From contig JAUQPL010000014.1 of assembly GCA_030550395.1 (NCBI GenBank), forward strand, positions 1 through 45,877: 45,877 bases of DNA. The letters are read 5' to 3'. A program made the position numbers and the translations under genes. Under the pieces are notes generated by a model. The model made no database searches. It was not told the DNA's origin and worked only from the letters and a program-made list of their open reading frames with translations. This document shows, in pieces, positions 1 through 45,877 of the stretch. Within the stretch, counting starts at the first letter, position 1, and the number at the start of each line of letters is the position of its first letter. Origin of the DNA: Bacteroidota bacterium. GTDB lineage: Bacteria; Bacteroidota; Ignavibacteria; Kapaibacteriales; HRBIN21.

Positions 1-189
1 GCGGTTGAAGACGGCGTCGGCACGGCCGGTGGCGAGGGTGTATTCCGTGCGGACCTGCGGGTTGAGACCAATCTCGGCGCAGAATTCCTCCAGCATCCGG
101 TCAACGACCCGGCGGAAATCGGCCTCAGTGGGAGCTGACGGCAACAAGTTTTGCAGAGATTGCTCAATTTTCCGGCTCCAGGCCTTCAC
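1..189 (-). CDS. Probable restriction-modification protein, N-terminal fragment (runs off window)
   Basis: This minus-strand frame is open from a GTG at 189 to the window edge, so only the first 63 residues are visible. An AGGGA ribosome-binding site lies 7 bases upstream and an in-frame TAG sits just before it, so the start is well supported. The visible part contains RTEYTLATGRADAVFNR. A GRAD motif followed by a hydrophobic stretch resembles the beginning of a PD-(D/E)XK nuclease domain, as in single-polypeptide restriction-methylation enzymes of the type IIG/ISP kind. That assignment is inference from a short fragment; the methylase part would lie outside the window. It starts 10 bases after the HicB-like gene, so the two probably share a transcript. 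Confidence 0.5.
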   Translation of the reverse strand, partial: MKAWSRKIEQSLQNLLPSAPTEADFRRVVDRMLEEFCAEIGLNPQVRTEYTLATGRADAVFNR

Positions 190-199
190 TTTTGCTTCC

Positions 200-412
200 C
201 TAGCCAGCTACCGACTTATCGGAATCCTCCGCCGTGCGGAGCTGCTCAATCCACTGCTGGATATGCTGGCGCATTCGTTCTTCTACCTCCTCATGGCTTG
301 AACCTTTGACAATAATGGCAAGCTGGGGGCAATAGGCAGCGTAATCCTGTTCGCCCCGCCGGCGGATGAGGATTTCGTAATCCAAGGGATTCGTACTCCG
401 AAGCTTTTCCAT
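200..412 (-). CDS. Small HicB-like protein
   Basis: A 70-residue acidic protein. Its core, DYEILIRRRGEQDYAAYCPQ followed by a KGSSHEEVEERMRQHI helix, fits the HicB-type fold: a short beta sheet with the 'aYCPqL' strand, then a helix introduced by a 'G(S/D)t.eEa' turn. HicB proteins are antitoxins or toxin-antitoxin-derived regulators, but no HicA toxin is seen next to it. The ATG at 412 has GAGGGG just upstream and is preferred over an in-frame GTG at 424 that overlaps the surE stop codon. It lies between surE and a probable restriction-modification gene, which hints at a regulatory or accessory role there. It lacks any visible DNA-binding extension. Confidence 0.6.
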   Translation of the reverse strand: MEKLRSTNPLDYEILIRRRGEQDYAAYCPQLAIIVKGSSHEEVEERMRQHIQQWIEQLRTAEDSDKSVAG

Positions 413-420
413 TAGACCCC

Positions 421-1212
421 TCACTTTGCATGGGACACATCCGATATCGGGAGAAGCTCTCCGAATTGTTGCCGCAATTGCTCCACACTGGCCGTATCCG
501 TGAGGGCGTAGCGGATCGGAGTGATGGAGACGTAGCCCTGCGTCAAGGCCACATCATCCGCCTCGGGATCCCCATCGGCAAGGACGTACTCGCCCGCTAA
601 CCAGAAATACTCCCGTCCCCAGGGATCGCGTCGGCGCTCGTACCAATCACGCCAGAGCGAACGACCCTGGTGCGTGATCCGCACGCCGCAAATTTGCTCC
701 AAGGGAAGCGCAGGGATATTCACATTGAGCAGTGTCCCGGTAGGCAGTCTCAGAAAGGGTAAACGCTCAACAATGGCTCGGGCAATCACGGCAGCAGCTC
801 GGAAGTCCGCCTCCGCTTCATAGGCATCCAGTGAGAAGGCAACCGAGGGAATGCCCAGAAGAGTTCCTTCCGTTGCGGCAGAGACCGTGCCTGAGTACAG
901 GATATTGACTGCTGTATTGCGGCCATGATTAATGCCCGAAGCCACCACATCGGGACGCCAAGGCAAGAGAGTTGTGACTGCCAGCTTGACGCAATCGGCA
1001 GGAGTTCCATTGACCGCATAGCCAACAAACTGCCCATTAGAGCGGAATGGGACAATTCGCAGGGGCTCGCTCACTGTCAGAGCGTGCCCGACAGCGCTCT
1101 GCTGGCGATCCGGAGCAACAATGACGACCTCTCCTAACGGACGCAATGCTTCCGCCAAAGCATGAAGTCCTGCCGCCTCAATACCATCGTCGTTCGTGAC
1201 TAAAATCCGCAT
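421..1212 (-). CDS. surE: 5'/3'-nucleotidase SurE
   Basis: SurE is a metal-dependent survival phosphatase that removes phosphate from nucleoside 5'- or 3'-monophosphates in the cytoplasm. The product begins MRILVTNDDGI, the classic SurE N-terminus whose DD pair binds the metal, and continues with VVIVAPDRQQSAVGHALT, VNGTPADCVKLA and SGINHGRN, all family signatures. At 263 residues the length is normal. The frame stays open upstream for another 75 codons, but those residues are read from the rseP gene in another frame and do not belong to SurE. ATG at 1212 overlaps the rseP TGA in TGATG; a second in-frame ATG lies at 1215. This suggests translational coupling to rseP. Confidence 0.95.
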   Translation of the reverse strand: MRILVTNDDGIEAAGLHALAEALRPLGEVVIVAPDRQQSAVGHALTVSEPLRIVPFRSNGQFVGYAVNGTPADCVKLAVTTLLPWRPDVVASGINHGRNTAVNILYSGTVSAATEGTLLGIPSVAFSLDAYEAEADFRAAAVIARAIVERLPFLRLPTGTLLNVNIPALPLEQICGVRITHQGRSLWRDWYERRRDPWGREYFWLAGEYVLADGDPEADDVALTQGYVSITPIRYALTDTASVEQLRQQFGELLPISDVSHAK

Positions 1213-2567
1213 CATCGGCGAAGATCGTTCCAGAGAACCAACACCATCAACATCATGAGCAAGGCAACGCCGATTTGCTGAATTGTCAACTTCACCTTCA
1301 CCGGTAGTTCCCGGCGAAGTAATGCTTCCAGGGCAACAATCAGCAGATGTCCTCCATCCAACGCCGGGAAGGGAAGGATATTGATGAGCGCTAAAACAGC
1401 CGAGAGCTGGGCAACAAAGAGGATAAAAGCTTCCCAACCCACCCGCGCCTGTTCCGCCGCCACCCGAGCAATCTGAACGGGACCGCCAATAGATTCCCGG
1501 ACGGAAAGTTTACCCCGAAGTATCGCCTCAATGGCGGAGAAAAATCCTACCACGACCCGAGCCGAACTTTCCGCACCCAAGGCGAGCGCTTCCCAAAGGT
1601 TGTAACGGACAGAAACCCGTGGACCCGTGTAGACAGTGGTAATCTGCACCCCGATTTTGCCATCGCTATCGGTACGGAGGCGTGCGCTCAGCGTATCCGT
1701 GCCACGCTTCCAGCGCAGTAGGAACTCCCGCTGCCGATAATCCTTCATGCGTGCGATAAATTGTGCAGCCGTTGTAATTGCCTCCCCTTCCAAGCTCAGC
1801 AAGGTATCGCCCGCACGCAACCCTGCTTTCCCAGCAGGACGCAGATCGTCCACGGCCATCAGCACCACGCGACTCGGCGCCGGGAAGATATCCAGTGTCC
1901 GTTGTGTGGCCAGCAGCTCCAGCACTGTTGCCTTCGGGATGCTCAACCTCTGCCGGCCGGCGGGACGCTCGACTTCCACTATGCGAGAATCTCCAGAAAC
2001 AGAAGGGTCCAGCAGACGTTCCACAAGCTGGTTCCACGTGGACACAGGGGCTCCATCAACGCTGACGACCTTATCCCCAGCCTGTAATCCGAGTTTCTCC
2101 GCCGCTGAATTCGGCACGACATACGCAATCGTGGTACTCTGCCACTCTTCCCCGCCTTTCAGCAAGGCAAGGGCAGCAAAGAGGACAACAGCCGTGATGA
2201 GATTCATCAACACACCCGCAGACAGGACAAACGCCTTTTGCCACGGCTTCTTGGCTCGAAACTCCCATGGCTGCGGGAGACTGCGAGCACTTTCCGGGTC
2301 TTCCTCCACCATACCTGCAATCCGGACGTAGCCTCCAATTGGCAAAAGGGAAAGACGGTAGTCCGTGGCACCCTGCCCCAGCCACTGAGGTGGCAGAGGA
2401 CCCAGTCGCCATCCCCGCCCCCGCATATACCCAATCAGACGTGGCCCCATACCGATCGAGAACACATCAACCCGGATCCCCATCGCCCGGGCAGCCAGGA
2501 AATGCCCCAACTCGTGCACCGTCACAATAATACCGATGACCACCAGGAGATAGAGCAGCTCTTGCAC
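1212..2567 (-). CDS. rseP: Site-2 intramembrane metalloprotease RseP
   Basis: A 451-residue inner-membrane zinc protease of the RseP/S2P family, which cleaves membrane-spanning regulators such as anti-sigma factors and leftover signal peptides. The first membrane helix carries HELGHF near residues 19-24, the zinc-binding HExxH. Two PDZ-like segments follow (around residues 140-210 and 225-300). The last membrane region contains NILPFPALDGGHL, the family's third metal-ligand motif. The start is a GTG at 2567 with GGAGGA four bases upstream. It lies 25 bases after dxr and overlaps surE, the order dxr-rseP being common in bacteria. No anti-sigma factor gene lies nearby, so its substrate cannot be told from here. 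Confidence 0.95.
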   Translation of the reverse strand: MQELLYLLVVIGIIVTVHELGHFLAARAMGIRVDVFSIGMGPRLIGYMRGRGWRLGPLPPQWLGQGATDYRLSLLPIGGYVRIAGMVEEDPESARSLPQPWEFRAKKPWQKAFVLSAGVLMNLITAVVLFAALALLKGGEEWQSTTIAYVVPNSAAEKLGLQAGDKVVSVDGAPVSTWNQLVERLLDPSVSGDSRIVEVERPAGRQRLSIPKATVLELLATQRTLDIFPAPSRVVLMAVDDLRPAGKAGLRAGDTLLSLEGEAITTAAQFIARMKDYRQREFLLRWKRGTDTLSARLRTDSDGKIGVQITTVYTGPRVSVRYNLWEALALGAESSARVVVGFFSAIEAILRGKLSVRESIGGPVQIARVAAEQARVGWEAFILFVAQLSAVLALINILPFPALDGGHLLIVALEALLRRELPVKVKLTIQQIGVALLMMLMVLVLWNDLRR

Positions 2568-2592
2568 GGCTTCCTCCGTTGAGTTGAGGGGA

Positions 2593-3759
2593 CTATCCCG
2601 ATGAAGATACGCGCTCTTGCACAGCGCGTTGGACGAACAGCCGCACTTGGCGGTCTATTTCCAAGACCTCCTCTAAGGTCGGCTCCGGTAAGGATGGGAA
2701 AGACTCCAACGCCCGGTGGATAAGCTCAGGGATATCCAAGAAGCGGATGGCACCCTCTAGGAAAGCTGCAACGGCAACCTCATTGGCAGCATTCAGGACC
2801 GTAGGTGCACTGCCTCCAACCCGTAGTGCCTCTAATGCCAGGCGGAGGCAGGGAAAACGCTCGGCATCGGGAGGCTCAAACTCCAGACGACCAATAGTGG
2901 CCAAATCCAGACGCTGGACTGCCAAGGGTAAACGCCGAGGATAACTCAGAGCATACGCTATTGGAATCCGCATATCGGGCAAAGCAAGCTGCGCTTTCAC
3001 CGAGCCATCACGGAAATAAAGTAGCGCGTGGACGATGCTTTGCGGATGGATGAGCACACGGATGCGCTCAGGGGGTAAATCAAAGAGCCAGTGAGCCTCA
3101 ATGACCTCCAGCCCTTTGTTCATCAGGGTTGCCGAATCTACCGTGATCTTGTGCCCCATACGCCAATTGGGATGGCGGAGAGCTTCTTCCACGGTGATAC
3201 TCTCAAACCGTTCACGGGGCAAAGTGCGGAAGGGCCCCCCGGAGGCTGTCAGCACAAGCTCCTCCAAGCTTTCCCGTTCTTCTCCTCTGAGGCACTGGAG
3301 CGCAGCACTATGCTCACTGTCAATAGGCAAAAGCGGTACCCCTGCACGACGTGCCTCCCGCATAACAATGTGCCCTGCACTCACCAGCACCTCCTTACTG
3401 GCCAACGCCACCGGAATCCCTGCCCGAACAGCCGCCAAGGTGGGAAGGATCCCCACCGCCCCTACCAGACTGATGATGACGATACCATTGCGTGTGTCGG
3501 CAGCAGCTTCCTGCAGTCCCGCCACACCACAGAGGATCCGACCGCTGAAAGAAAAACGTCGGCGGAACTCTGCACAGGCATGCTCGTCCACGATGACGAC
3601 ACCCAACGGGTGGAAACGCTGCACCTGCTGCGCCAGAAGCTCAATGTTCGTCCTGGTCGCCAGGTAGCCAATCTGCACGGACTCATCCCACTGCTGTAAT
3701 ACCTCCAGCGTCTGTTGCCCGATAGAACCAGTGGAGCCCAGAATTGTCACCGTGCGCAT
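2593..3759 (-). CDS. dxr: 1-deoxy-D-xylulose 5-phosphate reductoisomerase
   Basis: A 388-residue cytosolic enzyme that turns 1-deoxy-D-xylulose 5-phosphate into 2-C-methyl-D-erythritol 4-phosphate with NADPH, the first committed step of the non-mevalonate isoprenoid pathway. GSTGSIGQQTLEVL at the N-terminus is the NADPH-binding loop. ASKEVLVSAG, PIDSEHSAALQCL and TASGGPF are catalytic-domain signatures. PNWRMGHKITVDSATLMNKG supplies metal- and substrate-binding residues. The ATG at 3759 has GAGG close upstream and sits 4 bases after the rng stop codon. The isoprenoid supplied by this route would feed the quinone prenyltransferase-like fusion found at 41121. Confidence 0.97.
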   Translation of the reverse strand: MRTVTILGSTGSIGQQTLEVLQQWDESVQIGYLATRTNIELLAQQVQRFHPLGVVIVDEHACAEFRRRFSFSGRILCGVAGLQEAAADTRNGIVIISLVGAVGILPTLAAVRAGIPVALASKEVLVSAGHIVMREARRAGVPLLPIDSEHSAALQCLRGEERESLEELVLTASGGPFRTLPRERFESITVEEALRHPNWRMGHKITVDSATLMNKGLEVIEAHWLFDLPPERIRVLIHPQSIVHALLYFRDGSVKAQLALPDMRIPIAYALSYPRRLPLAVQRLDLATIGRLEFEPPDAERFPCLRLALEALRVGGSAPTVLNAANEVAVAAFLEGAIRFLDIPELIHRALESFPSLPEPTLEEVLEIDRQVRLFVQRAVQERVSSSG

Positions 3760-3763
3760 TGCC

Positions 3764-5371
3764 TCACGAGCGATATTCCTCCGTTATATCCCGCCTGCGG
3801 CGCAGGGAAATGCACCGGAACTGGTCCATCGGCAAGCGGGGGTCTGGATGAATGCGCAACCAAACGCGATAGCGCACCATGAGGCGGAGGCGATGGGAAA
3901 AGAGACCCCGCGTGAGCACTCGAGCAATATGGGGATGGATATGGAGCTGAACCCGCCACTCACGGGCGTGGGTCCGGAAATTCCGCAGCCACCGTTCTAA
4001 CGAATTGACCACCACGGCACCAACATATACCCGCCCACTTCCCTGGCACGTCGGACATGGCTCAGTCAGCTTCTCCAGAACGCTGCGTCCGACCCGTTGT
4101 CGTGTGAAGGGCAGCATCCCCAAATGAGTCATCGGATAGACAACCGTTTTCGCCCGGTCCCGAGACAGCTCCCGCTTGAGCTCCTCATAAACCAACTGGC
4201 GGTTTTTCTCCTGCTGCAAGTCAATGAAATCCACCAACACAATGCCGCCGATATCGCGGAGGCGCACCTGTCGGGCAATCTCGCGGGCAGCTTCCAGGTT
4301 CGTGCGCAAGGCGTTACTTTCCTGGCTGGGATCGCCCATACCACGACCCGTATTGACATCAATCACCGTCATCGCTTCCGTGTAGTCGATGACCAGCGAT
4401 CCCCCACTGGGCAAGGCGACACGACGCTGGTGGAGTTGAGCAATTTCACTCTCAATGCCGAAGCGGTCAAAGAGGGGCTCTTTGTCCGTATAGAGCTCCA
4501 AGCGGGAAAGCATCTCCGGAGCAACACGGCTCAAGTACTGACGCAGCACTCGGTAAATGGAGCGAGAGTCCACGAAGATACGCTCCACATCGGGGGCAAG
4601 GAACTCACGAACGGCCTCAATGTAAATAGGGTCTTCGGGCCGCAGCAACTGAGGACGGCCTCCCAGGCGAGCCTGCCGTTCAACCCGTCGCCACTCCTCC
4701 AAAAGCCACCGGAGCTCCCGCTGAAGCACTTCGGCCTTCTGCCCCTGAGCCGCTGTGCGGATGATACAGCCATAATCTGCCGGAAGTAGCGAGCGCACAA
4801 TGAATCGGAGCCGACGGCGTTCGTCTTCATTGGCGATTTTCTGTGATACTCCAATCCCGCTCTCAAATGGTGCCAGAATCAGGTAATGTCCCGGAATAGT
4901 CACTCGCGTGGTCACCCGCATTCCCTTCTGTCCATAAGCATCCCTCATAACCTGCACGAGCAGTTTCTGTCCCAGCTCCAAGGGGATGACCACTGTACCC
5001 GAACGACGGGTGCGGAAGACAGGATATGCCTTGGGCTTCCCGTTGGTCTTCGCTGTACGGGGTTGACGTCGGACTGCGGTGCCTGAAACCTCAGCCCGGG
5101 ATTCTTCCTCCCCCTCTTCCCAATGGACCTGCTCTTCCACTGCCTCCTCAGCCACATCGGAGAAGTGCAGGAAGGCATCCTGCTCAAGCCCAATGTCCAA
5201 GAAAGCGGCGTTGATGCCCTGTACGATCCGCCTGACCTTCGCCAGATAGATAGCCCCGATCCGTCGCTCCCGATCTGGGACATCAATCCAGAGTTCGGCA
5301 AGTTTGCCCTCCTCCAGGATCGCAACCCGAACTTCACTGAGCAATTCAGAAATGAGAATTTCTCGCCTCAT
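3764..5371 (-). CDS. rng: Ribonuclease G/E family endoribonuclease
   Basis: A 535-residue RNase E/G-type enzyme that cuts single-stranded RNA, for example in rRNA maturation and mRNA decay. After an N-terminal strand comes an S1-like RNA-binding segment (IGAIYLAKVRRIVQGINAAFLDIG) that carries an acidic, probably disordered insertion. IDVNTGRGMG and IVLVDFIDL provide the two catalytic aspartates. CPTCQGSGR is the zinc-link motif, which holds dimers together in this family. The frame is open back to 5497, but the preceding residues overlap the upstream LON-domain gene. ATG at 5371 gives MRREILISELLSEVRVAI, matching the usual RNase G start. No membrane-targeting or degradosome scaffold tail is present, favouring RNase G. 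Confidence 0.93.
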   Translation of the reverse strand: MRREILISELLSEVRVAILEEGKLAELWIDVPDRERRIGAIYLAKVRRIVQGINAAFLDIGLEQDAFLHFSDVAEEAVEEQVHWEEGEEESRAEVSGTAVRRQPRTAKTNGKPKAYPVFRTRRSGTVVIPLELGQKLLVQVMRDAYGQKGMRVTTRVTIPGHYLILAPFESGIGVSQKIANEDERRRLRFIVRSLLPADYGCIIRTAAQGQKAEVLQRELRWLLEEWRRVERQARLGGRPQLLRPEDPIYIEAVREFLAPDVERIFVDSRSIYRVLRQYLSRVAPEMLSRLELYTDKEPLFDRFGIESEIAQLHQRRVALPSGGSLVIDYTEAMTVIDVNTGRGMGDPSQESNALRTNLEAAREIARQVRLRDIGGIVLVDFIDLQQEKNRQLVYEELKRELSRDRAKTVVYPMTHLGMLPFTRQRVGRSVLEKLTEPCPTCQGSGRVYVGAVVVNSLERWLRNFRTHAREWRVQLHIHPHIARVLTRGLFSHRLRLMVRYRVWLRIHPDPRLPMDQFRCISLRRRRDITEEYRS

Positions 5372-5436
5372 GACTTTCGCCAACAGCTTCAATGGCACTT
5401 TCGGAAAGAGACGAAGGCTGCCCACCGGTCGTGGAG

Positions 5437-6069
5437 TTACGGAGGGAAATACCCATTGCTGCGGACGCGCTGGATATAAACCTCCATTGCCCGCCACTGG
5501 GTAAGAAGCCCCTGCAAATAGTCATGAATCCAGTGGAGCCGTTGACGTTCGGAGCGCATCTGAAGCAAGTATTGCCGCTGGAGCGGTTCCAAACCGAGCT
5601 GCTTTCCCAGGAAGAAGGACAAAGCCGTTGTGCGGCGAGCTTCCGCAAGGAGTTCTTCTACCTCGGCTGAGGGTCTCCGTAGTAGTTGGAGGAGCTCCCC
5701 GTAGAGGTAATAGCATGCCTGCTGGAGCTGTCCATCGGGTTCTTCTGGTTCATCGGTCCACCATTCTACTGTCGCCACCCAGTAAGGATGGCTCTGCTCA
5801 TCCAGTTGCCAAATGCGGTAGCGCTGCCCACCTATGACGGCAATGTCCATACGCCCATCCCGATAGCGACGCAGAATTCGCTCCACTTGCGCAATACAGC
5901 CTATTTCGTGAAGCTGTCCGTCCAGCAACAAGTTGATTCCTATCCGCTGTTGTCCTGCCAGCACCTGCTGGAGGAGCAGCCGGTAACGTGGCTCAAAGAT
6001 ATGGAGCGGAAGAGGCTCCCCAGGCAAGAGAGGACTCTGGAGGGGAAAGAGTCCAATGATCTCAGGCAC
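5437..6069 (-). CDS. LON-domain (Lon protease substrate-binding-like) protein
   Basis: A 210-residue protein consisting essentially of the Lon N-terminal (LAN/PUA-like) domain without ATPase or protease parts. Characteristic residues are IIGLFPLQSPLLPGEPLPLH followed by IFEPRYRLLLQQVL, then a GCIAQVERI strand and a helical C-terminal half rich in Glu, Arg and Gln. Stand-alone LON proteins are widespread, but their function is poorly known; substrate binding is assumed from Lon. The start is a GTG at 6069, with AGGAG six bases upstream, overlapping the panC stop. The longer frame to 6240 is a shadow of panC. It sits 65 bases before rng. Confidence 0.85.
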   Translation of the reverse strand: MPEIIGLFPLQSPLLPGEPLPLHIFEPRYRLLLQQVLAGQQRIGINLLLDGQLHEIGCIAQVERILRRYRDGRMDIAVIGGQRYRIWQLDEQSHPYWVATVEWWTDEPEEPDGQLQQACYYLYGELLQLLRRPSAEVEELLAEARRTTALSFFLGKQLGLEPLQRQYLLQMRSERQRLHWIHDYLQGLLTQWRAMEVYIQRVRSNGYFPP

Positions 6070-6937
6070 GCTCTGCTCCTGTCGGTGGGACCTGCACGAC
6101 TTCGTTATCAATGAGCCGTATCTGACCCAAGCGAGCTGCAACCAGCAAGGCAATCTGCTGTCCTCCGGCGAATTCTTCTGGTTCGTCCAGCGTGAAAGCA
6201 TCGGCAGCCGCAGCATAATCCAGTTGTATCTCCGGGACACTGTGAAGTTCCTCAGCCATGGCTTGGACCAGCACCTGCCGTCGCCGCTGGCCCTGGAGAA
6301 CGAGTTCTCGTGCCCGCTGGAGCGCCCGGTAGAGAACCGTTGCCTTCTGACGCTGCTCGGGCAGAAGGTAGATATTGCGAGAGCTCATCGCCAGACCATC
6401 TGCTTCGCGCACTGTAGGGACAACCACAATTTCAACGTCAAAGTTCAGATCTCGCACTAACTGCCGCACCACTAAGGTTTGCTGCCAGTCCTTCTGCCCA
6501 AAGAGGGCAACATGTGGCTTTGTTGCCAGAAAAAGTTTCGTCACAACTGTTGCCACGCCCTGGAAGTGCCCAGGGCGGAAGACGCCTTCAAACTTCTCCG
6601 ACACCCCAAGCACAGTCACCCGCGTCGTATAGCCCGCCGGATACATCTCCTGGACAGTCGGGGCAAAGAGCACGTCGCTGCCAGCTTCTTCCGCTAAGCG
6701 GCGATCACGCTCAAGGTCGCGGGGATAGCGTTCATAATCCTCACCGGGGAGAAACTGCGTAGGGTTGACAAAGAGCGTCGTAATGACGACATCTGCAAGC
6801 TGGCGTGCCTGCCGGATGAGGCTTAGGTGCCCCTCGTGGAAGTATCCCATCGTAGGGACGACAGCGATACGGCGTCCGGCATATCGTTGCTGCTCGGCAT
6901 AGTACTGCATCTGCCGGATACTTACGATGAGCTCCAT
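6062..6937 (-). CDS. panC: Pantothenate synthetase
   Basis: A 291-residue cytosolic ligase joining pantoate and beta-alanine with ATP to form pantothenate for coenzyme A. VVPTMGYFHEGHLSLI holds the HxGH nucleotide-binding motif. FVNPTQFLPGEDYERYPRDL is the pantoate pocket. VALFGQKDWQQ and AMSSRNIYL are further family motifs, the latter being the KMSKS-like loop. The usual 'GALH' before the HxGH motif is 'GYFH' here, a mild variant. The gene begins inside the last codons of pepF and its end overlaps the LON-domain gene, so it is an internal member of the minus-strand gene string. No panB or panD is in the window. Confidence 0.96.
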   Translation of the reverse strand: MELIVSIRQMQYYAEQQRYAGRRIAVVPTMGYFHEGHLSLIRQARQLADVVITTLFVNPTQFLPGEDYERYPRDLERDRRLAEEAGSDVLFAPTVQEMYPAGYTTRVTVLGVSEKFEGVFRPGHFQGVATVVTKLFLATKPHVALFGQKDWQQTLVVRQLVRDLNFDVEIVVVPTVREADGLAMSSRNIYLLPEQRQKATVLYRALQRARELVLQGQRRRQVLVQAMAEELHSVPEIQLDYAAAADAFTLDEPEEFAGGQQIALLVAARLGQIRLIDNEVVQVPPTGAERA

Positions 6938-8739
6938 TGTTCTGCCTGCGCGATCATGCGCTCAATCACGGCAAGCCCCTGCCTCCAAAAGGCCGGCTGC
7001 GTGATGTCAATACCGAATTGTCGCAGCAGACGCTCGGGCTCCTCTGAACCACCCGCTGCCAAGAGATCTCGGTACCGTGGGAAAAAGGAGCTGCCCTCTT
7101 GCTGGTACTGCCGGTACAGTGCCAGCACAAGCAGCTCCCCAAAAGCATAGGCATAGACGTACCCCGGTGTATGGAGGAAGTGGGGGATATAACTCCACCA
7201 GAGGGCGTAGTTGTCCGTTAGTGTAACGCTGCTGCGGAACATCTCCTGCTGCGTCTGCATCCAGTAGGTGGAAAACTCTCCCGTCGTCAGCTCCCCCTGC
7301 TCTGCCCGATGGCGGTGAATAAGCTCCTCAAAACGGTGCATTGCCACCTGCCGAAAGACCGTTGCCAAAATATCATCCAGTTTCCCGACGAGCAATGCCA
7401 GGCGAGCCCGCGTATCATCACACTGATGGAGCAAGCGCTGGAAGGTAAGCATCTCCCCGAATGTAGAAGCCATCTCTGCCAACGTGAGCGGGGCATGCGC
7501 CTGCAAAATGCTATGCTGCCGCGACAGATACTGATGGATACCGTGCCCAAGCTCGTGCGCCAAAGTCAACACATCCCGCGTCGTACCGGTGAAATTGAGA
7601 AAAACGTACGGATGTGCAGAGGGCACGGTGGGAGCTGCATACGCCCCCCCTTGTTTCCCTGGCCGAACAGCTGCATGAATCCAACGCTCGGTGAAGAAGC
7701 GGGACACAATCTCCCCGAACTCCGGTGAAAACTCCTGATACGCCTGCCAAACAGCCTGTTGCGCCTCGGACCAACTCCAAGTCCAAGAAGCCGCTGGCAA
7801 CGGTGCATAGCGATCCCACTCATAGAGCTGCTCAAGACCGAGTAGACGTCGCTTGAGCTGATAGTATCGCTCAACTAGCTCATAGCCTTCAACGACCGTC
7901 TGAACAAGTGCGTGCACAGCATCATCACTGAGCTCATTTTCCAGATTCCGCGGCGCTAACCAATGGGGGTATCCCCGCAGCTGGATCATAGTCGTGTACC
8001 AATCGGAAAGCACGGTATTGAAGATGAAGGTCAGCAAGCGCGCCTGCTGGCGCAATCCAGCAGTGAAGGCTTCGGAAGCACGGCGCCGAAGTTCTTGATT
8101 GGGATGGTGCAGAAGCGCCAAAATTTCCTGTTGCCGATAGGGAGTGCCATCCAGAGTATAGACCATACTACTGGTCAGCTCGTCAAAGAGGCGCACCCAG
8201 GCAAAACGAGCCGTCGTCCCCTTCAGCACCAATGCTTGCTCTGCCTCCTCCGACAGGGTATACGGACGGAAGCGCAGCGTATGGCTCAACCAGTGGCGCC
8301 AACGGTGAAAGTGAGTAGATCCCAGCACGCGCGCATGAACCTCCGACGGCGCATGCATCCATTCCACCGGCACAAAGACCAGGGAACGCTCAGCCAGGGC
8401 AACAACTTCCCGCACCCGCTGGAGGAGTGCCCCTATACGGGGATTTTCCGTATCCGTTGACCAAAGAAGGTAGACATAGCTCTCCAGGCGAGCACTAATC
8501 TCTACCAAGGCCTCATACTCTTGGAGCAATGCCACTAATTGCTCCTCCGAAAGCCCAGACAACCGTCCGCGCCAGCGCCGGGCAAAATCTTCCGCCCGCG
8601 CAGGGAGCTCTGCTAAATCTGCCTGGAAAGCGGGAGAGTCAATTCCGGGGTACAGATCCCTTAAGTCCCAGACCACTTCCTTGCTATCTTGCGGAAGAAG
8701 CTGGGAATGGCTCTCATGGTACTTATGAGGATGCTCCAT
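6922..8739 (-). CDS. pepF: Oligoendopeptidase F family metallopeptidase
   Basis: A 605-residue M3-family zinc peptidase, expected to act on short peptides in the cytoplasm. LAHELGHGIHQYL is the HExxH zinc site, and the downstream LAEMASTFGEML supplies the third ligand glutamate. The N-terminal half is the helical PepF lobe (VWDLRDLYPGIDSPAF near the start). There is no signal peptide. The ATG at 8739 follows GAGGTG. It lies 22 bases downstream of asnS and overlaps panC, so it is the second gene of the string. The peptide ABC importer at 27-33.5 kb could supply substrates for such an enzyme, but that link is inference. Confidence 0.93.
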   Translation of the reverse strand: MEHPHKYHESHSQLLPQDSKEVVWDLRDLYPGIDSPAFQADLAELPARAEDFARRWRGRLSGLSEEQLVALLQEYEALVEISARLESYVYLLWSTDTENPRIGALLQRVREVVALAERSLVFVPVEWMHAPSEVHARVLGSTHFHRWRHWLSHTLRFRPYTLSEEAEQALVLKGTTARFAWVRLFDELTSSMVYTLDGTPYRQQEILALLHHPNQELRRRASEAFTAGLRQQARLLTFIFNTVLSDWYTTMIQLRGYPHWLAPRNLENELSDDAVHALVQTVVEGYELVERYYQLKRRLLGLEQLYEWDRYAPLPAASWTWSWSEAQQAVWQAYQEFSPEFGEIVSRFFTERWIHAAVRPGKQGGAYAAPTVPSAHPYVFLNFTGTTRDVLTLAHELGHGIHQYLSRQHSILQAHAPLTLAEMASTFGEMLTFQRLLHQCDDTRARLALLVGKLDDILATVFRQVAMHRFEELIHRHRAEQGELTTGEFSTYWMQTQQEMFRSSVTLTDNYALWWSYIPHFLHTPGYVYAYAFGELLVLALYRQYQQEGSSFFPRYRDLLAAGGSEEPERLLRQFGIDITQPAFWRQGLAVIERMIAQAEQWSSS

Positions 8740-8761
8740 TTGTCACCTCTTCCCTGTCTTC

Positions 8762-10117
8762 CTATGGCACAATGCGATAGAGCATACGCGGGAAAGGAAT
8801 CACTTCCCGGATATGCTGAACACCGGTGATCCACTTGACTGTTCGCTCAATGCCCAAGCCAAAGCCGCTATGGGGCACCGAGCCGTAGCGACGCAAATCC
8901 AGGTACCATCGAAAGGCATCTTCGGGTAAGCCCTGCTCCCGAACGCGTTGAAGGAGGGCATCGTAATCGTCCTCGCGCTGGCTGCCGCCGATAATCTCCC
9001 CGCCCCCCTCGGGTGCAAGCATATCCATAGCCAAGGCAAGCTCAGGATTTTGCGGATCACGCTTCATGTAAAACGCCTTCACTGCCGCTGGGTAGTGGTG
9101 AATAATGCACGGCTTGTCAAACTCCTCCATGATGGCATCCTCTTGGGGAGCCCCGAAATCCTCTCCCCAAGGGAAGTCAACAAGCTCCTCGCCCCCATCG
9201 GGCAACTTCCGGTGAAGTTTCACCCCTTTGCGACGGATGAGTTCAACTGCCTCCGTGTAACTCATCCGGTAGAAGGGTCGCCGCACCTTCTCTAACCGGC
9301 TAATATCACGCCCTAACGTGTGTAACTCCCGCTCACAGTGCCGCAAGACATACTGGACAATGTACTCCACAAGGTCTTCCGCCAAATCCATGTCGTCATT
9401 TAAGTCAAAAAATGCTGCCTCTGGCTCAACCATCCAGAATTCGGTCAAATGACGCCGCGTTTTGGAACGCTCCGCGCGGAAGGTAGGTCCTAACGTATAT
9501 ACCCGCCCGTGAGCCATCGCAGCAGCTTCGGCATAGAGCTGTCCTGATTGGGACAGATACGCCTTGCCCAAATCAAAGTAGTCTAGCTCAAACAGCGTCG
9601 TGGTCCCTTCACATGCATTGGCGGTCAGGATAGGCGCATCAATGCGTACAAACCCATTGGCATCCAGAAACTCACAAATTGCTCGAATGACTGCTGCCCG
9701 AACTCGCATGATGGCATGCTGGCGCGGGGAACGGAGCCAGAGATGACGATGCTCCAGAAGGAACTCCACCCCATGTTCCTTAGGGGTGATCGGATAGCCC
9801 TTGGCTAATTGCAGAATCCGGAAGTCCTTCACTTGAATTTCATATCCACCGGGAGCCCGTTCATCGCGCCGTACAATCCCGCCGACGATAACGGAGGACT
9901 CCTGGGTAACCGTGGCCGCCGCCTCAAATACCTCAGGAGGAACCTCCGGTTGGAAGACTACTAACTGACAAAATCCCGATCCATCCCGAAAGCGCAGAAA
10001 TTGCAGCCGCCCCTTGTCCGTACGGTCAGCTATCCATCCCCGTAACACGACGCTTTCACCAACCAACTGCGGCAGATCAGCTATCCGCTGATATGTCCGG
10101 TAGTGAGAAATCGGCAT
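8762..10117 (-). CDS. asnS: Asparaginyl-tRNA synthetase
   Basis: A 451-residue class IIb aminoacyl-tRNA synthetase that charges tRNA-Asn. The N-terminal 100 residues form the OB-fold anticodon-binding domain (VVLRGWIADRTDKGRLQFLR). Class II motif 2 appears as GPTFRAERSKTRRHLTEFWM followed by VEPE; RHLTEFWMVEPE is typical of AsnRS rather than AspRS. Motif 3 is GFGLGIERTVKWITG. The open frame reaches 10147, but ATG at 10117 gives the standard MPISHYRTY beginning. The first gene of the minus-strand string, it is preceded by a TAATTTTG promoter element 28 bases upstream and shares a short divergent region with the ribosomal-protein genes. Its presence suggests direct Asn-tRNA charging. Confidence 0.96.
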   Translation of the reverse strand: MPISHYRTYQRIADLPQLVGESVVLRGWIADRTDKGRLQFLRFRDGSGFCQLVVFQPEVPPEVFEAAATVTQESSVIVGGIVRRDERAPGGYEIQVKDFRILQLAKGYPITPKEHGVEFLLEHRHLWLRSPRQHAIMRVRAAVIRAICEFLDANGFVRIDAPILTANACEGTTTLFELDYFDLGKAYLSQSGQLYAEAAAMAHGRVYTLGPTFRAERSKTRRHLTEFWMVEPEAAFFDLNDDMDLAEDLVEYIVQYVLRHCERELHTLGRDISRLEKVRRPFYRMSYTEAVELIRRKGVKLHRKLPDGGEELVDFPWGEDFGAPQEDAIMEEFDKPCIIHHYPAAVKAFYMKRDPQNPELALAMDMLAPEGGGEIIGGSQREDDYDALLQRVREQGLPEDAFRWYLDLRRYGSVPHSGFGLGIERTVKWITGVQHIREVIPFPRMLYRIVP

Positions 10118-10144
10118 TAAAAGCTCAACAGCCGGTTGAACACG

Positions 10145-10152
10145 CAAAATTA
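10145..10152 (-). promoter_or_regulatory. TAATTTTG promoter element for asnS
   Basis: On the minus strand the bases read TAATTTTG, fitting the Bacteroidota -7 consensus TAnnTTTG. It ends 28 bases before the asnS ATG, so a short 5' leader is predicted. It is the left half of a perfect 10-bp inverted repeat whose right half is the element of the divergent operon. No clear -33 element was found. Confidence 0.55.
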
Positions 10153-10201
10153 CGTAACTCCCTCAAGGGCTTGGGCTACCGCCCATCTTTCGGCAAAGCT
10201 G

Positions 10202-10209
10202 TAATTTTG
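10202..10209 (+). promoter_or_regulatory. TAATTTTG promoter element for the rpmE-rpsR operon
   Basis: TAATTTTG matches the TAnnTTTG element and lies 40 bases before the first ATG of the small ribosomal operon. It is the mirror image of the asnS element at 10145, so the two promoters point away from each other with about 50 bases between them. Confidence 0.55.
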
Positions 10210-10249
10210 CAGCTGCATCTAATAACTCACCTCAAAACTGCAAGCTGCC

Positions 10250-10438
10250 ATGGCGAAAGCACAGAGTTTCGTTGACAAAGTCCGTAAAGCAGAACAGCGG
10301 GGCAAAGGCCCCATAATGGTCCAAGTGATCAAAGGATACCGCTCCGAGCGTGGAACAATTCGCTTTCTCAAGCGCTTCGTCCGCGTCAATGACATCAGTG
10401 AGCTGGACACGTTGGACATCAGCAAAGACAAGCCATGA
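10250..10438 (+). CDS. Small basic protein leading the rpmE-rpsR operon
   Basis: A 62-residue, strongly basic protein beginning [20 protein letters not shown], with a strand-rich middle ([20 protein letters not shown]) and an acidic end. I do not recognise the family with certainty. Its size and charge recall small ribosome-linked proteins of Bacteroidota, such as DUF4295-type proteins that sit with rpmB-rpmG, but the resemblance is loose. It overlaps rpmE by ATGA, so the two are translationally coupled, which supports a role at the ribosome. There is no cysteine and no membrane segment. The existence of the gene is well supported by position, promoter and coupling; the function is unknown. 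Confidence 0.75.
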
Positions 10439-10713
10439 AAAAGGGCATCCACCCATACTACCGTCCCATTGAGGTCGTTATGACGGATGGAACCGTCTTC
10501 GTCACCCGTTCCTGTGCCAAGCGTGATCGGCTTGTTTTAGAGATTGACTCCAAAAGTCATCCCTTCTTCACGGGTAAGCAAGTTCTGGTTGATACAACCG
10601 GTCGCGTTGAGCGATTCCAACGCCGCCTACAGAAAACAGAGCAGATTCGCCAGAAGAAGCAATCTCAACAGCCTTCCACCGGAGCAGAGCAACCGTCAGG
10701 AAATCAGGGATAA
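10435..10713 (+). CDS. rpmE: 50S ribosomal protein L31, zinc-free type
   Basis: A 92-residue large-subunit protein. [11 protein letters not shown] at the start and [20 protein letters not shown] in the middle are diagnostic of L31, which bridges the two ribosomal subunits near the central protuberance. The four zinc-binding cysteines of classical L31 are absent (MTDG and IDSKSHP stand in their places), so this is the non-zinc form. A 25-residue Gln/Lys-rich tail extends past the normal end. The gene overlaps the upstream small protein by four bases and is followed three bases later by rpsR. Confidence 0.95.
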
Positions 10714-10716
10714 GCC

Positions 10717-10953
10717 ATGGCTGTGACAGTGCGCAAACACAAAGGGCGGAAACGCCCGAATCCATTAGGAGAAAATCGGTACGTTGACTACCTCAACATC
10801 CCTCTGCTGCAACACTTCATCAACGAGGAAGGAAAGATCTTGCCGAGGCGCATCACAGGGGTCACGGCTGTGCAGCAACGGCGTATCGCCAAAGCAATTA
10901 AGTACGCACGCCTCTTAGCACTGCTTCCCTTCGTCGGATACGATCTGAAGTGA
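10717..10953 (+). CDS. rpsR: 30S ribosomal protein S18
   Basis: A 78-residue small-subunit protein that binds 16S rRNA next to S6. [42 protein letters not shown] and LALLPFVGY are the expected S18 core. The N-terminus is basic, with no zinc-binding cysteines. rpsF and rplI, often beside rpsR, are not in the window; instead it follows rpmE. In the same frame, directly after the stop codon, translation stays open for about 52 codons with Lys/Pro/Arg-rich content (see findings). Confidence 0.96.
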
Positions 10954-11157
10954 TTGACTCAGCCAGCAAGAGCCGCACCCAAGGAGAAACCTCGCCGAGA
11001 TAAAGCTACTGTAGGTAAGCCTGCAGGTTCCGGGCTGCCGCAGCCGCAGCTTGTTATTCCCTGCGCTCGTACACTTCCGCCACCCTGGCATGTTCAAGGA
11101 CTGTTACCCTGACCGCCTCGCACCGCAACTATCCCCTACCACTGACGGGCCCTATCT

Positions 11158-12054
11158 TTAGTCAAACAGCGGCTGCTGGCTAAGGGAGGCTCTAATACGC
11201 CGATTGGCTAAGGCGACGTACTCAGGATTAATCTCATACCCGACAAAAATCCTGCCCGCTTTCAGCGCGGCAATGCCTGTGGTGCCACTCCCCATAAACG
11301 GGTCCAGCACAACTTCCCCCTCAAAGGTGTAAAGCTGAATAAGCCGATACGGTAGTTCAACGGGAAAGGGTGCAGGATGCCCAACCTTTGTTGCCACTTC
11401 CGCAGGAAAACGCCAAAGGCTCTTTGTGAATTCCAGAAACTCATCGCGGCTTATCGTGGGTCTCCGATCAAACGGGTTAGGGCGGCGAAAGCTCTGCTTA
11501 CAAAACACCAGGATGTACTCATGGACATCGCGCAGCGTTGGGTTTCGGGGCGAGCACCAACTCCCCCAGGCAGTTGACGGACTTGCGGTGGATGCTTTGT
11601 CCCAAATAATCTCGCCACGCATCAGGAAACCCAACTCCAGCATATCTTGGACAAGGAAAGCATGCAAAGGCAGATAAGGACGACGTCCCAGATTTGCCAC
11701 ATTGATACAAGCCCGTCCGCCTGGTACTAATACACGGTACACCTCTGCCATCACCCGCCGGAGAAAATCCCGATACTCGCCTATCGTCAAGTCATTATCA
11801 TACTCCTTACCAACGTTGTACGGCGGTGAAGTCACCATCAAGTGAACAGAGCGGTCAGGCAATTCATCCATGCTCTCGGAGCTTTTGCAAAAGATCCGAT
11901 TGACACACTGCCGCGGGAGTGGTGTCTCCTGGTATGGGATTTCCTGCTCCTGTGGCAAACCTTCATAGAGTCGGCGCCTATAAAAGGGCGTAGAGTCATG
12001 GGCAATACGGGCGGGACATCCAAAGGTGCTCGTCTGCGACTTCCGCCGCGTCAT
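11158..12054 (-). CDS. Site-specific DNA methyltransferase (N4-cytosine or N6-adenine)
   Basis: A 298-residue DNA amino-methyltransferase. Motif IV, TSPPYNVGKEY, lies near residue 85, and motif I, DPFMGSGTTGIAALKAG, near the C-terminus. This is the beta-class order, with the catalytic motif before the cofactor motif. TSPPY is more common in N4-cytosine enzymes, but adenine specificity cannot be excluded. The NVANLGRRPYLPLHAFLV segment is often seen in such solitary methylases. No endonuclease gene is next to it; a probable restriction-modification fragment sits 11 kb away at the window edge. It may therefore be an orphan, regulatory or protective methylase. About 85 residues precede motif IV, the first 50 of uncertain role. 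Confidence 0.88.
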   Translation of the reverse strand: MTRRKSQTSTFGCPARIAHDSTPFYRRRLYEGLPQEQEIPYQETPLPRQCVNRIFCKSSESMDELPDRSVHLMVTSPPYNVGKEYDNDLTIGEYRDFLRRVMAEVYRVLVPGGRACINVANLGRRPYLPLHAFLVQDMLELGFLMRGEIIWDKASTASPSTAWGSWCSPRNPTLRDVHEYILVFCKQSFRRPNPFDRRPTISRDEFLEFTKSLWRFPAEVATKVGHPAPFPVELPYRLIQLYTFEGEVVLDPFMGSGTTGIAALKAGRIFVGYEINPEYVALANRRIRASLSQQPLFD

Positions 12055-12221
12055 CTCACTGAGCTAAGTCCCGCACTCACAAGTACCTCACCCCGCTCAT
12101 CCAACCCCACTGTCCCCTAACCCTTGAAAGCCCGCTCTCGCTTGTCCACTCCCGGGACTGGCAGGGCAGAGCTTATCTCTTTCGCACACAGTCGTCTCCC
12201 ATGTCGGGTGAGTACCCCTCC

Positions 12222-15200
12222 TCACTCGCTGATGAGGAGCCGATGGGTCTGCGCGTATGGTCCTGAGCGGAGGCGATAGAAATACAAGCCTGGCGACAAC
12301 CGTCCTACCGGTAGCCCAATCCGATAAGTCCCTGCCTCCAGGACGGCTTGGACCAACGTTAAGACTCGTTCACCCATAGCATTGTACACGGCAAGCTCTG
12401 TCTCTCCAGTCATACCAATGGAGAACTCCAGCTCTACCTCTGTTTGAGCTCGCGTGAGCGGCTGTGGATGTAGCTGCTGCAAGCTATACCCCTGTGGACT
12501 CAACGTGACTTTCCGCAAATTGAAAGCGCACACAGGCAACAGAGTAAATCCACTGCCCGTTGAGAGGAATTGGACGCAAGCATTCCCGGGAGCCTCCACG
12601 CTCAACCCAATCGGTGACTGCGTCGCCCAAGGGGAGAGATACGCTGTGAAGAGAACTCGCACCAGCTCACCTGCCTGTCCCCGGAAGCGCTGTCCTGGCT
12701 GTGCTACCAAAGCAAACCGAAGCTCATTCCCCACGACCACTGGATTTGCCAGCTGCATTCCCGCCGCTGCTGGTCCAAGCTGGATTGCGTTCACGTCTGG
12801 CCCTAGAAGAGTAGGCTCAAAGGTCATCCGGACAATCAACGTCGTGATATTTGCCTGCGTTAAATCCGTGCCCGGCTCCACTCGCACTGGGACCCAAAAC
12901 TGTGTCCCCGCAACCCCACTCCATGGACCGCCGGCAATCTGGAACTGACGCTGGAAAGAGAGCACGTCTACCGAGAGCGCGGTCCGCAACTCTGGCCTAT
13001 CTGTGCTAGAGTTACGCACCACCAGCTCCACGGAGTATGTCCCCGCCTGAGGTACATTGTAAACCACGGGAATCCCCCGGACCTCGCCTGGTTGCAGATC
13101 AAAGGGTGTCTGCGGAACCCCTGCTCCCAATTGGAAGGTTGCCCCGCCCGTGGCATTCTCTAACCAAATCTCCTGCACTTGAATCGGTGCCGTGCCTGTA
13201 TTTTCCAGGAGAGCCCGCAGTTCCCCTTCTGTTCCTGCACAGACGGTTGTGTCTGCACCCGCCAACTCTAAACCTTGAGTAATTCCATTGCCCAACCATT
13301 CGCAGACCGCCTCATCGTTGTTCTCGGCATCGCTTACCAGAGTCAATGTTGCTCGGACCGGCCCTGCTTGCTGCGCAACAAATTCACCAGAGAAGACCAA
13401 TTGCTCTCCCGGCTGCAACACTCGGGGCAGTCCCAGAGCCGCTTTGTCATATCGGAAACCAAGTGTACCGAAGGCGGTCGCCGTCTCGCTGACAGCTCCA
13501 GCTGGCGTGGAGACAATATCACTGATAGTCAGCGCATCCTGGAATTCCCACTCCAGGCATTCTACCACGACCTGCCCTGTGTTCGGCGTTGGAGCATTCA
13601 CCAATGTTGTCCCGAAGTCAACCTGCGGGGTCATCCGTACCCGCGGCACAATGCCGATGCCGCGCAAGCCGACCGTGACAGGAATCCCCGTTGTGTTCTG
13701 CAAGGTCAACTGCACTTGATAATACCCCGTCTGCTGAGGATTAAACTGGACCGGGATCAAGCGCTCCTCCCCTGGCTGCAGTGTCAGTCCAACGAAATCA
13801 CCCCGGTTGTAAACAAACCCTGTTGTTGGTCCTGAAGGCACGGCGTCCGTTACCGTAAGGACTTGTGTGCCGACATTCCGTACCCGAACACCGCTACGAC
13901 CCCCGTCGTCATACGGTCCTCGCCCAATCCGGCGCCGTCCCCAATCGTAGCCCTCGGCAACGATTTCTGCTTTTATCCCCGTCCCTACCAGGAGTGCAAC
14001 GCTATCCACACGCCCTGCATCAGTGCTGAAGGTAATTACATCCGTATAGCGCTGAGCATCCGGTGGAGCAAAATTGACCTGCAACGTTTGGACTTGTCCC
14101 GGCCTCAGCACAAGAGGACTCGTCGGTGAGATAGTTGGCCATCCCACCAGACGGAAGATTCCCGCTGCACTCGGTCCGCGATAACCCGTGATGACCAAAT
14201 CTGCTCGCCCCGTATTCCTCACCTGAATCCATCCCGGAACCTCCATGCCCACCGGAACGGAGCCGTAATCATAATCGCTTACCTGAATCTCCGGCTCATC
14301 AACCTGTGCCCGTAATTCCGTAATGTAGCGGAAATTACACTCATCCCCAATACCCACCGAGTCTACGAATGTCCCCACTGCGGTGGCCGTAAAGCGTATC
14401 TGATACTCCAAAGTCTGCCCCGGTTGGATGAGCAGTGGGACCACTGGTGGAACAACGAAGGCAAACCCTTTCCCCCCATCTTTCAGCTGGAATCGGGTGA
14501 CTCGCATTGGCTGGTATCCCTCTACATCGGGCACGCTGACCCGTATCGTCATAGTACGGCTCTGTCCAACTTTGAGCTGTCCGTAATTCAGCAACTTAGG
14601 CTCCATCTGCACGACGAAGGGGGAATACTCTACCGTCACACATGTATCATTACCTCGCCGGTCAGCAACCACAACAACAGCCCGCGCAGGCTGTAGTGGG
14701 TCATTAACTGTCAGAATCCACTGCACTGATGCTGTCGTCCCTGGAACTAACTGATCCAACAGCGTCAGTGTGTAATTGTAGCTTGCCTCCGGGTCCAAAC
14801 GGATCTCTGCTAAATTGCTCCGCACCGCAGCCTCTGACGGTCGGTCTATCGCTATCCCCTCGGCTGTTCCATCACAGCTCTGGGACCAGGTCACCAAAGG
14901 CGGGAGCGTATCTGCCGGATCCAACATCTTCCCAAAGGCCATAGTGGTCACGAAACCATAGGAATCATAGTCCGAGCCTCCATATGAGTACGCCAGGAAG
15001 GGGAAGTTGCCGCTACGCGAGCGGATCTGGAAAACACCATTATACGCTAGCTTCAACAACTTAAATGCCCACATACGCCCATTGACTCGCACGGAGAAGG
15101 GAATCCGTGTTGGGTCAAACTTTGCTCGAATCGGGGTCCAGACTAACTGCCCTCCGATGAACTCTCCGAACTCTAAATCACCGGGGACCGTTCCATCCTC

Positions 15201-16454
15201 ATTGAGCGGGAACACCAAATTGATGAAGTTCCGCGGGAATGGCTGGACCGCTCCACCACGAGCCCCTGGTGTGGAGAAGATCACGTGGGTTTGCGCCTGC
15301 TCAAGCGGGGGCAGCGCCATTTGGAATGGGTCGGTTGGCTGCGGCATGTCGGTTTCTTGTCCTTTGTTGTATTGCACCACATAAATCGGTTTGTCCGCCG
15401 AAATCACAATCGGACGAGGCCCAGCAGGGTCTGGATCTTCAATATCAAGCCATGCCTCATTGCGCAGCCCGCCGAAGCCTTTCGGGATGACGGCATATTC
15501 TCGCCCATCTAGGTACACCTTCGTGTTTGGCTCCTTTGCGAAGATGCGGATGACGGAGTTCTGATTCCGCATCCGATTCGCTCCGTAGACGGGCGTAACG
15601 AAGTATGTCTTGCCCCATGCGTACGTAGGGAGCTCCATTTCCACAATGAAATCGCACCAGCGCATGTACGTGGGGACATTGGCGCATTGGTTCCCGGAAA
15701 TCACCGCAACAGGTTTCGTAGCAACGATACGGCTCCCGCTGAGGTCCGCCTCCGGACCATAGCTGCTGATGGCAACGACATCCCCCTTTTGGAGGGTCCA
15801 TCGCTTTGTCTGCCCAGGACGCATCCCACCGCGGGTGCGCGTGTACTGATTGCCATAGAGGGTGAAAAACACCTCCGTGTTATCGTAAGCTGCCACAATT
15901 ACCGTCTCCGACGGCAAGTAGTACCCCGGGTACATCGCCGACATATCGGGGTAGGAGGATACCACATATTCCGTGCCCAGCATGGACACGGGGATTGCCA
16001 TGAAAGCATCCGTTGTGTACACAAAACGAGTCACACCATAGACAGCAATCGGGACCTCGGAGACAACGTGAACACCCGCTTTTGTGTAAATCTGGTCTTC
16101 CGATGGGGCATCACCCGTTGGAGCTTTGGTATACGGCTGCCCAATAGCCGGTGTCAGGACCACTTCCACCACATCGTTGGGGATCGTGTAGAGCTCCCGA
16201 TAGAACCCCTTGCCAGGCACTTCTACCAGCACCTTCCCCCGAACCCAAGAGGCGATATAAATGACCACATTGTTCTGGGCACCGAATACTTCCTCATAGC
16301 ACGGTGGGAAGGACAGATAGAACTCCGTCCCAACGTTGCTGTTTTTGAAGCGTTGGAAGCAGACTTGCCCTGTCTGTGCCCACCCAGCCGTCGCCCATGC
16401 TAAAGACGCTCCCACAACGATTCCTATCACTGGTACATGTGGAATCCGTGCCAT
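12222..16454 (-). CDS. Exported 1410-residue IgGFc-binding-like protein with ASH repeats and sorting domain
   Basis: A very long secreted protein. A signal peptide ends near WATAGWAQ. Residues of about 100-480 resemble the IgGFc-binding N-terminal domain (MLGTEYVVSSYPDMS, FYLSFPP). From about 620 to 1170 follow roughly five choice-of-anchor-D/ASH-type immunoglobulin-like repeats, with phrases such as VRNTGRADLVITGY and VQFNPQQTGYYQV. About 1190-1310 looks cohesin-like (VPVRVEPG, VRMTFEPTLLG). The last 80 residues form a type IX sorting-like domain: HPQPLTRAQTEVELEFSI, then ELAVYNAMGERV and a final GLYFYRLRSG. It is predicted to cross the outer membrane by the type IX system and be anchored or released at the surface. 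Function unknown; adhesion or binding is plausible. The porZ-like gene lies just upstream, but this gene has its own promoter. Confidence 0.9.
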   Translation of the reverse strand: MARIPHVPVIGIVVGASLAWATAGWAQTGQVCFQRFKNSNVGTEFYLSFPPCYEEVFGAQNNVVIYIASWVRGKVLVEVPGKGFYRELYTIPNDVVEVVLTPAIGQPYTKAPTGDAPSEDQIYTKAGVHVVSEVPIAVYGVTRFVYTTDAFMAIPVSMLGTEYVVSSYPDMSAMYPGYYLPSETVIVAAYDNTEVFFTLYGNQYTRTRGGMRPGQTKRWTLQKGDVVAISSYGPEADLSGSRIVATKPVAVISGNQCANVPTYMRWCDFIVEMELPTYAWGKTYFVTPVYGANRMRNQNSVIRIFAKEPNTKVYLDGREYAVIPKGFGGLRNEAWLDIEDPDPAGPRPIVISADKPIYVVQYNKGQETDMPQPTDPFQMALPPLEQAQTHVIFSTPGARGGAVQPFPRNFINLVFPLNEDGTVPGDLEFGEFIGGQLVWTPIRAKFDPTRIPFSVRVNGRMWAFKLLKLAYNGVFQIRSRSGNFPFLAYSYGGSDYDSYGFVTTMAFGKMLDPADTLPPLVTWSQSCDGTAEGIAIDRPSEAAVRSNLAEIRLDPEASYNYTLTLLDQLVPGTTASVQWILTVNDPLQPARAVVVVADRRGNDTCVTVEYSPFVVQMEPKLLNYGQLKVGQSRTMTIRVSVPDVEGYQPMRVTRFQLKDGGKGFAFVVPPVVPLLIQPGQTLEYQIRFTATAVGTFVDSVGIGDECNFRYITELRAQVDEPEIQVSDYDYGSVPVGMEVPGWIQVRNTGRADLVITGYRGPSAAGIFRLVGWPTISPTSPLVLRPGQVQTLQVNFAPPDAQRYTDVITFSTDAGRVDSVALLVGTGIKAEIVAEGYDWGRRRIGRGPYDDGGRSGVRVRNVGTQVLTVTDAVPSGPTTGFVYNRGDFVGLTLQPGEERLIPVQFNPQQTGYYQVQLTLQNTTGIPVTVGLRGIGIVPRVRMTPQVDFGTTLVNAPTPNTGQVVVECLEWEFQDALTISDIVSTPAGAVSETATAFGTLGFRYDKAALGLPRVLQPGEQLVFSGEFVAQQAGPVRATLTLVSDAENNDEAVCEWLGNGITQGLELAGADTTVCAGTEGELRALLENTGTAPIQVQEIWLENATGGATFQLGAGVPQTPFDLQPGEVRGIPVVYNVPQAGTYSVELVVRNSSTDRPELRTALSVDVLSFQRQFQIAGGPWSGVAGTQFWVPVRVEPGTDLTQANITTLIVRMTFEPTLLGPDVNAIQLGPAAAGMQLANPVVVGNELRFALVAQPGQRFRGQAGELVRVLFTAYLSPWATQSPIGLSVEAPGNACVQFLSTGSGFTLLPVCAFNLRKVTLSPQGYSLQQLHPQPLTRAQTEVELEFSIGMTGETELAVYNAMGERVLTLVQAVLEAGTYRIGLPVGRLSPGLYFYRLRSGPYAQTHRLLISE

Positions 16455-16512
16455 TGCTCCCCCGTCAGTTGACTACGTGACATACGTTTGGCTATTCGTG
16501 TGAGGTTTGTGA

Positions 16513-16520
16513 CAAAGTTA
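16513..16520 (-). promoter_or_regulatory. TAACTTTG promoter element for the 1410-residue protein
   Basis: The minus strand reads TAACTTTG, matching TAnnTTTG, 58 bases before the ATG at 16454. It overlaps the odd palindrome TTTGTGACAAA (16506-16516), which could be an operator, although short palindromes occur by chance. Confidence 0.5.
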
Positions 16521-16562
16521 ATGAATTTGTTTCTTTCCTCTACCGCCTGGGGCGAGGCTATA

Positions 16563-16579
16563 CTGTGCAAGTAGCACAG
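16563..16579 (-). terminator. Stem-loop downstream of the porZ-like gene
   Basis: CTGTGC and GCACAG form a perfect 6-bp stem around a 5-base loop, 21 bases after the porZ-like stop codon. No run of U follows, so it is at best a weak or factor-assisted end of the guaA-ribH-porZ transcript. Confidence 0.3.
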
Positions 16580-16599
16580 CGTAGAGAAAGTCTTCCCTT

Positions 16600-18834
16600 T
16601 CATGGTCGCAAAACCAGCACTTTCGCCTGCGCTGTCTCCCCGCTTGTTTCGGAAAGAGCAGTAATGACGTAAACGCCCGCAGGCACTAGCTCGCCACGCA
16701 TGTTTCGCCCATCCCAGTATATTGTCCGACTCTGGCTTTGGAAGCGGGCAACGAGTGCTCCCTCCAGAGTCAACACCTGCACGATACTCCGTTCTGCCAA
16801 ACCATCTATTGTCAATAGCTCGTCGCGCTCAGGTACGAATGGCTGAGGATGGCAGCGAAGCCCATAGTGAGCCTGCGGAAGGCGCGCCGAGGTCCACAGG
16901 ATGGCAACACCTGCCCGAGTCCCCACCACAACCCGACCCGTTCGATGCTCTATCATCACAGAGCGCACCTGATTGCTCGGGAGCGGACTGTTCTCCGCTG
17001 TCAAGTGCAATAACACTGTTGTCCCCTCAGGGTTTACTACCCACACACCGTTATCCGTCGCCAGCCACTTGTTGTTGGAGACATCCACAGCGATCCCATA
17101 GACAGCCTGATCCCGCAACAGACTCACATTCCGCACCACAGGGGTTGCACCTGTCAGAGCTGCGCTGGGATTTAAAACAACGCCGACTCCACTGGGAGTT
17201 CCCACCCATACCATGCCCTCGTGATCTATCGCCAAGGCGTACTGGATGTTGCTGGGCAAACCAGCATTTGCTGTGGTCACCCGTCCCCATATCTCCGGGG
17301 TTGAGGCCGTTGCTTCACGATAGTAAAAGAGCCCATCACCGACCAGGGATCCGAACCACTTGGTCCCAAACGGGTCTATGACCAATGGGTAGTTCTGTCG
17401 TTGACTCAGTGGCAGCGAGGTCAGCAGCGGACGAACAACGCCATCTCCAACAGTCCGTCGAAACAAAGCGCCGGTTACACACCAATGGCAAATGCCCCAG
17501 AGGTTTCCCTCGGCATCAAAGGCGAGCTCGCCGATAGGGAGGTATCCCGTATCCCTCGGGATTCCCCGCAGGGGCGTATTGGTTACATCGTACCGTTCCA
17601 GGGCAAAACCCGTATCGCTGGGCACTACCCGCACCAGCCCTCCTCCCCAGCCAGCAAACCAGATTTCCCCCAAGGGCGAGATGTACACTCGGTGGTATTC
17701 GTTGTAGCGAAGCTGTGGGTGAGTCGCTGTTGTGAAAGAATACCAAAGACCACGGAAGAGGCAGGCAAAGCCAAGTCCCGCCCCACGATCGGTGGCACAC
17801 CACAGAGTCCCCGCAGTATCAATAGCGCACGAAAGTAACAGATTCGTATGGGGTGTGTTCGGCCGGACATGTCTCCATGTCTCTTGGCGGTTGCTCCAAT
17901 ACCAGACTCCATCGTCAGGAACAGCCAGCGCTAAGTAAATCTCGCCCCCCACAACACCTCCCCAGAGCCCCGAAGGAGAAGAGGCTGGCATCGGGAGCTG
18001 CCGTGGCACAGGCTGTTCCTGCCAAAATTCATTCTGCGTTGCCACGAAGAGACGGTCTCGCACCCACACAATACCTACAACAGGCTGCTCATACTGACGG
18101 AGCAAGCTTACAGATCCAGCAGAATAGCTCAACACCCGACGATCTGCCGCAGCAATCCCAAGGGCTGCAGGACCAGGACTGAGAGCACTGACCCCTGAAT
18201 CCCATACCCGACGCCAGAGTGGCGGATAATTCAACATCGCTGCCCCAATCGGCACAGCAGCAAGTCCTACAGGCGTCCCCACCCAAAGGCTGTCGTTCCA
18301 CACAGCAAGGGCAGAAACGGGCGTCCCCACAGGGAAAGGACCAATCCGATACGTGGATTGCTCAACAGTGCGTGTGGGAATATCCAGGACAACCAAACCG
18401 AACACCGTCCCCACGTATGCTCGTCTTCCGGCAAGAACAATGCCCGTAATCCGCTTGTCAGAAATGCCCGAGTGGTTGCGGATATCCAGAATATGCTCCC
18501 AGTTCCCTGGAAGCTCGCACAGCTCTACCGTTCCATCAGATGCACCGGCAAGGACAAGTCCACGGTGTGTATCAGCAGCTATAGCTGTGAAATCATGCAC
18601 CAAGAGCCCCTCGATACGCCGTATCGGGACAATCTCCCCGCGGACGGGTTCGTACGTGAAAAGCCCTCCCGTCGTTGCCACCCACAGGCGGTGACCATCG
18701 CTGGCAACAGAGCGGACAGTTAAAAGAGACGTATAGAGCTCCCATCGCTCAATGCGCGGAGTCTCGTCTGCGAAAACAGTGGATAGCATCCATCCGAGGC
18801 TGAAAAGCTTATACAGCACCCCGCGCAGGCTCAT
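16600..18834 (-). CDS. porZ: PorZ-like type IX secretion system component
   Basis: A 744-residue exported beta-propeller protein. A signal peptide (MSLRGVLYKLFSLGWMLSTV) is followed by repeated blades such as LWVATTGGLFTYEP, LWVGTPVGLAAVP and VWVGTPSGVGVVL. The last 85 residues are a sorting-like beta sandwich (IYWDGRNMRGELVPAGVYVI). Two propellers plus a C-terminal sandwich in about 750-780 residues is the plan of PorZ, the cell-surface protein of the type IX system that presents A-LPS to the PorU sortase. ISDKRITGIVLAGRRAYVGT and the following GLVVLDIPTRTVEQ closely recall the PorZ N-terminal propeller. A generic two-component-regulator-type propeller is the alternative. Its start overlaps the ribH stop in ATGA. 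Confidence 0.72.
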   Translation of the reverse strand: MSLRGVLYKLFSLGWMLSTVFADETPRIERWELYTSLLTVRSVASDGHRLWVATTGGLFTYEPVRGEIVPIRRIEGLLVHDFTAIAADTHRGLVLAGASDGTVELCELPGNWEHILDIRNHSGISDKRITGIVLAGRRAYVGTVFGLVVLDIPTRTVEQSTYRIGPFPVGTPVSALAVWNDSLWVGTPVGLAAVPIGAAMLNYPPLWRRVWDSGVSALSPGPAALGIAAADRRVLSYSAGSVSLLRQYEQPVVGIVWVRDRLFVATQNEFWQEQPVPRQLPMPASSPSGLWGGVVGGEIYLALAVPDDGVWYWSNRQETWRHVRPNTPHTNLLLSCAIDTAGTLWCATDRGAGLGFACLFRGLWYSFTTATHPQLRYNEYHRVYISPLGEIWFAGWGGGLVRVVPSDTGFALERYDVTNTPLRGIPRDTGYLPIGELAFDAEGNLWGICHWCVTGALFRRTVGDGVVRPLLTSLPLSQRQNYPLVIDPFGTKWFGSLVGDGLFYYREATASTPEIWGRVTTANAGLPSNIQYALAIDHEGMVWVGTPSGVGVVLNPSAALTGATPVVRNVSLLRDQAVYGIAVDVSNNKWLATDNGVWVVNPEGTTVLLHLTAENSPLPSNQVRSVMIEHRTGRVVVGTRAGVAILWTSARLPQAHYGLRCHPQPFVPERDELLTIDGLAERSIVQVLTLEGALVARFQSQSRTIYWDGRNMRGELVPAGVYVITALSETSGETAQAKVLVLRP

Positions 18835-19301
18835 TCCCGGAGCCGCCGCAATACATCCACCATTTCCAAAGCCGCCAACGCTGCTTCAGCCCCTTTGTTC
18901 CCCATTTTGCCCCCCGCTCGCTCCAATGCTTGCTCAAGGGTATCCGTGGTCAGGACTCCCAATAGACAGGGGCAGCGTGTCTGCAGCGCCACGTGAGCAA
19001 GACCAGAGGCAACCTGCGCAGCAATGTAGTCAAAATGAGGGGTCTCCCCGCGAATGAGGGCTCCGAGAGCAATGATTGCATCGTACCGCCCGCTATGGGC
19101 TAGTTCCTGCGCAATGAGAGGGAGCTCAAAGCTACCGGGACACCACACGATCGTCACGGCTTCCTCCGGAACCCCATGGCGTCGGAGCGTATCCAAAGCG
19201 CCGGCCAGAAGGCGCTCAGTCACAAGCCGATTCCACCGAGCAACCACAAGCGCAATGCGACTGTTTATCCCTTGGAAGTGTCCCTCAACGATGTGCGCCA
19301 T
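18831..19301 (-). CDS. ribH: 6,7-dimethyl-8-ribityllumazine synthase
   Basis: A 156-residue cytosolic enzyme condensing the ribityl pyrimidine with dihydroxybutanone phosphate, the penultimate step of riboflavin synthesis. Signatures are VVARWNRLVTERLLAGALD, WCPGSFELPL, YDAIIALGALIRGETPHFDY and CPCLLGVLTTDTLEQALERAG (catalytic histidine in GETPHFDY). The frame opens with a GTG at 19325 inside guaA, but ATG at 19301 gives the normal family length. It lies between guaA and the porZ-like gene and overlaps the latter by four bases. The other rib genes are elsewhere. Confidence 0.95.
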   Translation of the reverse strand: MAHIVEGHFQGINSRIALVVARWNRLVTERLLAGALDTLRRHGVPEEAVTIVWCPGSFELPLIAQELAHSGRYDAIIALGALIRGETPHFDYIAAQVASGLAHVALQTRCPCLLGVLTTDTLEQALERAGGKMGNKGAEAALAALEMVDVLRRLRE

Positions 19302-19315
19302 CACCGACACCGTGC

Positions 19316-20857
19316 CTATTCCCACTCAATCGTGGCCGGAGGCTTACTGGAGATGTCGTACACAACGCGGTTGATTCCCCGCACCTCGTTGATAATCCGT
19401 GAAGACACCCGCGCCAATACCTCCTCCGGTAACCGCGCCCAATCCGCTGTCATCCCATCCGTACTGGTGACCGCACGGAGGGCACAGACGTATTCGTATG
19501 TCCGCTCATCCCCCATGACCCCCACACTTTGGACCGGAAGCAGCACGGCGAAAGCCTGCCAGACCGTGTCCGTAAGCCCCGCCCGCTCAAGCTCTTCTAA
19601 AAAGATTGCATCTGCCCGCCGCACCAACGATAGCCTCTCCGGGGTAACTTCCCCAACAATCCGGATTGCCAGCCCTGGTCCCGGAAATGGATGCCGGCGC
19701 AGGAACCATTCGGGAACTCCCAGAACACGCCCGACAGCACGAACCTCATCCTTGAAAAGCTCCCGCAAAGGCTCCAGAAGCCGAAGTTGCATTCGCTCCG
19801 GGAGCCCTCCAACATTGTGATGCGACTTTATCGTTGCCGATGGTCCACGGACGGACGTCGACTCAATGACATCCGGATAAAGTGTTCCCTGAGCTAGCCA
19901 CCGGGCATCGGGAAAACGTTGTGCCTCGCGCTCGAAAAGCTCAATGAAGGTATGCCCAATAATGCGGCGTTTCTGCTCGGGATCGGTCACCCCCCGCAGT
20001 CGGCTGAGAAATACTTCCGCACCATCAACGACGGTCAGCGGAATGGCAAAATGCTCTTGGAAAAGACGGGCAATGGTCTGACTCTCCCCCTCACGCATAA
20101 GCCCAGTATCCACGTGAATACAGTGGAGCCGTTCCCCAATAGCCCGGTGGACTAAGACCGCCGTGACAGTGGAATCAACTCCCCCACTGAGGGCACAGAG
20201 AACTCCTTCATCATTGACCTGTTGCCGGATATCCCTAAGGGCAGCCTCAACGAAAGCTTCCGGAGTCCATTCTGCCTGGCAACCGCAAATCCTACGGACG
20301 AAGTTCTCTATGATGCGGCGCCCTTCAACAGTGTGTTCCACCTCAGGATGGAACTGCACTCCCCAAAGCTTCCGTCCCCGATGGCGGATTGCCGCTATAG
20401 GAGCGTTCTCCGTATAGGCAATGCACTCAAACCCTTCAGGAAGACGGGTCAATGCATCCCCATGGCTCATCCAGACAGTGGTAGGGCTGCAGATGCCGGC
20501 AAAAAGATCGGCACCGTCCGTAATAAAAAGCTCTGCTCTCCCGTATTCCCGCCGAGCTGCCTGGGTCACCTCACCGCCGAAATGGAACCCTAACAATTGC
20601 AAACCGTAACAGACGCCCAAGATAGGAACGCCTAACTCAAAGATGGCTGGGTCAGGCCGGGGAGCATCCTCAGCGTACACGCTGGCGGGTCCGCCCGAAA
20701 GCACAATACCTTTCGGCGATAAGGCCTGCAGCTGAGAAGCTAACTCCCAGTACGGGTGTATTTCCGCATACACCCCACACTCCCGAATCCGACGGGCAAT
20801 GAGCTGGGTATATTGAGAACCGAAATCCAGGACGATGATGCGTTCGTGGTGTTCCAT
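19316..20857 (-). CDS. guaA: GMP synthase (glutamine-hydrolysing)
   Basis: A 513-residue two-part enzyme that aminates XMP to GMP. The N-terminal class I glutamine amidotransferase has GVCYGLQLL with the catalytic cysteine and the HPEVEHT histidine-glutamate segment. The ATP-pyrophosphatase part has [13 protein letters not shown], the PP-loop. The C-terminal dimerisation domain has [15 protein letters not shown] and ends TIEWE as usual. Length and ends are canonical. A TAAGTTTG promoter element lies just upstream, overlapping the stop codon of the Dna2-like gene, and ribH follows about 14 bases downstream. Confidence 0.97.
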
Positions 20858-20885
20858 GCAAAGCTCTCAATCGCTCTGGAACCTG

Positions 20886-20893
20886 CAAACTTA
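20886..20893 (-). promoter_or_regulatory. TAAGTTTG promoter element for guaA
   Basis: Minus-strand TAAGTTTG matches TAnnTTTG and lies 28 bases before the guaA ATG. Its TAA is also the stop codon of the upstream Dna2-like gene, so the promoter uses the end of the preceding coding region. Confidence 0.5.
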
Positions 20894-23800
20894 GGGCAAA
20901 AGGGGACTTCGTACCGACAGCATGGTGGCCAGCTCTTCGACACGGAGATAGTGACCATGGGTGCTGACAAATGCCAACAAACGGCGGTAGAGTGGACTGT
21001 GCCGCACAACGGAGGAGCTTCCCACCAAGATTACCTGCTGCCGGGCACGGGTCAGCATGACGTTCAACCGCCGGTCTACCACAGTCCCATCAGGAAGCTG
21101 AGCCAAAGATTGCAGGAAGGAGAGCTCCCAAGGATGGTTGACGGCTAAGGAGATAACAATGCTCTCCCGCTCACTCCCCTGGAAACGCTCCACCGTATCC
21201 ACGGTTACCACAGAGCGAAGAGCGGAGGGCAGAAGTTGCCGAATTGCGTACACCTGCAACCGATATGGCGCAATCACCCCGATGCCCCGCGCTGCTTCTG
21301 CTCCCCATAGCCGGACAAGAGCCCTTACCAGATGAGCCACAATCTGCGCCTCGCCCTGGTGATACCCATACGCTTCCGGGTCCGGCAAGCAGTCAATGAA
21401 GAGAAGCCGGTGGGCACTCAGCAACTCCTCCAATGGCGTTGCCGCCGCAACGGGGAACGCCACACGCTGCTGCCGCTGATGAGCAGCCCCTGCCGTGCAC
21501 AACTTCCCTCCATAGAAGGCAACGCTTGGGAAATGCTGGAGAAGTTCATGCATTCGCGCCTGTCGGCACAACATACCGTAGGCATAGTCCCATCCATTCT
21601 GGGCACACTGCCGCAGAAGCCGCTCAAAGAGCGACTCGGCAAAGCTGACAAACCCTAACTTCCGCAGCCTCTCATCCCGCACAGCCGCCGACGCCGTCGG
21701 CTGGACAACGACTGCAGGAAGCTGCCGTTCATCGCCGATGAGAAGTGCCCGCTCAGCCCAACAGAGTAAACCAATGAGCTGGCTTTCCAATACCTGCGAT
21801 GCTTCGTCCACAATAAGCGTTGTAAAGCGCCTCAGCTGCTTCAGCTCTGGGTTGACAAGCACTGAAGCAACAGTCCCTACCACAATACGGCACTCCCCAA
21901 ACCAGCGGGCAAACTCCTGTGGAGCCATTCGCTCGGCAGCGTAGCCGAGCGTTGTCTCGGGATGCTCGGTAACCTCCTTCAGCCCCAATCGCACAAAGGG
22001 TTGGGCTGCTTCCTGTAACACACGGCATACCTCATCCACAGCACGATTGGTTGGCGCAACGATTAGCAAGTTTTCTCCCGGCTGCCGTATGAGGAGTTCT
22101 ACAAGGGTACGCAAAACAATCCTCGTCTTCCCTGTCCCTGGGGGACCCTGCAGTAAAGCATAATCAGCTGCTGCGAGAGCTTTTTCAATCACCTCCCGCT
22201 GGTCAGGGGAAAGCGTTGGGGGAAGCTCTCCGACGGGCTGTACCCGCTGTCGTGGAGGCAGCATACCCAACAAGCGCTGGCGCCGCTCGGGAGGAGAGGT
22301 CAGAAAATCTCTCAATGCTGCCCATTGTGCCTCAAGAAGATGCTCACTCGTATCGGGCTGGACTCTCCACCTTCCCCACTGCTGGCACCACCAGGGTTCT
22401 ACATGCTTGTTCCGAAGGCTGACCCAGAGCTCCCTTTCCCCTAATGAGCGCACACTTCCTTTCAGGACGGGAGAGGCAAGGCGTCCAGTCCGCTTTACAG
22501 CATCCTGTGGGAAGAGGATGACTGGATCACCCGGACGGAGCGCCGTCAGGAAAGCTACCTCGTCGGTACGGCGAAAACACAAGTGAAGTCGCTTCCAGTC
22601 GCTTGCCTCCGAGAGGAGCTCCAAATCCGACAAGCCTACCTGGCTCCGCGCTCCTCCAATACCAGCAGAGGTTGCTTCCTCAACTATTAGAAACTGCTGC
22701 CATTGCGCCCACTGCTCCCGGAGGAGGAAACGAACAAGCTCTTCCACATACGCTCGTTCCTCCGGAGTACAGCTCCCGTAGGCTGCTGCTAATTCCTCAC
22801 CGCCTGGCTGCGAGCGAAGGGCTTCAAGAACATCCCCTAAGGAAGTAGAGCCGGACATCAACTGCCATTCCGACCACACCCGCCGGTTCCGTTGCTGAAG
22901 TACCCACTGGAACTCTTTGGGCTTCAAGGGAAGTTCCCGGATAGGAGCATGGGGGTCGCGGCAGTAAAAGATCCAGCGCCGTCGTGGCGGCTGTTCGAAG
23001 GCCTCCTGAAGAATCAGCTCATAGCAGAGAACCTGTGCCCGATGCTCATCCCAGGCTGCCTGTCGCTGGGGCACTGCTCCTGTTTTGAGCTCCACAAGCG
23101 TCTCTGGCGTCCCCCGCTCATCCAGCACAAGGACATCCACTCGCCCTTGCATACCATAGTGTGGGGCAATGAAAGCGGGCTCTATGAGGAAGGCCCTCTG
23201 GCTTAAGAGCCCAGCAACCTGTCGGAGCACCGGCTCATTTTCTCGGCGCACTTCTTCCAAAACGCTTCCCGCTGCTCCCGCACCGCTCAAGAGCCCGTCT
23301 AACAGCAAAAAGCCCAGCGGACGCGCCGCAAATGCCCTCCGGAGAAATGCGCCCCAACTCAGCTCTCTAAAGAGCAGGAGGTAGTCAAAGTAGAGATTCA
23401 GCAACCACCCAGAGAAAGTTGCCAGGGAAAAGTCAGAGCTACGGAAAGCACGAGCAACCCACATCCAAGGGCTGTCCCCGCGACGACAGGCAGCAGCAAC
23501 ATCGGTAACATCGACCAAGCGGTCTGGCTCTAAGACAACCAGGGATGTCTCCCCGGCAATCCAAAGACCCGGACGCCGAGCTGCCCGCACCCGAATGAGC
23601 CCAAGTGTGGCTCCCCGCCAGAGCCACGGCGCCAACTCTGCCCATGGTGGGAAGAGCAGGACCCTCACCAGCTCTCCCGACTCCCTCCAGCCTACAACTT
23701 GCGGAGCTTTATCCCCATCGGTCTTCACCCGCTGGACAGTTACCCGCATATCCAACCTCTCCCCTTGCTCCCCACCAGGGGCAATGGGGAAAAGCTCCCC

Positions 23801-24139
23801 ACGCAGGCACTCTGGAACAGGCTCCCCCGTGACCGCCTCAATCCAGGCTGCTACCGTACAACATGCCCGCCGGAAAAACTCTCTCTCAATAGGCCTCTCA
23901 CCACGCACAACAGCTTGCACCCAGCGCAGAGCCGCAGAACAAGATTCTGCAATGTGTAGCGGAACCTGCTCGTGCATCAACAGTTGTATCCGTGCTCCCA
24001 AGGGAAGTCCTTCACTACCTTGTAGGGCGAGAATCTGAGCCGCCTCCTGCACCACTGACTGCAGGACAGCTACTCCCTGTGTCAAGGGCAAATGAGCACT
24101 GTCACAGAGACACTCGTACCACGCCGTTACTTCAGACAC
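20891..24139 (-). CDS. Dna2-like fusion of PD-(D/E)XK nuclease and superfamily 1 helicase
   Basis: A 1082-residue protein. Around residues 325-350, GRVDVLVLDERG and LVELKTG carry the Asp, Glu and Lys of a PD-(D/E)XK (RecB/Cas4-type) nuclease. From about 640 onward is a superfamily 1B helicase: LLQGPPGTGKTRIVLRT (Walker A, near 665), LIVDEASQVLESQ (Walker B, near 775), LLIGDERQLPAVV, and the C-terminal VDTVERFQGSERESIVISL and RLNVMLTRARQQ motifs. This order matches Dna2, which trims 5' flaps and resects DNA ends. The four cysteines of the eukaryotic iron-sulfur cluster are not evident. The GTG at 24139 has GAGGGG upstream and overlaps the recJ stop, so both nucleases are probably made together. 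A role in end resection or fork repair is inferred. Confidence 0.85.
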   Translation of the reverse strand: MSEVTAWYECLCDSAHLPLTQGVAVLQSVVQEAAQILALQGSEGLPLGARIQLLMHEQVPLHIAESCSAALRWVQAVVRGERPIEREFFRRACCTVAAWIEAVTGEPVPECLRGELFPIAPGGEQGERLDMRVTVQRVKTDGDKAPQVVGWRESGELVRVLLFPPWAELAPWLWRGATLGLIRVRAARRPGLWIAGETSLVVLEPDRLVDVTDVAAACRRGDSPWMWVARAFRSSDFSLATFSGWLLNLYFDYLLLFRELSWGAFLRRAFAARPLGFLLLDGLLSGAGAAGSVLEEVRRENEPVLRQVAGLLSQRAFLIEPAFIAPHYGMQGRVDVLVLDERGTPETLVELKTGAVPQRQAAWDEHRAQVLCYELILQEAFEQPPRRRWIFYCRDPHAPIRELPLKPKEFQWVLQQRNRRVWSEWQLMSGSTSLGDVLEALRSQPGGEELAAAYGSCTPEERAYVEELVRFLLREQWAQWQQFLIVEEATSAGIGGARSQVGLSDLELLSEASDWKRLHLCFRRTDEVAFLTALRPGDPVILFPQDAVKRTGRLASPVLKGSVRSLGERELWVSLRNKHVEPWWCQQWGRWRVQPDTSEHLLEAQWAALRDFLTSPPERRQRLLGMLPPRQRVQPVGELPPTLSPDQREVIEKALAAADYALLQGPPGTGKTRIVLRTLVELLIRQPGENLLIVAPTNRAVDEVCRVLQEAAQPFVRLGLKEVTEHPETTLGYAAERMAPQEFARWFGECRIVVGTVASVLVNPELKQLRRFTTLIVDEASQVLESQLIGLLCWAERALLIGDERQLPAVVVQPTASAAVRDERLRKLGFVSFAESLFERLLRQCAQNGWDYAYGMLCRQARMHELLQHFPSVAFYGGKLCTAGAAHQRQQRVAFPVAAATPLEELLSAHRLLFIDCLPDPEAYGYHQGEAQIVAHLVRALVRLWGAEAARGIGVIAPYRLQVYAIRQLLPSALRSVVTVDTVERFQGSERESIVISLAVNHPWELSFLQSLAQLPDGTVVDRRLNVMLTRARQQVILVGSSSVVRHSPLYRRLLAFVSTHGHYLRVEELATMLSVRSPLLP

Positions 24140-25842
24140 GGCTGCTCCCCTCTCCAGCAAAGGTCGTGAACCTGAAGGATTGGCATCCCTGGGGTTTTGT
24201 CCGTCCCCCCTTCCTCTTGCACGGTGTATAGAATGCTGAGGCGATGTCGGTCCGGAAGTGAGTCCAGAAGACGCGCATCGCTGACATATCCATCCAGCAG
24301 GACTCCATCTTGCTCCAAGCGGCACTTTCCGTTACTTCCAGGACGACAGTGCTGGATATGGACATTGTGAGCTAAGAAAACTGGGCGGAAGTTATCGTGC
24401 CCAAAAGGTGCCATCTGGCGCAGAAGGAAGAGAAAGCGAGGGGTAATATCGCTGAAGTTCAACACGGCATCCACACGCAGCTCCGGTTTTTCTGCTGGAC
24501 GCACTTCACGACGGCTGGCAAAATCCTCCACAGCCCGGCGGAAATCCTCCAATTGCTCTGGACGAAGAACAACACCCGCAGCGAAGGGGTGTCCACCGTA
24601 CTCGTATGTGTGGGGGGCACAGGCACTCAGTAACTGCAAAAGGTCCATAGCTCCCCCACTCCGCGCCGAACCCTTAAGAAAGCCTCCAACGCTGGTTAGC
24701 AAGATAACCGGCACCTGGAAGCGTTCACCTATCCGCGTTGCAACAGACCCCAAAACCCCGGGATGCCATAGCGGGTTGTAGAGCACCACCGAGTGGAAAC
24801 CGCTCCTTAAGAGCAGTTCTTCCGCCTCTGCCACAACCTCCGCATACACCTGCTCAGCAATAGTCCGGCGTCGGAAATTCTCACACTCTAGCTCCTGCGC
24901 AATCCGGAAAGCAACTCCTTCATCAGACTGAAGCAGCATTTCCACAGCCCGCCGAGCATCTCCGAGACGCCCAGCCGCATTAATACGCGGCGCCAGCCTG
25001 AAGATGATATCGGCCGTTGAGACACTCTCCTGTTTGACCCCCGCACATTGGAGCAATCCCCGCAGTCCTGCCCGGGGCTGCTCCCGCAGTTGCTCCAGCC
25101 CTAGGACCGTGAGAACACGGTTTTCCTCCACCATTGGAACTAGGTCAGCCACAGTCGCCAAAGCGACTAAATCCAGATACTCAAACGCCTGTTCCTCAAC
25201 ACCCCACCGCTGAGCAGCCGCCCAAATGAGTTTGAACACCACTCCACATGCGGCCAAGGAGGGGAAAGGATAGCCACTGTCGGGCATGCGGGGATTCAGA
25301 ATCACCGCCCCCTCCGCCCTATCTCCGGTGAGCTCATGGTGATCGCAGACAATGACGTCCATACCGCACGCACGGGCATGGGCAATCGCCTCTGCCGCAT
25401 TCGTTCCACAGTCAACGGCAATCAGAATTCGGGAACCCACCTCGCGCGCCCGCTCAACACTGGCAACAGTAAGCCCATACCCATCCTGAAAGCGGTCCGG
25501 GATAGAGTAACGGACTGGGATGCCCCAACGGCACAGAAAATCTACCAACGCTGCCGTGCTAGTGATGCCATCCACATCGTAATCACCGTGAATCCACACC
25601 AAATCCCGCTCTTGCCGAGCTCGCTCCAGAAGAGCAACAGCAGCCTCCATATCCGCAAAACACCATGGCTTGTGCAGTTGATCGGCCGTCGGCTCTAAGA
25701 AGCGTTCTACCGCCTCCAGCGTCCGTATCCCCCGTGCAACTAAAGTCGCTGCAATAGCCCGCGGTAGCCGACAAGCATGGACAAGATGGGCGATCTCCTC
25801 CTCTGTCGGATTCCCACGCCAACTCCAGCGATACTTCACCAC
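24127..25842 (-). CDS. recJ: Single-stranded-DNA exonuclease RecJ
   Basis: A 571-residue 5'-3' exonuclease acting on single-stranded DNA in recombination and repair. The DHH phosphoesterase motifs are WIHGDYDVDGITSTAAL, LIAVDCGTNA and VIVCDHHELTG; the DHHA1 domain has YEYGGHPFAAGVVL. An OB-fold region occupies the C-terminus. Length and motif order are normal. The last codons overlap the start of the Dna2-like gene by 13 bases. The upstream gap to the divergent formimidoylglutamase-like gene holds a near match to the TAnnTTTG element (TAACTTCG), not good enough to annotate. Confidence 0.95.
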   Translation of the reverse strand: MVKYRWSWRGNPTEEEIAHLVHACRLPRAIAATLVARGIRTLEAVERFLEPTADQLHKPWCFADMEAAVALLERARQERDLVWIHGDYDVDGITSTAALVDFLCRWGIPVRYSIPDRFQDGYGLTVASVERAREVGSRILIAVDCGTNAAEAIAHARACGMDVIVCDHHELTGDRAEGAVILNPRMPDSGYPFPSLAACGVVFKLIWAAAQRWGVEEQAFEYLDLVALATVADLVPMVEENRVLTVLGLEQLREQPRAGLRGLLQCAGVKQESVSTADIIFRLAPRINAAGRLGDARRAVEMLLQSDEGVAFRIAQELECENFRRRTIAEQVYAEVVAEAEELLLRSGFHSVVLYNPLWHPGVLGSVATRIGERFQVPVILLTSVGGFLKGSARSGGAMDLLQLLSACAPHTYEYGGHPFAAGVVLRPEQLEDFRRAVEDFASRREVRPAEKPELRVDAVLNFSDITPRFLFLLRQMAPFGHDNFRPVFLAHNVHIQHCRPGSNGKCRLEQDGVLLDGYVSDARLLDSLPDRHRLSILYTVQEEGGTDKTPGMPILQVHDLCWRGEQPCLK

Positions 25843-25948
25843 TCACCTGTTCCCCTGTGCTACGTACTTACCACGAAGTTACAAGCTCTGCCTTGAGCCC
25901 ATAAGTGAACCCTGTCAGCCCCCAGTGCAAGCGACACACCGAGAGCTG

Positions 25949-25956
25949 TATCTTTG
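25949..25956 (+). promoter_or_regulatory. TATCTTTG promoter element for the formimidoylglutamase-like gene
   Basis: TATCTTTG fits TAnnTTTG and lies 34 bases before ATG 25991. It falls after the longer-frame start (GTG at 25925), which therefore argues for ATG 25991 as the true start. Confidence 0.5.
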
Positions 25957-25990
25957 CAAAGGGAAGAGCATAGCGACGAAGCGAACTTCC

Positions 25991-26977
25991 ATGGTATTGC
26001 TTCCCCCCGAACTCCAGAGCCATCTCCGTCCTCCTCCCGAACATGCGTTCAGCCGTAACGACCCAGACGATCCACGCCTGGGTGAGCTCATCTACCGCGG
26101 TCATGCACCGGAGGGACGCACTCCCGACGTCGTCCTTTTGGGTATTCCGCAGGATCTCGGCGTCCAAATCAACCGGGGACGCCCAGGCGCTGCCGAAGCA
26201 CCGGGTGCTATCCGCTCCGCCTTGTACCGACTCACGCCCAATACGGGCGGAGAAGCAGGACTGGAGCAGCTCTGCATCGTGGATCTGGGCGATATAGAAA
26301 CACAGGGCAAAAGCTTACCCGACATCCACGCTCTCCAACAGCAATGCGTCTTCGCACTCCTCCAGCAGAGCCGTTGCACAATCGTCTTAGGAGGCGGTCA
26401 CGATATCGCATACCCCAATGCAGCAGCGCTCTTCCAGCATCACGAATGCGGGATTCTAGTCTTTGACGCTCACCCCGATGTTCGCCCTCGACGCAACGGA
26501 AGCCCTCATTCCGGTTCAGCATTCCGGCAGCTATTGGAAGAACTGGGCTTTCCGCCATACCGCCTTGCTTACATTGGTCTTCAACCCTTCGCCGTTGCCC
26601 GTGCCCACTACGACTATCTCCACCACCGGGGTGTTCACGTATGCCCTATAGCAGAGCTACGGACCCGGGGAATGTCCGCCGTGCTCCCGGCTCTCTTTGA
26701 CGCTGTCTCTAACGGGGGCAGCTTACCGGTCTACGCCTCCTTTGACCTGGATGTTGTTCCCGCAGCCTTCGCCCCCGGTGTCAGCGCCCCCGCCACCATA
26801 GGGATTCCTCCCGAAGAACTTCTGTGGGCAGCACAATTCCTCGGTTCCCATGCCATCGTGCGACTTGTGGATATCGCCGAGCTAAACCCCCGCTATGACA
26901 TCGATGGACGGACCGCCCGTCTTGCCGCTTGGCTTACCGCCTCCTTCCTTGCCGGTATGCTGCAGCGCTCCCTATAG
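25991..26977 (+). CDS. Ureohydrolase family protein, probably formimidoylglutamase
   Basis: A 328-residue manganese enzyme of the arginase/agmatinase/formimidoylglutamase family. Metal-binding motifs are VLGGGHDIAYP, LVFDAHPDVRP and ASFDLDVVPAAFAPGVSAPA. The DAHxDxR form and DLDVxPAAxAPGVSAP are typical of HutG-like formimidoylglutamases, which split formimino-glutamate into glutamate and formamide in histidine breakdown. No other hut genes are in the window, so agmatinase-like or other substrates remain possible. ATG 25991 is preferred to GTG 25925 because a promoter element lies between them. The gene diverges from recJ and is followed by the ABC importer operon 74 bases later. Confidence 0.8.
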   Translation: MVLLPPELQSHLRPPPEHAFSRNDPDDPRLGELIYRGHAPEGRTPDVVLLGIPQDLGVQINRGRPGAAEAPGAIRSALYRLTPNTGGEAGLEQLCIVDLGDIETQGKSLPDIHALQQQCVFALLQQSRCTIVLGGGHDIAYPNAAALFQHHECGILVFDAHPDVRPRRNGSPHSGSAFRQLLEELGFPPYRLAYIGLQPFAVARAHYDYLHHRGVHVCPIAELRTRGMSAVLPALFDAVSNGGSLPVYASFDLDVVPAAFAPGVSAPATIGIPPEELLWAAQFLGSHAIVRLVDIAELNPRYDIDGRTARLAAWLTASFLAGMLQRSL

Positions 26978-27051
26978 CGGCTCATCCGCAGCAGAAGTCC
27001 TAATTTGCATTTTAGCATTGCCAATCGGTCCCACTCTCGGAAGTGCTTTCA

Positions 27052-29040
27052 ATGGGAAGGTGTATCCAGGTATTTGGCTTGCTCATCGTTGCAGCATTCC
27101 TCCTGCCCTCTTGTCAGCGCCACCGAGGAAGCAGTGATGAATTAGAGCGACTGGCGATGAAGACCCGCCAGGTCTCTTCCTGGAAGCGGTATGACACTCC
27201 TGCAGGCGGCGATTCCACCGTCCCAGCAGAGCTGGGCGGACCTGGTTTTGAACGGATTGCCGACTCTTTAGGCTTCCAAACTTACGTTCCCACGCCCGAG
27301 GAATTGCCCTTCTTCGGCGATCCACGAGCAAAGACCGGGGGAAGGATTCGCATTGCTGTGCCCCGCTTCCCCCTCACCTTCCGCCCGTATGGACAGCACT
27401 CTAACTACGTAGAAAATAGCCTCATCGCCAGCCTGGTCTACGAAACCTTGCTCGGTACTCACCCAGTCACACGGGAGTTCATCCCTGCTTTGGCGTCCCA
27501 TTGGAAAATCCTACCTGACCGAAAGACCTTCCTTTACCGCATAGACCCCAACGCCCGCTTCTCCGATGGACGCCCCGTCACAGCAGAAGACGTGGTCGCA
27601 ACATGGCGTCTTGTCATGGACGAGACCATCTTGGAGCCCTCGCTCCAGCTGGTCTTTGGCAAATTTGAGGAACCACGGGCTCTGAGTAAGTACCTGGTTG
27701 AGGTCCGAAGCAAAACGCTCAACTGGCGCAACTTCCTCTACTTCTCCGCAGCGTTGCCAATCCTTCCTGCTCACGTCATTGGGAATCTGACAGGCAAAGA
27801 GTTCCTAGAGCGCTTCCAGTACGAACTTCCCCCGGGTTCAGGGGAGTACATCATTCTGCCCCAGGACGTCCAGAAAGGGAAAGCATACGCCCTGACTCGT
27901 CGCGATGACTACTGGGCAAAAGACTACCCTATGACTCGCTATACGGGAAATTTTGACCGCATTGAGTTTGAAGTCGTCAAGGACAACCCACTGTTAGCCT
28001 ACGAGATGTTCAAGAAAGGCGATACGGATTTCTTTATCTTCGGGACACTGACGACCGAGCACTGGGTGAAGGACACCGCTTACGAAGCCTTACAGAAAGG
28101 CTGGATCCAAAAGCGTCGGGTCTACACTGATGGAGCTGTCGGGACGATGGGTTTTGCCTTCAACATGCGCAAGCCCCCATTTGACGATATCCGAGTGCGG
28201 AAGGCTTTCGCCCATCTCCTCAATCGTGAAGCCCTTATTCGGGAGCTGCTCTACAACGAATACGAACTCATGGACTCCTACCATGCCAACACCGTCTACG
28301 AAAATCCTAACAATCCTAAAGTGCGCTATAACCCTGAACTGGCTCAACAACTGCTAGCCGAAGCAGGGTGGCGCACCCGCAATAGCCAGGGCATTCTGGT
28401 CAAAGACGGAAAACCCTTTGTGATCGAAATGGGTATCCCAAAGGCTATCGAGCGCTTCGTTACGCCCTACCAACAGGAACTGCGGAAGTCGGGTATCGAC
28501 CTGCAGCTAAAATTCCAAGACCCTAATACCCTCTGGCGTAATGCTATGGAGCGCAACTTCACGCTCTTCTTTGTGAACTGGACAGGGCTTCAGACGCCCA
28601 ATCCGGAAACCTCCCTGCGCTCAGAGCTGGCGGACAAAAACGATAACAACAACATTGAAGGCTTCAAGAATGCCCGCGTAGACCAGCTATGCGATATGTA
28701 CGACACGGCATTTTCGCGCGAGGCCCAGATCCATATCATCCGAGAGATTGACAGCATTGTGATGGCATCATACAAAAACGTACTCATGTGGTACCCGCGA
28801 GGCATTCGTATCGCTTACTGGGATAAGTTCGGCATGCCTGAGTACGTTTTGCCCCGGTTTACCCAGACAGGATATGTGGACCTGGCCATCGTTAGCACGT
28901 GGTGGTATGACGCCGAAAAAGCTCGGCGCCTGGAAGAGGCACGCCGGAATAATAAGGCGCTTGCTCGCGGACCTATAGAAGTGCGTTTTTGGAAGGAGTT
29001 CAATGAACAGCGTTTCTTAGCGCAGATTCGCTCACAGTAG
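27052..29040 (+). CDS. Peptide ABC importer, substrate-binding lipoprotein (family 5)
   Basis: A 662-residue periplasmic binding protein. The N-terminus MGRCIQVFGLLIVAAFLLPS ends in a lipobox cysteine (LPSC), so it should be lipid-anchored. The body is the family 5 oligopeptide-binding fold: FSDGRPVTAEDVVATWRLVM, VYETLLGTHPV and PFDDIRVRKAFAHLLNREAL are characteristic. The first 100 residues of the mature protein are a variable linker. Similarity in layout to YejA, with its Yej-like permeases next door, suggests import of peptides or peptide-like compounds. The ATG at 27052 follows GGAAG; an in-frame GTG at 27043 is less likely. First gene of a five-gene operon. Confidence 0.88.
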   Translation: MGRCIQVFGLLIVAAFLLPSCQRHRGSSDELERLAMKTRQVSSWKRYDTPAGGDSTVPAELGGPGFERIADSLGFQTYVPTPEELPFFGDPRAKTGGRIRIAVPRFPLTFRPYGQHSNYVENSLIASLVYETLLGTHPVTREFIPALASHWKILPDRKTFLYRIDPNARFSDGRPVTAEDVVATWRLVMDETILEPSLQLVFGKFEEPRALSKYLVEVRSKTLNWRNFLYFSAALPILPAHVIGNLTGKEFLERFQYELPPGSGEYIILPQDVQKGKAYALTRRDDYWAKDYPMTRYTGNFDRIEFEVVKDNPLLAYEMFKKGDTDFFIFGTLTTEHWVKDTAYEALQKGWIQKRRVYTDGAVGTMGFAFNMRKPPFDDIRVRKAFAHLLNREALIRELLYNEYELMDSYHANTVYENPNNPKVRYNPELAQQLLAEAGWRTRNSQGILVKDGKPFVIEMGIPKAIERFVTPYQQELRKSGIDLQLKFQDPNTLWRNAMERNFTLFFVNWTGLQTPNPETSLRSELADKNDNNNIEGFKNARVDQLCDMYDTAFSREAQIHIIREIDSIVMASYKNVLMWYPRGIRIAYWDKFGMPEYVLPRFTQTGYVDLAIVSTWWYDAEKARRLEEARRNNKALARGPIEVRFWKEFNEQRFLAQIRSQ

Positions 29041-29051
29041 GGTAACAGCGC

Positions 29052-30293
29052 ATGTGGGAGTATTTCCTCCGCCGCCTGCTTCTGACTATTCCCACCTTCC
29101 TGGGTGCAACGCTTGTGGTTTTTGTTATCATCCAACTGGCACCCGGTGGTCCTCTGGAACAACAAATTATGGCGCTCCGGATGGCGATGGGCGGAGAAGC
29201 CGTCGGCGGCGGTGTCGCTGGGCAGACAGGCGCCATGATTCCGGAAAGCGCCTTGGAAGAACTGCGCCGCTACTACGGCTTTGATAAGCCTATTCTCATC
29301 CGCTACCTGACTTGGCTAGGCGTCTGGCCACGGGAGATAGAAAGCTACGTGGCTACTCCAGGGCGCATTCGCAATATCGGGGAAGGACGCCAAGTTCTGG
29401 TTGAAAAAACCTCTGAAGGCTATCGGCTCACGGATCCCCAAACTGGACAACCGTTGACGGGATGGCATATTGAACCTCAGAGGAACGAACGTGGAGAAGA
29501 GCGCGTACGCATTTATCGAACAGGCTTCAGCGGAATTCTGACTGGCAATTTTGGGACTTCTTATACCTACAACGAGCCGGTTATGCACCTCATCATGCAA
29601 CGGCTCCCTGTCTCACTTCAATTCGGACTCATCGGGTTCATCCTAAGTTACTCCATCTGCATTTACCTCGGGATTCAAAAAGCGCTGGCCCACGGTACAC
29701 CCTTTGACCTCATCTCCAGCACGCTGGTCTTCATTGGCTACTCTATCCCCGGATGGGCGCTGGGAGCGTTCCTGCTCATGCTTTTCGGAACCCAGACTTT
29801 CATAGAGCTCTTCCCCCTGGGCGGATTTCAATCGGAGAACTATGCAGAACTATCGCTGCTGGAGAAGATTTTGGACCGTGCCTGGCACTTCGTATTGCCA
29901 ACAATCGCCTACACCGTCGGTAGCTTCGCTTCGCTGACTGTGCTGATGAAGAACTCGCTGCTGGAAAACCTCAGTCAGGATTACATCCGCACTGCCTTTG
30001 CAAAAGGGCTATCGGAAAAGCGGGTCATCTGGCTCCACGCCCTGCGCAATTCTATCATCCCGATTGCCGCCAATATTGGCTACATCATTGGGCTGTTCTT
30101 GGCAGGCTCGTACTTGATTGAGCTGGTCTTCAACATTGACGGCGTAGGCAAACTCTCCATCGAGGCGGTCTTTGCCCGTGACTACCCAATCGTGTTCGGC
30201 TTCACTGTGCTGGCGGTCTTGGTTCGCCTGTTCGGGGCTATTCTCTCCGATCTGACTCTGGCGTTGGTCGATCCACGCATTCGCTTTAAGTAA
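29052..30293 (+). CDS. Peptide ABC importer, permease 1 (YejB-like)
   Basis: A 413-residue inner-membrane permease. It starts MWEYFLRRLLLTIPTFLGAT, with APGGP soon after, like YejB and DppB. Between the first and second membrane segments is a large periplasmic insertion of about 150 residues, also seen in YejB-type permeases. The C-terminal half holds the BPD_transp_1 core with the EAA loop region RTAFAKGLSEKRVIWLHALR that contacts the ATPase. It begins 11 bases after the binding-protein gene and ends sharing one base with the next start codon (TAATG). Confidence 0.9.
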   Translation: MWEYFLRRLLLTIPTFLGATLVVFVIIQLAPGGPLEQQIMALRMAMGGEAVGGGVAGQTGAMIPESALEELRRYYGFDKPILIRYLTWLGVWPREIESYVATPGRIRNIGEGRQVLVEKTSEGYRLTDPQTGQPLTGWHIEPQRNERGEERVRIYRTGFSGILTGNFGTSYTYNEPVMHLIMQRLPVSLQFGLIGFILSYSICIYLGIQKALAHGTPFDLISSTLVFIGYSIPGWALGAFLLMLFGTQTFIELFPLGGFQSENYAELSLLEKILDRAWHFVLPTIAYTVGSFASLTVLMKNSLLENLSQDYIRTAFAKGLSEKRVIWLHALRNSIIPIAANIGYIIGLFLAGSYLIELVFNIDGVGKLSIEAVFARDYPIVFGFTVLAVLVRLFGAILSDLTLALVDPRIRFK

Positions 30294-31468
30294 TGGCACC
30301 GCGCCTTTTGGAATGGCGGACTCGGAGTACCCCACCTCAGGAATCGGCAGAGCAGCCCGTGGTGTCTGTGAGCGTTCTGCAGCGGCGTTGGCGAAAATTC
30401 AAGAGCCTGAAGCGAGGCTATTACTCCCTCCTACTGCTTTTGAGCGCCTATGCCCTCTCCTTCTTTCTGCCGCTTCTGGTAACGAACAAAGCGCTTGTCG
30501 TCCGCTACGAAGGACGTTGGTACTTTCCCGCCGTGAAATCGTGGCTGGTTTCCTTGCCCCTGGTTGGCGGACTCTTTGGCACGGATTTCTATAGCGGGGA
30601 GTTCTTCGGACAGCGTGGGAACAGCGGGGAATGTAATTACCGTCTTCTCAAACAGCAATACGAATCGGAAGGAAGGGGCAACTTTGTCCTCCTGGCCCCC
30701 TATCCGTATAGCCCTATTGAGGATGTAACCGTCGAGGGCAACATTGCCTTCCTCCCGCCCCTGGAGCAGGACCCCAATGGTTTCATCCGCCTTTTGGGGA
30801 CAGACGACCGCGGGCGCGATGTCTTTGCCCGCATGGCATACGGTTTCCAGATTTCCCTTTCCTTCGCTCTCATCCTGGCACTGCTGGAATACCTCATCGG
30901 CGTTCCTATTGGGGCAGCTTTAGGGTTTTTCGGCGGACGCTTCGACATCCTCGCCCAGCGCCTGATTGAAATTTGGGCAACTGTCCCTTTCCTTTTCCTG
31001 GTCATCATCGTCGCTTCCATCGTGCGACCGAACTTCATCCTCCTGCTGCTACTTTTGGCGCTGTTCACATGGGTGGGGATTACAGTTTTGATTCGGGCAG
31101 AATTCTACCGAGAGAAGGCAAAAGATTACGTTGCTGCCGCTCTCTCCATCGGGGTACCGCGCTGGAAAATCATGTTCAAGCACATTCTGCCTAACGCCCT
31201 GGTTCCTATCATTACCTACTTCCCCTTCTCAGTCGTAGCGGGAATCGGGGCTTTAGTGAGCCTGGACTTTCTCGGTTTCGGGCTACCTCCGCCGACTCCC
31301 AGCTGGGGAGAGATGATGAGCGTTGGCCTTCAGCACCTGGCAACGGGTAAATGGTGGCTTATGCTTTCTCCGATGATGGCACTGTTTATTACACTGACGC
31401 TAATTGTCTTCATCGGGGAGTCAGTCCGCGAAGCTTTCGATCCACGAACATTCTCACGGCTTCGATAG
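30293..31468 (+). CDS. Peptide ABC importer, permease 2 (YejE-like)
   Basis: A 391-residue inner-membrane permease. An N-terminal OppC-N-type segment has one membrane helix and a periplasmic stretch. The transport core follows: LLGTDDRGRDVFARMAYGFQ, AALGFFGGRFD, AALSIGVPRWKIMFKHILPN (EAA loop) and LDFLGFGLPPPTPSWGEMM. The end IGESVREAFDPRT is typical of YejE/OppC. The start codon shares one base with the previous stop, so the two permeases are coupled. Confidence 0.9.
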   Translation: MAPRLLEWRTRSTPPQESAEQPVVSVSVLQRRWRKFKSLKRGYYSLLLLLSAYALSFFLPLLVTNKALVVRYEGRWYFPAVKSWLVSLPLVGGLFGTDFYSGEFFGQRGNSGECNYRLLKQQYESEGRGNFVLLAPYPYSPIEDVTVEGNIAFLPPLEQDPNGFIRLLGTDDRGRDVFARMAYGFQISLSFALILALLEYLIGVPIGAALGFFGGRFDILAQRLIEIWATVPFLFLVIIVASIVRPNFILLLLLLALFTWVGITVLIRAEFYREKAKDYVAAALSIGVPRWKIMFKHILPNALVPIITYFPFSVVAGIGALVSLDFLGFGLPPPTPSWGEMMSVGLQHLATGKWWLMLSPMMALFITLTLIVFIGESVREAFDPRTFSRLR

Positions 31469-31475
31469 AAACACC

Positions 31476-32492
31476 ATGCAGTCGCCCAGACCACCGATTC
31501 TGAGTATCCGAAATCTTCGCACCTACTTCTCCATCGAGGGGCAATGGGCAAAAGCCGTCGACGGAGTCTCCTTTGACCTCTTTCCGGGCGAGATGGTTGG
31601 ACTGGTCGGGGAATCAGGGTCAGGGAAATCCGTAACCGCTCTCTCCATCCTCCGCCTCATTCCCGACCCACCGGGACGTATCGTGGGCGGAGAAATCTGG
31701 CTCAACGGCATAGATCTCCTGGCCCTGCCTTTAGAACAAATGTATCGGATCCGCGGGGGAAAAATCGCCATGATCTTCCAAGAGCCCATGACCTCGCTCA
31801 ACCCCGTCTTCACCATCGGGATGCAGATTATGGAAACAATTCTAGCACACGAATCCGTAAGCAAAGCCGAGGCCCGGGAACGAGCAATAGAGCTTTTACG
31901 TCAAGTCGGTATCCCCGACGCCGATAAACGCTTCAATGATTATCCGCACCAGTTCTCCGGAGGGATGCGCCAACGGGTGATGATTGCCATGGCGCTGGCC
32001 TGCAATCCACAGCTTTTGATTGCAGATGAACCTACAACGGCGCTGGATGTAACCATCCAAGCACAGATTCTGGAACTAATGCTCCAGCTTAAGTCCCAAC
32101 GCGAGGACGCTGCAATCCTGCTAATCACACACGATTTAGCAGTGGTCGCGCAAACCTGCCAGCGCGTCATCGTGATGTACGGAGGGAAGGTCCAGGAAAT
32201 GGCAACTACGGAAGTGCTCTTTGACAACCCTCTCCACCCCTACACCCGAGGACTGTTAGAGTGCATTCCTCGCCCAATCGCCCCAGGACAAAAGCGAAGC
32301 CGTCTTTTTGCCATCCCTGGGAATGTCCCCAGCATCCTCCGCTTACCAGCAGGATGTAAGTTTTGTACCCGCTGCTCTGTAAAACTGGATATCTGCGAAA
32401 CCGTTGAACCACCCCTTGTCGAAGTTGAACCGGGCCACTTCGTCCGATGCCATTTAGTCCAGCCACGCCAAGGGGGAATGCAATATGAGTGA
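31476..32492 (+). CDS. Peptide ABC importer, ATPase 1 (OppD/DppD-like)
   Basis: A 338-residue ATP-binding subunit: [20 protein letters not shown] (Walker A), [17 protein letters not shown] (signature), [20 protein letters not shown] (Walker B). The C-terminal oligopeptide-ATPase domain has [20 protein letters not shown] with the [14 protein letters not shown] cysteines that bind an iron-sulfur cluster in related DppD/OppD proteins. The frame is open back to 31404 inside the permease gene, but ATG 31476 gives the normal start. It overlaps the second ATPase gene by eight bases. Confidence 0.92.
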
Positions 32493-33519
32493 GGTGTTGC
32501 TCCGCGTCGAGGACTTACGGGTCGCTTTCCCTGTCTACGGGGGAGTTCTGCAACGCATTGTTGGACGCTTACCGGCTGTCGATGGTGTCCACTTGACAAT
32601 CTATCGGCAAGAAACCTTGGGACTGGTAGGGGAGTCCGGCTCAGGGAAAACCACTATAGGACGGGCACTTGTAGGAATCCTGCCTGCCACCACCCCCGAT
32701 GCCCTCATCCAAGGACGAGCATGGTTTTATGCCTCCAACCTTGAAGAGCCTGTGGACTTGCTCCAACTCTTCTCTCGCCGTGGGCACCGAAGATACTCCC
32801 GACCGCTTCAGCTGCAGTATCGACGCCGCATTCAAATGGTCTTCCAAGACCCATTCTCCTCGCTCAACCCACGGCTGTCCGTGGAACAGATCATTGCCGA
32901 ACCGCTCCAAATCCATTTCCCCGAGCTCTCCCGAGCAGAAATCCGTGACCGCATCGGCTGGCTGCTGGAAAAGGTCGGCCTACAGCCCGACGATGGGATA
33001 CGATACCCTCACGAGTTCTCCGGCGGCCAACGTCAGCGCATTGGTTTAGCACGTGCTTTGGCAACCCACCCCGACTTAGTCATCTGCGATGAGCCCGTCT
33101 CAGCATTGGACGTCTCTATCCAGGCACAGGTAATCAACCTGATGGAAGACCTCCAGGAAGAGTTCGGCATGGCGTACTTGTTCATCGCCCATGACCTATC
33201 GGTAGTCCACCATATCAGCAAGCGCATTGCTGTTATGTACCTGGGACATCTCGTTGAAGTCGGTCCTGCTGATGCCGTCTACTTTACCCCCAAACATCCG
33301 TATACCCAAGCCCTGATTTCCGCCGTACCTATCGCTAAACCTGGCTACCGCCGAGAACGCATCCCCTTGCGCGGGGAAGTTCCCTCCCTCTTGCACAAGC
33401 CCTCAGGATGTCCTTTCCACCCCCGCTGTCCCCGTGCCCAACCCGACTGCGCGGAACACTTACCACAGCTGGAGGAGAAAGCTCCTGGGCATTGGGTTGC
33501 CTGCCCTTATGCGGATTGA
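32485..33519 (+). CDS. Peptide ABC importer, ATPase 2 (OppF/DppF-like)
   Basis: A 344-residue ATP-binding subunit partnering the previous one. [20 protein letters not shown] is Walker A, EFSGGQRQRIGLARALA the signature and LVICDEPVSALDVSIQAQVI Walker B. The C-terminal domain ends with CPFHPRCPRAQPDC, again cysteine-rich. In YejABEF of enterobacteria the two ATPases are one fused protein (YejF); here they are separate, as in Opp and Dpp. It ends two bases before the convergent pgsA stop, leaving no room for a separate terminator. Confidence 0.92.
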   Translation: MSEVLLRVEDLRVAFPVYGGVLQRIVGRLPAVDGVHLTIYRQETLGLVGESGSGKTTIGRALVGILPATTPDALIQGRAWFYASNLEEPVDLLQLFSRRGHRRYSRPLQLQYRRRIQMVFQDPFSSLNPRLSVEQIIAEPLQIHFPELSRAEIRDRIGWLLEKVGLQPDDGIRYPHEFSGGQRQRIGLARALATHPDLVICDEPVSALDVSIQAQVINLMEDLQEEFGMAYLFIAHDLSVVHHISKRIAVMYLGHLVEVGPADAVYFTPKHPYTQALISAVPIAKPGYRRERIPLRGEVPSLLHKPSGCPFHPRCPRAQPDCAEHLPQLEEKAPGHWVACPYAD

Positions 33520-33520
33520 T

Positions 33521-34120
33521 TCAAAGAGGTCTGTGCTCCCGCCAAGCAAATAGAACTCGCGCATAGCGCCGGACATACATCCCCAGCGTCCAAAGTGCCA
33601 GCAGCGCGATAAAGAGGAAAAAGCCCTGAACCCACCCGCTATAGAGTATCCATTCGGCAAACGCTGCATGAGATTGCTCCCCACCCCTCCAGAGGGCAAG
33701 GAGAAGGACAATCGGCACAAGCCCTCCCATCTGCACGAAAGTCTTCAGACGAGCTGCCGGGAGCGTCCGCACTGGTTCCCCTTGTTGCAGGGAGTACCAC
33801 CGGAGCAACGTTGCAGAAATATCCCGTAACACAAGGATGACAACCATCCACACAGGAGCAATCCCTACCCATGTGAGGGGCAGCAGCACCGATAGGACCA
33901 ACACCTTATCGGCCAAGGGGTCCAGAAAAGCCCCCTCGGGCGTGCTCTGCCCATATCGCCGGGCAATCCAGCCGTCAATCCCATCGGTAAGAGCCGCAAC
34001 AGCGAACAAAATTGCCCCCGACCACACAAGCCATGCTTCCTCAACACCCAAGCACATTGCAATGAAGGGTGCCGAGAGGAGGCGAACAAGTGTTAACAGA
34101 TTGGGTACCGTCAGCACCAT
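33521..34120 (-). CDS. pgsA: CDP-diacylglycerol-glycerol-3-phosphate 3-phosphatidyltransferase
   Basis: A 199-residue inner-membrane enzyme making phosphatidylglycerol phosphate. The CDP-alcohol phosphotransferase signature DGIDGWIARRYG, continuing to GAFLDPLADK, is complete (D-x2-DG-x2-AR-x8-G-x3-D-x3-D). MVLTVPNLLTLVRLL at the start is typical of PgsA. Four to five hydrophobic segments follow. ATG 34120 overlaps the tpiA stop by ten bases. PgsA rather than another alcohol phosphotransferase is inferred from length and N-terminus. Confidence 0.88.
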   Translation of the reverse strand: MVLTVPNLLTLVRLLSAPFIAMCLGVEEAWLVWSGAILFAVAALTDGIDGWIARRYGQSTPEGAFLDPLADKVLVLSVLLPLTWVGIAPVWMVVILVLRDISATLLRWYSLQQGEPVRTLPAARLKTFVQMGGLVPIVLLLALWRGGEQSHAAFAEWILYSGWVQGFFLFIALLALWTLGMYVRRYARVLFAWREHRPL

Positions 34121-34881
34121 ACGGCATCAGCGACCGCTTGGACAATCATTCGGAAGTGGGAAGCCTCCAGCGAAGCACCGCCTACCAACACACCAGAGAC
34201 TTCGCGCTGGGCAACGATTGCCCGAATGTTCGCAGAGTGGACACTCCCACCATAGAGGATGGGGACATCCTCCGGCGCCCCCAACCGCTCCAGGAGCCGA
34301 CGCACCAACGTATGGGCTTCGGCAATATACTCCGGTTGCGCTGCTACTCCTGTCCCAATAGCCCACACCGGCTCATAAGCAACAAGGAGCTGCTTCCATG
34401 CCCCCGATGGGAAATCTTCTAAGCCCCGCCCTAGCTGCTGCTCAAGGACTTGTCCCGTCATCCCTTTCTCTCGCTCTTCCAACGTCTCTCCAATGCAGAG
34501 GACTGGATACATCCCAAACTCAACGACTCGACGTAGTTTACGGGCAATCTGCTGGTCGCTTTCGCCAGCGTAGCGGCGTCGCTCCGAATGTCCAACAAGT
34601 ACAACTGTGCAGCCCAACTCGCTGAGCATCCGCGCCGAGATCTCCCCTGTGTAAGCTCCCTGCACCTCCTCGTGACAATTCTGCGCTCCCCACAGGATAC
34701 CGCTTCCCTGCAATACCCGACGCACTGCCTCCAGGTTGGTAAAAGGCGGACACACCACCACTTGGACATCTGGTCCTATCCCCCTTGGCTCAGCCAAAAG
34801 CTCTTGGCGCAGCGCCTGAGCAAGTTGTGCGGCTTCCGAAGGCGTGGTGTGCATCTTCCAGTTTCCTATAACCCATCTCAT
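34111..34881 (-). CDS. tpiA: Triosephosphate isomerase
   Basis: A 256-residue glycolytic TIM-barrel enzyme interconverting dihydroxyacetone phosphate and glyceraldehyde 3-phosphate. NWKMHT carries the catalytic lysine, LVGHSERR the histidine, and AYEPVWAIGTG the glutamate and flexible loop. ILYGGSVHSANI is the phosphate-binding part. All key residues are present. Its start overlaps the lptC stop by ATGA and its end overlaps pgsA. Confidence 0.97.
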   Translation of the reverse strand: MRWVIGNWKMHTTPSEAAQLAQALRQELLAEPRGIGPDVQVVVCPPFTNLEAVRRVLQGSGILWGAQNCHEEVQGAYTGEISARMLSELGCTVVLVGHSERRRYAGESDQQIARKLRRVVEFGMYPVLCIGETLEEREKGMTGQVLEQQLGRGLEDFPSGAWKQLLVAYEPVWAIGTGVAAQPEYIAEAHTLVRRLLERLGAPEDVPILYGGSVHSANIRAIVAQREVSGVLVGGASLEASHFRMIVQAVADAVWC

Positions 34882-35414
34882 TGACGCTGCCCCCGGACAT
34901 TGAAGACCCGGTACATCTGCAGATCGTGGGTTGCTTCAAAACCTATCCCCTCCACTAACTCCGACGGGGTTACAATGCGGACGAAGGCTGGAGAGAAAAA
35001 GAGCTGACGCTTTCTCTCCCAATACAATTCCGTGGTTTCCAAACGCCGTCCTTCCGGATGCGAGCGCACGACCACATGTCCAAAGGCCGCCATTAGTCCC
35101 GTATGGTCTTCAATCCGGGCGCTATCGGCAAAGAGCTCCCCGATAAGCTCCCCTGCACGGAAGAAGCGAACATGCACCCGGTAGCGAAACACCACCTGTC
35201 CCTGCTCAGGCACACTGGAAGCCGTATCTGCTTCAACGTGCGCCCGCAGCCCTCCGAGGGAATCCAGAAGCCTAACACTGACCCCTACCGCCCATTGTGG
35301 CGGCATGCCCTGTAAGGAGTCCTCCGGAAAGAGCTCTCCTTCCGGAGGCACTTGCCCGACCGAACAAGCTACCAAGCCTGCAAGGACCCCTGCTACGGCA
35401 CGACAAACCCACAC
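34878..35414 (-). CDS. lptC: LptC-like lipopolysaccharide export lipoprotein
   Basis: A 178-residue periplasmic protein with the N-terminal stretch WVCRAVAGVLAGLVACS, where LVAC can serve as a lipobox. The middle and end show the LptC/OstA jellyroll pattern: SARIEDHTGLMAAFGHVVV, then LETTELYWERKRQLFFSPAF and VEGIGFEATHDLQMYRVFNV. LptC passes lipopolysaccharide from the LptBFG ATPase complex to LptA. The gene directly follows kdsA, whose product makes the Kdo precursor, so the context agrees. Start is uncertain: GTG 35414 (overlap 22 bases with kdsA) or GTG 35432 (overlap 40). No clear ribosome-binding site separates the two. Confidence 0.8.
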   Translation of the reverse strand: MWVCRAVAGVLAGLVACSVGQVPPEGELFPEDSLQGMPPQWAVGVSVRLLDSLGGLRAHVEADTASSVPEQGQVVFRYRVHVRFFRAGELIGELFADSARIEDHTGLMAAFGHVVVRSHPEGRRLETTELYWERKRQLFFSPAFVRIVTPSELVEGIGFEATHDLQMYRVFNVRGQRQ

Positions 35415-36190
35415 TGGTGCACCGCTTTCCACAAGGTAACAAGCTCGTGGAGGAAACCCTCCACCTCCGCTAAAGGAATTTGGGTATCCGGATCGCTCAG
35501 CGCCTGCTCCGGATTCGGATGGGTTTCAAAGAAAATACCGTCAACACCGACAGCAATTGCTGCCCGAGCCAAAGCCCGGACAAATTCACGGCGGCCCCCC
35601 GAGCGCTCCCCTACGTTGGGCTGCTGCACCGAGTGTGTAGCGTCGTAGAGCACCGGACATCCTGTCTGCCGTAGGAGCACAAGGGAGCGGAAATCCACAA
35701 CCAAATCCCGATAGCCGAACATTGTGCCCCGCTCCGTCAACCACACTTCCTTTCCACCCCCCAGACGCACTTTCTCCACCGCATGCACCATGCTCTCCGG
35801 CGCCATAAACTGCCCCTTCTTGATGTTCACAATCTTCCCCGTCGCTCCCGCTGCCATGAGCAGATCGGTCTGCCGGCAGAGAAAGGCCGGAATCTGGAGA
35901 ATATCCACGTACGAGGCAGCCACTACCGCTTCCGCGGGCGTGTGAATGTCTGTTAAAACGGGCACCCCATATGTGCGGCGAACCTCTAGCAGCAACTCCA
36001 GAGCTTGTTCGTCCCCTATGCCAGTGAAGGAACGCGCGCTGGTCCGATTCGCTTTGCGATAGGAGGATTTAAAGACAAAGCGGACGGGTAATTCCGCACA
36101 TAAACGGCACAGATGCTCCGCTACCGTGTGCAATAGCTCGGCGGATTCTACAACACAGGGTCCGGCAACAATGAGTAAGGTCGGTTCCAT
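35393..36190 (-). CDS. kdsA: 3-deoxy-8-phosphooctulonate synthase
   Basis: A 265-residue cytosolic TIM-barrel enzyme that joins phosphoenolpyruvate and arabinose 5-phosphate to make Kdo 8-phosphate for lipopolysaccharide. LIVAGPCVVES, FKSSYRKANRTS, DIHTPAEA, WLTERGTMFGYRDLVVDFRS and YDATHSVQQPN are the family signatures. KANRTS and the C-terminal NPEQALSDPDTQIPL segment fit KdsA rather than DAHP synthase. The frame extends to 36334, but ATG 36190 gives the standard MEPTLLIVAGPC start. A TAATTTTG element ends only six bases upstream, suggesting a leaderless mRNA. First gene of kdsA-lptC-tpiA-pgsA. Confidence 0.95.
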   Translation of the reverse strand: MEPTLLIVAGPCVVESAELLHTVAEHLCRLCAELPVRFVFKSSYRKANRTSARSFTGIGDEQALELLLEVRRTYGVPVLTDIHTPAEAVVAASYVDILQIPAFLCRQTDLLMAAGATGKIVNIKKGQFMAPESMVHAVEKVRLGGGKEVWLTERGTMFGYRDLVVDFRSLVLLRQTGCPVLYDATHSVQQPNVGERSGGRREFVRALARAAIAVGVDGIFFETHPNPEQALSDPDTQIPLAEVEGFLHELVTLWKAVHQCGFVVP

Positions 36191-36824
36191 CGGCAGCAAA
36201 ATTAGGAAGGCCTTGCTTCTTGCCATCCTCACCAGCACCGCACTCCGAGCAATGTCCCCAATGGACACCACTCGGATACCTTCTGAGGACGCTACTGACT
36301 CCGTCCACTGGATTGGGGCAGAAGAGCTTGCCATTGCTCTCTTTGCCTACACCCTCGTTCCCGTATGGCTCACACTCGGGGTCGCATCACTTGTTTCCCC
36401 TACAGTAAACGTTGAGCACAGTCAACAGCGCTGGCATTGGAGCTGGGCCGTAGGTACCGGCATTGGGTGGAGTGGTCAGGAAAGCTCCTTCCGCTTTTCC
36501 CGAATCCGCTTACACGGTGAGCTGGAATCCAGTGGAAGGAGTCGCTTCAATCTCTCCGTACTCGCTGATTGGAACGTTCTATCGGTGATAACGGCAGAAC
36601 TGTTTCGGCTTGGCGCCAGCGCAGGCATAGGCTGGCAACTCGGAGGGGAAAGCCGTCCATATGTCCAAGGTGAGCTGTGGTTGCGTAACGCCATGGGAAT
36701 TTGGTACATGGGACTCTTCCCCCAACATTCCCTCGGGCTACGGCTTCGCTATTTCCCCGCTCGTTCTTCCCTGACGCCGCGTTGGCAAGTCGGGATAGGT
36801 TGGTGGTCAACCTTCGTGTGGTAG
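36171..36824 (+). CDS. Predicted outer-membrane protein, function unknown
   Basis: A 217-residue protein of no recognised family. A basic n-region (KIRK) and a hydrophobic stretch (ALLLAILTSTALRA) look like a signal peptide. From about residue 80 the sequence alternates hydrophobic and polar residues in short strands separated by Gly/Ser turns (WHWSWAVGTGIGWSGQE, RLHGELESSGRSRFNLS, GIGWQLGGESRPYVQGEL), ending in GIGWWSTFVW. The aromatic C-terminus and strand pattern suggest a small beta-barrel. ATG 36171 overlaps the divergent kdsA start by 20 bases. A TTG near 36211 after AGGAAGG is an alternative start giving a shorter signal peptide. Confidence 0.6.
   Translation: MSKVGSIGSKIRKALLLAILTSTALRAMSPMDTTRIPSEDATDSVHWIGAEELAIALFAYTLVPVWLTLGVASLVSPTVNVEHSQQRWHWSWAVGTGIGWSGQESSFRFSRIRLHGELESSGRSRFNLSVLADWNVLSVITAELFRLGASAGIGWQLGGESRPYVQGELWLRNAMGIWYMGLFPQHSLGLRLRYFPARSSLTPRWQVGIGWWSTFVW
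36197..36204 (-). promoter_or_regulatory. TAATTTTG element directly before kdsA
   Basis: Minus-strand TAATTTTG matches TAnnTTTG and ends six bases before the kdsA ATG. Transcription would begin at or within a few bases of the start codon. The element lies inside the divergently read signal-peptide region of the outer-membrane protein gene. Confidence 0.45.
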
Positions 36825-36887
36825 CCATGCCATCTCCGTCTATACCCTAGACCTGCCTTAGATTGGCTCCATAACAGTGCAGTCTGA

Positions 36888-36908
36888 GGGCAGTATTTTT
36901 GTCTGCCC
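36888..36908. repeat. Inverted repeat framing the HAF-gene promoter element
   Basis: GGGCAG and CTGCCC form a perfect 6-bp inverted repeat with a 9-base centre, TATTTTTGT, which contains the whole promoter element. The geometry suits a dimeric repressor covering the -7 region. Confidence 0.4.
36894..36901 (+). promoter_or_regulatory. TATTTTTG promoter element for the HAF-repeat gene
   Basis: TATTTTTG fits TAnnTTTG and ends 28 bases before ATG 36930, the same distance as for asnS and guaA. It lies in the centre of an inverted repeat. Confidence 0.5.
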
Positions 36909-36929
36909 CACAAACCGCGCAACAACACG

Positions 36930-38234
36930 ATGCCTTGCCGAAGAATACAGGAACTCCTGTTGTGTATCTGCTGCGGTCGGCTCATCGCCCAACAGCTCTT
37001 CTGGTTAGGTCAGCTTCCCGGTGGTGGAACAAGCGAAGCCTACGCTGTCTCCGATAGCGGAACCGTGGTAGTTGGAAGAGCAGAGAATGCCAACTACTTC
37101 TGGAGAGCGTTCCGATGGACTCCAGCCGGTAGGATGGAACCGTTGGGAACCTTTGGTGGGAGCTTTAGCGAAGCTACCGCTGTTTCTCCCGATGGTTCTA
37201 TCATCGTCGGCAGAGCCCAAGACAGTCTCGGGCGATGGCGCGCTTTCCGATGGAGCGCCTCCGAAGGGCTCCAAGACTTGGGTACGCTGGGCGGACGGGA
37301 AAGCGAGGCTTTTGACATTGCTCCCTCCGGGATTATCGTCGGGAAAGCTGCCAACGCTAGCCTTCAGTCCCGCGCCTTTCGCTGGAGCCCGGCTGAAGGT
37401 ATGCAGGAGCTCGGGACCTTTGGGGGCCCGGAGAGCGCTGCGCTGGCCATTGCTCGTGACAGCTTTGTCATCGTTGGATGGGCAGAGAATGCTGACCGCC
37501 AACCCCGAGCATTCCGATGGAGTCCCACCACAGGAATGGAAGACTTAGGCACTCTTGGTGGCGCCCGTAGTGAGGCTTATGCTGTCTCTGCCAATGGTTT
37601 TGTCGTAGTTGGCAGAGCTGAGAACATTGACCGTCTCTGGCGTGCCTTCCGATGGACACCCAGCACTGGGATGCGCGAGCTGGGTACGCTCGGCGGGCGG
37701 GAAAGCGCCGCTATGGCTCTCTCTGCCGATGGCTCTATCGTGGTCGGATGGGCAGCAACTCCGACGGCAGATTGGCACGCTTTCCGATGGACCGAAGAAA
37801 CCGGCCTCCAAGACCTCAACCTCCTCTATGCCCGCGTAGTCGGGCGCTCGCTTCTCTACACCGCCAATGGTATATCCCCCGATGGGCGGTATATCGTCGG
37901 CTATGGCATTAATGCGTCCACAGGACGCCGGGAAGCTTACCTACTGGACACGCAGGGCACCACATCGGTAGCAGGCCATACGAGCCAGCCGTTCTATTTG
38001 GTCGTAGAACCCAACCCCGTCATTGGCACTGGGATTGTGCGTCTACGGGCAGCAACACGGCCGGTGCGCGTTTCTATTTTGGACCTTCTTGGTCGGGAGC
38101 TTATTGTACTCGGCACGGTAGTAGGCATCGGGGAATCCACGGTTCCTCTGCCTGCATTGCCCGCAGGCACGTACCTTGTGCTGGCCCGTGCCGATAACAC
38201 TACCGCAGCCGCGCCGGTAGTAGTCTTACGGTAG
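36930..38234 (+). CDS. Exported HAF-repeat propeller protein with type IX sorting-like domain
   Basis: A 434-residue secreted protein. A short hydrophobic N-terminus (ELLLCICCGRLIAQQ) is a probable signal peptide. Residues 26-295 are six repeats of 45 residues with the pattern LGTLGG..SEA.AVS..G.VVVG.A, then RAFRW, and a degenerate seventh repeat follows (ISPDGRYIVGYGINASTGRR). These are 'extracellular HAF' repeats, and seven units would close a seven-bladed propeller. The final 80 residues are a sorting-like domain (VVEPNPVIGTGIVRLRAATR, then VSILDLLGREL and LPAGTYLVLAR), predicting export by the type IX system. Ligand and function are unknown. It converges on the TonB receptor gene with 28 bases between the stop codons. 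Confidence 0.85.
   Translation: MPCRRIQELLLCICCGRLIAQQLFWLGQLPGGGTSEAYAVSDSGTVVVGRAENANYFWRAFRWTPAGRMEPLGTFGGSFSEATAVSPDGSIIVGRAQDSLGRWRAFRWSASEGLQDLGTLGGRESEAFDIAPSGIIVGKAANASLQSRAFRWSPAEGMQELGTFGGPESAALAIARDSFVIVGWAENADRQPRAFRWSPTTGMEDLGTLGGARSEAYAVSANGFVVVGRAENIDRLWRAFRWTPSTGMRELGTLGGRESAAMALSADGSIVVGWAATPTADWHAFRWTEETGLQDLNLLYARVVGRSLLYTANGISPDGRYIVGYGINASTGRREAYLLDTQGTTSVAGHTSQPFYLVVEPNPVIGTGIVRLRAATRPVRVSILDLLGRELIVLGTVVGIGESTVPLPALPAGTYLVLARADNTTAAAPVVVLR
37005..37814 (+). repeat. Six in-frame 135-bp repeats (HAF units)
   Basis: The span is exactly six units of 45 codons. Conserved words at corresponding places are LGTLGG or LGTFGG, (V/I)VG(R/W/K)A, and RAFRW or HAFRW. The DNA copies have diverged but keep phrases such as TTCCGATGGA, so duplication is old and under protein-level constraint. 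Confidence 0.85.
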
Positions 38235-38262
38235 GGCTTTCCCAACAAGCACAGGCAGAAAG

Positions 38263-40473
38263 CTACTGCCCAATGCGCCAGCGCATCCCGATGTAAAAGA
38301 GCCGTGCCTCCAGCGGCCCCCAGACTAGCGAGGCATCAAAGTAAGGTCCACGAGGATTCTGTGGGTCAATGACAGCAACCCGCTGGAGGGCATTGGTGGC
38401 GTTTTCCACCCCGATGTAAAGCTCCCACGCTCCAAAACGACGCGTTATCTGCCCATTGACCCGGAAGACTGCTGGGAAGCGCTCGCTCCAGCGAAGACTA
38501 TCAGGATTGCCGGCCGACGTTGGGAGCCGACCAGAGCTATTCCAAACCAGCGTTGCATCCACTTGCCACTGCCTATCAGCCATCTCATAATGCACTGTTG
38601 CCAAGACCCGATGCGGGGAAACCAGGGGTCGGCGTCGCCATTGCCCTCCCGTCCGTGCCCATGTATCCCACCACCGGTAAGCAAGGCGCAGCTCTATGTC
38701 AGCAATCTTCCCTTCCAGCTGTACCAGCACGGAGTTGGCGTACGCTCGTCCTACATCCTGCAGGAGTAGCAGCCGCGCACTGGCATCCATGTCCGGCACC
38801 ACCTGATTCCGGAATTCTGTCCGAAATGCCTCTACATCCACCGTCCAGAGTTCGCCCACCGGCAGCAGCACCGTCACCGAGCCGCCATAGTTCCATCCCC
38901 ACTCGGGAGAAATCTGTCCCCAAACAATCCGCCGTGCACTGAGGAAGTAGGGAAGATTATCTGCAACCACATTCGGCACTCGCATCCCCCGACCTCCAGA
39001 GAGGCGCAGCGTCACCAACGTTACAGGCCGCCACTTCAGATATGCCCTCGGCGTCAGGAAAGCCCCGTAAAGATTGTGCCAGTCCCCTCGGAGCCCTGCA
39101 ACCAGCGTTACCGTTGAGAAGGGGAAAGTCGCCTCAACGAAAGCTCCTGGCACGATCTCCCGGCGTGTCCACGCCGTATCGGCAAAGCGCTCATCGTAGA
39201 GGTCATTCATCACATCAACCCCATACCGGAGCTGCATCTCCGACCATTCGCTTACTCCCATGAACTTGACCATGCTCATGTACTCACTGCCAGTGTACGG
39301 ACGTAGTCCTAAGGTAGCTTCTATCCACTGCCCAACGATGGCAGCCCGGAGCCCAAGCTGCGTGGTCTCACTCACTGGAATAGTGCTTTTGAGGATGAGC
39401 TCACCTCGGCGCTCACGCGTGTGAACTGCATACGAGCGGCTTGCCTCCACTGCCGAAAGGGTACCACTCCGCCGCTCTTCTACCACCCCCTTGGCAAGGG
39501 CGTGAAACTCTATTGCAGTCGTATCTCCTAAATGGCTCAACCATGCCATAGCATTGAGCTGCCGCAACAGTGGCATGTCAATAAACCCATCTCCGTTGAC
39601 ATCCCGTTCCCACGACGTCAGACGTCCATGCAAGAACCCCATCCCAAACCAACGGGAAGACAGCCGATGAGCAGAGGTCAGGTTCAGCTCCAACCTCCCT
39701 GCTGTGCTCGCATATGAGTTGGCGAAGAAGGGAACGTCATTATACGGCTTCCGATAGTTCAGAGCAATCGTGCCCGTCAGCCCTTCGTAACCCTCAACCA
39801 CAGAGGCAGCTCCTTTGGAGATAGCAATCCCCTCCAGGAAAGGTCCGGGCACAAACTCCCACTGGAAGGGTAATGCCAGTCCTCGCATGACGGGAACGGC
39901 CTCGGTAAGCGTTTGTACGTAGGCTCCTGTCAACCCCAGCATCTGGATCTGGCGCGCACCCGTCAGCGGATCAGAAAAGGTTGCCTCCACCGTCGGACTC
40001 TTTTCAAAGGACTCTGCCAACGAACAACACGCCGATTGCTCCAATTGCCGAGAGGTGATAAGCTCTGTTTTCACGGGTGCAGGAGCAATCGTTGGCGCTG
40101 CTGCCTCAACTTCTACTTGAGATACCTCATACGCCGCTACCAATACGATTCTCAGCGTATCGGTTACCTGGGCTGGAAGCACGGTATCTCGGCTACGGTA
40201 GCCAACGGAGCTAATTCGTAATGTGTCTGCTCCCAAAGGACGGCTCAATATAAAGTGTCCGTCCGACGCCGTGATTGTTCCAACTGTTGTCCCCACCCAC
40301 CGAACTCGCGCCCCCGGAAGGGGACGTCGAGCTCCATCAGGCTCTTCTCCGTACACAAAACCATGAATGCGGACACCCTCTTTCGGGCCCCGACCATGTC
40401 CCTCTGGATGCTGTCCCTTCAGTCCAACAGCCACGACAAGTGCAAGACAAATGCTCATTAGGCACACTATCAT
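38263..40473 (-). CDS. TonB-dependent outer-membrane receptor with Cys-Cys plug motif
   Basis: A 736-residue receptor. A signal peptide ends near residue 20. Residues of about 34-112 form a carboxypeptidase-regulatory-like domain (GFVYGEEPDG, LPGARVRWVG). The plug then has SACCSLAESFEKSPTVEATF and DPLTGARQIQMLGLTGAYVQ. The rest is the 22-strand barrel (GLRGDWHNLYGAFLTPRAYL). The adjacent cysteines 149-150 and the DPLTGARQIQMLGL segment mark a Bacteroidota receptor subgroup that I recall lying beside cysteine-rich or heavy-metal genes; metal or metal-chelate uptake is inferred, not shown. ATG 40473 has a perfect GGAGGAG, but that site sits in one arm of a 14-bp inverted repeat. Preceded by a cysteine-rich gene on the same strand. 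Confidence 0.88.
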   Translation of the reverse strand: MIVCLMSICLALVVAVGLKGQHPEGHGRGPKEGVRIHGFVYGEEPDGARRPLPGARVRWVGTTVGTITASDGHFILSRPLGADTLRISSVGYRSRDTVLPAQVTDTLRIVLVAAYEVSQVEVEAAAPTIAPAPVKTELITSRQLEQSACCSLAESFEKSPTVEATFSDPLTGARQIQMLGLTGAYVQTLTEAVPVMRGLALPFQWEFVPGPFLEGIAISKGAASVVEGYEGLTGTIALNYRKPYNDVPFFANSYASTAGRLELNLTSAHRLSSRWFGMGFLHGRLTSWERDVNGDGFIDMPLLRQLNAMAWLSHLGDTTAIEFHALAKGVVEERRSGTLSAVEASRSYAVHTRERRGELILKSTIPVSETTQLGLRAAIVGQWIEATLGLRPYTGSEYMSMVKFMGVSEWSEMQLRYGVDVMNDLYDERFADTAWTRREIVPGAFVEATFPFSTVTLVAGLRGDWHNLYGAFLTPRAYLKWRPVTLVTLRLSGGRGMRVPNVVADNLPYFLSARRIVWGQISPEWGWNYGGSVTVLLPVGELWTVDVEAFRTEFRNQVVPDMDASARLLLLQDVGRAYANSVLVQLEGKIADIELRLAYRWWDTWARTGGQWRRRPLVSPHRVLATVHYEMADRQWQVDATLVWNSSGRLPTSAGNPDSLRWSERFPAVFRVNGQITRRFGAWELYIGVENATNALQRVAVIDPQNPRGPYFDASLVWGPLEARLFYIGMRWRIGQ

Positions 40474-40479
40474 AGTGGG

Positions 40480-40581
40480 CTCCTCCAACCATTGTGAGAC
40501 ATAAGCTATAGCCACTCAAAACCGCTGCAGGAAACACTCCCACAGGCGCTGAAACAAGGCCAGAGAGAATGGTTGGAGGAG
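40480..40581 (-). promoter_or_regulatory. RBS-sequestering inverted repeat between cysteine-rich gene and receptor gene
   Basis: CTCCTCCAACCATT (40480-40493) and AATGGTTGGAGGAG (40568-40581) are perfect 14-bp inverted copies, 74 bases apart. Read on the minus strand, the first arm begins immediately after the TGA of the cysteine-rich gene. The second arm contains GGAGGAG, the ribosome-binding site six bases before the receptor ATG. The loop can itself form an 8-bp hairpin around CTGTGGGA and TTCCTGCAG, with two G-U pairs. The structure would block receptor translation when formed. A ribosome ending at the upstream stop would cover the first arm and open it. Confidence 0.6.
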
Positions 40582-40995
40582 TCAACAGCGAAATTCACAC
40601 AGGAGCGATAACGCCGGTGCTCTCTGTCTTGCTCTCTCTGTCCGATTATGGAGGACGTAAGAACCCGACTTCACCCCCCACAGGTCGGGCACTAAGAGCA
40701 GTCCGCCAGATATCCCCCCGAACAGGTCTTTTGGGGCAGGGAGCGATCCCTGTAGCACGAAGTCAGAGAGATCTTCTGAACAATGCCCCTTGACGCAGCA
40801 GCTCAGCAGGTCTTCTTGGCAATCCCCTTCAGGATGCGTTAAGTCCCTACAGCAACATTCCTCCTCTCCTTCCACATTCGCAATGGTGCTGCAAATCAGA
40901 GGGGCACGAATGCAAACACACTGCAGTATCGGTGCTGTCCCGACGGAAACTCCGTAGAGAACGGCTACCGCCAATGAAATTCGCTGCCATCCCAT
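40582..40995 (-). CDS. Cysteine-rich exported small protein
   Basis: A 137-residue protein with a signal peptide (MGWQRISLAVAVLYGVSVGTA) and 12 cysteines, arranged as CVC (26-28), C35, CCC (47-49), C59, CC (66-67), C72 and two near the end. HPEGDC and KGHC bring histidines close, so metal binding is plausible. In Bacteroidota, small cysteine-rich proteins of the HYC_CC_PP kind lie beside TonB receptors with a CC plug motif; this could be a divergent relative, but the HYC motif is missing. The frame is open to 41106, while ATG 40995 best fits the signal peptide. It precedes the receptor gene and probably shares its mRNA. The last 40 residues are less convincing as folded protein. Confidence 0.6.
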   Translation of the reverse strand: MGWQRISLAVAVLYGVSVGTAPILQCVCIRAPLICSTIANVEGEEECCCRDLTHPEGDCQEDLLSCCVKGHCSEDLSDFVLQGSLPAPKDLFGGISGGLLLVPDLWGVKSGSYVLHNRTERARQRAPALSLLCEFRC

Positions 40996-41051
40996 TGCAT
41001 GTCCAGCGGACGAAGAGCTATCACCACGATTGTGCGTCTGATGGAGCGCTC

Positions 41052-41080
41052 TTGCCAGTGGGGGGAACTCTTTAATTTTG
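41052..41080 (+). promoter_or_regulatory. Promoter TTG-N18-TAATTTTG for the PNPOx-UbiA fusion gene
   Basis: TTG at 41052 and TAATTTTG at 41073 are separated by 18 bases, close to the Bacteroidota -33/-7 spacing. The element ends 40 bases before ATG 41121. This is the only promoter in the window where I see both parts. It lies within the divergent region upstream of the cysteine-rich gene. Confidence 0.6.
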
Positions 41081-41120
41081 TCGACCGGCTGGTCAGTCAA
41101 ACTCATTCCAAGACCCTTCT

Positions 41121-42470
41121 ATGGACGTGGAAGTGTTGAAAACCATCCAGCAGGTATTCCGGGAAAACAAAGCCTTCACACTCGTAACCCAGGGTTCACA
41201 CGGTATATGGGCTGGGAAAGCCTACTTTGGCGAGCAGGATGGCTACCTTTATACAGCGCTGGAGCAAGGGCGTAACTACCGCAACCTCATGGAGAATCCT
41301 CGGGTCTTTTTCGTTATTGAGCGGGGAGTGCCCGACCGCTTCATTCAAGGTGAAGGAATCGCCGAACGGTTGGGACCGATTGAGGAATGCTCAGAGCGGA
41401 GCATTATTTTCCGCAAGGCACTGGAGCTGGTACTCTTCGCTAAGTTGATTCCTGGCGTCACCGTATTCCGGATTCGTCCGACCCGACTGTTTGTATCCGA
41501 CTTCACCCGTGAGTGGAAGCCTCGAGCAGAGATAGAGATCACGGAAGAGGCTTTAGCGTGTTTCCGTCAGCACCGGCCTAGACAGCCATGGCTTTCCCTG
41601 TTCTGGAAAGCTATTCGACCCTTTGCTTTTCCGGCAACGCTGGCGCCCGTGCTCTTAGGCTCTTTAATTGCCCCGACAATCGATTGGCTCCGCCTCCTTT
41701 TGACACTGCTGGGCACGATGCTAGCTCACGCAGGGGTTAACGTCATCAGCGACTATATGGACTGGCGGCGTGGAGCGGATACTTGGAAGGTACTCGGCTC
41801 CAGCCGTGTGCTTGTTGATGGTCTCATGGATCCACGAACCCACCTGCGCTTCGGTATAATTCTGCTGCTCTTAGCCACGCTCATCGGCGTATGGCTCGTT
41901 GGGCTAAGCGGACCAGCTATTTGGTACCTGATGGCAGCTGGAGCCGCATTGGGTATCTTCTACACTGTGCCGCCTATCGGACTCAAGTATCGGGCGTTGG
42001 GGGATATTGCCGTCTTCCTGGCTTTCGGTCCTCTGATGGCGCTTGGGGCATACTATGTCCAGACCTCCCAGCTGACGTGGATTCCAGTCTGGCTCTCTGT
42101 ACCCATTGGCCTATTGACGATTGCAATTTTGCACGGCAATAACTACCGCGACATTGCCGAAGATCGCGCCGCTGGATACCGTACAGTAGCCAGCCTGATA
42201 GGACCACGGGGATCGGCTTACTACTACGCCCTGCTGGTGGCGGGAGCATATATCTCGGTTGGAGTGTTTATCGCTCTGGGATGGTTGCCGCTGTGGTCTC
42301 TTGGAGTCCTCTTCTCCCTACCTTTGGCATGGCGCAATGTAACGGTAGCCTTCAACCATGCACGAGTAGCTTTCAGCTTCTTAGATCTGCTCACGGCACA
42401 GCTGCACCTTGTGTTCTCGCTCTTACTGGTCGCTGGAGTATTACTGCAGCGCTTTGCACCTATTCCATGA
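41121..42470 (+). CDS. Fusion of FMN-binding split barrel (PNPOx-like) and UbiA/MenA-type prenyltransferase
   Basis: A 449-residue two-domain protein. Residues 1-150 resemble the pyridoxamine-5'-phosphate-oxidase-like split barrel (FRENKAFTLVTQGSHGIWAG, NYRNLMENPRVFFVIE, FRIRPTRLFVSDF), a fold that binds FMN, F420 or haem. Residues of about 160-449 are a UbiA prenyltransferase with nine likely membrane helices. The two aspartate motifs are NVISDYMDWRRGADT (near 207) and NNYRDIAEDRAAGYRT (near 340), and bind the prenyl diphosphate through magnesium. The second motif resembles MenA, which prenylates dihydroxynaphthoate for menaquinone. The fused N-domain is unusual for MenA; it may reduce or hold the aromatic or quinone substrate, which is inference. 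It overlaps the next gene by ATGA. Confidence 0.85.
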   Translation: MDVEVLKTIQQVFRENKAFTLVTQGSHGIWAGKAYFGEQDGYLYTALEQGRNYRNLMENPRVFFVIERGVPDRFIQGEGIAERLGPIEECSERSIIFRKALELVLFAKLIPGVTVFRIRPTRLFVSDFTREWKPRAEIEITEEALACFRQHRPRQPWLSLFWKAIRPFAFPATLAPVLLGSLIAPTIDWLRLLLTLLGTMLAHAGVNVISDYMDWRRGADTWKVLGSSRVLVDGLMDPRTHLRFGIILLLLATLIGVWLVGLSGPAIWYLMAAGAALGIFYTVPPIGLKYRALGDIAVFLAFGPLMALGAYYVQTSQLTWIPVWLSVPIGLLTIAILHGNNYRDIAEDRAAGYRTVASLIGPRGSAYYYALLVAGAYISVGVFIALGWLPLWSLGVLFSLPLAWRNVTVAFNHARVAFSFLDLLTAQLHLVFSLLLVAGVLLQRFAPIP

Positions 42471-43114
42471 CAGTGATGTCCAAGTTCTCTCTAGCTGGGT
42501 TTCCGTTCGGTGGTCTTGTCCTAGCCGCCGCCTGGTGGTTCGTTCTGTTTTCCCCATGGACAAGACCGGCTCAGGGTTCATTCTGGTGGGGACTGTTCCT
42601 TGCTACGGGAACCCTCTTAGGCTACAGTGTGTGGCTGCTACGGACAGAGCGGGCTTCTCTCTTTTGTTTCTCGCCCCGTTGGGTCTTCGTAGGGCTTGGC
42701 TCTGCCTTCTTCCTCTACGGGATCGTCTGGATAGGGTATCATGGCTTATCCGCATTTGCCCCAGGAATAGTTGAAGCGGTTGGCACCATCTACGCGCGGC
42801 GGACACAAGCACCAGCGTGGGTACTGATACCCCTTCTGGGACTATGGATTGGTCCTGCCGAGGAGATCTTTTGGCGAGGGGTCGTACAACGGTACTTCCA
42901 GAAGCGATTTACCCCGATAGCGGGACTGATTGTAGCAACCCTGCTCTACAGCTTGGTCCATGCCTGGTCTGGCAACATCCCACTCCTCCTTGTTGCCTTC
43001 GTCGCCGGGCTTGTATGGGGACTTCTCTTCTTATGGAGCGGCTCTCTACTACCTGGAATTCTCTCGCATGCCCTGTGGGACGTGGCGGTATTCGTACTGC
43101 TGCCATTACAATAG
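42467..43114 (+). CDS. CPBP-family intramembrane metalloprotease
   Basis: A 215-residue, highly hydrophobic protein with about seven membrane segments. Glutamates in GPAEEIFWRGVVQRYFQK (the EExxxR motif), the histidine of LVHAWSG and that of LSHALWD are the conserved CPBP/Rce1 (CAAX protease and bacteriocin-processing) catalytic residues. Substrates of bacterial members are mostly unknown. Its ATG overlaps the prenyltransferase stop codon, so the two are translationally coupled, and a shared membrane or prenyl-linked role is possible. An in-frame ATG three codons on is an alternative start. Confidence 0.88.
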   Translation: MTVMSKFSLAGFPFGGLVLAAAWWFVLFSPWTRPAQGSFWWGLFLATGTLLGYSVWLLRTERASLFCFSPRWVFVGLGSAFFLYGIVWIGYHGLSAFAPGIVEAVGTIYARRTQAPAWVLIPLLGLWIGPAEEIFWRGVVQRYFQKRFTPIAGLIVATLLYSLVHAWSGNIPLLLVAFVAGLVWGLLFLWSGSLLPGILSHALWDVAVFVLLPLQ

Positions 43115-43134
43115 CCCATGTAGGGCTGCCCTTT
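43114..43134 (+). terminator. Weak hairpin with T run after the CPBP gene
   Basis: GCCC-ATGTA-GGGC, or alternatively AGGG-CTG-CCCT, is followed by TTTT. Stems are only four base pairs, so this is a poor intrinsic terminator candidate. Confidence 0.25.
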
Positions 43135-43565
43135 TGCACCCCCGTGGCGATACTGCCAGTGCTCTGTAGTGCTGATGCCCCGGAGCCAGCTCCAGGACTG
43201 AAGCCAACTTGCTTACTCAGCAAAAGCGTGCCAATGCATTAAAGGACTTCCCCAGACCGCTTATCCCCCTTGCCCTGCCGTTCATGGGCATAACTCTGCC
43301 GTTTACAAAGTACTACCCCTTGCGCAGTGGCAAAAATTGCCCTAAATTCGCACGGAGTAAGCTGTCTTATGCTGGCCCTCCATAATCCAGGCTGTGCCCT
43401 GGGAACAAACTCGAGCATACTCTTGTACAAGGCAGCACAGCTCCTCTTTGACAAGTACTCGTTGGGAGTGTGAAGTCCCTTCGCATACTGTTGAGCGAGC
43501 GTGGCCGATTGCACTCCCGGCAGAGTGTGAAAAACATGTGTAACATGTGTCTTTGGAGCCACGCT
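43115..43565. other. 450-base gap upstream of the large surface protein
   Basis: No convincing gene lies here. The minus-strand frame 43239-43577 has no recognisable domain and overlaps the start of the next gene. The gap contains the perfect palindrome CTTGTACAAG (43422-43431), a loose promoter-like pair TTG (43462) and TACTGTTG (43486), and a tandem repeat just before the gene. Its length suggests a regulated promoter. Confidence 0.4.
43533..43550 (+). repeat. Tandem 9-bp repeat AACATGTGT x2 in the leader of the surface-protein gene
   Basis: Two perfect adjacent copies of AACATGTGT, each containing the palindrome ACATGT, end five bases before the GGAG ribosome-binding site of the gene starting at 43566. 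They could be a regulator site or a slippage-prone tract. Confidence 0.5.
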
Positions 43566-45877
43566 ATGGGACGTCACTCCCTTCCACTACTTTGTGTAAG
43601 CTTCCTGTTGGGAGCGTTTGCTCCCGCCCTTTCGCAGCAAAACCCCAACATCGCCGAAGCAACTCACCCGCTCGGTTTCTTCCTCAAAAAGGTCGTCAGT
43701 AACACGACCATTTGTGCTGGGCAGACATTTTCGTACACCATTTACTACTCCTTCCCAGCCGGTACACAACAGGTCACGATTACTGACCAAATTCCCCAGC
43801 CGCTCCTTGTCCAGAGCGTGACGGTCAATAATGCCTGCGGAACACCGAATGTGACGGCACCACCTCCGGGAACTAACGGAACTGTCTCGGTCCAATGGAC
43901 AAGTGTACCATCCGGTGGCTGTTCAGGCTCGTTGACCATTGTAGTTTCCTTCCCGAATGGTACAACGTGCAACGGGACAACGGTGCGGAACCGCGTCTGT
44001 TTAGTCGGGACTGTCAAGACACAACAAGGGAACCAAGTTGCCGACTTCTGCACGCCATTTGTTTCTACGACAGCGCAAGCAACCAACCCGTGGCAAATTC
44101 AAAAGCAGATTCTTGGCGCAACGTGGGCTGGCGGTAATTGCTCTTGGAAATACGCCGGTGATACGGTGACCTACCAAATCCAAGTCTGCAAGAACAACCC
44201 ATCTCCGTGCGGGACGTTCGGACAACTCAATTTGGTGAACGGCGTTGTCACCGACGTGCTCCCGAGCGGTGCACAATTTATTGGCGCGTCCTGCCCGAAT
44301 GTGAGTTACAACTCGGCTACCCAAACGATTACGTGGAATGTTGGCAATCTCTCGGCGACGCAGCCCTACAACTGTGCATCCTGCAACATTACGGTGTACT
44401 ATCCGCCGAGCACATTCCCAACCAATACGCAAATCACGAACACCGCCACGCTGAGTGGTCAGCTGGGGAGTGCGCAAAACCCATGCGGGCAGTTCACCCA
44501 AAATACCAGTGTCTGCTGGACGAAGGTTCTGCCGCCACCACCGACAACAACGGCTTCGCTCTGGAAATGGGTCAGCACGAATGCTCAACCCGGCTGCGGT
44601 GGGTACTATTACATTCGGTTTTGCAACACAGGCAATACCACTATCAACTCCGCAACGATAGAGGACACTATCCCCTCGAGTCTGACAATAACTTCAACGT
44701 CGCCGGCCTCCGGTGTAACCATCTCGACAACGGGGAATATTGTGACAGCAACCTTGAATAGCCCACTGCAGCCGGGACAATGCTGTTGGTTCTACGTTTA
44801 CTTTACCATCTCCCCGACAGCGACTCCCAATAGCACGATCACTAACTGTGCATGGGCACAAGTACCGGGCTTGGCACCGATGCAATCATGTGCATCGTTT
44901 GTTGTAAATGCACCAGCACCGAGTGCGTGCATCCAGAAAGAAATTTGTTCGCCCCAAGCCTCGTATGCTCCTGGACAGGTTATCCGTGTACGCTTCCGAC
45001 TCCAGAACATCGGCGGGCAAGCAATCAATGGCGCAACGCTTACCGATAACCTCAATCCGAACTTCGAATACATCGGCAATCCGACGTTCTACACCAGCAC
45101 AAGCTGGAATACGCCTTGCAACCCGCAGAGTGGAATCTCTCCGTGGTCGCCATCGCCGAGCCTGAGCGTGAGTGGGCAAACCATAACGGTGAGCAATATC
45201 ACGATTCCTGCAACGTGTCAAAATCTCTTCTGGAACGGCTGCGGCTTCTATGGCAATACCGGTGTGCCGTATTATTGGGTAGAGTTCGATGTGAAGATTC
45301 GCGACACCGCCGCGCTTGGGAATATCCCGAACTTCTACACCCTTTCAGGTGGCGGCTTACCGCAACCGGTGCAGTCCAATACCGTCCTCGTGTTAGTAAC
45401 AGGCAACACCGGCTTTACGCTGGACAAAAGTGTCGCACCGGACACGAGCAATTGGCAATCCTCGCTGACAACAAACGCCGGCTCGACGGTTTACTACCGC
45501 TTGCGAATGAATCTTACCGGTACTGTAGGACTCCGCCATGTGACCTTTGTTGACCTATTGCCGAGAAACGACGGCGCCAGCGATAGCAAGATTCTACAGG
45601 CATGCGGCAGCCGTGGCAGTCAGTACGATGTTACCTACCAATCGCTGCTGCTAAGTTCTCCGCTTGTCCCCAGTGTGTATAGCAATGCTGCGACGACACT
45701 TGCCAATGCCAATGCGATTTCTGCAGCAACAGGTGCACCGGCGAATCTGTTCCCGAATGCATGTGGGACAGCGGGATCGTGGTCTCCTGGCGCTGCAGCA
45801 GGAAGTAAAAATGTCGGCTTCTACTTTGGGAGCGGCGGGATTGGAACAAGCACACCGCCGGCGGTAGTCTTTGCCGG
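43566..45877 (+). CDS. Large cysteine-rich surface protein with DUF11-like repeats (open at window edge)
   Basis: The frame is open from ATG 43566 to the last base, giving at least 770 residues; GGAG lies seven bases upstream. A signal peptide (LPLLCVSFLLGAFAPALSQQ) starts it. Then come about five beta-sandwich repeats of the DUF11/'conserved repeat' kind, beginning near residues 45, 175, 330, 455 and 615. Typical phrases are TFSYTIYYSF, VTDVLPSGAQFIGASCPNVS, YYYIRFCNTGNTTINSATIE and VRFRLQNIGGQAINGATLTD. It carries 28 cysteines, many paired within repeats, pointing to disulfide-stabilised extracellular domains. Asn- and Thr-rich composition and frequent AAT, ACG and GCA codons set it apart from neighbouring housekeeping genes. 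It is probably an adhesin or cell-envelope protein; the C-terminal anchor or sorting domain is outside the window. Confidence 0.85.
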   Translation, partial: MGRHSLPLLCVSFLLGAFAPALSQQNPNIAEATHPLGFFLKKVVSNTTICAGQTFSYTIYYSFPAGTQQVTITDQIPQPLLVQSVTVNNACGTPNVTAPPPGTNGTVSVQWTSVPSGGCSGSLTIVVSFPNGTTCNGTTVRNRVCLVGTVKTQQGNQVADFCTPFVSTTAQATNPWQIQKQILGATWAGGNCSWKYAGDTVTYQIQVCKNNPSPCGTFGQLNLVNGVVTDVLPSGAQFIGASCPNVSYNSATQTITWNVGNLSATQPYNCASCNITVYYPPSTFPTNTQITNTATLSGQLGSAQNPCGQFTQNTSVCWTKVLPPPPTTTASLWKWVSTNAQPGCGGYYYIRFCNTGNTTINSATIEDTIPSSLTITSTSPASGVTISTTGNIVTATLNSPLQPGQCCWFYVYFTISPTATPNSTITNCAWAQVPGLAPMQSCASFVVNAPAPSACIQKEICSPQASYAPGQVIRVRFRLQNIGGQAINGATLTDNLNPNFEYIGNPTFYTSTSWNTPCNPQSGISPWSPSPSLSVSGQTITVSNITIPATCQNLFWNGCGFYGNTGVPYYWVEFDVKIRDTAALGNIPNFYTLSGGGLPQPVQSNTVLVLVTGNTGFTLDKSVAPDTSNWQSSLTTNAGSTVYYRLRMNLTGTVGLRHVTFVDLLPRNDGASDSKILQACGSRGSQYDVTYQSLLLSSPLVPSVYSNAATTLANANAISAATGAPANLFPNACGTAGSWSPGAAAGSKNVGFYFGSGGIGTSTPPAVVFA

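Follow-up and report, generated by a model that had tools for sequence, protein, structure and literature searches.

A covarying stem joins a cysteine-rich leader to a TonB-dependent receptor gene in Candidatus Kapabacteria and may serve metal sensing

So far, leader proteins that control copper genes post-transcriptionally have been described in a few Proteobacteria; CutF (PMC9973294) and CruR (PMC9426467), the two such systems that have been studied, both sense copper. In Rhodobacter capsulatus, CutF of cutFOG is a Sec-exported leader with a cysteine motif (CxxxC), encoded directly upstream of a copper gene; its translation is required, its C-terminus carries a stalling-like motif, and an mRNA stem-loop hides the Shine-Dalgarno (SD) sequence of the next gene (PMC9973294). 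The same survey, which used PP near the C-terminus as a filter, found proteins resembling CutF in Bacteroidota as well (40% after normalisation), encoded ahead of TonB, OEP and CusA genes, and the sections available to us report no covariation of the stem-loop in that phylum (PMC9973294). In Bordetella pertussis, CruR is a cysteine-motif uORF standing first in an operon with the TonB-dependent copper receptor gene bfrG (crtA); arrest occurs near its C-terminus and copper lowers receptor output, while no SD-blocking hairpin is described in the available parts of these papers (PMC9426467; PMC12914433). Copper uORFs with RAPP or RGPP have been reported missing from Bacteroidota (PMC12992588). Further afield, the nascent SecM, MifM, VemP and TnaC leaders hold the ribosome near their ends and thereby alter downstream RNA structure or transcription (PMC9973294); they have no homology to the proteins considered below, for which arrest is proposed, and respond to secretion state or tryptophan.

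The locus described here has the mechanism of CutF, as we read it, and the gene order of CruR. The window (the whole stretch of DNA analysed, 45,877 nt) belongs to a member of Candidatus Kapabacteria, judged from a 71-74% identical relative. Its minus strand encodes a TonB-dependent receptor of 736 aa (38263..40473) with a CarboxypepD_reg-like domain, plug and barrel, preceded by a cysteine-rich ORF (40582..41106). On the plus strand, 36930-38234 encodes a HAF-repeat protein that bears a type IX secretion sorting tail and whose gene converges on that of the receptor, and 41121-42470 encodes a PNPOx-like N-terminal domain (a weak Pfam match) apparently fused to a MenA/UbiA prenyltransferase. 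Of 123 genomes from the order, 80 were found to have the receptor, and most of the order loci read have a small cysteine-rich ORF with a hydrophobic N-terminus directly upstream of it. Residues 149-150 are CC, invariant in 28/28 homologues; CrtA, in contrast, lacks conserved cysteines, and the two receptor families differ. A search of solved structures with the receptor returned weak TonB-receptor matches only.

The upstream ORF, whose position and architecture are conserved in relatives, comprises 174 aa from its first ATG or 137 aa from the signal-peptide start MGWQRIS at 40995. It has a hydrophobic N-terminus, 12 cysteines in a C..CC..CC pattern and the C-terminus LLCEFRC-stop, and its product is predicted to be exported and may bind metal through the cysteine motif. 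No Pfam or NCBIfam model matches it. Direct membership of DUF2946 was rejected, as that profile matched neither the window leader nor 12 relatives up to E 10; across the phylum it was detected in 1 of 148 genomes, at a single locus (L219, G062:C1:1088669-1088941) whose genome also has a HYC_CC_PP gene. The leader thus differs from CutF in its lack of a DUF2946 match and in its cysteine spacing, and from CruR, a DUF2946 protein that carries RAPP and acts through Rho (PMC9426467; PMC12914433), in having no DUF2946 match and no RAPP.

Its closest named relatives are the NCBIfam family HYC_CC_PP (NF047658), small exported cysteine-rich proteins of Bacteroidota, and profile comparison indicates that the Kapabacteria leaders are related to them. 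At the 28-bit cut-off of NF047658 neither the window leader nor the same-genus copy gives a match, so that the window copy lies below detection, while among leaders at the orthologous place two pass (34 and 44 bits) and three fall just below. In a sample of 392 Bacteroidota genomes, 112 contained HYC_CC_PP. As at the window locus, the gene that follows the leader is related to metals; behind HYC_CC_PP it encodes a TonB receptor that shares the CC plug motif, an RND pump of the CusA type, or a CusC-like or HMA-type protein, these classes being assigned from sequence motifs with the HMA class checked separately. At one locus (L067, G243:C1:2051735-2052858) a pair of HYC_CC_PP leaders is encoded back to back, one on each strand, which suggests divergent metal operons with one leader each. 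At two loci (L009 in G028, L007 in G057) HMA genes lie between the leader position and the receptor, with no HYC-type leader directly before the latter; in G028 a HYC_CC_PP ORF occurs further upstream. Among openly licensed papers we found none naming HYC_CC_PP, and earlier work may exist elsewhere.

Between leader and receptor, the first-pass annotation had pointed to a perfect 14-bp inverted repeat starting right after the leader's TGA (40582..40584), and inspection of the minus strand bears this out. Arm 1, the anti-SD CTCCTCCAACCATT (40568..40581), occupies the first 14 bases past the stop; arm 2, AATGGTTGGAGGAG (40480..40493), is complementary to it at 14/14 positions and has as its last seven bases the whole receptor SD, GGAGGAG (40486-40480), which the spacer CCCACT separates from the receptor ATG (40473-40471). 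A predicted fold of 171 nt of the minus-strand RNA has this stem as its main feature (-58.3 kcal/mol, z -2.5, with 2/200 shuffles equally good). The 74-nt loop between the arms (40494..40567) contains the 8-bp hairpin noted earlier, which the fold also predicts; no counterpart was seen in folded relatives, whose loops vary in length and content, and no known cis-regulatory RNA model of Rfam matched. Ligand sensing by the loop, suggested at first, is accordingly rejected. No terminator-like site was found in the region either, and an intrinsic terminator was discarded as a candidate. Elsewhere in the same genome, a second SD-covering stem (CCTCTTGTCG..CGACAGGAGG; L197:12704-12760, contig C9) follows a stop codon directly, in the gap that separates an electron-transfer-flavoprotein-like ORF from the one behind it; a cysteine-rich leader is absent there.

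The window stem exceeds chance, and the decisive evidence for this is comparative. In this GC-rich stretch the link score, which in the order set counts expected pairs between 25 nt immediately past the leader's stop codon and 25 nt immediately ahead of the next start codon, is just moderately unusual, being reached by 2/60 or 3/40 dinucleotide shuffles. A perfect 12/12 helix at these two fixed places is rare, since at least 11/12 occurs in 0.16% of swapped arm pairs; among control gene pairs, 2/116 have a Watson-Crick helix of at least 11/12 there. Across 64 loci of the order (leaders and start codons picked by script and partly corrected by hand) the link score was 8.2 against 3.4 in shuffles, and across 81 HYC_CC_PP loci, scored with 28-nt ends, 8.9 against 3.7; same-strand control pairs, drawn from stretches of four genomes and including the window's own pair (n=133), gave 3.6 against 3.1. 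Scores of at least 10 were found at 32/62 order loci and 40/78 HYC loci, compared with 13/132 controls (Fisher 6e-10 and 5e-11). The pairing falls where an SD-blocking stem would place it: linking probabilities at +1..+14 past the stop were 0.46-0.67 in the order and 0.46-0.75 in the HYC set (controls 0.22-0.30), and before the start they reached about 0.6 at -8..-15 and -8..-17, respectively (controls 0.17). At HYC loci the leader stop codon itself is often paired.

Compensatory change in the arms, named beforehand as the comparison that could refute the stem, was found: the architecture is kept and the pairs covary. Arms from one locus pair better with each other than with arms swapped between genera (25/63 order loci at rank <=0.05, KS p 5e-10; HYC set, KS p 4e-14), and swapping inside genera weakened pairing too. 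With one value per genus (30 genera) p is 0.004, the cautious figure, since some loci are close relatives. A Watson-Crick match count made without an energy model agrees with the energy-based result. In the ungapped arms of the window and its two nearest relatives, 4/11 pairs are changed on both sides, a count reached by 2/500 shuffles and no slid register, which rests on three sequences and a register set by hand. About half of the loci have no strong stem, e.g., L018 (from the window's genus), L020, L025 and L028. Strong stems follow the class of the downstream gene, with 32/43 before a TonB receptor or CusA pump and 1/20 before a small HMA or CPMH-motif protein, so that the latter loci serve as an internal negative control. 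Overall, to judge from these alignments and predicted folds, a leader followed by an SD- or start-blocking stem recurs in the order and across Bacteroidota, in bases that differ yet pair.

The protein sequence is conserved mainly at its very end. Leader sequences change quickly, sharing 11-36% identity with the window copy, yet keep the C..CC..CC pattern, and across relatives they finish in L-C-x-[FL]-[RL]-[ILC]-stop, with 1.9-3.0 bits of information at the last three positions. The arginine codons of this tail vary synonymously (CGC, CGG, CGA, CGT, AGA, AGG), which indicates selection on the peptide. Three leaders of family f3 of the order (L086, L087, L089) end instead in SSIYFSSNL[IV] and retain a stem over the SD (TTCTCCTT/AAGGAGAA); in this family the usual tail motif is lost and the stem is weaker. 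PP is common in relatives' leaders, 9-20 residues before the stop (mostly 13-20 in HYC members). The window tail RAPALSLLCEFRC differs from CutF in having no PP, and it contains no proline-rich or RAPP C-terminal stalling motif; the leader would therefore fail the PP filter of the CutF survey (PMC9973294).

We put at roughly 0.7 the probability that the cysteine-rich ORF is a regulatory leader of the CutF/CruR kind, in which a ribosome that pauses or arrests at the leader's stop, depending on metal, makes the start of the receptor gene accessible. The ORF would act as a uORF and the stem as its output device. When the leader is untranslated, or the ribosome leaves it fast, the 14 bases after the TGA would pair with the receptor SD region and block initiation; a ribosome that pauses or is arrested while its A site holds the leader stop would cover about 10-12 bases past the stop, remove arm 1 and free the SD, so that receptor is made. 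The conserved tail is the likely pausing element, and the exported cysteine cluster may be a sensor of metal, most likely copper, that sets the dwell time of the ribosome. For an uptake receptor the expected sign, as in CruR, would be that scarce metal keeps the ribosome in place and the receptor on, and that bound metal releases the ribosome and turns it off; this is opposite to CutF, whose downstream gene is not an outer-membrane receptor. With an mRNA footprint that reaches about 15 nt beyond the P site, a ribosome stopped at a PP motif would presumably fall short of the stem, which leaves the last codons or the stop as the place where the relevant pause has to occur.

Modelled energies are consistent with this proposal. 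When 12 nt past the stop are covered, opening the start region becomes cheaper, on average by 5.3 kcal/mol in the order, 5.4 in the HYC set and 0.6 in controls (p 2e-14 and 8e-21 versus controls). In the window the modelled cost is 17.5 kcal/mol with the leader untranslated, or 21.6 when folding begins at the stop, and covering brings it down to 10.9, a drop of roughly one third to one half. The modelled unpaired probability of the window's SD region rises from 0.17 to just about 0.25 when arm 1 is covered, because weaker alternative pairs form, and coupling there may therefore be partial.

As to the input, the first-pass annotation had proposed a coupling switch responsive to cysteine supply, metal state or progress of the peptide. 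The coupling itself stands, insofar as a predicted stem that hides the ribosome-binding site is conserved and keeps a fixed relation to the stop of the leader and the start of the next gene; cysteine supply and a ligand-binding loop do not. Metal state is likely the better input, as relatives of the locus lie beside HMA proteins and a P-type ATPase, and CusA-type pumps directly follow HYC leaders. Copper is the most likely metal, on account of these metal neighbours and pumps, the CC motif of the receptor, the three COX1-family genes and HMA-domain genes of the same genome, and the copper-sensing CutF and CruR systems. A Flavobacterium psychrophilum transcriptome paper, looked through for copper data, does not mention copper.

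The geometry of the stem alone would also give plain translational coupling, in which receptor output follows leader translation for reasons of stoichiometry or to prevent orphan initiation, the leader being an ordinary periplasmic metal-binding protein and nothing being sensed. We regard this as unlikely, though it deserves serious weight: it would not account for conservation of the last residues before the stop (about 2-3 bits) while the rest of the leader diverges, or for the same arrangement before genes that handle metal to opposite ends, receptors on one side and CusA pumps on the other, and the closest studied relatives in kind are sensors. Less probable still is transcriptional control, with leader translation governing Rho access or an attenuator and the stem a by-product or a protection of the RNA. 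CruR does act through Rho with a long intergenic region (PMC9426467), and flavobacterial stems are rich in AT, with T-runs behind them at some loci. However, the window region has no terminator-like site, arm 2 lies on the start region at the spacing of an SD blocker, and Rho control needs no perfect SD-anti-SD stem.

Attenuation by cysteine starvation, in which stalling at cysteine codons would set receptor output, is very improbable and was rejected: the leader has 12 such codons, one of them the last before the stop in the window's genus, but most lie too far upstream for a ribosome starved there to disturb the stem, leaders outside the genus mostly end in I or L, and the downstream genes are metal rather than cysteine genes. 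A chance palindrome without function can be set aside as equally improbable: GC sequence rich in SD motifs forms stems easily, as the shuffles of the window attest, but recurrence with covariation over genera and phylum contradicts it and the arm-swap test rejects it at the level of the class.

With metal-sensing through arrest at the leader stop as the preferred reading of the window, its extension to the family is more tentative, and we hold it to be somewhat less than an even bet: HYC_CC_PP proteins and their divergent relatives may be Bacteroidota-wide metal-sensing leaders that work by arrest at the termination site, where a ribosome held at the stop, and not one held at PP, would alone open the next gene, and one device would serve receptors for uptake with one sign and efflux pumps with the other.

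The general kind is already known, CutF-like proteins having been listed in Bacteroidota (PMC9973294). New here are the phylum-wide evidence for stem covariation, the tail motif adjacent to the stop, and Kapabacteria members that have diverged, lack PP and would be missed by the PP filter and by existing models alike. By comparative evidence, HYC_CC_PP, a large family of Bacteroidota with no assigned function, and its relatives in Kapabacteria appear to use a leader with an SD- or start-blocking stem before TonB receptors and CusA pumps. The family thereby gains a testable function, the residues next to the stop codon become a candidate for the arrest motif, and the combination of leader and stem could explain how metal receptors are controlled in Bacteroidota.
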